Source: Propioniciclava sinopodophylli
GTDB lineage: Bacteria; Actinomycetota; Actinomycetes; Propionibacteriales; Propionibacteriaceae
Assembly: GCF_004324755.1 (NCBI RefSeq)
Contig: NZ_SDMQ01000019.1
Coordinates: forward strand, 1-38,064
Direction: 5' to 3'
Length of the DNA: 38,064 nt
The position numbers were made by a program, and so were the translations under genes. Positions 1 to 38,064 of the stretch are shown here, one piece after another. The notes below the pieces were generated by a model. The model searched no databases. It was not told the origin of the DNA and was given only the letters and a program-made list of their open reading frames with translations. The number at the start of each line of letters is the position of its first letter. Position 1 is the first letter of the stretch.

Positions 1-298
1 AAATGAGCCAAATCGGGACACGTCACCATCACTCTGGCCGGCCGACAACTCCAAGCCGAGCCCATGACCCCCGACGACGTAGCCCACATGCTCGACCGCG
101 CAGGTCACTAAAAGTGTGCAAGTCAGGCACGGCTGCTCGCTTCCCAGCCGTCCCCACCGCCAGACAGGGGTGCCACAGCATCAGACGAGCGCCGTCGCCT
201 CCCTTAGTGCACCCGGCACATGCTGCGACATCGCCGAAGTAGCCGCTTCCTTGACATCGAACACTACTCCCACGCCGAGCACGACCTCGGTGCGGCTG
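1..298. other. no confident gene; degenerate coding-like fragments
   Basis: No intact gene was found. On the plus strand a frame closes with TAA at 109-111 after about 34 codons whose composition looks like a protein tail (it contains TPDDVAHMLDRAGH), but a TGA at 4-6 precedes it. A second short frame ending near 351 encodes a stretch containing LDIEHYSHAEHDLG and runs into the 3' end of the next gene. Both could be tails of decayed genes. Neither was assigned to a family. Confidence 0.25.
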
Positions 299-949
299 TC
301 ACCGCCCTGACGAAATGGGCGGTAGGACATCCAATCGCAGCCCAGCAGCGATGAAGGCCGGCCGCATGGCATCAAGAGCCGCGTCCGCCCTAATCACGAG
401 GTGATCACACCCGAGGTCCTCCGCAAACAACACGGCAACGGCCGCTTCAGGGTACACGCGCGCACCGTTGATCGTCGCCGCAAGATTTCGTAGCGCAGTT
501 GCGTTGGAGGCCAGGCGCATCGTTCGCCCAACCAACATGCGCCCAGTCGCTTGGTCCCCAGGGCACACCTCAAGACCAACTTGGGCGGACGCCTCGGACA
601 TCAACTCCTGCAGGCCCCCGGGGTCGGTGCCCACGGCCAAGGTGCCGTGACCGGCAGGGAATCGTCGTTGCGGCAGGAACACCGGCTCGACTCCCGACAC
701 AAAAGGAGCCAATGCTGCCGTTAGAGCAGTGGCTACCCCAATCGAAACCCGCCTGCCGTCCACCACCATCTGGCCCGCCATGAATGCCCCGAAGGCAAGC
801 GCGCCAGCCAGCGCCAAACGGTCATCGTGGAGGGCCTCCGGCGCGGCATCCATCCATAGATTCCCGAGTGGTGGCACTCCGTCGTACTCGCCCCCCTTCA
901 CATGAACACCCCACCTGCCAGAGCGTTCAGCAACCCATGAGACGTTCAT
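299..949 (-). CDS. hypothetical protein, last gene of the glycan cassette
   Basis: Unrecognised 216-residue protein. It is soluble in appearance, with no signal peptide or clear membrane helix, and has an alanine-rich segment with AGALAFGAFMAGQ near residues 48-60. The start ATG (949-947) overlaps the stop of the upstream glycosyltransferase gene as ATGA, so the two are probably translationally coupled. It is the fourth gene of a minus-strand operon of glycan genes, which suggests a role in surface-glycan synthesis, but no motif supports a specific function. Codon use is less GC3-biased than in genes beyond 5 kb, as in the rest of the cassette. Confidence 0.7.
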   Translation of the reverse strand: MNVSWVAERSGRWGVHVKGGEYDGVPPLGNLWMDAAPEALHDDRLALAGALAFGAFMAGQMVVDGRRVSIGVATALTAALAPFVSGVEPVFLPQRRFPAGHGTLAVGTDPGGLQELMSEASAQVGLEVCPGDQATGRMLVGRTMRLASNATALRNLAATINGARVYPEAAVAVLFAEDLGCDHLVIRADAALDAMRPAFIAAGLRLDVLPPISSGR

Positions 950-3075
950 CGACCCTCACTTCCACGACGCATGCCTACGAGAGCGTCCAAGACGCCCACA
1001 CCATAGACGCCCGCCAAGACAGACCCGCCGGTTCCACGCGCAGCTTCAATCTCACGTTTCGCCGCCTTGATCCCTTCACAAACGCGAATCGCGTACCACG
1101 ACTCCTCACCGCGAGAAGCAACACGCCAAGTTTCCTCGACTTCGCCCACGAGGCCCTGGATATCGTCAGCCGTACGACCCAAATAGACGACCGCCACCGC
1201 CGCGCCGGCCAATCCCTTACCAAGAAGGGCCTCGACCCGATCTACAATGAACTGCAGGCCGTTGTCCAGCCTAGGGGCGGCATTGGGCTCCGCCACGTCC
1301 TCTGCAGCGGTGACCGTGTACTCCATTCCGCATGACCGCAGGCGCACCAGATCGGCCCAAGTTGCGCCATGAACCCGGGTGAGCCCCTGAGTCACGCCAG
1401 TCCCAAGCTCCTCAGCATAAAAATGCTCGATCCCCCGGGGCGCTTCAAACAGACCTTGCACATCCCGCACAGGCGTCGCGAGCTGAACTGACCTGACCCC
1501 ACACAGGTGGTCCGGTAGATAGGGCCGAATGAACTCGTCCAAATTTCCGTGGCCGGGAACCTTGACCCAGGGCTTGTCACTTCCACTCGATTCCACTTCC
1601 GCGCGAAGCGGGGGGTGTGCGTTGAATCTGAGGTAGTGGCGGTTAGACGCGGCTACGCGTTCATGTTCCAGTTGATCCGTCTGCGTCATTTGGCGGGAGT
1701 GTCGTCGGCGCAAGGCTGCAATCTGCCCGCAGTGAGCGAACGTCACGCCAGACCGGAGCATTCGCAGGAATACTTCGTTGTCCTCGCCTGATACAAGATC
1801 CTCATTGTAAGGAATGGCGATCAAGACGTCACGCGAGACCAGCCAAGTCGAGTGACCCGGTGCGCCGCCCGTCGCGTATGCCGTACTCACAGTAACGTTC
1901 TTCTCATTGAAGATCTTTGTTGCGCCGGTATCATGATCAAAATTGACAAAAGCGCCGTAGGTTCCAAGAACACCCTTCCTCAACGCCTTGAGTTGAGATT
2001 CCAATCTCCATGGCGGCATCAGGTCGTCGTCATCGAGATTGGCGATGAAGTACCCTCGACTCTTTTTGATCGCCGCGTTGTGCGCGCTCGGGATCCCCCC
2101 CGATGGCTGGTAAAAGTACTTGATACGGGGGTCCTGGAAGGAGGCGGCAACTTGTTCGGCTGCCCTTGTATCGGAGCCATCGTCCATGATCACAATCTCG
2201 AAGTCCTGCACCGTTTGGGTCAAGACTGAACTAATTGCATCGCGCAAAAGGTGCTCGCGGTTACGGGTGGCGATCGTCACGCTCACTAGAGGCCGTGACG
2301 CACGCCCCTGGGCACTCCACGCCTCGATATTCCTCACATAGTGTTTGTCGTTGTACAGAATGTTTCGATTGAAATCTACGATCTTCTTGAACTCGCCATC
2401 TTCATGCGACTGGCGGTCCTGCGAGGGGTGCCACATGTGATACATCCGAACCCGCGGCTCGTCGAGCCAGAAGATCCTATTGCCAGCCCATTGAGTCCGC
2501 TGGCCAAAGTCAAGATCCTCTGCCCCGTACGTATGCATTCTCTCATCAAGCCCACGCACGCGGTCATAAACATCGCGGGACACAGCCACCAAGCCGCCCA
2601 TACCCCACCGCCCTCGCAACTTCGCGTTCGACTCGAATTCATCGAACATGAACCCATGGGCGGCAACGTGGTCATCATCCCACCCGAAAGGCAGGTCGCG
2701 ACACTCGATAAGTGCGGTGGTGTTGGGAAAGCGAATCACCCAGTCGCTGACCAAGCGAAGCGAGTCCGGGCTGAACAGCATATCCGCGTCCGTGCACAGG
2801 AGGACTTGCCCCTGTGCGACCGCAAACCCAGCGTTCAGGGCGCGCGAGCGGGACCAAGGTTCGTCACGCACATCCGAGTACACATACGTCGCACCTGATT
2901 CCAAAGCCACCTGCTCAACGGGTTCCGGGTGAGTCGAGCCGTAATCCGAAACGATGACCTCGAATGGCATCTCCCCAAACGCGACCCTGATGGATCGAAT
3001 GCACAGGCGTAGCCGCTGGACGCCCCAGTTCCGGAAACCGATTACAATTGACGCGACCGGCGTCCCTTCCTTCAC
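946..3075 (-). CDS. double-domain family 2 glycosyltransferase
   Basis: Predicted cytoplasmic glycosyltransferase of 709 residues with two GT-A (GT2) domains. The first (about residues 7-240) opens with ASIVIGFRNW, has the DxD-type metal site in CTDADM, and carries a galactosyltransferase-7C-like segment with GAEDLDFGQR. The second (about 262-490) opens with VSVTIATRNREHLL, has VIMDDGS and the metal site NLDDDD, followed by SGEDNEVFLRM. The last 200 residues match nothing I recognise. Bifunctional double-GT2 enzymes of this layout often make repeating polymers such as chondroitin-like chains, but the donor sugars cannot be read from the sequence. It overlaps both neighbours by 4 nt (ATGA), placing it in the middle of a tightly coupled operon. 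Confidence 0.9.
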   Translation of the reverse strand: MKEGTPVASIVIGFRNWGVQRLRLCIRSIRVAFGEMPFEVIVSDYGSTHPEPVEQVALESGATYVYSDVRDEPWSRSRALNAGFAVAQGQVLLCTDADMLFSPDSLRLVSDWVIRFPNTTALIECRDLPFGWDDDHVAAHGFMFDEFESNAKLRGRWGMGGLVAVSRDVYDRVRGLDERMHTYGAEDLDFGQRTQWAGNRIFWLDEPRVRMYHMWHPSQDRQSHEDGEFKKIVDFNRNILYNDKHYVRNIEAWSAQGRASRPLVSVTIATRNREHLLRDAISSVLTQTVQDFEIVIMDDGSDTRAAEQVAASFQDPRIKYFYQPSGGIPSAHNAAIKKSRGYFIANLDDDDLMPPWRLESQLKALRKGVLGTYGAFVNFDHDTGATKIFNEKNVTVSTAYATGGAPGHSTWLVSRDVLIAIPYNEDLVSGEDNEVFLRMLRSGVTFAHCGQIAALRRRHSRQMTQTDQLEHERVAASNRHYLRFNAHPPLRAEVESSGSDKPWVKVPGHGNLDEFIRPYLPDHLCGVRSVQLATPVRDVQGLFEAPRGIEHFYAEELGTGVTQGLTRVHGATWADLVRLRSCGMEYTVTAAEDVAEPNAAPRLDNGLQFIVDRVEALLGKGLAGAAVAVVYLGRTADDIQGLVGEVEETWRVASRGEESWYAIRVCEGIKAAKREIEAARGTGGSVLAGVYGVGVLDALVGMRRGSEGR

Positions 3076-3527
3076 GATTCACTCCCGTCCGCAAAGCACA
3101 ACATATCCCCACGCATGGAGGCGCCAGACAACAAGACGCTTGCGCCGAGCGTTTTGATGACATCACGCGGGGCCACCCCTGGCCCATTCCAGCGCACCGG
3201 CGTAACTTCAAGCCACGTGATGGGAGGTTCTGTTGCCACGGACGAGATCGTGATCCACTGCGCTCCATCCGACGGGCGCAAGTAGACGAAACATGACTTC
3301 AGCGACGCTGAATAGGAGCAACTCCACGCGTCTGACGGTGACGCAACGTCGACACCCGCGTCGGACGTCAACCCCCCGCGGAGCTTGAGTACAAATTCCT
3401 TCTCAGTTACCGTTTGGCCCACCTCAGCTATTAGCTTGAATGATGCCACCGGAGCGCCAAAGCGAAAACGAAACCGCACAGTTTCTTGCAGTCTAGGAGT
3501 GGGCGGCACCAAGCCTGAGCTTTCCAT
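3072..3527 (-). CDS. hypothetical protein between two glycan genes
   Basis: Unrecognised protein of 151 residues. The composition (alternating hydrophobic residues, VRFRFRFGAPVASFKLIAEV, many Ser/Thr/Trp) suggests a beta-sandwich, perhaps carbohydrate-binding, but this is inference from pattern alone. There is no signal peptide. The start lies 3 nt after the stop of the pyruvyl-transferase-like gene, and the stop overlaps the next start as ATGA, so it is certainly part of the operon. No strong Shine-Dalgarno precedes it (only GGATT), in keeping with coupled translation. Confidence 0.7.
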   Translation of the reverse strand: MESSGLVPPTPRLQETVRFRFRFGAPVASFKLIAEVGQTVTEKEFVLKLRGGLTSDAGVDVASPSDAWSCSYSASLKSCFVYLRPSDGAQWITISSVATEPPITWLEVTPVRWNGPGVAPRDVIKTLGASVLLSGASMRGDMLCFADGSES

Positions 3528-3530
3528 GCG

Positions 3531-4655
3531 TCAGAAATCCAATCCGATGGGCGGGAGGTCGAATATGCTGAGGAATGAGGAGAAGTTGTCGAACTTGGAG
3601 TGAATGTTGTCGAAGAACTCCGTCGGGTCATAGGCGTGCCGGATCTCTTCGGGCGTCATCTGCGTGGCCTGATCGAGGTGCATGTGTGGAAGATGCAGGA
3701 ACTCCGCCATCTCCGCCGTTCGCGAATCGTGTGTGATCCACATCGCAGGAACCCCGGACAACATCGAGGCCATGTTCACATGGAATCGAGTTCCGTACGT
3801 GAACGACACATGTTCCGCGTTGAACTGGTACCACGGCTCAGCATCACGGAACAAGCGGTAGAACTTGCCCATGTAGTTGACAATCCGCTCTTGGGACAGT
3901 TCTCCTGATTTGACGCTGGGCGTGAGGTACCACGGCACCTCGGGCGCGCTCGGGGATGCAAAAGAGTCCAAGTAGAGGCGATGGTTGAAGCGATTGACTG
4001 GCTCGATGAGGAACTGTGACCGATGGATCGCGTCCACCAGCATCTTGGTCTCGTTGTCCCTGTGGTAGACCGTTCCTGCGTAGGCGAACAATCCGGGCTT
4101 GTGCGACTTCCAGTTCTCGTAGGCCTGAGCAATTGCTTCCGGGCGAGAGAAGAGAGACGGGCAGCCGGTGATGAACGTATTTTCAACCCCAGCGAAACGT
4201 GCGAACACTTGCTTCGTGAACTCGCCACGCACGCCGACGACTCTACACCGGGCGCCGAGATACTTCATGAGCGCTACGGCTTCCGGGGGCATCGTCGCAT
4301 CGACCAGTTGCGTGCCATCAGGCGCCTGTGCGCCCAGGCCAAAGATCACCAACTCAGCGTCGAGGCTCTCCAGTTGCCGCTGGAACGCCGCATAGGGCGC
4401 TCCGTCTTGATCATTCACACGGAGGAAGTTGGCCAGCGTGATGATCACATGAGTGGCTTGGTCAGCGACCCATCCACGAAAGGAACCGGAGTCGCCCCAA
4501 GTGGATGAATGGGACTCCGAGGAGACGGCCCAGGGAAACATTTCGAGGGGAGCCCGAGCGTGAATCATGTTGCCGGCGTTCTCTGGGTACTCCATCGGGA
4601 AGGAGAGTGGCATCCTCGTCAGACAGCCGGTCACTCCGATAACTGACTTGGCCAT
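3531..4655 (-). CDS. polysaccharide pyruvyl transferase family protein
   Basis: A 374-residue protein resembling the polysaccharide pyruvyl transferase family (CsaB/WcaK type), which adds pyruvate ketals to surface glycans from phosphoenolpyruvate. Family-like features are the N-terminal region with YPENAGNMIH, the central VVGVRGEFTKQVFA (the place where members carry a VRDxxS-like segment), the ITGCPSLF element and the C-terminal FTYGTRFHVNMASMLSGVP, equivalent to the conserved R-x-H-x-x-x-A-x-x-x-G-x-P region. It is the first gene of the four-gene cassette, with a good ribosome-binding site (GAAGGAG) 5 nt before ATG. The family includes members of unproved activity, so pyruvylation is probable rather than shown. 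Confidence 0.8.
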   Translation of the reverse strand: MAKSVIGVTGCLTRMPLSFPMEYPENAGNMIHARAPLEMFPWAVSSESHSSTWGDSGSFRGWVADQATHVIITLANFLRVNDQDGAPYAAFQRQLESLDAELVIFGLGAQAPDGTQLVDATMPPEAVALMKYLGARCRVVGVRGEFTKQVFARFAGVENTFITGCPSLFSRPEAIAQAYENWKSHKPGLFAYAGTVYHRDNETKMLVDAIHRSQFLIEPVNRFNHRLYLDSFASPSAPEVPWYLTPSVKSGELSQERIVNYMGKFYRLFRDAEPWYQFNAEHVSFTYGTRFHVNMASMLSGVPAMWITHDSRTAEMAEFLHLPHMHLDQATQMTPEEIRHAYDPTEFFDNIHSKFDNFSSFLSIFDLPPIGLDF

Positions 4656-4726
4656 GAGACTCCTTCAGTGCAAGTTTGGGGTGGAGGGGTGCGGAGGTGG
4701 GCCCCGGAGACCCGCCTACAGGCGCG

Positions 4727-4732
4727 ACTATA
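4727..4732 (-). promoter_or_regulatory. -10 box of the glycan cassette promoter
   Basis: On the minus strand the hexamer TATAGT matches an actinobacterial -10 box. It would start transcription near 4720 and leave a leader of about 65 nt before the ATG at 4655. No good -35 is seen 17 nt upstream (GAACCT). Confidence 0.45.
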
Positions 4733-4865
4733 CCAAGAACCACTCATTGAGGTTCTCGCCGTCCAAGGAGTTGTACGGCCGCCGCGCGGGCTCCAAAGGC
4801 CGTGCCGGGCTGGCAGGTCCCGGGCTGGCAGGCGCAGAACGGGCTATGTCTCACTAGTCTCTGAG

Positions 4866-4917
4866 TCAGAGGGCGCCTGCCTCTGACGGCACGGGTGGGC
4901 TACGCCCAGGGCGTAGC
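4866..4917 (-). terminator. two hairpins at the 3' end of the CgeB-like gene
   Basis: A 9-bp stem (GCTACGCCC / GGGCGTAGC, 4899-4917) overlaps the stop codon at 4900-4902, and a second hairpin with a 7-bp stem (TCAGAGG / CCTCTGA, 4866-4886) follows in the direction of transcription. Neither has a U-tract, which is usual in high-GC actinobacteria. They probably separate this gene from the downstream cassette. Confidence 0.4.
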
Positions 4918-6771
4918 GAGACTGCCGCTTGACGAGTTGGCAGCAGAGCTCAGGAAGACCTCGTCCTCCTGCGTCCAAGTGTGGTCCTCAGGACGTCCGG
5001 ACCTCTCCTGGACGAAGTTGAACCGATCGGCCGCGTAGATGCGCACTCCGTCCTCGATGGCACGCTTCAGGAACGTCGAGTCCTCGCCACGATTGACTGA
5101 TAGGAACGGGATGCGCTGCAGCACGTCCCGACGCGCCGTCAACGTCGGTCCGGCAACGAAGTCAGTGTAGCGATGCTCGTTCATCTCCTGCACCAACACG
5201 GTGAGGTCATGTGCGGCCAGGTGCACGAAGCGGCAGTGCTTGCCGACGACGTGGGCGTCCGAGAACCGCATCGCGCGCAACAGGTCGGCCAGGTAGTCGG
5301 AGCCGTACCAGTCGTCGTCGTCTATCTTCGCGCACACCTCGCCCGAGGCCCGCTCCACGAGCGCGTTGAGGCAGTCCCCGAGGAAGGCCTCCGGGCCCAT
5401 CGGCACCACCGTCACCCGCTCGAGTCCCAGGGCCCGTGCCCGATCGACAAGGTCAGGCGCGTCGAAGTCGTGCGTGGCCACCAGCAGCTCGAGGTCGACG
5501 TCCCGCTGGCGGGCCACCTGCTCCAGCACGTGGTCGAGCTGGTGCGGCCGCTTGGTCGACACGATCGCCGAGACGGTCGGCAGCCGGGTGGGCTCGTGGT
5601 CGATGCCGAGGGCGTCCAAGACCGTGTCGACGCGGTGGGAGTACGTGTGGGCCTTCCAGAGCTCACGCTGGCCGCGGTGGACCAGGCGGACACGGGCGAA
5701 CGCGTCCGCGACCAGTTCGCGCACCGCCGCCTCGGCCTCGGCCGGTTCGGAGACCTGCACGATCCCGTCGCCCAGGAACTGTGACAGCGAGGGCGCCGGC
5801 GTCGAGACGACTGGCGTCCCACACGCGACCAGTTCGAGCACGCGCCGGGCCATCATGGTCGGCGACGACGTCACCGTGTTCACGTTGAGGAACACCTTGT
5901 ACGAGCGGTACGCCGACAACATCCGGTCATAGTCGAGGCTGCCCACCACGTGCGATGCGTAGGGCTCGGGGAACTGGTACTTGTCGTCCTGACCGAGGAA
6001 GCGGCTGTAGATGTCGAAGTGGTTCTCGGGGGTCTGTGCCACGATCGCCGCGTCGAACAGCAGCTTCATCTGCTTCCGGCGCTCGGGGTACTTGTGGGCG
6101 AACCACGTGCCGGCGAAGGCGATGCCCAGCGGCTGGTGCTCCCGGGAGACGCGCACCGGGTTCGTCACCCGGTCGGGCACAGCGAAAGGCAGCACGCCGA
6201 CCCGGTCGTGGCCGAGGCGCTCGCGATAGGCGGGCACGCACTCGACGTCAGTGGTGAAGACCCAGTCGCACAGGCCGGCGGTGTCGAGGAAGTCCTCGAA
6301 GTGGGTCGGGTCCTCCTTGTTCCAGAACACGGTCGGGATGCCGCGCTCGCGCGCCCCCTCCAACAGCGCCACCACCGCCGACCGAGGGGCGCTCGTGCCG
6401 GTGATGTGGTACTGCCAGGCTCCACCGTTGCCGTTCCACGCCGACTCGACGAACACCAGGTCGAGCCCGTCCAGCTGCTCGGCCCAGTCGCGCGGCGCGA
6501 GCTCGACCTGCTGCCACTCGTAACGGAAGCTGGCGAGGGTGAAGGGGTCCGCGATGATGCCCACCTTCAACGGGCGCCGCGGGTTGGCCACCGGCCACTT
6601 CCAGCGGGCGAACTGCCGTTGGCCCTCCCGCTCATGGAAGAGGAGCTCAGGGCGCCAGCCGCGTCGGCGCCGCTTCTTGAAGAAGGCGGCGGCCTGCTTG
6701 GGTCCGCCCTTGCGCAGGTGCCAGGCAGCGCGCCGGGCTGTGTCGAGCACTTCCTGGAGCCGATCGTTCAA
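4900..6771 (-). CDS. CgeB-like plus GT2-like glycosyltransferase
   Basis: A 623-residue protein with a basic N-terminus (KKRRRRGW near 32-39), a GT-B type glycosyltransferase region related to CgeB / glycosyl transferase group 1 (about 65-390, with IAFAGTWFAHKYPERRKQ and the nucleotide-sugar site region RRVLELVACGTPVVST), and a C-terminal GT-A-like region (about 400-600) with VSAIVSTKRP and the acidic cluster AKIDDDDWYGSDYL. The best start is TTG at 6771-6769, preceded by GGAGGGGGG; a nearby ATG is out of frame. It faces away from the GH79-like gene with only 51 bp between them. It is probably involved in cell-wall or surface glycan assembly; sugar specificity is unknown. Confidence 0.85.
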   Translation of the reverse strand: MNDRLQEVLDTARRAAWHLRKGGPKQAAAFFKKRRRRGWRPELLFHEREGQRQFARWKWPVANPRRPLKVGIIADPFTLASFRYEWQQVELAPRDWAEQLDGLDLVFVESAWNGNGGAWQYHITGTSAPRSAVVALLEGARERGIPTVFWNKEDPTHFEDFLDTAGLCDWVFTTDVECVPAYRERLGHDRVGVLPFAVPDRVTNPVRVSREHQPLGIAFAGTWFAHKYPERRKQMKLLFDAAIVAQTPENHFDIYSRFLGQDDKYQFPEPYASHVVGSLDYDRMLSAYRSYKVFLNVNTVTSSPTMMARRVLELVACGTPVVSTPAPSLSQFLGDGIVQVSEPAEAEAAVRELVADAFARVRLVHRGQRELWKAHTYSHRVDTVLDALGIDHEPTRLPTVSAIVSTKRPHQLDHVLEQVARQRDVDLELLVATHDFDAPDLVDRARALGLERVTVVPMGPEAFLGDCLNALVERASGEVCAKIDDDDWYGSDYLADLLRAMRFSDAHVVGKHCRFVHLAAHDLTVLVQEMNEHRYTDFVAGPTLTARRDVLQRIPFLSVNRGEDSTFLKRAIEDGVRIYAADRFNFVQERSGRPEDHTWTQEDEVFLSSAANSSSGSLATPWA

Positions 6772-6809
6772 GAGCCATCCCCCCTCCAGGTGAGGCTAGC
6801 GGTCCCGGC

Positions 6810-6822
6810 TACGATCGCGGGC
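6810..6822 (+). promoter_or_regulatory. -10 box placing a leaderless start
   Basis: TACGAT at 6810-6815 is followed by exactly 7 nt and then GTG (6823), so the predicted transcript begins at or next to the start codon. There is no ribosome-binding site before this GTG or the alternative ATG at 6829. Confidence 0.45.
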
Positions 6823-8415
6823 GTGAACATGCCCCGTCTGCGCCGGCTCGCCGCCTCGCTGGCCCTTCTCGCGACCCTCGGTGCATGCACCGCACCGGGG
6901 TCCCAGAACCCGCTCCCGGGCCAGTCGGCCGCTCCCACCGCCGGCGGACGGACGGCCACGGCGTCCCCAACGCCGACCCCGCCCCGCATCCTCACCCTCG
7001 AGGACCTCGCACCCGGCCTGCAGAAGGCCCCGGCCGCCTTCAGCAATCCCGCACCCGCGGTCGCCGAACCCGGCCCCGCGCTCGCGGTGTCGCTGGCCGC
7101 CGAGGCGAGCACGAAGCGGTTCGACCAGGGCAGCCTCGGCTTGTCGTTCGAGGCGACCGAGCTGGCCGACGACCGCTGGGACCCCGCCAAGTCCTACCTC
7201 GACGAGCTCGTCGGCGCCCTCGACCGGCCCTCGCTGCGGTTCGGCGGCAACTCGGTCGACCGGCGCCTGTGGTGGACCTCCACCGACGAGCCGGCCCCCG
7301 AGTGGGCCGAGGTCACGCTCACCCCGGCGGACTTCACGCGTCTGTCCACGTTCGTCACCAAGACCGGGGCCAGCGTCACCCTCGTCGTCGACCTCGGGCA
7401 CAACGACCCGGCCCGGGCGGCCGACATGGTGTTCCACGCCCGGCGATCCCTCGGCGACCGGCTGATCGCCGTGTCGGTCGGGAACGAGCCCAACGGGTTC
7501 GCCCTGGCGTCCCAGCCCCAGTACCGGATGCGCGAGGACGGTTACTCCCCCGCGCAGTTCGTCGCCGAGGCTCGCCCCTACGTCGAGGCCATCCACGCCA
7601 AGGCCCCCGAGGTCGGCATCGTGGGTCCCGGCACCTTCGACGCTCCCTGGTGGCGGGCCTTCGCCGACGCCGGGTTCCCGCACACCCAGGCCCTGTCGCA
7701 GCACTGGTACCCGCTGTGGTCGTGTGATGGCTCGGCCGAGCCCAAGGCGTCCCCCACCGTCGCCAACATCACCTCGCCCTGGCTGCACGAGAGGGCCACC
7801 TTCATCATCGGCATGGGCCTGCAGACGGCCCGCCGCTACGACCTGCCCCTGTGGATGGAGGAGACCGGCCCCACCTCGTGCGCCGGCACCAACGACAGCT
7901 CCCGCACCCACGCCCAGGCCTTGTGGACCGCCGACTTCACCCTGCACGCCGCCGCGCTCGGAGTCGAGCGCCTCAACCACCACAGCATGATCGACGCCTG
8001 CCGCGGCGGCGCGCCCATGAGCCCTGTCTGCGACACCGGGAGCCTCGGCAGCCGCTCCCCCGTGCTGAACGGCCAGTCGAACTACCTCGCGCTGCTGCAG
8101 CTCGCGCGCCTGCGCGAAGGGGTGCTGCGGCCCGTGCGGGTGTCCGGGGCCGAGGGGGTGTACGGCTACGCGATCGAGGACGACAAGGGCCTCGACCTCG
8201 TGCTCGTCAACCTCAACGACCCGGCGGCGGTCGGGGCGTCGGCGCTGGAGTTCGCCGTGCCCGAGGGCCTCACCCCGACGCACGGGTCGGTGCTGTGGGC
8301 CGACACCCTGGACGTGCGCAACGGCACGTCCCTGCTGCCGTGGTCGAAGCTGGACGCCGTCCCGGCCACGGTGAACGCCGGCAGTGTGCTGGCGGTGAAG
8401 TTCCAGCGGGCGTGA
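6823..8415 (+). CDS. GH79-like glycoside hydrolase lipoprotein
   Basis: Secreted, probably membrane-anchored enzyme of 530 residues (GTG start; ATG at 6829 is the alternative). The N-terminus is a lipoprotein signal ending LLATLGAC, followed by a Pro/Thr-rich linker. The rest resembles a clan GH-A (beta/alpha)8 barrel close to family 79 (heparanase, beta-glucuronidase). Counting from the ATG, a candidate acid/base Glu lies in SVGNEPNGF (about E220) and a candidate nucleophile in LWMEETGPT (E344 or E345). A C-terminal beta domain follows, as in GH79. It sits beside glycosyltransferases and an LCP protein and stops directly against the convergent LCP gene. It may trim a wall polysaccharide, but the substrate is unknown. 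Confidence 0.8.
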   Translation: MNMPRLRRLAASLALLATLGACTAPGSQNPLPGQSAAPTAGGRTATASPTPTPPRILTLEDLAPGLQKAPAAFSNPAPAVAEPGPALAVSLAAEASTKRFDQGSLGLSFEATELADDRWDPAKSYLDELVGALDRPSLRFGGNSVDRRLWWTSTDEPAPEWAEVTLTPADFTRLSTFVTKTGASVTLVVDLGHNDPARAADMVFHARRSLGDRLIAVSVGNEPNGFALASQPQYRMREDGYSPAQFVAEARPYVEAIHAKAPEVGIVGPGTFDAPWWRAFADAGFPHTQALSQHWYPLWSCDGSAEPKASPTVANITSPWLHERATFIIGMGLQTARRYDLPLWMEETGPTSCAGTNDSSRTHAQALWTADFTLHAAALGVERLNHHSMIDACRGGAPMSPVCDTGSLGSRSPVLNGQSNYLALLQLARLREGVLRPVRVSGAEGVYGYAIEDDKGLDLVLVNLNDPAAVGASALEFAVPEGLTPTHGSVLWADTLDVRNGTSLLPWSKLDAVPATVNAGSVLAVKFQRA

Positions 8416-9441
8416 TCAGCCGCCGGTCAGGGCGTAGCCCTCGCCGTACTTGGCCACGTACCCGCTCACGTCGCCGGAGTTGAGGGCCTCGGCGAGTTCG
8501 CGCGTGCGCGGCTCGTTGACGATGCACACCGACGCCTGCCCCACCGTGCCGAACCGGGAGATCGGCACCATGAGCGACGTCACCGCGTCGAGGTTGATCT
8601 TCTTCAGGGGGTCGGCGAGGTCGCCGACCAGGGCCGGGTCGAAGTCGGTGACCTTGGCGTTGTTGACCACGTTCTGGGCCATCACCTCGAACTCGTCGGG
8701 GCGCTCGACGGCGATCGCCTGGAGGCCGCGGAGCAGCCCCGTGATCAGCGCGCGGTGCCGCTCGGCGCGGTCGAGGTCGCCCAGCGGCATGGTCTTGCGC
8801 TCGCGGCCGTAGATCAGGGCATCGGTGTTCTCCAGGAGGATGTCGCCCTCCTCGAACTCGACGACGCGCCCGGTCGAGATCACGCGCGTGCGGGTCGCGT
8901 TCTTGTTCTTCACCCGGATGCCACCCAGCCAGCGCGTGATCGCGATGAAGTTGTTGAAGTTGTTCTGCGCCACCATGTGGATCGGCAGGCCGCCCATGAG
9001 GTCGCTCACGGTGTTGCGCAGCCGCTCGGTGCCGCCGCCGGAGAACGCCGCGTTGATCTTGCCCTTGCCGCCGCCGGCGAAGTCGACGTACGAGTCGCGC
9101 GCGATCGACACCAGCGTGAGCTTCTCGCGGTCGGCGGAGAGCTGCGCCACCAGGATCGCGTCGGCGTTGCCCGTGAGCGACTTCGGGTCACGCGAGTCGG
9201 TACCGAACACCAGCGCGTTCACCACTCCTACCGGCAGGGGGTCGACGCTGGACGCCGTGGGCGTGGGTGTCGGCGTCGCGCTCGGTTGTGCCGAGGGGGT
9301 CGCACTGCCGGAGGCAGACGGGTCGGGCGTGAAGTCCGGCAGCATCGGGCCGGGCGGCTCGGGCTGCCTTGAGCAGCCCGCCAGTGCCGCGCTGAGCCCG
9401 ATGAATCCTGCCCCGATCATGCTACGTCGCGTCACGGCCAT
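8416..9441 (-). CDS. LytR-CpsA-Psr (LCP) family glycopolymer transferase
   Basis: A 341-residue LCP protein; this family transfers undecaprenyl-linked glycopolymers to peptidoglycan outside the membrane. Family landmarks are LVFGTDSR, the LVSIARDSYVDF motif, the segment after INAAFSGGG, and YGRERKTMPLGDLDRAERH, equivalent to the arginine-rich pyrophosphate-binding motif. The usual Gln after RxxR is His here. The N-terminus is unusual: TRRSMIGAGFIGLSAALAGC looks like a twin-arginine lipoprotein signal rather than the usual type II membrane anchor, and it is followed by a Pro/Thr/Ser linker. GAGGGGG precedes the ATG. It lies 65 nt after tdh on the same strand and converges on the GH79-like gene. 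Confidence 0.9.
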   Translation of the reverse strand: MAVTRRSMIGAGFIGLSAALAGCSRQPEPPGPMLPDFTPDPSASGSATPSAQPSATPTPTPTASSVDPLPVGVVNALVFGTDSRDPKSLTGNADAILVAQLSADREKLTLVSIARDSYVDFAGGGKGKINAAFSGGGTERLRNTVSDLMGGLPIHMVAQNNFNNFIAITRWLGGIRVKNKNATRTRVISTGRVVEFEEGDILLENTDALIYGRERKTMPLGDLDRAERHRALITGLLRGLQAIAVERPDEFEVMAQNVVNNAKVTDFDPALVGDLADPLKKINLDAVTSLMVPISRFGTVGQASVCIVNEPRTRELAEALNSGDVSGYVAKYGEGYALTGG

Positions 9442-9506
9442 GGTTGTGCCCCCTCGTGGTTCTGGGGACGATCATGCCGGGTGTGGTGTGGGTCGGGCCA
9501 GTTGCC

Positions 9507-10556
9507 CTACGACCAGTCGAGGATGACCTTGCCGCACTGCCCGGCGCGGGCGGTGGCGAAGGCCTCCTCCCAGTCCTCGGCGGCGAATCGGTGGGTGATG
9601 ACCGAGCGCACGGCGTCCTTGAGGCGGTCGGAGGTCGACAGCATCGACGTCATCAGGTACCAGGTCTCGAACATCTCGCGGCCGTAGATGCCCTTGATCG
9701 TGAGCATGTGGGTGATGACCTTGCCCCAGTCGATGGCGTAGTCGGACGCCGGCAGGCCCAGCATCGCGATCTTGCCGCCGTGGTTCATGTTGTCGATCAT
9801 CTCGGCGACGGCCTGGGGGGCACCCGACATCTCCAGGCCGATGTCGAAGCCCTCCTTCATGCCCAGCCCCAGCTGCACGTCGCGCAGGCGGGTGGTGCCG
9901 GAGTTGACGACGAGGTCGGCACCCGCGGCGTCCGCCAGCTCGAGCCGGAAGTCCGACAGGTCCGTGACCACGATGTTGCGCGCGCCCGCGTGCCGGGCGA
10001 TCGCGGCGGCCATCACGCCGATGGGTCCGGCGCCGGTGACCAGCACGTCCTCGCCGACCATCGGCCACTGCAGCGCCGTGTGGGTCGCGTTGCCGAGCGG
10101 GTCGAAGACCGCGCCGAGGTCGGGGTCGACCCAGTCGGGGTGCTTCCACACGTTCTCGACCGGCAGGACGACGTAGTCGGCGAAAGCGCCGTCGGTGTTG
10201 ACGCCGAGGCCGACGGTCCGGATGCACTGGTGGCGGCGTCCGGCCCGGCAGTTGCGGCAGTAGCCGCAGACGATGTGGCCCTCGCCGCTGACCTTGTCCC
10301 CGGGCTGGAGCTCCTTGACGTCCTGGCCGACCTCGACGATCTCGCCGTAGAACTCATGCCCGATCGTCTGGGGAGCGTTCACCATGGACGCCGCCCAGTC
10401 GTCCCACTGCTGCAGGTGGAGGTCGGTGCCGCAGAGCCCGGCGCGGAGGACGCGGATCTTCACGTCCCAGTCGCCGCAGGTGGGTTCGGGACGGTCGACC
10501 AGCGTCAGCCCCGGTCCGGCCTGCATCTTCGCCAGCGCTCGCATGCCAGCCATCAT
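9507..10556 (-). CDS. tdh: L-threonine 3-dehydrogenase
   Basis: Zinc-dependent medium-chain dehydrogenase oxidising L-threonine to 2-amino-3-ketobutyrate with NAD. Of 349 residues, the sequence follows the Escherichia coli enzyme closely throughout: catalytic zinc ligand in AGLCGTDLHLQQWD, GHEFYGE, structural zinc cysteines in CGYCRNCRAGRRHQC, the Rossmann motif VTGAGPIGVMAAA, and the hallmark IKGIYGREMFETWY. The usual partner kbl (2-amino-3-ketobutyrate CoA ligase) is not adjacent. Three in-frame ATGs exist (10556, 10553, 10544); by analogy with other Tdh proteins 10544 (MRAL) may be the true start, and none has a strong ribosome-binding site. Confidence 0.95.
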   Translation of the reverse strand: MMAGMRALAKMQAGPGLTLVDRPEPTCGDWDVKIRVLRAGLCGTDLHLQQWDDWAASMVNAPQTIGHEFYGEIVEVGQDVKELQPGDKVSGEGHIVCGYCRNCRAGRRHQCIRTVGLGVNTDGAFADYVVLPVENVWKHPDWVDPDLGAVFDPLGNATHTALQWPMVGEDVLVTGAGPIGVMAAAIARHAGARNIVVTDLSDFRLELADAAGADLVVNSGTTRLRDVQLGLGMKEGFDIGLEMSGAPQAVAEMIDNMNHGGKIAMLGLPASDYAIDWGKVITHMLTIKGIYGREMFETWYLMTSMLSTSDRLKDAVRSVITHRFAAEDWEEAFATARAGQCGKVILDWS

Positions 10557-10659
10557 GTCAGCCGATCGCCGGCCTTCGAACCCCCGCGCCCGGCCGTCGG
10601 GGCGGGCCCGGGGTCAACATTTCAGACCGGGGCCCGTCAGGTCGGGCAGGGACCTCACG

Positions 10660-10672
10660 TAGGCTCGGGAAC
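10660..10672 (+). promoter_or_regulatory. -10 box placing a leaderless start for the Sir2 gene
   Basis: TAGGCT at 10660-10665 is followed by 7 nt and GTG (10673), the same geometry as at 6810. No Shine-Dalgarno is present. Confidence 0.45.
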
Positions 10673-11494
10673 GTGCCGATCCCCGACCCGACCCCCGCCC
10701 AGCTGGACGCCGTGGCGTCCGTGTTGCGCGGGCGCAGCTGGGTGGCCCTCACCGGGGCCGGCCTCTCGACGGACTCGGGCATCCCCGACTACCGCGGGCC
10801 GGACAGCCGCCCGACCAACCCCATCCAGTACCAGGACTTCATGCGGCACGCCGACGCCCGGCGCCGGTACTGGTTCCGGTCGATGATGGGGTTCCGATCC
10901 TTCGGGGCTGCCCACCCCAACGCGGGCCACCAGGCCGTGGCGGCCCTGGGCGTCCCGGTCATCACCCAGAACGTCGACCGCCTCCACTCCGAGGCCGGCT
11001 CGCGTGAGGTCGTCGACCTCCACGGGCTCATCAACCGGGTCATCTGCACCGACTGCGGCACGCCCTCCTCGCGCGCCACCCTGCAGACCCGGCTGGAGGA
11101 CGCCAACCCCCAGGCGACCGGCCGCATCCCCGCCGGAGCGGCCGAGTTGCGCCCAGACGGCGACGCCGACATCGAGGACCCCGACGACTTCATCGTGCCG
11201 CCCTGCTCCGTGTGCGAGGGCGTCCTGAAGCCGGACGTCGTGTTCTTCGGCGAGTCCGTCCCGAACGAGCGCGTCGCCGCCGCCTTCCGGCTCGTCGACC
11301 GCGCCGACGCGCTCGTGGTGGCGGGCTCCAGCCTGACGGTGATGTCCGGCCTGCGCTTCGCGCGGCACGCCGCCCGGCACGGCAAACCGCTGGTGATCAT
11401 CAACCACGGCCCCACCCGCGCCGACGAAATCGCCGACGTGCGGGTGGCTGCCGGTACCACGCCCACCCTGGTGGCGCTCGCGTCTGCCCTGTGA
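10673..11494 (+). CDS. Sir2-family NAD-dependent protein deacylase
   Basis: Sirtuin of 273 residues removing acyl groups from lysines with NAD. Seen: the nucleotide-binding ALTGAGLSTDSGIPDYRG, TQNVDRLH, the catalytic histidine in DLHG (H117), and zinc cysteine pairs CTDC (C125, C128) and CSVC (C178, C181). VVAGSSL and the terminal NHGPTRAD cover the remaining NAD-contacting parts. The insert between the cysteine pairs is long (about 50 residues), as in many actinobacterial members. GTG is the start, chosen for the -10 geometry. It is divergent from tdh and followed by a strong bidirectional terminator. Confidence 0.93.
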   Translation: MPIPDPTPAQLDAVASVLRGRSWVALTGAGLSTDSGIPDYRGPDSRPTNPIQYQDFMRHADARRRYWFRSMMGFRSFGAAHPNAGHQAVAALGVPVITQNVDRLHSEAGSREVVDLHGLINRVICTDCGTPSSRATLQTRLEDANPQATGRIPAGAAELRPDGDADIEDPDDFIVPPCSVCEGVLKPDVVFFGESVPNERVAAAFRLVDRADALVVAGSSLTVMSGLRFARHAARHGKPLVIINHGPTRADEIADVRVAAGTTPTLVALASAL

Positions 11495-11503
11495 GCGACG
11501 CGC

Positions 11504-11538
11504 GAGGCCCCCGCCCGGACGAACCGGGCGGGGGCCTC
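11504..11538. terminator. bidirectional intrinsic terminator
   Basis: A perfect 15-bp GC-rich stem (GAGGCCCCCGCCCGG, 11504-11518) with a 5-nt loop and its complement at 11524-11538. It lies between the convergent Sir2 and 5'-nucleotidase genes and can serve both strands. Confidence 0.8.
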
Positions 11539-11558
11539 GTGCTGTGTCGGCGTGACGA

Positions 11559-14240
11559 TCAGCGGCGGACGCCCAGGGTGTCCTTGCCGTCGCCGTTCCA
11601 GTCACCGACGAAGACCTCGTCGGTGGCCTCACCGTAGGAGAACACGATGTCGGCGTAGCCGGTGGCGGTCGTGTTCTTCAGGAGGTACTGGTTGCCGCGA
11701 CGGACGCCGAGGCCGTCCGTCTTGTCGCCGTCCCAGTCGCCGACGATGACGATGTCGTCGGGGTTGCCGTACGCGAACATGTAGTCCGCGTAACCGGTGG
11801 CGATGGTGTTCTTCACGTAGTACTGGTGGCCGCGACGCACCGCGAGGGTGTCCACGTCGTCACCGTTCCAGTCACCCACGAGGACGACGTCGGTCGGGTT
11901 GCCGTAGAGCACGACCTTGTCGGCGTAGCCGGACGCGATCGAGTTCTTGATGAAGTACTGGTGGCCGCGACGCACCGCGAGGGTGTCGACGCCGTCACCG
12001 TTCCAGTCACCCACGAGGACGACGTCACCGGCGTTGCCGTAGGCGACGACCTTGTCGGCGAAGCCCGCGGAGTTGCTGTTCTTGATGAAGAACTGGTTGC
12101 CGCGGCGGATCGCCGGGGTGTCGATGCCGTCGCCGTCCCAGTCACCGAAGAGGACCACGTCGCCCGGCTCGCCGTACTTGAACTGGATGTTCGCGATGCC
12201 GGTGAAGTCGTCGTTCAGGAAGAAGCCGGTCTCCAGGGAGATGACGACCGGGCCCAGCTGGACGACGGTGCCCGACTCGGCGGCCACGAGGGTCAGGTCA
12301 ACCGACTCGTTGGTCTGCAGGCCGGTGCGGTCGACCGTGAGGACGCCGTTGGTGACGCCGTCACGGACGGGCAGCGGAGTCGCGACGCGCTCGGTGACGA
12401 TCTCCAGGGTGCCGACGCTCTGGCCGTTGGCGAAGACCTCGAACTCCGTGTTCGCGGGCGCGCCGAGGCTCGTCATGTCGACGCCCTCGATGGTGACCTC
12501 GACCTCGTCGACGACCTTCTCCGGCATGTCGATGACGCCGACGCCGCGCTTGGCGAAGTTTGGCTCGATGGGGGCGTCCGCGCGACCCATGAAGTTCATG
12601 AAGGCCTCGGTGTCGACCAGGCCGGTGTCGCGGGTGTTCGTGCCCTTCTGCAGCGCGGTGAAGTTGTCGCCACCGGCCATCAGGAAGGAACTGGAGGTCA
12701 CCTGGTAGACGGCGTCGAGGTCGAGGCGCTCCTCGCCCACCCACACCGACGTGATCCGGCTTCCCTTGGGCAGGTTCGGATCGAACGTGTAGCTCACGTT
12801 GTCGGAAAGGCCCAGGTTCAGGAAGCCGCGCGAGGAGCCCTCGGGCTGCCACTGCTGCTCCAGGGTCTCCTTGAACTGCGCGCCCGTGATGTCCTTGACG
12901 ACCAAGGTGTTGCCGAACGGATTGACCGCGGAGGCCTCCTCCAGCGTCACGACCCCGTCGCCCTCGACGCCGCTGGCCTTGTGGAACAGCTCTGCCCGCA
13001 GGCCACCCGGGTTCATGATGCCGATGTCAGCGCCCGGACGGCCGGGGACGTTCAGCTCCTCGAGCCAGGCCTGGGCGACCAGGTTGCCCAGCGCCGACTC
13101 GCGCATGCGGTCGTCGCGCGCGGTGCCCATGTAGACACCGTCGTCGGTGACGGCGGCGTTGGCGTAGGCGGTGGTGATGTCCGCGGCGATCTTGCCGACC
13201 GGCTGGGCGCCCAGCACCTTGGCAGCCGCCACGGCGTCGTCGGAGATCTGCTTCGCCGCGAGGTACTGCGGGTCGGTCAGGCACGCGCCGGACGGGGCGG
13301 CGTCCGGAACCGGCACGTAGTCGTTGACGTACTCGACGACCTTGTTGGTCTCGGGGTCGATGCCCAGCTGGACGCTGGTCAGGCCGCCGCCGTACTGGCC
13401 GGCCTGACTGATGTTGCGGGTGCCAGCCGTGATCGGCGCGTCGACGGTGTAGATCTGGTGGGTGTGGCCGTTGAAGATCACGTCCACCTCGGCCGACAGC
13501 TCGTTCACCATGCGGTTGTAGATGGCGTTCGCGGCCGGGACACCGCCGGTCACGGAGGCCGCGCCGTCGTGGATCTCGGCGACGATGACGTCCGCCTCGC
13601 CGTTCTCGGCGTTGCCATCGGACAGCTTGGTGGCCACGCGGTTCACGGCCTCGACCGGGTCACCGAACTCGATGCCGGTGGTGCCGTCGGGGCTGACCAG
13701 GGACGCGGTCTCCTGGGTCACGGCGCCGATGATGGCGACCTCGACACCGTTGACGGTCTTGATGACGTACTCGTCCAGGGCAGGGGTCTCGGTGCCGCGC
13801 TCGTAGACGTTCGCGCCGAGGTACGGGAAGTCGGCGGCGGTGTCGACGCGCCCGGTGAGGTCGTCGAAGCCGCGGTCGAACTCGTGGTTGCCGACGGCCG
13901 CGGCGTCCAGTTCGAGGGCGTTGAGGTAGGCCAGCGTCGGGTTGTCCTGCGCAACGAACGACACGAACAGCGAACCGCCGATGTTGTCACCGGCGCTCAG
14001 CAGCAGCGTGGTGTCGTCGCCCAGGAGCGTCTTCTGGTTCTCGACGAGGCAGGCGAACCGGGGGCCGGCCGTGGCGTCGATGCGCCCGTGGAAGTCGTTG
14101 AAGTTGAGCAGGTTGACCTTCGTGAGGCCCTCGGAAATGGCTGACTTGCTCTCGGCCGCGGTCGCTGGGGTGGTGAGCCCCATCGAGGCAACCAGCCCCA
14201 GGGCGGCGATGGCCACCCCGGTGCGCTTGCGTGCGTACAT
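11559..14240 (-). CDS. secreted 5'-nucleotidase / cyclic phosphodiesterase with FG-GAP-like repeats
   Basis: An 893-residue secreted metallophosphoesterase of the UshA/5'-nucleotidase family, releasing phosphate from nucleotides outside the cell. Seen in order: a Sec signal (GVAIAALGLVASMG to TPATAAE), metal motifs LLNFNDFHGRID, LLLSAGDNIGGS, VGNHEFDRG and FNGHTHQIY, then the C-terminal nucleotidase domain with MNPGGLRAELF, NPFGNTLVVKDITG and YQVTSSSFLMAGGDNF. From about residue 685 to the end are five repeats of about 45 residues, each with DWDGDGxDT-type acidic calcium-like loops. ATG 14240 is preceded by GGAGGA; longer upstream open frame was rejected because the signal peptide begins here. 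A candidate PHO box lies upstream. No LPXTG anchor is visible. Confidence 0.93.
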   Translation of the reverse strand: MYARKRTGVAIAALGLVASMGLTTPATAAESKSAISEGLTKVNLLNFNDFHGRIDATAGPRFACLVENQKTLLGDDTTLLLSAGDNIGGSLFVSFVAQDNPTLAYLNALELDAAAVGNHEFDRGFDDLTGRVDTAADFPYLGANVYERGTETPALDEYVIKTVNGVEVAIIGAVTQETASLVSPDGTTGIEFGDPVEAVNRVATKLSDGNAENGEADVIVAEIHDGAASVTGGVPAANAIYNRMVNELSAEVDVIFNGHTHQIYTVDAPITAGTRNISQAGQYGGGLTSVQLGIDPETNKVVEYVNDYVPVPDAAPSGACLTDPQYLAAKQISDDAVAAAKVLGAQPVGKIAADITTAYANAAVTDDGVYMGTARDDRMRESALGNLVAQAWLEELNVPGRPGADIGIMNPGGLRAELFHKASGVEGDGVVTLEEASAVNPFGNTLVVKDITGAQFKETLEQQWQPEGSSRGFLNLGLSDNVSYTFDPNLPKGSRITSVWVGEERLDLDAVYQVTSSSFLMAGGDNFTALQKGTNTRDTGLVDTEAFMNFMGRADAPIEPNFAKRGVGVIDMPEKVVDEVEVTIEGVDMTSLGAPANTEFEVFANGQSVGTLEIVTERVATPLPVRDGVTNGVLTVDRTGLQTNESVDLTLVAAESGTVVQLGPVVISLETGFFLNDDFTGIANIQFKYGEPGDVVLFGDWDGDGIDTPAIRRGNQFFIKNSNSAGFADKVVAYGNAGDVVLVGDWNGDGVDTLAVRRGHQYFIKNSIASGYADKVVLYGNPTDVVLVGDWNGDDVDTLAVRRGHQYYVKNTIATGYADYMFAYGNPDDIVIVGDWDGDKTDGLGVRRGNQYLLKNTTATGYADIVFSYGEATDEVFVGDWNGDGKDTLGVRR
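11562..12170 (-). repeat. five in-frame repeats of about 135 bp (FG-GAP-like)
   Basis: The 3' part of the 5'-nucleotidase gene is a near-periodic DNA repeat of about 135 bp, visible as recurring GTCACCGTTCCAGTCACC blocks on the plus strand. It encodes repeats with the core VGDWNGDGVDTLAVRRG. Repeats 2-4 are most alike, suggesting recent internal duplication. Confidence 0.8.
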
Positions 14241-14281
14241 TCTTCCTCCGATTGTGGGTACCCCGTCCTGGGAGGGACGGC

Positions 14282-14328
14282 ATCGTCCTGGAGTCACCCA
14301 ATCAGCACGAGGTGAACTGCGGGCAAAC
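14282..14328 (-). promoter_or_regulatory. candidate PHO box and -10 of the 5'-nucleotidase gene
   Basis: On the minus strand GTTTGCC-CGCA-GTTCACC (14328-14311) gives two 7-nt units spaced 11 nt apart, matching the arrangement of PhoP-binding PHO boxes known from Streptomyces. A possible -10, GACGAT, lies at 14287-14282. The box is 71 nt upstream of the ATG, which would put the secreted nucleotidase under phosphate control. Confidence 0.5.
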
Positions 14329-14332
14329 GCGA

Positions 14333-14926
14333 TCAGGCGCTGGCGAGGGAAGATGATCTGCGGCTTCGGCGCCCACGCCACCAACCCCACACCCACCGGC
14401 TGACCACAACCAGTGGCGAGTGCCGGGAGACTAACACGAGGAGAGCCGTCCACGCGCCCACGAGGGCGGGAACGACGAGGCGGGCGTGGTGGGCCGCCCA
14501 ACCGAGGATCCCCCACGGCGTGGACTCGCCGGACGCGGGGCCCACCTGGGCGCCGACCTGCAACGCGGGCGTCCAGAGGTAGGCGCCGAGCGCGACGCCG
14601 AGGAAGACTCCCGCCCAGGCGACCACGCGGGCGCCCCAGGCGCGGCGTCCGTTGCCCGCGCGGCGCATCGCCCACGTGAAGAAGACGTGGCTGACGAACG
14701 CGGCCGCGAGGCCGACGAGGATCATCCACGGCTGCGGGAGGCGGCCGGTGTCCCAGGCGAACTCGGAGTTCATCACCATGCGGCGGGCGACGTCCAGCGA
14801 CCCCATCACCGAGGCCGCGACGAGCACCCAGCTGGCCCCCACGGCGACGTGCGCCAGCAGGGCCAGCACCACGTCGACGACGCGGGCGCCCAGCGGCTTG
14901 CGGACGGGGGTGGTGGCGGTGCTCAC
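14333..14926 (-). CDS. four-helix membrane protein of unknown function
   Basis: Integral membrane protein of 197 residues with about four hydrophobic segments (VVDVVLALLAHVAVGASWVL, the region after PWMILVGLAAAFVSHVFF, VVAWAGVFLGVALGAYLW, LVVPALVGAWTALLVLV) and a basic C-terminal tail. No family was recognised with confidence. The start is GTG 14926, chosen because TAGGAT ends 7 nt before it; the longer frame runs into the 111-bp repeat and encodes low-quality sequence. It lies upstream of, and in the same direction as, the 5'-nucleotidase gene, but that gene has its own promoter signals. Confidence 0.75.
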   Translation of the reverse strand: MSTATTPVRKPLGARVVDVVLALLAHVAVGASWVLVAASVMGSLDVARRMVMNSEFAWDTGRLPQPWMILVGLAAAFVSHVFFTWAMRRAGNGRRAWGARVVAWAGVFLGVALGAYLWTPALQVGAQVGPASGESTPWGILGWAAHHARLVVPALVGAWTALLVLVSRHSPLVVVSRWVWGWWRGRRSRRSSSLASA

Positions 14927-14939
14927 GCGAGCGATCCTA
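14927..14939 (-). promoter_or_regulatory. -10 box placing a leaderless start for the membrane protein
   Basis: TAGGAT (14939-14934 on the minus strand), then 7 nt, then GTG at 14926. It has the same geometry as 6810 and 10660. Confidence 0.45.
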
Positions 14940-15010
14940 GCTCCACCACCCCCCTCGGCCGAGTCACCCTTTCGCGCACAGCAGGGGGAGCCGCGATCCA
15001 TGCCCGGCGA

Positions 15011-15121
15011 CCCGGGCGACGGATCTGAGTGACGCTGCTCACCACCGGGCGACAAGTCTGAGTGGCGCTTCCCATGCCCAGGCGTGGATTCGGTCACTCA
15101 GGCATGTCGCACGGCGCCGAG
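15011..15121 (+). repeat. 111-bp interspersed repeat, copy A
   Basis: Matches the reverse complement of 20052-20162 with about 6 differences in 111 bp by eye. Inside are three versions of the core GCGACNNNYCTGAGTGRC, two direct (from about 15017 and 15050) and one inverted (ending about 15111), so the second and third can pair as a long imperfect hairpin. It is intergenic, between the divergent membrane-protein and haemoglobin genes. Confidence 0.85.
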
Positions 15122-15194
15122 GCGTCCGCCCTTGGGGACGCCGCTGGGCCCCGGACAGTTCCGGGAAAACGGCTCGGACCTGCGGTTTCGGGTC

Positions 15195-15207
15195 GACAAT
15201 GGGAGAC
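15195..15207 (+). promoter_or_regulatory. -10-like box before the haemoglobin gene
   Basis: GACAAT (15195-15200) is followed by 7 nt and GTG at 15208. This favours a leaderless GTG over the ATG at 15199, which would lie inside the -10 box. Confidence 0.35.
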
Positions 15208-15627
15208 GTGCAGCCCACCGAGTCCACCGTTGAGGTCGAGGAGACGCTGTTCGACCGCGTCGGCGGTCACGCGACGTTCCGCACACTGATCCACGTCTTC
15301 TTCGACGGGGTCAAGGGGGACCCTGAGCTGGCCGCGCTCTATCCCCAGAACGACTGGGACGGCGCCGAGAACCGGCTGCTGCTCTTCTTCGAGCAGTACT
15401 GGGGCGGTCCCATGACGTACTCCCGCACGCGGGGGGCGCCGATGCTGAAGATGCGCCACATGCCCCACAAGATCACCGAGCGCATGGCCCGCAAGTGGGC
15501 CACCTGCATGCAGCGCGCCATCGACACCATCGACATCGGGCTGGAGGATGAGTTACTGCTGCGCGACTATGTCGAGCGCGCGTGCCAGTACCTGATCAAC
15601 GCCGACGAGGCGCCGCCGTCTCAGTGA
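15208..15627 (+). CDS. glbO: group II truncated haemoglobin (trHbO type)
   Basis: Haem protein of 139 residues aligning along its length with mycobacterial GlbO, a cytoplasmic oxygen/peroxide-reactive globin. Seen: VGGHATF, the CD region ALYPQNDW, the family signature FFEQYWGGPMTYS, the proximal histidine region RMRHMPHKIT written here as KMRHMPH, and RKWATC with the G8 tryptophan. The B10 position, Tyr in GlbO, is Phe here (HVFFDGV). The start is GTG 15208 from the -10 spacing; ATG 15199 would add three residues. The 3' end overlaps the convergent membrane-protein gene by 7 nt. Confidence 0.9.
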   Translation: MQPTESTVEVEETLFDRVGGHATFRTLIHVFFDGVKGDPELAALYPQNDWDGAENRLLLFFEQYWGGPMTYSRTRGAPMLKMRHMPHKITERMARKWATCMQRAIDTIDIGLEDELLLRDYVERACQYLINADEAPPSQ

Positions 15628-16334
15628 GAGACGACCGGTGTGACGGACGCCGTGGCGTCCGTCGCGCGCTCCACGCCACCTGTGCCAACGGCCGGCGAGG
15701 TCGGCTCGGAGGTGACGGTGGGGGCGGGGGTCTCGGCCGGGTCGGGCGCCGGGGTCGTGGGCGCCGGGGTGGCCGTGGGGTCGGCCGCCTCGGTGGGCTC
15801 GGGGCTGGGCGCCGGGGTCTGCGTCGGGGCCGGATCAGTCGCCTCACTCGTCGGCTGGTCGGGAAGGACACGCTCGGCGTCGCTCGACGGGGCGGAGACC
15901 TCGGGTGACGTCCGGCCCGCATTGCTGACGGTGGTGCCCGGGTTGCCCGCCAGGGACGTGCCGGCCACCTTCTCCACGCTCGTGATCACGCCAAGGGACA
16001 GGACGAACGCCGCCAACGCCGTGAGCAGGACGCCGGCGACGAGGCGTGCGCGGCGCGGGGTCATCGCGCTGAAGGCCTGCCAGGTCCGCTGCAGGCCGAA
16101 GGTGTAGAGCGCCGTCGACACGGCGCCGATGACCGAGCCGACGGCCGCACCGGCCAGCGTGCCGGCGGTGCCGAGGTGGGAACCGATGACAGCCGACGTG
16201 ACGGCCGCCAGCGCGCCGGCGGCCAGCGCGGTGGCCGACAGGGCCAGGACGGGGCGCTCGGGTGCGGGCGGGACCGCCGCAAGGGCTTGGTCGTCAGCCC
16301 TGGTCGGGCTCGGGGGATGGGTCGTGTTGCTCAT
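15621..16334 (-). CDS. membrane protein with long Pro/Thr-rich tail
   Basis: A 237-residue protein with two or three hydrophobic segments (about residues 30-75, two closely spaced alanine/glycine-rich helices, and LVAGVLLTALAAFVLSLGVI near 100-120), then a roughly 110-residue tail rich in Pro, Thr, Glu and Ala (TQTPAPSPEPTEAADPT) that is probably extracytoplasmic. No family recognised. ATG 16334 is preceded by GGAAGAA and a TACCGT box. Just upstream are an 18-bp perfect palindrome and four 22-bp repeats that may control it. Confidence 0.75.
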   Translation of the reverse strand: MSNTTHPPSPTRADDQALAAVPPAPERPVLALSATALAAGALAAVTSAVIGSHLGTAGTLAGAAVGSVIGAVSTALYTFGLQRTWQAFSAMTPRRARLVAGVLLTALAAFVLSLGVITSVEKVAGTSLAGNPGTTVSNAGRTSPEVSAPSSDAERVLPDQPTSEATDPAPTQTPAPSPEPTEAADPTATPAPTTPAPDPAETPAPTVTSEPTSPAVGTGGVERATDATASVTPVVSH

Positions 16335-16413
16335 GGTTCTTCCACGGTAGATCGGCGCACGCTCGGTTGTCGCGTCGTTGCCCGGCACCCTGGGCCCCGA
16401 TCCCAGCCGCCCC

Positions 16414-16431
16414 GTACGACCATGGTCGTAC
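16414..16431. promoter_or_regulatory. 18-bp perfect palindrome, operator-like
   Basis: GTACGACCATGGTCGTAC reads the same on both strands. It lies 80 bp upstream of the ATG at 16334 and resembles a dimeric repressor site of the TetR kind. No such regulator is encoded nearby. Confidence 0.5.
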
Positions 16432-16442
16432 CAACCAATATT

Positions 16443-16530
16443 CCGCCGAGGGCTTGGGTCCAGCCCGCCGAGGGCTTGGGTCCAGCCCGCCGAGGGCTTC
16501 GGTCCAGCCCGCCGAGGGCTTGGGTTCAGC
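16443..16530. repeat. four tandem 22-bp repeats
   Basis: Unit CCGCCGAGGGCTTGGGTCCAGC repeats four times without gaps; that string exceeds common linker size but units 1 and 2 are identical and units 3 and 4 each differ by one base. The array covers the end of the DUF1992 pseudogene and lies 109-196 bp before the next start. Confidence 0.9.
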
Positions 16531-16900
16531 CCGCCCGGCCACCCGCCCAAGCCGCCACCACGGCGTCCACGTCGACGAGGCGCACGATGATGCGCGGTCC
16601 GGTGTCCGGCCGGCGGTAGTGCTCGCGGACATGCGCGTTCAAGGCCTCGCAGCGTTCGCGCACCTCGGCCTCGGTGCGGCAGTCGGCCACGGCGTCCTGG
16701 ATGTCGGCGACCTCGCGGCGCAGGGCGAGCGGCAAGGGCAGCACGGCCTCAAGGTTCTCGGCCTGCATCTTGGCCTTGATTCACCAGTCCTCGGAGGTGT
16801 CGAGTTCGATCGGTTGCCCGGCGCCGGGCAGGTTGTCGAAGGCGCCGCGCTCCATTGCCTCGCGGATCTGCCGGTCGATCCAGTTTTCGAATTGCATCAT
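16526..16900 (-). pseudogene. DUF1992 (DnaJC28-like) gene with an in-frame stop
   Basis: Reading from ATG 16900-16898 gives FENWIDRQIREAMERGAFDN, LPGAGQPI and then SEDW, a TGA at 16783-16781, and the frame continues as IKAKMQAENLEAVLPLPL to a natural stop at 16526. Actinobacterial DUF1992 proteins have WW or WxxK at this place, so a single TGG to TGA change in a Trp codon explains the break. The start overlaps the folP2 stop as ATGA, an intact coupling. Translation might restart at the internal ATG 16768 to give an 80-residue C-terminal piece. A sequencing error cannot be excluded. Confidence 0.8.
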
Positions 16901-17820
16901 GGCTTTCGCTCGCCGCGCACCGCGACCGACGGCGGCCGATCACCGCGGATGGAGGCGACCATGTCAAGGGTGCGCCGCGTCGCGCGCACGTCGTGGGTCC
17001 GGAACACCGTCGCCCCTAGCCAGGCCGCCACGGCGGTCGCGGCCAGGGAGCCCTCGAGGCGTTCATCGGCAGGCAGATCGAGGGTCTCGCCCACGAAGTC
17101 CTTGCGGGAGATCGCCTGCAGCACCGGGTACCCCAGCGCCGCCACCGACGCAGTGGCCCGCAGCACGCGCAGCGAGTTGCGGGTCGTCTTGCCGAAGTCG
17201 AGGGTCGGGTCGACGAGCACCGCCTCCGGCCGGACGCCGGCGTCCACCGCACGCTGCGCGCCCGCGGCCAGCCCCGCCAGCACGGAACGGACGACGCCGT
17301 CAGGGTCGTCGCCGTAGGAGATGTCCACGGGATCGGTGCGGGGCGGGAGCCCGCCCGTGTGCGACACGACGTAGCCGGCCCCCAAATCGGCCGCTCCGAG
17401 GACCAGGTCCGGATCCGCGCCGGCCCACGTGTCGTTGACGAGATCCACGCCGACGTCGGCGATGGCCTCGAGCACCTCCGAGCGCCAGGTGTCGACGCTG
17501 AGCACCAGGTCGGGGAACCGCTCGCGCGCCGCCAGGAGGAAGGGCCGGACGCGGGCCACCTCGGTCGCGACATCGACCCACTCCCCCTGCTGGCCCGCAC
17601 GGACGCCACCCACGTCGACGATGTCGGCACCGGACGCCACGGCCGAGGCGAGGGCGTCCAGCGCGGGTTCGAGTGCGTCGGTGCCGGCGGTGACGTAGAA
17701 GGAGTCGCGGGTGCGGTTGACGATCGCCATGACCGCGGGGCGTCCGGCGTCGAAGCGCTGACCGCGCAGGGCCAGCGCCGGGGTGGTCGGCAGGTCGACG
17801 GGGAGCAGGTCAGCATTCAC
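16897..17820 (-). CDS. folP2: FolP2-type dihydropteroate synthase homologue
   Basis: A 307-residue TIM-barrel protein of the dihydropteroate synthase family. It matches the mycobacterial FolP2 variant rather than FolP1: MAIVNRTRDSFY replaces the usual NVTPDSF, DIVDVGGVRAGQQGE replaces the GGESTRPG loop, and LSVDTWR, LVNDTWAG, VSHTGG, LIDP-like VLVDPTLDFGKTTRNS, ISRKDFVGETL and FRTHDVRATRRTLDMV all follow FolP2. Mycobacterial folP2 is reported not to provide normal synthase activity, so a folate role should not be assumed. GTG 17820 is preceded by CACAAT and 6 nt, a possible leaderless start. The stop overlaps the broken DUF1992 gene. Confidence 0.88.
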   Translation of the reverse strand: MNADLLPVDLPTTPALALRGQRFDAGRPAVMAIVNRTRDSFYVTAGTDALEPALDALASAVASGADIVDVGGVRAGQQGEWVDVATEVARVRPFLLAARERFPDLVLSVDTWRSEVLEAIADVGVDLVNDTWAGADPDLVLGAADLGAGYVVSHTGGLPPRTDPVDISYGDDPDGVVRSVLAGLAAGAQRAVDAGVRPEAVLVDPTLDFGKTTRNSLRVLRATASVAALGYPVLQAISRKDFVGETLDLPADERLEGSLAATAVAAWLGATVFRTHDVRATRRTLDMVASIRGDRPPSVAVRGERKP

Positions 17821-18002
17821 GCGTCCATTGTGCCGGGGGCTGGCGGCGGACAGGACCGCGGCTCTCGGCGGCGTGGCAAACCAGAGTCCTCGCCCGGCTT
17901 GAGGATCTCCTCGCCACCCGGCTGGGTCACGGTACTGCAGACATGGACGTCCATCCGCCGCGTGACAGGATGGGACGGCAGCGACAGCGAAAGGTTTCCG
18001 CC

Positions 18003-19013
18003 ATGAAGTTCCGTCACCTGGGCCGCTCCGGCCTCAAGATCTCCGAGATCGTCTACGGCAACTGGCTCACGCACGGTTCCCAGGTCGAGAACGACACCGC
18101 GACCGCCTGCGTGCGCGCCGCACTGGACGCCGGCATCACCAGCTTCGACACCGCCGACGTGTACGCCAACACCGTCGCCGAGCAGGTGCTGGGTGACGCG
18201 TTGAGGGGCCAGCGCCGCGAGAGCCTCGAGATCTTCACGAAGGTGTACTGGCCGACCGGCCCCAAGGGCCCCAACGACACCGGCCTGTCGCGCAAGCACA
18301 TCATGGAGTCGATCAACGGCTCGCTGAAGCGCCTCGGCACCGACTACGTCGACCTCTACCAGGCCCACCGCTACGACCACGACACGCCGCTGGAGGAGAC
18401 CATGCAGGCGTTCGCCGACGTCGTCCGGCAGGGCAAGGCCCTCTACATCGGCGTCAGCGAGTGGACCGCCGACCAGATCCGTGCGGGCCATGCGCTCGCC
18501 CGTGACCTCGGCGTCCAGCTCATCTCCAGCCAGCCGCAGTACTCCATGCTGTGGCGCGTCATCGAGGGCGAGGTCGTCCCGACGTGCGCCGAGCTGGGCG
18601 TCAGCCAGATCGTCTGGTCGCCGGTCGCCCAGGGCGTCCTGACCGGCAAGTACGCGCCGGGACAGCCGCTGCCCGAGGGGTCGCGAGCGACCGACGACAA
18701 GGGCGGCGCGAACATGATCAAGCGGTTCATGGACGACGCGGTGCTCGAGCGCGTCCAGCGGCTGCGCCCCATCGCGGACGACCTCGGCCTGTCGATGGCG
18801 CAGCTGGCGGTCGCGTGGGTGCTGCAGAACGACAACGTGGCTGGCGCCATCATCGGGGCGTCCCGTCCCGAGCAGGTGGCCGAGAACGTGGCCGCCTCCG
18901 GCGTCACGTTGGACGCCGGCGTCCTGGCCGCGATCGACGACGTGCTCGGCGACGCCGTGCAGTCCGACCCGGGGCTGACGGCCAAGAACGCGCCCGCGGG
19001 CCGCGTCGTCTAG
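18003..19013 (+). CDS. aldo/keto reductase, potassium-channel beta-subunit type
   Basis: NADP-dependent carbonyl reductase of 336 residues with the AKR fold. The catalytic tetrad is visible: Asp and Tyr in FDTADVY, Lys in FTKVYWP and His in QAHRYD. The C-terminal cofactor-binding part reads AIIGASRPEQVAENV. The opening KFRHLGRSGLKISEI and the length place it near the Kv-beta/YghZ-like group. ATG 18003 is preceded by AAAGG at a normal distance; the in-frame ATG at 17943 would add 20 residues with no family match. It is divergent from folP2. The physiological substrate is unknown. Confidence 0.92.
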   Translation: MKFRHLGRSGLKISEIVYGNWLTHGSQVENDTATACVRAALDAGITSFDTADVYANTVAEQVLGDALRGQRRESLEIFTKVYWPTGPKGPNDTGLSRKHIMESINGSLKRLGTDYVDLYQAHRYDHDTPLEETMQAFADVVRQGKALYIGVSEWTADQIRAGHALARDLGVQLISSQPQYSMLWRVIEGEVVPTCAELGVSQIVWSPVAQGVLTGKYAPGQPLPEGSRATDDKGGANMIKRFMDDAVLERVQRLRPIADDLGLSMAQLAVAWVLQNDNVAGAIIGASRPEQVAENVAASGVTLDAGVLAAIDDVLGDAVQSDPGLTAKNAPAGRVV

Positions 19014-19173
19014 GGCCGGCCCAAGCAAACGGGAGACTGACCCGTCCTCATGGGCATGACAGCCACGGACGCAAGGCAGGGATCCCGCAGACCTGCCAGT
19101 GGACGGAGGGCCGACTGCTGGTGGCGACGCGCGGCATGGGAGACTGGGCGCTGATCCGAACGAAAGGCCCTCG

Positions 19174-19989
19174 ATGAAGCGCATCCTCGCGGCCACGGCC
19201 ACCGTGGCCGTCCTGGCCCTGTCCGCCTGCACCCCGGACGCCGTCTCGGGCACGCCCAGCCCGACGCCGCTGCCGTCATCGAGCCCACTGCCCACGGCCA
19301 CCGCGACGCCGACGATCAAGCCGTCGCCGGCGAACACGGGGCTGACCACGAAGCCGACCGTCACCCCGCCGCCGCGCAAGCAGACGGCCAAGCCCACCAC
19401 GCAGGCCACCCCTGAGGTGCCCAGCGACATCCCCGGCGACCTCGGCGAGGTCCCCGCGGGCTTCTCGCTGCCGGACGAGGACCGTCCGGGCGACGAGGAG
19501 ACCTCCGCGTTCACCACCACCGTCTGGCGGGCGTCCTGCCCCGATCGTGTGCTGAAGCTGGACGCCGCCTCGGGCATCACGGCGTCACGCGTCAAGGAGT
19601 CGATCGGACCGGAGCACGCCGTGGTCAACGGGTTGTTCGTGTTCGCCGACGAGGCGGCCGCACAGGCCTTCATGGACGAGCTGGGCACGAAACTGCGCGC
19701 CTGCGCTGCTGAAGGCCCCGACGAGGACGGCTGGCGGACGGTCCAGGCCACGCGCGAGCTCGCCGACCTCGGCGACGGCGGCCTCGACGTCGGCAGTTGG
19801 TCGGAGTGGGACGCCGGCGACGACGGCTACATCGTCGCCCCCGGCGCCGGGCTGGAGTACATCGTGCGCTCGGGCGCCCACGTCGTGATCGCCCAGGAGG
19901 GCGGCGAGTACGCGGGCGACCCCGGCCTGCTCCCCGACGTCGTGGCGGACCTGCGGGCCCGCATCACCACGATGCTCGACCAGCTCTGA
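19174..19989 (+). CDS. lipoprotein with Pro/Thr linker
   Basis: A 271-residue secreted lipoprotein: signal MKRILAATATVAVLALSAC with a clear lipobox, a roughly 80-residue Pro/Thr/Ser/Lys linker, then a globular domain from about residue 100 with two cysteines (WRASCPD, LRACAAE). The globular part has the layout of actinobacterial sensor-like extracellular domains (a Cys pair and a stretch with VNGLFVFADEAAAQAFMDEL), but no family is certain. ATG 19174 is preceded by GAAAGG. It follows the aldo/keto reductase by 160 nt with no clear gene between. Confidence 0.8.
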   Translation: MKRILAATATVAVLALSACTPDAVSGTPSPTPLPSSSPLPTATATPTIKPSPANTGLTTKPTVTPPPRKQTAKPTTQATPEVPSDIPGDLGEVPAGFSLPDEDRPGDEETSAFTTTVWRASCPDRVLKLDAASGITASRVKESIGPEHAVVNGLFVFADEAAAQAFMDELGTKLRACAAEGPDEDGWRTVQATRELADLGDGGLDVGSWSEWDAGDDGYIVAPGAGLEYIVRSGAHVVIAQEGGEYAGDPGLLPDVVADLRARITTMLDQL

Positions 19990-20051
19990 CCGCCGTGGCC
20001 TGGGTGGACACGCGTCGCGCGTGCCCCGGGCGACGGAACTGGCTGACACGT

Positions 20052-20162
20052 CTCGGCGCCGTGCGACATACCTGAGTGACCGACTCCACGCCTGAGCGTG
20101 CCAAGCGCCACTCAGACTTGTCGCCCGGTGGTGAGCAGCGTCACTCAGATCCGTCGCCCGGG
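20052..20162 (-). repeat. 111-bp interspersed repeat, copy B (inverted)
   Basis: Reverse-complement copy of 15011-15121 with about 6 mismatches and no indel by eye. It lies between the lipoprotein and LysR-like genes and has the same three core motifs. The two copies face each other across 4.9 kb. Confidence 0.85.
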
Positions 20163-20215
20163 GCGCCGGCCGCTCTTGCATCCGGGCGGGCGCACGGTTG
20201 CTCCTGCGCCCCGGT

Positions 20216-20761
20216 TCACCGCCGGCGCGAGCGCTCCTGAACCGTGCGTGAACTGGTCGCCGAGCGCCCGCGGACGACCCCCACGAAGTCGTCCAGGACC
20301 GGATCGTCGCGGTCGGCCAGCCACGCCAGGCCGACCGTGGTGGTCGGGGCGTCCGTGACCGGACGGTGCGCGAGGTCGCGCCGGCTGGGCGCCCGCGCCA
20401 CCGAGAGCGGAACGCGCAGGACGACCCCGCCCCCGGCGACCATCGCGATCGTTTCATCGGTGACCTCCGTGCGGACGTCCTCGTCAGCGAGGTCGGCCGT
20501 GGTCACCTCGTCGTAGAGCGAGATCGGGTGGTCCTTGGCGACCCACACGACCGGCTGCTCCTCGTACAGGCGGATGAGGTGGAGACCCTCGGTGTCCAGC
20601 GGCAGGCGGGCGAAGCAGAAATCCACCTCGCCGGAGACCAGGACGCGGCGCTGGTCCGCCTCGGTGACCTCGAAGGTCTCCAAGGGGGTGCGGGGGTAGC
20701 GCTCGGCCCACGTCCGACGCCACTTGGTCAGGATCACACCCGGAACGAAGGCTACGCGCAT
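20216..20761 (-). CDS. stand-alone LysR-type ligand-binding domain protein
   Basis: A 181-residue protein that is only the periplasmic-binding-like effector domain of LysR regulators (RVAFVPGVILTKWRRTWAER, the VDFCFARLPLD and VVWVAKDHPIS segments, VRGRSATSSR at the end). The N-terminal helix-turn-helix is absent, and no helix-turn-helix frame exists upstream. Similar free-standing effector domains occur in Actinobacteria, so this is likely a genuine short family rather than a truncation. TAGCGT lies 6 nt before ATG 20761, so a leaderless start is likely. Without a DNA-binding domain it may bind a small molecule or act with a partner. Confidence 0.75.
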   Translation of the reverse strand: MRVAFVPGVILTKWRRTWAERYPRTPLETFEVTEADQRRVLVSGEVDFCFARLPLDTEGLHLIRLYEEQPVVWVAKDHPISLYDEVTTADLADEDVRTEVTDETIAMVAGGGVVLRVPLSVARAPSRRDLAHRPVTDAPTTTVGLAWLADRDDPVLDDFVGVVRGRSATSSRTVQERSRRR

Positions 20762-20935
20762 GCGCCCACGCTAGCCGTGCTGCACCGGGTCGGCCTCAAC
20801 CACACGGCCCGCGGCCCTGCCGTCGCGTGGCGGACGCAGCGACGCCGCCCCCGGCCCGGACCCTTCGAGGCTCGCGTCCCTCGCACCTCAGGGCCCCTGG
20901 CGCCAGTGGGCGGCGTCGCGGTGGTTGCGTGTCGG

Positions 20936-21784
20936 TCAGTAGCCGATCGACTTCAGGTACGCCCGGGAATCGGCGATGCAGTCGAACGGGTCGCGGCCGT
21001 AGGTGTCGTCCTGCTCGATGAAGAAGAACTCCGCGCCCGCGGCCTCGGCGGCCGGCAGGAGCTCGGGCCAGTTCATGTTGCCCTGGCCGACCTCGGCGAA
21101 TTGCGCGATGTTCAGGAAGCCCTGAAAGCCTCCCGCGACGTCGCCCGACATCATCTTGTCGACGGCCTCTTGCGGCACCGGCACAACACGGAAGTCCTTC
21201 ACATGGATCAGCTTGCACACGCCCGAGTACTCCTTGAGCATGTCCAGCGGCGCCATGCCGCCCCGCTGCACCCAGTGCAGGTCGACCTCGAAGTGCACGC
21301 TCGGGGCGACGCGGCGCACGATGTCGAACATCCGCTCCCCGTCGAACTTGGCCAGGTCGACGTGGTGGTTGTGGTAGCACAACGTGATGCCGTCGTCCGC
21401 CAGCTTGGACGCCGCGGGCTCCACCTCTGCGGCCCACGCCTCGCAGGCCTCCTTAGACACCATCGCGGTGAACGGCATCATGCCGATGCGGACGAACCGC
21501 GTGCCGAGGCGACGGCAGTCGGCCACGACCTTGTCGTAGTGCTCCTCGAGGTTGTCGCCCGTGGCCGTCGGGCCGGGCTTGAGCGCCACCGAGAGGGCAC
21601 CCACCTGGATGCCCAGCTCGTTGATGCCCTGCTCGAGGGCGGCCGTGTTGGTCTCATCCATCGGGATCTGGCTGACCTCGACGGCGTCGACATCCAGCTC
21701 CTTGAGCCGCTGCAGCACGGCCCACATGCCCTCGTCAGCGACCTGCTGACGGAGCATCATCATCTGCACACCCAGAACGGCCAT
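20936..21784 (-). CDS. sugar phosphate isomerase/epimerase family TIM-barrel protein A
   Basis: A 282-residue xylose-isomerase-like barrel of the family that includes inosose dehydratase (IolE) and 3-keto-sugar enzymes. Metal-site regions visible are TLCYHNHHVD, HFEVDLHWV, LIHVKDFR and the terminal FIEQDDTYG. It starts 3 nt after the stop of oxidoreductase A, so the two are co-translated. Pairing of such a barrel with a Gfo/Idh/MocA oxidoreductase is typical of inositol or C3-oxidised sugar catabolism; the substrate is not determinable here. Confidence 0.88.
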   Translation of the reverse strand: MAVLGVQMMMLRQQVADEGMWAVLQRLKELDVDAVEVSQIPMDETNTAALEQGINELGIQVGALSVALKPGPTATGDNLEEHYDKVVADCRRLGTRFVRIGMMPFTAMVSKEACEAWAAEVEPAASKLADDGITLCYHNHHVDLAKFDGERMFDIVRRVAPSVHFEVDLHWVQRGGMAPLDMLKEYSGVCKLIHVKDFRVVPVPQEAVDKMMSGDVAGGFQGFLNIAQFAEVGQGNMNWPELLPAAEAAGAEFFFIEQDDTYGRDPFDCIADSRAYLKSIGY

Positions 21785-21787
21785 TCT

Positions 21788-22954
21788 TCAGCTCCTCTGC
21801 TCGAACTTGCCCTCGTCGGCGATGCGCTTGTTGAGCTCGCGCATGTAGGTCTCCTCGTCGAAGTCGTCGATCGAGACCTCCTGGCCCGTCCAGCTGGACA
21901 GGTGGATGGCGTTCGCGAGGCGGACGCCGTGGATGCCGTCGGAGCCCGGGGCGAGCGGCTCGGCGTCGTGGAGGATCTGGTCGGCGAAGTTCTTCAACAC
22001 GTCGGAGTGCTGCTGGCCCCACACCGAGCCGTACTCGATGGTCTCCTCGGTCATGAGCTCGGCGCGGTCGAGCTTGCCGGTGAACAGGGCGGCCACGGCG
22101 CTCATGTCCATGTTCTGGCTGAGCACCTGCTCGTCCTCCTTGAGGCGCGTGATCGTCACCTTGTTGGAGTTCTCGACGACGATCTTGCCCTTGTCGCACA
22201 GGATCTCGAGGCGGTCGGTGCCCGGCAGGTCGTGCGTGCAGGTGATGAACGTGCCGGTGGCGCCGTCCTCGAAGCTCACCAGGGCGTTGACCTCGTCCTC
22301 GACGACGATGTCGCGGCGGAACCCGTACTGGGCCTTCGCGAACACGCTCTTCGGGACGCCGCACATCCACTGCCACAGGTCGAGCTGGTGGGGGGCCTGG
22401 TTGACCAGGACGCCGCCGCCTTCGCCGCCCCACGTGGCACGCCAGTCGGACTGGGCGTAGTAGGGCTGCGGGCGCCACCACGTGGTGATGATCCAGGAGG
22501 TGTGCCGGAGCTTGCCCAGCTCGCCGGAGTCCATGATCGCCTTGAGGTCCTTGTACAGCGGGTTGGTGCGCTGGTTGAAGAACACGCCGAACTTCAGGTC
22601 GGGCTTGGTCTCGGCGAACTCGATGACCTCGCGGGCCTGCTTGGTGTAGACGCCGACCGGCTTCTCCAGCAGCGTGTGCATGCCGTGCTCGAGCCCGTAG
22701 ATGCCCATCTCGGGGTGCAGGTAGTGCGGCACGGTCGTGACGATGGCGTCCACATTGCCGGACGCGATCATCTCCTTGTAGTCGGTGTAGAAGGGGACGC
22801 CGTACTCGTCGGCCGCTTCCTTCTTCTCGGGCAGGATGTCGCAGATGGCGCCGATCACCATGTTGGGGACCATGCCACCATCGATGAACTTGGCGTACAT
22901 GCCGCCCTCGGCGCCCAGGCCGATGATGCCCAGCCGGACCTTGTCCTCCGCCAT
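21788..22954 (-). CDS. Gfo/Idh/MocA family oxidoreductase A
   Basis: NAD(P)-dependent sugar or inositol dehydrogenase of 388 residues. Seen: Rossmann motif GIIGLGAEGG, the conserved EKPVGV with the catalytic-region lysine, and GGGVLVNQAPHQLDLWQWMCG carrying the Asp/His that act on the sugar. ATG 22954 has the ribosome-binding site GAAGGAG; a further in-frame ATG 39 nt upstream is unlikely. It leads protein A of the isomerase family by 3 nt. It has about 50 residues more than oxidoreductase B, mostly in the C-terminal part. Confidence 0.92.
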   Translation of the reverse strand: MAEDKVRLGIIGLGAEGGMYAKFIDGGMVPNMVIGAICDILPEKKEAADEYGVPFYTDYKEMIASGNVDAIVTTVPHYLHPEMGIYGLEHGMHTLLEKPVGVYTKQAREVIEFAETKPDLKFGVFFNQRTNPLYKDLKAIMDSGELGKLRHTSWIITTWWRPQPYYAQSDWRATWGGEGGGVLVNQAPHQLDLWQWMCGVPKSVFAKAQYGFRRDIVVEDEVNALVSFEDGATGTFITCTHDLPGTDRLEILCDKGKIVVENSNKVTITRLKEDEQVLSQNMDMSAVAALFTGKLDRAELMTEETIEYGSVWGQQHSDVLKNFADQILHDAEPLAPGSDGIHGVRLANAIHLSSWTGQEVSIDDFDEETYMRELNKRIADEGKFEQRS

Positions 22955-22991
22955 TGATCGCTCCTTCGCAACGTCTGTGGTCGTGGATTTC

Positions 22992-22997
22992 ACACTA
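22992..22997 (-). promoter_or_regulatory. -10 box of the oxidoreductase A operon
   Basis: TAGTGT on the minus strand would start transcription near 22985, leaving a leader of about 30 nt with GAAGGAG. The 188-nt gap after oxidoreductase B supports a separate promoter. Confidence 0.35.
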
Positions 22998-23142
22998 GGT
23001 CCGGGTCGCAGGCAACGTGCCGGAACCGTGAGAGTTGCCGCGCTTTGCCCCCAGTCGCCTCACACCAAGAACGCGGTGCCGCGTACCGGACGCCGCCACC
23101 ACACTGCGTCCCCTCCTGGTGCCCCCTTCGTCCTGGGGAAGG

Positions 23143-24147
23143 CTAGAACCCCGAGACCTCGTAGGTCTTCTTCAGGATCTGCAACGACTTCATGGCCTCG
23201 GCCGGGCTGATCCAGAACGGCTCCGGGTCGTCCACCTTGGCGTAGAAGTCGCGGATGAGCAGCTCGTGCGACACGCCCCAGTACGAGCGGCCCCCCGAGG
23301 GCACCTTCCGCTCCTCGTAGGTGTCGAGGCGCCCGTCCTTCCAGGCGACGGTCAGGCCGTTGCGCAGGGAGACGTAGGCGTTCTCGCAGTCCAGCTCGAA
23401 CTCGACCGGGCGGTGCTGCGGAGCGGTCAGTGTGGCGTAGAACGACGTCTTCAGCCCCGAGGAGTGCGTCAGCAGCATCTCCGCGGTGTCCTCGACCTCG
23501 ATGACGTCGCCGAACTTGTTGGTCGCCACGTGTCCGGCGATGTCGACGACGTCGCCCATGAACCACTGCACCAGGTCGAGGGTATGGATCGCCTGGTTGA
23601 TCAGCAGTCCACCCCCCGACTCCTCGCGCGAACCGCGCCACGGCTTGGCCCGGTAGTAGTCCGCGGTCCGCGTCCACACGACGGACGCGTACGCGCCATG
23701 GATCTCGCCGAGCTCGCCCGAATCCAGGAGGCGCCGCAGCTCCTGGGAGCTGATGTTGTAGCGGTTCTGGAAGCAGATGCCGATCTTGGGCGCCCGGTCC
23801 CCTGCCCGGGCGTCCACCCAGTCGAGCAGGCGCTGGCCGTCCTCGATGGACGCTGCCAGCGGCTTCTCCTGGATGACGTGGACGCCCCGCTCGAGGGCCT
23901 CCAGCGTGGGCGTGATGTGCTGGTGGTGCGGCGTCGTGACGTGCACGACGTCGGGCGCCGCGGCGTCCACCAGTTCGTCGATGGACGCGTACGCCGGGAC
24001 GCCGAGCGTCGCGTTCGCCTGCTCGCGCCGGTCGGCGTCCGTGTCGACGATGCCGACCAGATCGACGCCCTCGATCGTGTCGATCGCCTCGCGGTGGATG
24101 ATCGCAACGTCACCCCAGCCGACGATGGCCGCCCTGGTCACTGCCAT
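23143..24147 (-). CDS. Gfo/Idh/MocA family oxidoreductase B
   Basis: A 334-residue NAD(P)-dependent oxidoreductase: Rossmann AAIVGWGDVAIIHRE (the glycine motif is loose), IQEKPLAASIEDG, and GGGLLINQAIHTLDLVQWFMG. ATG 24147 lies inside the end of isomerase-family protein B with a 10-nt overlap, so translation is coupled. The start was chosen for MAVTRAAIVGWG; the open frame upstream is not family sequence. It forms the second half of the upstream sugar pair. Confidence 0.92.
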   Translation of the reverse strand: MAVTRAAIVGWGDVAIIHREAIDTIEGVDLVGIVDTDADRREQANATLGVPAYASIDELVDAAAPDVVHVTTPHHQHITPTLEALERGVHVIQEKPLAASIEDGQRLLDWVDARAGDRAPKIGICFQNRYNISSQELRRLLDSGELGEIHGAYASVVWTRTADYYRAKPWRGSREESGGGLLINQAIHTLDLVQWFMGDVVDIAGHVATNKFGDVIEVEDTAEMLLTHSSGLKTSFYATLTAPQHRPVEFELDCENAYVSLRNGLTVAWKDGRLDTYEERKVPSGGRSYWGVSHELLIRDFYAKVDDPEPFWISPAEAMKSLQILKKTYEVSGF

Positions 24148-24983
24148 GCGATGTCCTGGTCGGACAGGATCTTGGTGATGGCGTTGTAGGCGTCGGTCCA
24201 CAGGTCGGGGCCGCACAGGCCGCCGAAGGCGTTGAAGTCGCCCAGGTGGGGCTCGATCGAGAGGAAGCCCTCGTACCCGTCGGCCTTGAGCGCCGCGATG
24301 AGCTCGGGGAACTGGCCGTCGCCGTGGCCGGCCGGCACGACCTTGCTGTGGCCGTTGGCGTCGAACTCGGTGGCGGAGGCGTCCTTCACGTGGAGGTAGT
24401 GGGTGAAATCCTTCACGAGCGGGTAGGCCTCGTCAACCGGCTTGGCGCCGCACTGCACGTAGTTGGCGGGGTCGAAGATGCCGCGGTAGTGCGGGGAATC
24501 CATCTCGGTGATCAGATCGACGACGCGCTCGGGGATGTCGCCGTAGATGTCCTTCTCGTTCTCGTGCAGCATCGTCACGCCGCCAGCCTCGGCGAGGCGG
24601 ACGAAGGCGCGCGAGCGGTCCATGACCTCGCCGCGGTACTGGGCCGGGTCCTCGCCCTGCGGGATGAAGAAGCTGAACATGCGGATGTAGTCGCAGCCGA
24701 AGAACTTCGCGACCTCGACCGCGTGTGCGGCGCGCTTGAGGTGGTCCTCGAACGGCTCGTTGATGAAGATCTTGCCGATGTCGGAGCCCACCGAGCTGAG
24801 CTTGATGCCTGCGGCGTCCAGCTTGGCCTTGGCCTCCTCGAGCTGCTCCTGGGTGAGGTCGAGCACCTTGATGCCCCATGCGCTGCGGAACTCGATGTGC
24901 TTGATGCCGAGCTTGTTCAACAGGGCGATCTGCTCATCGAGGTCGCTGGAGGCCTCATCGGCGAAACCGGACAACTTCCACAT
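24138..24983 (-). CDS. sugar phosphate isomerase/epimerase family TIM-barrel protein B
   Basis: A 281-residue xylose-isomerase-like barrel. Metal-site regions are MLHENEKDIYGD, RGIFDPANYV, YLHVKDASATEF and LSIEPHLGDF. ATG 24983 is preceded by GAAGGAG. A candidate internal -10 (TAGAGT, minus strand 25026-25021) overlaps the stop of the upstream GT87-like gene. It is only distantly like protein A, so this is not a recent duplication. It overlaps oxidoreductase B by 10 nt. Confidence 0.9.
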   Translation of the reverse strand: MWKLSGFADEASSDLDEQIALLNKLGIKHIEFRSAWGIKVLDLTQEQLEEAKAKLDAAGIKLSSVGSDIGKIFINEPFEDHLKRAAHAVEVAKFFGCDYIRMFSFFIPQGEDPAQYRGEVMDRSRAFVRLAEAGGVTMLHENEKDIYGDIPERVVDLITEMDSPHYRGIFDPANYVQCGAKPVDEAYPLVKDFTHYLHVKDASATEFDANGHSKVVPAGHGDGQFPELIAALKADGYEGFLSIEPHLGDFNAFGGLCGPDLWTDAYNAITKILSDQDIAWQ

Positions 24984-25023
24984 GGGGGGCTCCTTCATCA
25001 TCGGACGGCGGTCGTGTTGCACT

Positions 25024-26331
25024 CTAACCACGCACCCCGTTCTCGGAGAGTTGTTGCCGTGTGTGGCCTTGATTCGTCACGACGATCGCGCAGGCCGCCG
25101 ACCACGCCACCAGCGCCAGCAGTCCCAGGTTGCGCGCGGTGAGGAACGCGAGGGCGCGTTCGGTCAGCTCGCCCCGGTTGACCAGGCCGTCGTAGTGGAC
25201 GGGGTAGATCGCCAGCGTCAGCCCGCACAACACCAGCACGGTGGCGAAGGTGAGCAGGGCGGGCGCCAGCGGCGGGGCCTGCTTCCCTCCCCGCAGCGCG
25301 AGGGCGACGAGCACCGCGGTGGGCGCCGCGAGCCACAGCAGGTACTGGGGCGAGAGCGCGCGCGAGGTGACGACGAACGTCCCGACCAGCACCAGTGCGA
25401 GCCAGGCGATGGCGGCCGGGTCGGAGCCGCGCCAGAACCACCAGCCCACGAGCGTGACGCACGCCAGCGCACCGACCACGGAAGCTGCCTGGGCGACGGC
25501 CAGCCAGGTCGGCACTGACGTCCCGACGACCTCGTAGGCGACGAACGTGGAGAACCAGACCCGGTAGGCAGGATCGTCCGCCCACGCGTGCATCGGGATG
25601 GTCGCCGCCACCGCCTCGATCTGGAGCCCCCGGTCGCGCTGATAGCCCAACGGACTGAGCAGCCGCGTCCAGCCGCCAGCGGCCAGCGAACCGGCGACGA
25701 GGGCCGCACCGGTCGCCGCGAGCGCCACCAGCGACGCGCGCCAACCGCCTCGCCGGTGGGCGAGCGGTGCGAGCACGATGGGCCAGATCTTGAGGCCGGT
25801 GCCGAGGCCGACCAGCACGGACGCCGCCACGCGGCGGTTCTCCATGGCGAGCAGGACGGCCGCCCCCGCGGCGGCGGCGGGGAGCATGTCGAAGCGCAGG
25901 AGCGCCAGTTGCCCCAGGGAGCTGGTCAGCAGCACCCAGGCGAGCACCCCGAGCGGCCCGGTACGGCGGCCCAGCAGCAGGGCGAAGGCGGCGTCGGCGA
26001 GCGACGTCATGACGAGGATGGCCGCCCGGTACTGGTCGTGGTGGGTGGCCCCCAGCTCGTACGGGAGCATCAGCAACAGCCCCGCCGGCGTCGGATACTC
26101 GCGGAACGCCTCGGCCACCCCGCCCCCGGCCCGGCTGACCTCCTCGGCGGTGGTGAGGTAGTAGTACGTGTCGCCGTACTCGCCGGTGAGCAGCACCCAG
26201 GCCCAGGTGGACACCATCTTCGCCACGAGCCAGATCGCGGCGGTCGTGACCACGAGCGAGGCCGCGGTGGCGGCGTCCGGCCCCCACGAGGCGCGCGGCA
26301 GGCCGGGCGCGGCGGGAGCGGGCGGAGTCAC
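25024..26331 (-). CDS. GT87-like polytopic mannosyltransferase-type membrane protein
   Basis: An about 435-residue membrane protein with some ten hydrophobic segments, resembling GT-C glycosyltransferases of family 87 (polyprenyl-phosphate-mannose dependent, as PimE). Typical features are an acidic early loop after TM1 (TGEYGDTYYYLTTAEE), EYPTPAGLLLMLPY, GLGTGLKIWPIVLAPLA and SPQYLLWLAAP. The start is uncertain: GTG 26331 follows GGGGGA, but ATG 26349 and 26376 are also in frame. It lies 40 nt upstream of isomerase B on the same strand, so it may be co-transcribed, although the two jobs are not obviously linked. Confidence 0.8.
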   Translation of the reverse strand: MTPPAPAAPGLPRASWGPDAATAASLVVTTAAIWLVAKMVSTWAWVLLTGEYGDTYYYLTTAEEVSRAGGGVAEAFREYPTPAGLLLMLPYELGATHHDQYRAAILVMTSLADAAFALLLGRRTGPLGVLAWVLLTSSLGQLALLRFDMLPAAAAGAAVLLAMENRRVAASVLVGLGTGLKIWPIVLAPLAHRRGGWRASLVALAATGAALVAGSLAAGGWTRLLSPLGYQRDRGLQIEAVAATIPMHAWADDPAYRVWFSTFVAYEVVGTSVPTWLAVAQAASVVGALACVTLVGWWFWRGSDPAAIAWLALVLVGTFVVTSRALSPQYLLWLAAPTAVLVALALRGGKQAPPLAPALLTFATVLVLCGLTLAIYPVHYDGLVNRGELTERALAFLTARNLGLLALVAWSAACAIVVTNQGHTRQQLSENGVRG

Positions 26332-26404
26332 CGGGCCATCATCCCCCATCTCGCCGACGGTTCGGGTGGGGCCCACCGCGCTGGCGCCTCGTCCTCCCGG
26401 GGCA

Positions 26405-26428
26405 GGCGGCGTCCCGAAGGACGCCGCC
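26405..26428 (-). terminator. terminator of the secreted nuclease gene
   Basis: A 10-bp stem (GGCGGCGTCC / GGACGCCGCC) with loop CGAA, just beyond the nuclease stop at 26447. There is no U-tract. Confidence 0.65.
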
Positions 26429-26446
26429 CGGCCCGTCAGCCCTGGG

Positions 26447-29386
26447 TCAGAGCGGGTAGTTGATCACCGCTGACTTGGCGATCACCTCACCGTTGGCGTC
26501 CAGCAGCACGGCCTGGGCGTCCTCCCAGCCCTTGTTGCTGTTACCCGACCACCACGATGACTGCGTGGTGGTGCGCACCTGGGTCTTGCCCTTGCGGTCG
26601 GTCCAGGTGATCTGGAGCGTGCTCCCCTTCGGCATGAGGTCGACGACGAAGCCGAAGGCCTTGTCGCTGACCCGCTGCGTGGTGATCATCGGGCAGCTGT
26701 CCGGGTTGATCGGGTCACCCGACGTGGCGAGCACGTTTTCGTCGGCGTCCAGCACCGTGGCGACGGCGTTGCTCCACCCGGCCTGGCGGTCGCCCGACCA
26801 CCAGGTCAGCGAGTTCACGGTCGTGAACTGCTTCTGGCCGCCCCGCTCCCACTCGATGCGGAGCTTGGCACCCTCGGGAGCGCCAGTCACGCTGAACCCG
26901 AACGAGTTGCAGTCGAACCCGGTCGCCGTGACGAGCACCGGGTCGGCTGCGGGCGCGGCCGGCTTGAGGCCCACGATCACGGGGTCGTGGTCGGAGCTCG
27001 CGAACTCGTCGTCGCTGTGGAAGTCGACGGTGTTGTAGTTGCGCCGGCTGTACTGGAACGCGATGGACTCGTCGCCGTTGATGTCCCAGACGGCGGCACC
27101 GGTCACCAGGGCCATGGCCTCCTCGTTGGCGAACACGTGGTCCAGCGAGCCCAGGCGGCCCGAGAACTGGTACGTCGCCGAGTCTGGCGCGAAGTGCTTG
27201 GCGGTGTTGGTGTAGCCGGCGGCCTCGATGATCTGGACCGGGGTCTCTTTGCTGTACGCGTTGAAGTCGCCCATCAAGAAGGCGGCCTTTCCGGCGAACA
27301 TCTCGTCGACCCAGGCCACGAGCTGCCGGGACTGCGCCTCACGCGACGGGTTGGACAGGCCCTGGCCTGTGCCGTCGTCCTCGCCGGACCCCTTCGACTT
27401 GAAGTGGTTGGCGACGGTCACGAACGTGGTGGGGGAGTCGAGGACGGCGAACTCCTGCGCCAGCGGGTAGCGCGCGTTGGCGAAGGCCTCGTCCAGGTCG
27501 ATGAAGGACGGACCGACCAGCTCGACGACGCTGGGGTCGTAGAGGAAGGCGGTGCGGATGATGTCCTCGTTCGACGGGGTGACCGTCGGCGTCGGGGCGT
27601 AGGCCCAGCGGGTCGTCCCAGCGTCGGCGTTCAGGGCATCGACGAGCTGTGCGAGAGTGTGGTCGCGCGCGTGGTCGATGTAGCTGACGCCGGCGGAGTT
27701 CTCGATCTCCATCAGGGCCACGACCTCGGCGTCCATCTTGTTGATGGCGGCGACGATCTTGGCCTGCTGGTCGGCGAACGCGCTCTCGGAGTACGCGCCC
27801 CGCACCTCACAGTTGTTGGCGCCGACCGGGTTGCCGTACATGTCGGTGTACGCCTTGCAGCCGGTCTCGTTCACGCCGAGGTCGGTGAAGTAGTTGAGCA
27901 CGTTGAACGCGGCGATCTCGAGGTCGCCGCCGACGTTCGGCACGGTGTACTCGCGGTCGTTCTCGGAGACGACCGGGTCGTTGGGGTCGGTCGCGCCGAC
28001 GATCTGGTCGACCGGCTGGTAGTTCCACTGGAAGCGGTAGTCGAGGATCACCGGCTTGGCGAACGTGACCTGGGACGCCGTCCGCAAGGGCTCGTCCGCG
28101 CTGAGGTAGGGCAGCGGGGAATTCTTGGCGGTGGCGTTGGTCACGTAGTTCCACGAGGACCCGTCGTCCAGCGTGATGAGCTTGGCGAGGTTGGCGGTCT
28201 CGTACGCAGCAGCCTCGTCGCCGGGGGTCACCACGTCGGTGGCCTGGTAGAGCGGCTCATCGCCGAAGGCGAGGCCGAGCTGGCCGTACTGGTTGAGGCC
28301 GTAGTTGTTCGTGATCGTGTAGGTGCCCTGCGGCAGCACGAGCATGCCCTCGTACGCCTCCTTCTCGGCGTCCGTCTCCGGCAGGGTGGCGAGCGCGGTC
28401 GGGACGACCGGCGCACAGCCCTCGTACTCGGTCACCACGACGCTGCCCGAGATCTGGGTGAGGCCGTTGTACTCACCGGCCGTGCCCTCGACGCGCACAC
28501 AATCGCCGATCTGGACGTTGTTCGCCGCCCAGTTCGAGAACACGAACAGGCCATCGGACGCCTCGCCCGCGGCCTTCACAGTTCCGCCCGTGCCGGGGGT
28601 CTGGATGTAGATGCCGTTGAAACCACCGGTCGGGTAGGCCGCGGTGACGACGCCGTCGGTGACGACGGACTGGCCGGCGAGCGGCGTGGTGTCACCGGTG
28701 CCCTGGATCTGCGCGATCGGGGTGATCATCGGCTCCGGGTCGGGGTCAGGCGTGGGAGTCGGGGTGGGCGTGGGAGTCGGCGTGGGGTCCGGGTCGGTCG
28801 CCGAGCCCGAGTTGGTCGGCGAGGGGGCGCCGGTGGTGAAGTCGGCGCGGTTGTCGTCGGTGTCGACGAAGTTCGTCCGGCTGGCCGAGGTGGTGTTCGA
28901 CAACGTCGGCGCGGCGGCGCTGCCCTCGAAGCGGACGGCCGAGCCGAAGCCGACGAGATCGACGATGCCGGCGGGGCCGTTCAACTCGACGATCCCGTTC
29001 GTGCCCGACATCGGGGCCGTGCAGATGGTGTCCGGGGTTGGGAGCGGTTCGGTGCCGCCGGCGCCCTTCGCCTGCTGGATCAGGTAGTGGGAGTTGGCGG
29101 CAACCGAGCCGCTCAGGGTGCAGGTGTTCCCGATGTTGCCACCCGACGAGTAGTACTTGACGGTGTAGCCGGTCACGTCGATCGTGGCGCTGGTCGGGTT
29201 GTACAGCTCGACGAAGTCGTGGGTGTAGGTCGCGCCGGAGTTACCCCCGCCGCCGTACACCTCGTTGATGATCAGGCCGCTTCCATCGGGTGCTGCGGAC
29301 GCCGGCAAGGCGGTCAGACCCGTCACGGCCAAGGCCGTGGCCGCCAGTGCGGCGACTCCTCGGCGCAGGTGGGTGGTGAGTTGCAT
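26447..29386 (-). CDS. ExeM/NucH-type secreted endonuclease
   Basis: Secreted nuclease of 979 residues. In order: Sec signal (VTGLTALPASAA), a lamin-tail-like domain (LIINEVYGGGGNSGATYTHD, FVELYNPTS), a Pro/Thr/Asp linker near 200-220, an OB-like region (about 225-340), and an endonuclease/exonuclease/phosphatase domain (about 480-800) with EIAAFNVLNYF, VVALMEIEN, the catalytic regions VANHFKSKGSG and LMGDFNAY, and a final SSDHDPVIVGL. Two related modules of about 80 residues (819-899 and 900-979), each with WWSG and GW, close the protein. ATG 29386 is preceded by GGGAGA. It probably degrades extracellular DNA for phosphate and nucleosides. Confidence 0.92.
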   Translation of the reverse strand: MQLTTHLRRGVAALAATALAVTGLTALPASAAPDGSGLIINEVYGGGGNSGATYTHDFVELYNPTSATIDVTGYTVKYYSSGGNIGNTCTLSGSVAANSHYLIQQAKGAGGTEPLPTPDTICTAPMSGTNGIVELNGPAGIVDLVGFGSAVRFEGSAAAPTLSNTTSASRTNFVDTDDNRADFTTGAPSPTNSGSATDPDPTPTPTPTPTPTPDPDPEPMITPIAQIQGTGDTTPLAGQSVVTDGVVTAAYPTGGFNGIYIQTPGTGGTVKAAGEASDGLFVFSNWAANNVQIGDCVRVEGTAGEYNGLTQISGSVVVTEYEGCAPVVPTALATLPETDAEKEAYEGMLVLPQGTYTITNNYGLNQYGQLGLAFGDEPLYQATDVVTPGDEAAAYETANLAKLITLDDGSSWNYVTNATAKNSPLPYLSADEPLRTASQVTFAKPVILDYRFQWNYQPVDQIVGATDPNDPVVSENDREYTVPNVGGDLEIAAFNVLNYFTDLGVNETGCKAYTDMYGNPVGANNCEVRGAYSESAFADQQAKIVAAINKMDAEVVALMEIENSAGVSYIDHARDHTLAQLVDALNADAGTTRWAYAPTPTVTPSNEDIIRTAFLYDPSVVELVGPSFIDLDEAFANARYPLAQEFAVLDSPTTFVTVANHFKSKGSGEDDGTGQGLSNPSREAQSRQLVAWVDEMFAGKAAFLMGDFNAYSKETPVQIIEAAGYTNTAKHFAPDSATYQFSGRLGSLDHVFANEEAMALVTGAAVWDINGDESIAFQYSRRNYNTVDFHSDDEFASSDHDPVIVGLKPAAPAADPVLVTATGFDCNSFGFSVTGAPEGAKLRIEWERGGQKQFTTVNSLTWWSGDRQAGWSNAVATVLDADENVLATSGDPINPDSCPMITTQRVSDKAFGFVVDLMPKGSTLQITWTDRKGKTQVRTTTQSSWWSGNSNKGWEDAQAVLLDANGEVIAKSAVINYPL

Positions 29387-29437
29387 GGGCTCGGTCTCCC
29401 TGGTCCAGGCCGCCGACGGTGGCGGCTCCTCAGGGGC

Positions 29438-29510
29438 ACGCTACGGGACAAAAGCGCTCGTGGCAGCACCTTGGAGCGGGTGCACCTTCAAGAGTTCAGA
29501 AGGAGTTCAT
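29438..29510 (-). promoter_or_regulatory. nuclease promoter with 11-bp spaced repeats upstream
   Basis: On the minus strand CTGCCA (29466-29461), a 17-nt gap and TAGCGT (29443-29438) form a plausible -35/-10 pair. Upstream on the plus strand GTTCA occurs at 29494 and 29505, exactly 11 nt apart, PHO-box-like but in the opposite direction to the promoter. Confidence 0.35.
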
Positions 29511-29521
29511 CTGGCTGGGCC

Positions 29522-29872
29522 TCAGCGGTCGCCATCTCCCCCCACCAGACCCATGTCGGTGCCCTCGAAGCCGTCGGGGCGGTCGTCCCAACCCGTCGGG
29601 TCGAATGACCGGCCGCGGTTCTCCAGCGCGGCGCGGTCGAGCACCTCGGGGCCCTCGGAGGCCCCGGGCGGGGGGTACGGCGCGGCGGCGTGGCCGGGCA
29701 CGGTCGGGGGCGGTGTCGTGTCAGCGAGCAGGGCCTCCTCCCAGGCGTCCCGATCGGGCGCGACCGGGGGCAGTGCCCGATTCCTCCGCAGCGAGAGGCC
29801 GACCAGGACGCCGACCAGGAGGACGCCCAACAGCGCACCCAGTGCGACGATGCTCAACCAGCCAGCGGCCAT
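29522..29872 (-). CDS. small single-pass membrane protein
   Basis: A 116-residue protein with one N-terminal membrane helix (WLSIVALGALLGVLLVGVLV) followed by basic residues and a Pro/Asp/Gly-rich cytoplasmic tail. No family recognised. The start ATG 29872 has GGGGAGG at good distance, and TAGGCT (29903-29898) gives a -10. It is upstream of the nuclease in the same direction, separated by 135 nt that hold the nuclease promoter. Confidence 0.7.
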   Translation of the reverse strand: MAAGWLSIVALGALLGVLLVGVLVGLSLRRNRALPPVAPDRDAWEEALLADTTPPPTVPGHAAAPYPPPGASEGPEVLDRAALENRGRSFDPTGWDDRPDGFEGTDMGLVGGDGDR

Positions 29873-30054
29873 GGCGGCCTCCCCTCACTCCACTCCCAGC
29901 CTAGCGACCTGCGCTCACACGAAGACGATCTGCGCGCCCTCGCTCAGCGGCCAGCCCGTTCATGTCGAAGCTCAACCAGCAGCCCACAGGTGGCGGCCCG
30001 AGGCGACGATGATGTCGAGCATCCCGCGTACCCCTTGAAGGTGCGGCCCGCCGT

Positions 30055-30900
30055 TCAGAAGCTGAGCAAGGCGAAGAACGGCAGGAGCGGGACCATGATC
30101 CCGGTGCTCATCCAGAACATGCCGAAGTTCATCGCGAAGTCCGACAGCGCGGCCATGCGGAACTTCGGCGAGCCCACCGGACGCACCTCGTGGCACGAGG
30201 GAGCAGTCTCGACGCGGGCGGCCGTGGCGAGGGCGAGCGAGCGGCCGTCCGAGTCATTCGCGACCGGGCCGAGCGCGGGGCGGGGCAGGTCGCAGGTGCA
30301 GTCCGGACCGCAGGTGCAGGTGCCGCCGCAGCAGTCGGACGCCGTGGCCACCGGTGTCGCAGGGGCGAGGGCCTGCCGCAGGGCGTGGACCGAGGCGACC
30401 AGCAGGTAGGCCATCAGCGGGACGCCCACGACCGCGAACCACCACAGGACGCCGCCGGGCTGCTGGGCGGCCATCATCGGGTTCATGCCCCCGGCGTCGG
30501 CCTGCCCGGACTGTGCCGCCATCTTCAGCGGCCGCATGACCGCCATCGCGGCCACGTGCCAGGCCATCGCCGCGAACATCGTGGCGTGGCCGACGAAGTG
30601 CCACCCCGACGAGCGCTGGGCGGCCACGAACGCCCGCACCGCGAGCCAGGCGAACCACACAACGCTGGCGGCGAAGAAGCCGGCCAGCACCCAGATCGGG
30701 ATGATCTTGATGAGCGTCATCCACGTGGGCCCGGCCACCATGAGCAGCATCACGACGGCCATCACCAGGTGGAGGCCGTTCGAGACCCGCTGCCGCCAAC
30801 TTTGAGGGCGGGTCATCTCGTAGATGCTCCACGCCGTGCACCACAGGTAGAGAACGAACAGCCCGACAAACTTCACCGGCACGGTGGCGAACGAGAACAT
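30055..30900 (-). CDS. DUF5134-like membrane protein with metal-binding cysteine cluster
   Basis: A 281-residue protein with about five hydrophobic segments, similar to the actinobacterial DUF5134 family (GLHLVMAVVMLLM, HFVGHATMFAAMAWHVAAMA). Histidines 44, 101, 105 and 115 lie in or beside helices and methionines are abundant. A loop at 188-204 carries Cys 190, 191, 195, 197, 201 and 203 (DCCGGTCTCGPDCTCD), a metallothionein-like spacing. Together this suggests handling of copper or another soft metal, which is inference. ATG 30900 has AGGAGGG. It is divergent from the TspO-like gene. Confidence 0.8.
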   Translation of the reverse strand: MFSFATVPVKFVGLFVLYLWCTAWSIYEMTRPQSWRQRVSNGLHLVMAVVMLLMVAGPTWMTLIKIIPIWVLAGFFAASVVWFAWLAVRAFVAAQRSSGWHFVGHATMFAAMAWHVAAMAVMRPLKMAAQSGQADAGGMNPMMAAQQPGGVLWWFAVVGVPLMAYLLVASVHALRQALAPATPVATASDCCGGTCTCGPDCTCDLPRPALGPVANDSDGRSLALATAARVETAPSCHEVRPVGSPKFRMAALSDFAMNFGMFWMSTGIMVPLLPFFALLSF

Positions 30901-31008
30901 GCAAAACCCTCCTGATGCGGACGCCTGGCACGTCCTCCGCCCCAGTAGTCGGCCGGGCTGGGCCGAAAGTTCCCGAGGATCCGAGTCACGTCCGACCTTG
31001 GACAAACC

Positions 31009-31038
31009 TTCGACCAAGCGGGGGTCGTCACGTAACGT
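31009..31038 (+). promoter_or_regulatory. promoter of the TspO-like gene
   Basis: TTCGAC (31009-31014), an 18-nt gap and TAACGT (31033-31038) give a -35/-10 pair, with transcription from about 31045. A CTTGG ... CCAAG inverted repeat overlaps the -35 and could be an operator. Confidence 0.45.
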
Positions 31039-31085
31039 GGCCAACCACACGGATCTCACCCAACCACCGTGTGACGAGAGACATC

Positions 31086-31883
31086 ATGGATCGCGACCTG
31101 CTCCGCCGCCTGTGGGTGACCGCCATGGCGGCCCTGTGCGTCTACACCACCCTGCTGGGATTCGGGGTGATCGGGACGCGGGTCGAGGACTCGTCCTCGG
31201 GCGTCCTGTCTGCCGACGCGACGCTGCTCGCCCCCGGCGGTCCGGCGTTCTCGATCTGGTCGCTCATTTACGTGGGTCTGGCCGCCTACACCGTCTGGCA
31301 GTGGCTGCCGTCGCAGTGGACGGCCGAACGCGCCCGCGCCACCGGCTGGCTGGCCGGCGCCTCGATGGGGCTCAACGGCGCCTGGCTGCTGGTCACACAG
31401 GTGGGGCTGATCTGGATCAGCGTCGCGGTCATCGCCGCCCTGGTCGTCGTTCTCGGTCTGCTGATGGACCGCGTCACCGCCCATCCCGCCGCCGGCACGG
31501 CCGACCGGGTCGTCATTGACGGCACGTTCGGCGCCTACCTCGGCTGGGTGTGCGTCGCGGCCTGCGCCAACGTCGCCGCGGCCGGGGTCTCGTCTGGCTG
31601 GAGCGTCGGCCCGTTCGCGGACCAGCTCCTCGCCGTGGCCGTCCTCGCGGTGGCCGCCGGCGTCGGGGTCCTCTTGGCGAAGCGCCACGGCGGACGTCTC
31701 GCGCTCGCCGCGGCGTCCGCCTGGGGGCTGGCCTGGATCGCCATCGCCCGCCTGACCGACCAGCCCTCCTCGACCATGGTGGGCTTGGCCGCTGCCGTCG
31801 CCGCGGCCCTGGTGCTCGGCGCGGCGTTGGCGTTCCGCGGGGGCCTCCTGCCGCAGCGGCACTCCACAGCGACCGCCCGTTGA
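31086..31883 (+). CDS. TspO/MBR-like tryptophan-rich membrane protein
   Basis: A 265-residue membrane protein with seven or eight hydrophobic segments and many tryptophans (GGPAFSIWSLIYVGLAAYTV, LNGAWLLVTQVGLIWI, YLGWVCVAACANVAAAG). The pattern F-x-x-W-x-x-I-Y resembles the tryptophan-rich sensory (TspO) group, which binds tetrapyrroles, but classical TspO has about 160 residues and five helices, so this is a longer relative. ATG 31086 follows the promoter by about 40 nt; an in-frame upstream ATG (30915) lies before the promoter and is unlikely. The stop overlaps the truncated acyl-CoA synthetase gene. Confidence 0.6.
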   Translation: MDRDLLRRLWVTAMAALCVYTTLLGFGVIGTRVEDSSSGVLSADATLLAPGGPAFSIWSLIYVGLAAYTVWQWLPSQWTAERARATGWLAGASMGLNGAWLLVTQVGLIWISVAVIAALVVVLGLLMDRVTAHPAAGTADRVVIDGTFGAYLGWVCVAACANVAAAGVSSGWSVGPFADQLLAVAVLAVAAGVGVLLAKRHGGRLALAAASAWGLAWIAIARLTDQPSSTMVGLAAAVAAALVLGAALAFRGGLLPQRHSTATAR

Positions 31884-33046
31884 CGATCATCGCGCTGCCA
31901 CTTGCCCACATCCTGGCCCGAGGGCTGCAGTTGGTGGCCGTCGCCGCGGGTATGAAGGTCGTCCACGAGGGCGAGCGGACGCGCGTCGTCGCCGCCTTCG
32001 GCGAGGTGCGCCCGACGTTCATGGTCGTCGTGCCCCAGCTGCTGGTGAAGATCCGCCAGGCCGGGCGCGACAGGGCGGCGGACGCCCGCATCGGTCCGGT
32101 GTTCCGGCTCGCCGAGTCGACCGCGGTCGCGTGGGGGCGCCACCTCGAGGCGAGACAGGACGATCCCGGACGTCGGGCGCGGCCTGCCCTGCGCGTGCGG
32201 CACGCCTTCTTCGACCGCCTCTTCTACCGGCGGATGCGGCGCCTGATGGGTGATCGCGTCGAGTGGCTGTTGTCCGGCGCGGCGGGGCTCGACCCGACGC
32301 TGGCGCACTTCTTCCGCGGCATCGGTGTGCCGGTCATCGAGGGCTATGGCCTCACGGAGACGACGGCGCCCGCGACCGGGCTACGTCCCGGTGACCTGCG
32401 GGCCGGCAGCGTGGGGACGCCGCTGCCGGGCACGACCATCCGGATCGCCGACGACGGCGAGGTGCTGGTGCGGGGCGTCGGTGTCTTGCCCGGTTCCGTG
32501 GACCCGGCCGACGACGCCGGCGCTTTCGTCGACGGCTTCTTTCGCACCGGCGACCTCGGCTCGCTCGACGACGCCGGGCGGCTGACACTCCACGGGAGGC
32601 GCAAGAACCTGATCGTCACGGCGTCCGGCAAGAACGTCGCCCCCGAGCCGTGGGAGGACGCCGTCACCCGCTCCCCCTTGGTCGCGCACGCGGTGCTCGT
32701 CGGCGAGGGACGCAGCCACCTCACCGCCCTGCTGCTCGTCGACCCCGACGGCGTCCGGCGGTGGGCGCAGCAGTCGGGCAACACAGACGTGGTGGCCCAC
32801 CTGGACGCCCCGCTCCCTGACGACGGGCTGGTGCTGGACCACCCTGCCCTGTTGGCGCGCCTGCAGCGGCCCTTCGACCGGGCCAACGCGGAGGTCTCCC
32901 GGGCGGAGCAGGCGCGCGCCTTCGTGCCCCTGCTCGTGGACGTCACCGCGGCGTCCAACTTCATCACGCCCACGCTCAAGCTGCGCCGCGACACGTTGTT
33001 GGAGGCTGCGGCCCGTCACATCGAGGCGCTCTACGCGCCGCACTGA
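31880..33046 (+). pseudogene. acyl-CoA synthetase (FadD15-like) lacking its N-terminal half
   Basis: The first family residues (ALPLAHILARGLQLV) start right at the end of the TspO-like gene, at a TTG (31880) overlapping its TGA. The remaining 388 codons follow long-chain acyl-CoA synthetases: GYGLTETTAPAT, FRTGDLGSLDD, GRRKNLIVTASGKNVAPEPW and the C-terminal NFITPTLKLRRDTL with the adenylation lysine. About 200 residues including the P-loop (YTSGTTGxPKG) are absent, and the sequence before 31880 belongs to another gene. It therefore looks like a deletion fusion and should be inactive as an adenylating enzyme, although the frame is still open. Confidence 0.85.
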
Positions 33047-33411
33047 CCCGGCGACCCTGGGACTGGGCTGGCGTTCCTGCACGCGGCTGGCTTCCGCCCG
33101 CCTTGCTGGGGTTCGGCCACCTCGCGGGCGGCCCAGGGCCAGCGGGGTGGGGGGGACGGCAGCGACGTGGCGGAGCGCCGGCAAGGTGTGATCGTGCTGC
33201 CGATGGCAGTGGTTCGGCTCAAGGACAGCCTCCGCCGAAACACCGGATAGGCGCCGAAGCTGCGGCATGCGGGTCAGCCGCCACGGAGCCATCGGGGTTT
33301 GCAGCATTCCCTACGGCGTATCGAGCGCCTGGCGAGACTCACTCCGGACGGCGCGGTCGATCAGTGAACTCATCGCGACCGAAGGTTCTGGCGAAGCACG
33401 TGCCAATGAGG
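33047..33411. other. no gene seen
   Basis: About 365 bp after the truncated synthetase show no open frame with family-like sequence on either strand. I saw no hairpin or repeat of note. Confidence 0.5.
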
Positions 33412-33570
33412 TCAGCCGGGGGGCCTTGTCCCGCCTCTGAAGCTACTGCCGCCGGTCAGGTTGCTGCCCCCGTTGATGCGTTGCGCGTTGGTGCTGCTGG
33501 GGATCGCCTCTTGGGCGTCGGACAGGACAATCCGGTCACTGGCCTCGACGCCGTCGGTGATCTCCGGCAT
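33412..33570 (-). pseudogene. fragment resembling the C-terminus of an efflux adaptor
   Basis: About 52 codons on the minus strand encode MPEITDGVEASDRIVLSDAQ, EAIPSSTNAQ and a Gly/Ser-rich tail. This pattern is seen at the C-terminus of MacA/HlyD-like membrane-fusion proteins (GLxxGDxVVLA, then ALPxxxN). Upstream the family pattern stops at once. The remaining gene is not in the window, so this is a remnant. Confidence 0.4.
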
Positions 33571-33719
33571 GGGGGCGCCGGGAGTCGGCTGCTCGTGGTG
33601 TCCGGCGGGTGTGAAAGTGAGAGGGGCCAGTCGCTCAGCCCCGAGATTTTGCGAGCAGGATCCGGGATGGAAACTGAGAGTGCGGCATGGCCGGACGCGA
33701 GATCGAAGGGCACCACCCC

Positions 33720-34103
33720 TCATATCTTGCACGGAGTGCCAATCCGGAGCCGGTTACCGTCAGGGTCGCGCACCTCGATGTCACGACCCCACGGCATGTC
33801 GTCGATCCCGGCCACGCCGAGCATCTGTGCCACGGCGTCGATATCGGGCACGTACAGATAGAGCAGTGTGTCCGGCTGGGCGTCACCGGTGTGCTCTGAG
33901 AGGTGCAGCCAGTTCTGGTCCTGCCGCAGCCCGAGATACAGCGGGAACCCCGGCTCGAACTGGTGGCGCCACTCAACAGCGAAGCCGAGTTGCGAATACC
34001 GCCGCGCGGACGCCTCCGCGTCGGCGACCCGGAGCACGGGTGCCTGCGCAAGCAGGCTCCCGCGGGGATCTCTTGAGCCAGCCTGAGCTGGTTCCCGACT
34101 CAT
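33720..34103 (-). CDS. VOC (glyoxalase/bleomycin-resistance) family protein
   Basis: A 127-residue single VOC module: APVLRVADAEASARRYSQLG, FAVEWRHQFEPGFPLYLGL, LHLSEH, TLLYLYVPDIDAV and the closing WGRDIEVRDPDGNRLRIGTP. The metal-type His and Glu positions (WLHLSEH and IEVRDPDG) are present. Members include bleomycin-binding proteins and dioxygenases; no activity can be assigned. The start is uncertain: ATG 34103 fits the family best. It stands alone between decayed genes and may have arrived with them. Confidence 0.75.
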   Translation of the reverse strand: MSREPAQAGSRDPRGSLLAQAPVLRVADAEASARRYSQLGFAVEWRHQFEPGFPLYLGLRQDQNWLHLSEHTGDAQPDTLLYLYVPDIDAVAQMLGVAGIDDMPWGRDIEVRDPDGNRLRIGTPCKI

Positions 34104-34429
34104 ACACCCATTGTGCATCCGCAGGGATGGCGGCAGATCCGGGTGTTTGGCGCCTTGAATCGCCGGAGCAGATAGCGGGGTGTGCTCCTCCCCGGTTCCT
34201 CCACGCCGAGCGGTCCAGCAGCCACATCGGCTGGCCTCAAGAGCAATTACAAGATCACCGCCGCGCACCGCCTATGCGGTGACCACAAGGTGTCCCGGAT
34301 CAGATCCCAGGGGCTGGGCGCTTGCAGGCAGCCCGAGGGCAATCGGTGCTGGCTTGGGCGTCGGTGATACGCCTCATCTGTAGCATCCATGCTGCAATGC
34401 CGAATCGGTTGCCCAACGATGGAGTCGAT
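34104..34429. other. no gene seen
   Basis: Intergenic stretch between the VOC gene and the next hypothetical gene. I see no convincing open frame, tRNA arm or strong hairpin. It marks a drop in GC towards the following gene. Confidence 0.4.
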
Positions 34430-35017
34430 ATGGATGAGGAGCATCTCGTCGCGGACGAGGATAGGAGTCGCTACGCAGCCCAAATGGAGCGCATCAAGCT
34501 CAGGATCGATGAGGCGCAGCGCGTAGCCTGCGAACTCGGAGACGAACGAGGACTCATCTACGCCGCAGCCCAACTCCGGCTTGCGATCGAGGAGATTGCG
34601 TTCGCTTCACTCGTGGGGAATCGGAAGGCTATGGAGGAAGCAGAACGAACTCTTGCTCTCAATGGATGGGACAAAGCCATTAAGAGTCTCCGAACTGTGA
34701 ACCCCGAGTACTGGCCTCGCGGCGTCATCGAGATCCGAGGCGAAACGAACGAATGGATCGACGTGACCGATGGCCTGTTCGAGTCGGATGTTGCGAGGAC
34801 TTGGGGTCGGCTCAGTCAGTTGCTTCATGCTCGGAATCCTTGGCGTGGGGTTCCTGACCTCAAGTCCGAAGGCGAGTTCATGATGTCACTGATCGGTCAG
34901 TTGCGAACCACCCTCAACGCTCATTTCATAACGCTGGCAGGCGACCGGCAGAAGCTCTTCTGCCAAGTGGGCTCTCAGCCCGTACGGGTCTACTTGTTCA
35001 CTCGAGTCGATGAGTAG
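34430..35017 (+). CDS. hypothetical protein of low-GC accessory type
   Basis: A 195-residue, mostly alpha-helical protein of unrecognised family. It has QLRLAIEEIAFASLVGNRK, NPEYWPRGVIEI and the motif WGRLSQLLHARNPW, which recalls helical proteins carrying a conserved histidine before Asn-Pro that often sit in mobile regions. A HEPN-like fold is possible but unproved. ATG 34430 is preceded by GGAG 8 nt upstream; the longer in-frame start at 34322 lacks this. Codon use is visibly less GC-biased than the chromosome around it, suggesting transfer. Its 3' end abuts an IS110 remnant. Confidence 0.7.
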   Translation: MDEEHLVADEDRSRYAAQMERIKLRIDEAQRVACELGDERGLIYAAAQLRLAIEEIAFASLVGNRKAMEEAERTLALNGWDKAIKSLRTVNPEYWPRGVIEIRGETNEWIDVTDGLFESDVARTWGRLSQLLHARNPWRGVPDLKSEGEFMMSLIGQLRTTLNAHFITLAGDRQKLFCQVGSQPVRVYLFTRVDE

Positions 35018-35039
35018 CAATCTCGTGGCGCACGCGGGG

Positions 35040-35389
35040 TTCGACGCGATGCTCCAGTTCGCGGCCGTCTGGCCGCAGCGGGGGGTCGAGGGATTTGCCG
35101 GGATCGGCCGTCACGTCGCCGAGCGACTCCTGTGCCAGGGCGAGTCGGTGGTGGACGTGCCGGCCAAACTGTCGGCCCGGATGCGGATGTTCACCACCGG
35201 TCAGGGCCGCAAGACCGGCGACACCGACGCCCACGCCATCGCCCTGGTCGGGGTCCGGATCACCGGCCTGCCCCGGTCGTGTCAGATGAGCAACTGGAGG
35301 TCCTGCGCCTGTTGGTCGACCGGCGCCGACGCATCGGTGAGGAACACGTGGGGCGCGCTGGCCGTGGCCTTCATGTACCCGGACGAGTC
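35040..35389 (+). mobile_element. IS110-family transposase remnant, frameshifted
   Basis: The plus strand encodes FAAVWPQRGVEG, GIGRHVAERLLCQGESVVDV, PAKLSARMRMFTTGQGRKTG and DTDAHAIALVGVR, the N-terminal DEDD-type part of an IS110 transposase. Around 35285 the match moves to another frame (SDEQLEVLRLLVDRRRRIG). The first part (the G-x-D start), most of the transposase and the element ends are missing. The remnant stops where the ubiquitin-like operon ends, so it may mark an insertion or deletion boundary. Confidence 0.8.
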
Positions 35390-35803
35390 TCACCAGCGCC
35401 GGATCAGGTGCCAGAGTTGTTCTAGCCACCGGTATCGTCGGAGCTGCTCTCTCTGGCCCTGTCGACGGAGGTCTGTGGCGTCTCGCTGCTGAGCTTCGGT
35501 GATCTCGTCAGGCGTGAATCGGTTCGCCCAACGGATTCGACCGTGGTCGATCCAGTAGTGGGATTGACAGGGCAGATTCCAGTTGCCGATCGAAGGCTTC
35601 AGCGTGACGTTGCGTCCGTCATAGGTGAAGCGCCATTGCGCTGGCGACAAGGGGGCTATGACTTCGAGTCCACAGCCGCAGGCGCAAAGGTGAGCGGTGG
35701 TGTTGTATCTGATCGAGACGTAGATGCGATCCGCCTCGAGAGGCTCTGGGAAGCGGTCCACGAACACTGGGTCGAGGCGGCTCGCTGGCATCGGGCGGCT
35801 CAT
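35390..35803 (-). CDS. DUF6527 family protein
   Basis: A 137-residue protein of DUF6527, a family found beside ubiquitin-like and ThiF genes. Seen: YNTTAHLCACGCGLEV with Cys 40, 42 and 44 and His 38, then LKPSIGNWNLPCQSHYWI with Cys 79, Ser 81 and His 82, then a basic helical tail. The Cys/His set suggests zinc binding; I recall a proposal that the family acts as the Ubl protease of Bub-type operons, which cannot be checked here. ATG 35803 overlaps the E1-like stop as ATGA. It is the last gene of the operon. Confidence 0.8.
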   Translation of the reverse strand: MSRPMPASRLDPVFVDRFPEPLEADRIYVSIRYNTTAHLCACGCGLEVIAPLSPAQWRFTYDGRNVTLKPSIGNWNLPCQSHYWIDHGRIRWANRFTPDEITEAQQRDATDLRRQGQREQLRRYRWLEQLWHLIRRW

Positions 35804-36978
35804 GCGAAGTCTTCGTTGGAGATCTCGTTGGTGTAGATCGAGTAGGTGCAGAAGCCCTCCCGGTCGCCGGCATAGAAGCCGAGGTGCCGCTTCCACCGAA
35901 TCACGGCCATGAGAGCGTTGAGGGCGTTGAGGTCGGCGATTTGGATATTCCGGCCATAGTCCTCCCCTCCCCCGGCTCCTTGCGGGATCCGGTCGAGCAA
36001 GTGCACATGATCGCGGTGGTCGGGTGTGCTGGTGGTGGTCCGGAGCAGTCCGGTAAGCCGTCCGTCCACCTCTTCGATTCCCATGCCGACGTCGATGAAG
36101 CCGGTCTGATGGCCTTCAAGGTAGGTGATGATTGCCGTCTTGCCGTGCGGGTCGTCGGAGCAGAGGAACACGAAGTCGAGACCGTCGAGCAGGTTGAGGT
36201 TGGTGGATTGCAGGTACTCGGCGTGGGGCTGGATCGCTCGGCGCATGTGTCCGTACAACTCGGCGAAGTACTCGACCTTGAACGGGTGCGCCTGGAGGGT
36301 GGCGAGGCGGGCTGCTCCGGGAGCTCGGAAGGCGTTGTGGTTCTCGAAGCGGTCGCCGTCGATCAGGCGGATCTGGGCCACCGGTGTCTTCGCGACCTGA
36401 TCCAGAACGTATCCTCCGGTGCCACCTAGCCCCACGATGCCGATCTTGAGGCCGCGAAACAGCGCGTTGAGGCGTCCGAGAGCGGCCCGTGAGGTGGCAG
36501 TGTCGGGGTAGACGAAGACATCGTCTTGGGGAGCGTCGCCATCCCAGTCGGGGCCGGGAGTGGCGGTCACTGTCGGGTCCAGTGCAAGCGCTTCGTGGGA
36601 AAGGATCCGCACGTATTCTGTGACCTTGGCGTACTGATCGGGGTACACGCCTTCAGGCATGGGCTTGGACGAGAGCATGTAGTTGGCGGAGAGCCCGGGT
36701 CGAATCTCGCGTGGATTGGTGCTGGCCAGGATCAGCGGTTGGCCGCTGGCGCTGTGGGGCTGGTCGCCCACCAGCCACAGCTCGTGGGCGCATTGCGGCA
36801 GGATCCGGTCACCGGAGTAGGTCACCGGGTAGGCCAGCTGGCCGTAGGCGACCGTGTGGGTGGCGGTGACGTAGGGCACGTGGTGAACGATCAGCCAGTT
36901 GTTGTCCAACGAGAGCCTGTAGCCCTCCTGGACGAGTCGCTGCAGGTCGGGCTCACGAGCGAACGGTGCGGACGACAT
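35800..36978 (-). CDS. E1-like enzyme: DUF6791 plus ThiF domain
   Basis: A 392-residue protein. The N-terminal part (about 10-140) fits DUF6791 (LVQEGYRLSLDNNWLIVHHV, HELWLVGDQPHSASGQ, ALDPTVTAT). The C-terminal ThiF/E1-like adenylation domain (about 163-370) has the nucleotide loop GIVGLGGTGG (GLGGTG 183-188), LIDGDRFENHN and VFLCSDDPHGK. It would adenylate the C-terminus of the Ubl encoded upstream. No cysteine lies in the usual crossover loop (about 311-345); the only cysteines are C63, C273 and C377, and the zinc CxxC pairs of classical E1 are absent. The start overlaps the Ubl gene by 26 nt, with AAGGGA before it. Confidence 0.9.
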   Translation of the reverse strand: MSSAPFAREPDLQRLVQEGYRLSLDNNWLIVHHVPYVTATHTVAYGQLAYPVTYSGDRILPQCAHELWLVGDQPHSASGQPLILASTNPREIRPGLSANYMLSSKPMPEGVYPDQYAKVTEYVRILSHEALALDPTVTATPGPDWDGDAPQDDVFVYPDTATSRAALGRLNALFRGLKIGIVGLGGTGGYVLDQVAKTPVAQIRLIDGDRFENHNAFRAPGAARLATLQAHPFKVEYFAELYGHMRRAIQPHAEYLQSTNLNLLDGLDFVFLCSDDPHGKTAIITYLEGHQTGFIDVGMGIEEVDGRLTGLLRTTTSTPDHRDHVHLLDRIPQGAGGGEDYGRNIQIADLNALNALMAVIRWKRHLGFYAGDREGFCTYSIYTNEISNEDFA

Positions 36979-37207
36979 CGAAGACCATTCCCTTCTTGAC
37001 GGCGACGGTCTTGGCGGAAGTGAGTGTCCCGGTGCCGTGGCCGTCGTGGCCTCGGCTGTACCGGACGGTGTAGGTGATGTCGGGGTTGGGGGTGTCGTCG
37101 GGGTAGGCCAACGCCACGACCTGTTCGTAGCTGATCTTGTTGTTGGTCCAAGTCCGCGGCCGCGTGTTGACGATGACGGTGGTGTGGCTGTTGGCGTTGT
37201 GAGGCAT
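36953..37207 (-). CDS. ubiquitin-like protein (Multi_ubiq / prokaryotic Ubl type)
   Basis: An 84-residue protein with a beta-grasp-like pattern: TVIVNTRPRTW, ISYEQVVALAYPD, ITYTVRYSRG, GTLTSAKTVAVKKGMVFDV and the end VVRTVRS. The order and the KxGMxFxV element match the small Ubl proteins found beside ThiF and DUF6527 genes. There is no C-terminal Gly-Gly and only one domain. ATG 37207 is preceded by AAGGAGA. The 3' end overlaps the E1-like start by 26 nt, so substrate and activating enzyme are co-translated. Confidence 0.8.
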   Translation of the reverse strand: MPHNANSHTTVIVNTRPRTWTNNKISYEQVVALAYPDDTPNPDITYTVRYSRGHDGHGTGTLTSAKTVAVKKGMVFDVVRTVRS

Positions 37208-37319
37208 GAGGTTCTCCTTGCGTTGCGAACGGAGCAGACATCGATCCGAGTGTCCGCAGGACCCTTGTGGTCCCTTCTGCCTGGTAGTCGCCTCAGCCGC
37301 AGGTTTCTTTAGGGCTGCC

Positions 37320-37922
37320 TCACTGACAGTCGACGCAGATCCCGTCGGTGCCCACCAGGTGCCGCTGCTTGCGCTGGAAGCAGCGGCTGCACAGGAGCTC
37401 GCTCGCGGCCCGCTTGTCGCATTGGCACTGCTTGCAGCTTGGGCAGTAGAAGCCGTTGCAGTCCGGGCAGGGGAATGTCGAGACTTGATGGGTCTTGCCG
37501 CAACAGGTCAACTCGCCCAAGAATCCTCGTCGGTACTCGCGAGGCCCATCCAGATGCAACTGCTCGCTGCCCCAGAGGTCGCGGTCGGCGAAGATCGCTA
37601 CAATTTTCCCGTAGTGGCGGCACGCGTCGACGTAGTAGGGGGCCTGATCTCCCCACGGTGTGGTCCAGGTCATCCGCCGTCGAGCATCGAGTTCGGAGCC
37701 GTCACGCAGCCGCTGCAGGGGATGGCCCTCGGGGAGAAGCTGGCGACGCCAAGGAAAGCTGGCCGGCCAGCCCCGCTCGCTGTCGGGCTGAACGCAGGCC
37801 AGGTCGACCTCTCCCCGTTCGATGTTGATCAGGACGATCCCGGCCGGTCCCATGAGGCGCCGGCTCAGCGCGATCGCGCAGACCGCCATGCTCGCCTGCG
37901 AGGCCTCGAAAAGGTCCACCAC
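37320..37922 (-). CDS. zinc-cluster protein heading the ubiquitin-like operon
   Basis: A 200-residue protein if it starts at GTG 37922; the frame stays open to the window edge with no other start, so it may be longer. Residues 1-125 look like a small sensor domain (LSRRLMGPAGIVLINIERG, WTTPWGDQAPYYVDACRHYG), possibly GAF-like, which is inference. Residues 140-199 carry twelve cysteines (140, 141, 152, 155, 160, 163, 166, 168, 178, 181, 196, 199) with spacing typical of several zinc knuckles or a RING/treble-clef assembly. It is 112 nt upstream of the Ubl gene on the same strand. No strong ribosome-binding site precedes GTG 37922. I do not recognise a named family. Confidence 0.7.
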   Translation of the reverse strand: MVDLFEASQASMAVCAIALSRRLMGPAGIVLINIERGEVDLACVQPDSERGWPASFPWRRQLLPEGHPLQRLRDGSELDARRRMTWTTPWGDQAPYYVDACRHYGKIVAIFADRDLWGSEQLHLDGPREYRRGFLGELTCCGKTHQVSTFPCPDCNGFYCPSCKQCQCDKRAASELLCSRCFQRKQRHLVGTDGICVDCQ

Positions 37923-37953
37923 ACCGGTGGCGCTGATCCCTGATCCACCGGTG
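37922..37953. promoter_or_regulatory. pair of CACCGGTG palindromes at the zinc-cluster gene start
   Basis: CACCGGTG occurs at 37922-37929 and 37946-37953, 24 bp centre to centre, the first touching the proposed GTG. Two equal palindromes this close could be an operator of the operon; if the gene begins further upstream they lie inside coding sequence instead. Confidence 0.3.
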
Positions 37954-38064
37954 TCGTGGCGGGTGTGGGCGTGGCATGGGGCGAGGTGACCGTTCTGAGC
38001 AGGGAGGATGGTAATTGCTGAAGTCGCCGTCCACCGCGTCGAAGGGTCACCTCGTAAGTGAAAG

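Follow-up and report, generated by a model that had tools for sequence, protein, structure and literature searches.

A type 6e ubiquitin-like operon with a candidate DNA-damage control cassette in Propioniciclava sinopodophylli

Among bacterial operons for ubiquitin-like proteins (Ubl), Iyer type 6e is described, in the portion of PMC1779556 drawn on here, as a Ubl of one to three repeats, a central E1-like gene and a small metal-binding protein, with a sporadic distribution. The same portion sets apart a subset, marked for an actinobacterium (Fsp.), in which the N-terminal domain of the E1 is unrelated to JAB, and gives the inactive E2/RWD-like protein of the type as variable, being fused, separate or absent. 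According to the available text of PMC13373217, 219 of 544 Bub operons carry CapW or CapH with CapP, which respond to DNA damage. We analysed a window of 38,064 nucleotides (the whole of the stretch under study) from an actinobacterium, P. sinopodophylli, and compared its Ubl locus with these systems.

A three-gene core of known kind

The ubiquitin-like core consists of three minus-strand genes in the list of open reading frames, encoding a Ubl (84 residues), an E1-like enzyme (392 residues) and a DUF6527 protein (137 residues) (Table 1). The initial annotation had reported these three frames with overlaps of 26 nt and ATGA, and its coordinates were borne out; the 4-nt ATGA overlap of the E1 and DUF6527 frames spans 35800–35803. 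The 26-nt overlap is more than chance, since 40 of 42 related loci keep a start codon (ATG or GTG) at this point. Profile searches with Pfam recovered Multi_ubiq and DUF6527 as predicted (Table 1), together with an N-terminal DUF6791 domain at 36499–36951 (2e-41) and a ThiF adenylation domain at about 36082–36450 (2.8e-9) of the E1-like enzyme, whose NCBIfam match lies above the family cut-off. A Ubl lacking the beta-grasp fold would have spoken against the assignment; by homology the fold is predicted to be present, because the Ubl profile matches a chain deposited as a multi-ubiquitin domain protein (9cd2). The actinobacterial affinity proposed from the letters alone also holds, the nearest relatives found being actinobacteria.

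We conclude that the three-gene core is real and of a kind already known, namely type 6e in a variant without JAB. Its single Multi_ubiq domain (longer versions occur in proteobacterial and cyanobacterial loci) falls within the one to three repeats of that type, and an E1 with DUF6791 in the place of JAB fits the subset with an unrelated N-terminal domain, both as set out in the portion of PMC1779556 cited above; DUF6791 would presumably be the domain X of that scheme. Compared with 6e in the same portion, the window operon has neither JAB nor an RWD/E2 protein. The earlier statement that it lacks a stand-alone E2 or JAB stands for the 15 window proteins, out of many open reading frames, that were scanned with Pfam, among which neither was matched, and for Prok-E2_E and Prok-E2_B, for which a profile search of the genome found no match. 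PADLOC matched none of eight further window frames (of many), and no tRNA was found in the window, in the flank on a second contig (L039; see below) or in the Nocardioides furvisabuli locus (L017). An IS110-like transposase remnant lies just downstream of the core operon.

Relatives of the E1-like enzyme were found at 22 genome loci and, on plasmids, in 115 records, the plasmid-borne operons being spread over Actinomycetota, Pseudomonadota, Cyanobacteriota, Bacteroidota and Bacillota; a search of phage records gave no match. Among 56 genomes closely related to this one, none carries DUF6791, and among 395 other genomes of the phylum two do. Its absence from the near relatives suggests horizontal acquisition, and the operon was probably acquired in that way. 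None of the papers searched names DUF6791 or DUF6527.

Table 1 Features of the locus and the evidence for each (window positions unless contig C2 is named)
Feature	Position	Strand	Evidence
Ubl, single Multi_ubiq domain, ends ...RTVRS	36953..37207	-	Pfam PF14452, 2.3e-15; PDB chain 9cd2, 2.2e-16
E1-like enzyme, DUF6791 + ThiF	35800..36978	-	Pfam; NCBIfam PRK06153.1-4, 2.8e-116; AlphaFold/Foldseek
DUF6527 protein, putative metal site	35390..35803	-	Pfam PF20137, 7.8e-25
26-nt overlap of Ubl and E1 frames	36953..36978	-	ATG or GTG at the equivalent place in 40/42 loci
3' fragment of ImmA/IrrE (M78) metallopeptidase gene, cysteine-rich C-terminal cluster	37320..37937	-	46% identity to Nocardioides protein, residues 152-353
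5-bp target-site duplication ATCAG, right copy	37933..37937	-	left copy on C2 flank (L039)
Right end of multi-copy insertion sequence, inverted repeat CCCTGATCCACCG	37938..38064	-	five other copies, 99-100% identity
Promoter-like motif CCTAAAG-N16-CGACTAC, before Ubl gene	37284..37313	-	sequence search
Second copy of motif, before sigma gene	C2:117936-117965		sequence search

An interrupted metallopeptidase gene in an upstream cassette

The initial annotation headed the operon with a fourth gene at 37320–37922, for a zinc-cluster protein that it could not assign. We reject this as an independent gene: the reading frame runs on unbroken as far as the end of the contig, homology to the Nocardioides M78 protein already sets in at 37937, ahead of the GTG at 37922, and another contig of the same genome, C2, carries the N-terminal half. 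The protein is assignable after all, as the C-terminal half of an ImmA/IrrE metallopeptidase whose gene is broken here by a multi-copy insertion sequence. C2 ends with the other half, which carries the HExxH motif of M78 peptidases as HELGH and matches Peptidase_M78 (3.7e-8), and the left end of such an insertion sequence stands at the end of that contig (left-end copies were found). Longer relatives of the fragment match Peptidase_M78, two of the four of the fused, cysteine-cluster type doing so above the cut-off. Two other contig ends bear a compatible ATCAG flank, so the pairing of C2 with the window rests on gene continuity and on the order in Nocardioides furvisabuli, where genes for a sigma factor, a homologue of a 209-residue protein, M78, Ubl, E1 and DUF6527 follow one another uninterrupted. 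As to the family of the insertion sequence, its end fragment had no match in plasmids.

On C2 the HELGH half is preceded by genes for a sigma-70-like factor and then for the 209-residue protein, both with open frames. The four-gene operon first proposed is thus better described as the three-gene core, which stands, plus a three-gene upstream cassette with one member interrupted. The sigma factor (175 residues) has sigma-70 regions 2 and 4 only (PF04542, 2.4e-7; PF04545, 2.9e-11), as fits the ECF type. The 209-residue protein has no Pfam match, and to call it a repressor or anti-sigma factor is therefore guesswork. The genomes of P. sinopodophylli and N. furvisabuli each contain exactly two copies of the motif CTAAAG-N16-CGACTAC, one before the sigma gene and one before the Ubl gene; reversed controls contain none. 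When shared motifs were compared in seven other loci, six scored no higher than their shuffles, and L029 scored above (21 versus 19), its match taking in the start codon of the Ubl gene.

Of 43 related loci, 33 have an M78 frame upstream; 24 of these were not seeds of the M78 profile and nine were, among them L026, for which the anchor was HAINH and may not be the active site. Counting WYL genes as well, 36 of the 43 have one or the other and seven have neither, whereas a related sigma gene is present in only three, two of them seeds. Other loci carry divergent pairs of HTH and ImmA/IrrE genes (L026, L027, L069 and L070) or WYL regulators, and in L028 the M78 domain is fused to a UvrD helicase and a PD-(D/E)XK nuclease.

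In this strain the M78 protein is expected to be disrupted by the insertion, and induction is probably altered or lost as a result; the core genes are intact, as is the motif that precedes them. It might be argued that the whole locus is decaying, with a disrupted sensor and an enzyme that has lost a functional cysteine. The insertion sequence with its 5-bp duplication interrupts the M78 gene, residue 75 of the enzyme is His, in contrast to Cys in 38 of 45 sequences, and the transposase remnant lies just downstream; the histidine and the insertion could mean decay. However, each of the three core frames is open and keeps the conserved overlaps and residues, the insertion leaves the motif before the Ubl gene joined to the operon, six other loci are also without Cys75, and the sigma and 209-residue genes have open frames. 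We consider decay of the locus rather unlikely.

Possible activation of the ubiquitin-like protein

In all 43 relatives the last residue of the Ubl is Ser rather than Gly, and this Ser stays constant while the E1 residues encoded by the same bases vary. In the ThiF domain, G183, G185, G188, D207, D209, R218, K234 and D296, which we take from MoeB-type enzymes to be adenylation-site positions, are kept in all 45 aligned sequences having a residue there; D275 is Asp in only 41 of 44. The alignment of 45 reveals no invariant cysteine in the enzyme family, and S103, K105 and H65 of DUF6791 form an invariant or near-invariant Ser/Lys/His set. A Ubl without C-terminal Gly and an enzyme without invariant Cys make 'conjugation system', as the locus had been called, a supposition. 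Nor do we claim an E2 fold for DUF6791: hhalign gave a probability of 0.5% for 44 DUF6791 sequences against four Prok-E2_E together (one below the family cut-off) and 1.4% against one Prok-E2_E alone, with 0.2% for an unrelated Ubl profile and 0.04% for the M78 profile, and none of these is a match.

The DUF6527 protein has C40, C42, C44, C79, H82, S71, S81 and Y83 in 45 of 45 sequences and H38 in 42 of 45, with H38, C40, C42, C44, C79 and H82 as a putative metal site. Its C40-x3-C44-x34-C79-x2-H82 differs from the C-x3-C-x(35-38)-H-x2-C given for 6e in the cited portion of PMC1779556 in that the spacing is one short and the last pair reversed. The AlphaFold model is poor (pLDDT 55), no PDB profile matched at E up to 10, and a weak Rieske match (E 0.4) was set aside.

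A Foldseek search with the AlphaFold model of the E1-like enzyme returned Citrobacter BubCD as top match (3.1e-9), at TM-scores of only about 0.4, and in the ranking MccB chains are interspersed with those of BubCD. MccB acts on the C-terminus of its peptide, and the E1 might in like manner modify the Ubl's own C-terminus, yielding a nucleotide-capped or altered small protein as the active product and no protein conjugation. The terminal serine, the want of an invariant cysteine and a genome without E2 of either family searched agree with this. But MccB is not singled out, because the matches to TcdA, UBA5 and other ThiF proteins are almost as good; the best structural match remains BubCD, whose pathway is named ubiquitination-like in print; and DUF6527 would be left without explanation. 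We regard modification of the Ubl in place of transfer as improbable. A ThiS/MoaD-type sulfur-carrier or cofactor pathway, as opposed to signalling, would account for the ThiF-family adenylation domain, but we give it very little credence in view of a Ubl without C-terminal Gly-Gly, the M78 or WYL genes upstream of most loci, and the many plasmid records and patchy distribution.

A proposed switch and its relation to known systems

We favour, with moderate confidence, a 6e-kind Ubl operon in its DUF6791 variant, probably acquired horizontally, inducible by DNA damage through the sigma/209-residue/M78 cassette, and using a non-canonical Ubl transfer. DNA damage, as single-stranded DNA, would activate the M78 peptidase, which would inactivate the co-encoded 209-residue protein; its loss would free the operon's own sigma factor to drive its own promoter and that of the Ubl gene through CTAAAG-N16-CGACTAC. 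The ThiF domain would then adenylate the C-terminal serine of the Ubl, and DUF6791 would help to pass the Ubl to an acceptor without a universally conserved catalytic cysteine, with DUF6527 perhaps serving as a metal-site cofactor, target adaptor or deconjugase. We infer the sensing of DNA damage by M78 from CapP, as described in the available text of PMC13373217, and the sigma–promoter pairing, the adenylation, the transfer and any protective role are likewise deduced. A bolder version, which we put forward only tentatively, is that a dedicated sigma factor acts together with a small regulator and with a metallopeptidase whose cysteine-rich tail is a sensor, as a DNA-damage switch for a Ubl system needing neither a C-terminal Gly nor an essential catalytic Cys, with S103, K105 and H65 of DUF6791 used for transfer. 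The strict terminal Ser and non-universal Cys make the operon a test case for Ubl activation without the canonical Gly and Cys, and the two-copy motif opens the proposed switch to direct test.

From the bacterial ubiquitination-like (Bub) pathway (PDB 9ea4, 9ea5, 9ea8, 9eae and 9eav), BubCD is the best match by profile (in the ThiF part) and by fold. The profile match is, however, limited to positions 167–299 of 391, without DUF6791, and so does not extend over the whole length. Prok-E2_E, the family to which we take BubB to belong, has no match in the genome. The comparison with E1-E2 proteins of CBASS type II and Bil ends similarly, the 23 PADLOC matches all falling within residues 161–287, the ThiF part, and not in both domains. 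On the regulatory side, the portion of PMC1779556 cited makes no mention for 6e of a sigma/209-residue/M78 cassette upstream. An HTH gene and an M78 peptidase beside the operon in L026, L027, L069 and L070 resemble CapH and CapP beside immune-type operons in the available text of PMC13373217. In contrast to CapP as described there, the peptidase of P. sinopodophylli and N. furvisabuli has a cysteine-rich C-terminal cluster and runs in the direction of the operon. In the CapH and CapP pair the partner is an HTH repressor that the peptidase cleaves; here the companions are a sigma factor and the 209-residue protein, in which Pfam matched no HTH. The switch, if real, would link DNA damage to this Ubl operon, in the way reported for regulators of Bub and CBASS operons; the bolder version, if true, would give both a sigma-based counterpart of CapH/CapP and a distinct chemistry of Ubl transfer.

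An overlapping core and an interrupted peptidase gene

Near the window end, an 84-residue ubiquitin-like protein (Ubl), a 392-residue E1-like enzyme (E1) and a 137-residue DUF6527 protein are encoded by ORFs that overlap by 26 nt (Ubl/E1) and by ATGA (E1/DUF6527). These ORFs, their overlaps and the Pfam matches (see the table) bear out three genes of the four-gene ubiquitin-like conjugation operon proposed in the initial annotation. E1 also exceeded the cut-offs of two NCBIfam models, PRK06153.1-4 and PRK06153.1-3, both labelled 'hypothetical protein'. We conclude that the core is real and ordinary for its kind; its function in conjugation is putative.

The 'zinc-cluster' gene placed at the head of this operon proved to be a misread and broken gene. 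Its 200-residue ORF matched nothing in Pfam, NCBIfam or PADLOC, and its frame is open up to the contig end. In Nocardioides furvisabuli (locus L017), a full-length relative carries HELGH ahead of the same cysteine-rich tail. Searched against the genome of the window, the L017 protein matched with its C-terminal part on the window contig, C10 (residues 152-353, 46% identity), and with its N-terminal part at the end of another contig, C2 (residues 42-146, 45% identity). The C2 part scored 33.7 bits against Pfam Peptidase_M78 (M78, ImmA/IrrE-type metallopeptidase), above the cut-off of 22; two of four fused proteins reached it (L019, 23.9; L025, 23.6), whereas L017 (17.9) and L021 (21.7) fell short. 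A script check established HELGH for L017, L021 and L025.

Insertion-sequence ends terminate both halves. The inverted repeat CCCTGATCCACCG is present on the C10 and C2 ends, each of which is flanked by ATCAG as a 5-bp duplication, with compatible 5-bp flanks at other copies. The terminal bases of C10 have five further copies at 99-100% identity and one 31-base match, those of C2 three further copies at 100% identity and one 19-base match. Several contigs of the assembly terminate in such an end or no more than 76 bases away from one. From the recurrent contig ends, the inverted repeat and the duplication, we conclude that the M78 gene is split by an insertion sequence lying between the regions for peptidase domain and tail. 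A search for the family of this element, with its end as the query, gave no match in the plasmid collection. Because the ATCAG flank also occurs at two other contig ends, the C2-C10 pairing rests on gene continuity and the L017 gene order.

Features of the operon, its surroundings and compared loci
Feature	Position	Strand	Match or content
Ubl ORF	window 36953-37207	minus	Pfam Multi_ubiq 2.3e-15
E1 ORF	window 35800-36978	minus	Pfam DUF6791 2e-41, ThiF 2.8e-9
E1 residue 75	window 36756-36754	minus	His, not Cys
DUF6527 ORF	window 35390-35803	minus	Pfam DUF6527 7.8e-25
231-residue ORF adjoining operon	window 34322-35017	plus	no match in Pfam or PADLOC
IS110 transposase-like remnant	window 35010-35420		directly downstream of operon
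Insertion-sequence end, C10	window 37938-38064
Insertion-sequence end, C2 side	L039 7558-7680
979-residue protein	window 26447-29386		lamin-tail and endonuclease/exonuclease/phosphatase domains; possibly a nuclease
M78 fusion, Klebsiella plasmid	L028 2792-6187		M78, UvrD helicase, PD-(D/E)XK nuclease
Tn7-like transposition genes, Klebsiella plasmid	L028 9747-15167		downstream of operon
RES/Xre-type toxin-antitoxin genes	L067 5133-6165		upstream of Ubl operon
RES/Xre-type toxin-antitoxin genes	L068 5195-6314		upstream of Ubl operon

A sigma factor cassette with a paired motif

Upstream of the M78 gene, C2 encodes a 175-residue sigma factor with regions 2 and 4 and a 209-residue protein with no Pfam match, the three genes being linked by 4-nt and 11-nt overlaps. 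Homologues follow one another in L017 in the order sigma, 209-residue protein, M78, Ubl, E1, DUF6527. We conclude that the operon is larger than its core, with the sigma, 209-residue and M78 genes upstream.

One and the same motif precedes the sigma gene and recurs in the gap that separates the M78 tail from the Ubl gene. Both this genome and that of L017 hold exactly two copies of CTAAAG-N16-CGACTAC, at corresponding places, and the reversed control gave no match. In a separate 30-base comparison, this genome's pair agreed at 24/30 positions, where the best of 30 shuffles reached 20; the L017 pair agreed at 22 against 20. Six of seven other loci showed no excess over their own shuffles; L029 gave 21 against 19, the matched stretch taking in the Ubl start codon. 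We read the motif as a putative promoter for the sigma factor that the operon itself encodes.

Distribution and upstream genes of related loci

The genome comprises 3.07 Mb in 43 contigs. Among 57 genomes searched as relatives, the one with DUF6791 was this genome itself, leaving 0 of 56 others; a phylum sample had it in 3 of 396, own genome counted. E1 relatives were found in 115 of 72,556 plasmid records (45 of the 115 from Acinetobacter) and at 22 loci in the species-genome collection; a search of 50,697 phage records gave none. GC is 64-65% in the operon stretch versus 66-73% in most, not all, of the window, and the IS110-like remnant shares 73-81% DNA identity over 78-133 bases with five plasmid records, three annotated as IS110 family. 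The patchy distribution, the lower GC and the remnant fit horizontal acquisition of the operon. The Tn7-like genes on the Klebsiella plasmid are a possible vehicle.

We surveyed 45 loci, comprising all 22 species-genome loci, 21 of the 115 plasmid records (9 from a best-match list, 12 from a spread list) and 2 phylum-sample genomes. E1 was present in all by construction, DUF6527 in 44 (not L019) and Ubl in 43 (not L022 or L023). An M78 frame lay within 6.5 kb upstream of the Ubl end at 33 of these 43; nine were seeds of the profile (L026 anchored at HAINH), so 24 are independent. WYL proteins occurred in that span at three loci, all seeds, and seven had neither. The annotation of L027, L069, L070, L065, L066 and L071 shows divergent HTH and ImmA/IrrE pairs or WYL regulators, and an unannotated pair in L026 matches HTH_3 and M78. 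UvrD-related frames precede Ubl in L029, L036, L037 and L038, the frame being split in two in L029 and L036; L073 has a long M78 frame at this position. Together with L028, these four loci are the cases, on proteobacterial and cyanobacterial plasmids, of an M78 domain fused to a UvrD helicase immediately ahead of the Ubl gene. No M78 gene was found upstream in L067 and L068, the loci with toxin-antitoxin genes.

According to PMC13373217, single-stranded DNA activates CapP, which cleaves CapH; CapW binds single-stranded DNA; CapW or CapH with CapP occur in 219 of 544 Bub operons; and phage protection by Bub operons had not been demonstrated. By analogy with that source, DNA damage might control the Ubl operon.

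Conserved residues and relation to known operons

Ubl ends in Ser, without a C-terminal Gly, in 43 of 43 relatives. A start codon stands at the 26-nt overlap position at 40 of 42 loci examined (absent in L068 and L069; L059 was skipped for orientation). Since E1 residues 7-9, encoded by the same bases as the last Ubl codons, vary (R/H/L/P at 8, D/N/S at 9), the kept Ser is more simply explained by selection acting on the end of Ubl. Across 46 aligned E1 sequences, S103 is kept in 46, K105 in 45 and H65 in 44 of the 45 with a residue there; eight ThiF positions are kept in 45/45 and D275 in 41/44. Cys75 is present in 38/45; it is missing from the window, which has His, and from L027, L060, L062, L068, L069 and L072, so there is no universal cysteine. 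In DUF6527, C40, C42, C44, C79, H82, S71, S81 and Y83 are kept in 45/45 and H38 in 42, from which we propose a metal site; the AlphaFold model of this protein was poor.

The AlphaFold model of E1 had a mean pLDDT of 72 (66-92 in ten-residue blocks from 11 to 140). The top Foldseek hit was Citrobacter BubCD (3.1e-9, TM-scores about 0.4), closely followed by MccB, TcdA, PaaA and UBA5. The BubCD profile match was confined to E1 positions 167-299, and profile comparison gave no similarity between DUF6791 and Prok-E2_E.

DUF6791, DUF6527, PF20590 and PF20137 were named nowhere in the literature searched, a search outside which two Bub mechanism papers fell. The control cassette is worth testing, as is a serine-ended Ubl paired with an enzyme without a universal cysteine. 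The core belongs with operon type 6e, which Iyer et al. 2006 described with a metal-binding partner and with a subset in which E1 carries an unrelated N-terminal domain replacing JAB. As far as the literature searched can tell, what is new is the cassette of sigma, 209-residue and M78-tail genes, together with the motif present in two copies.
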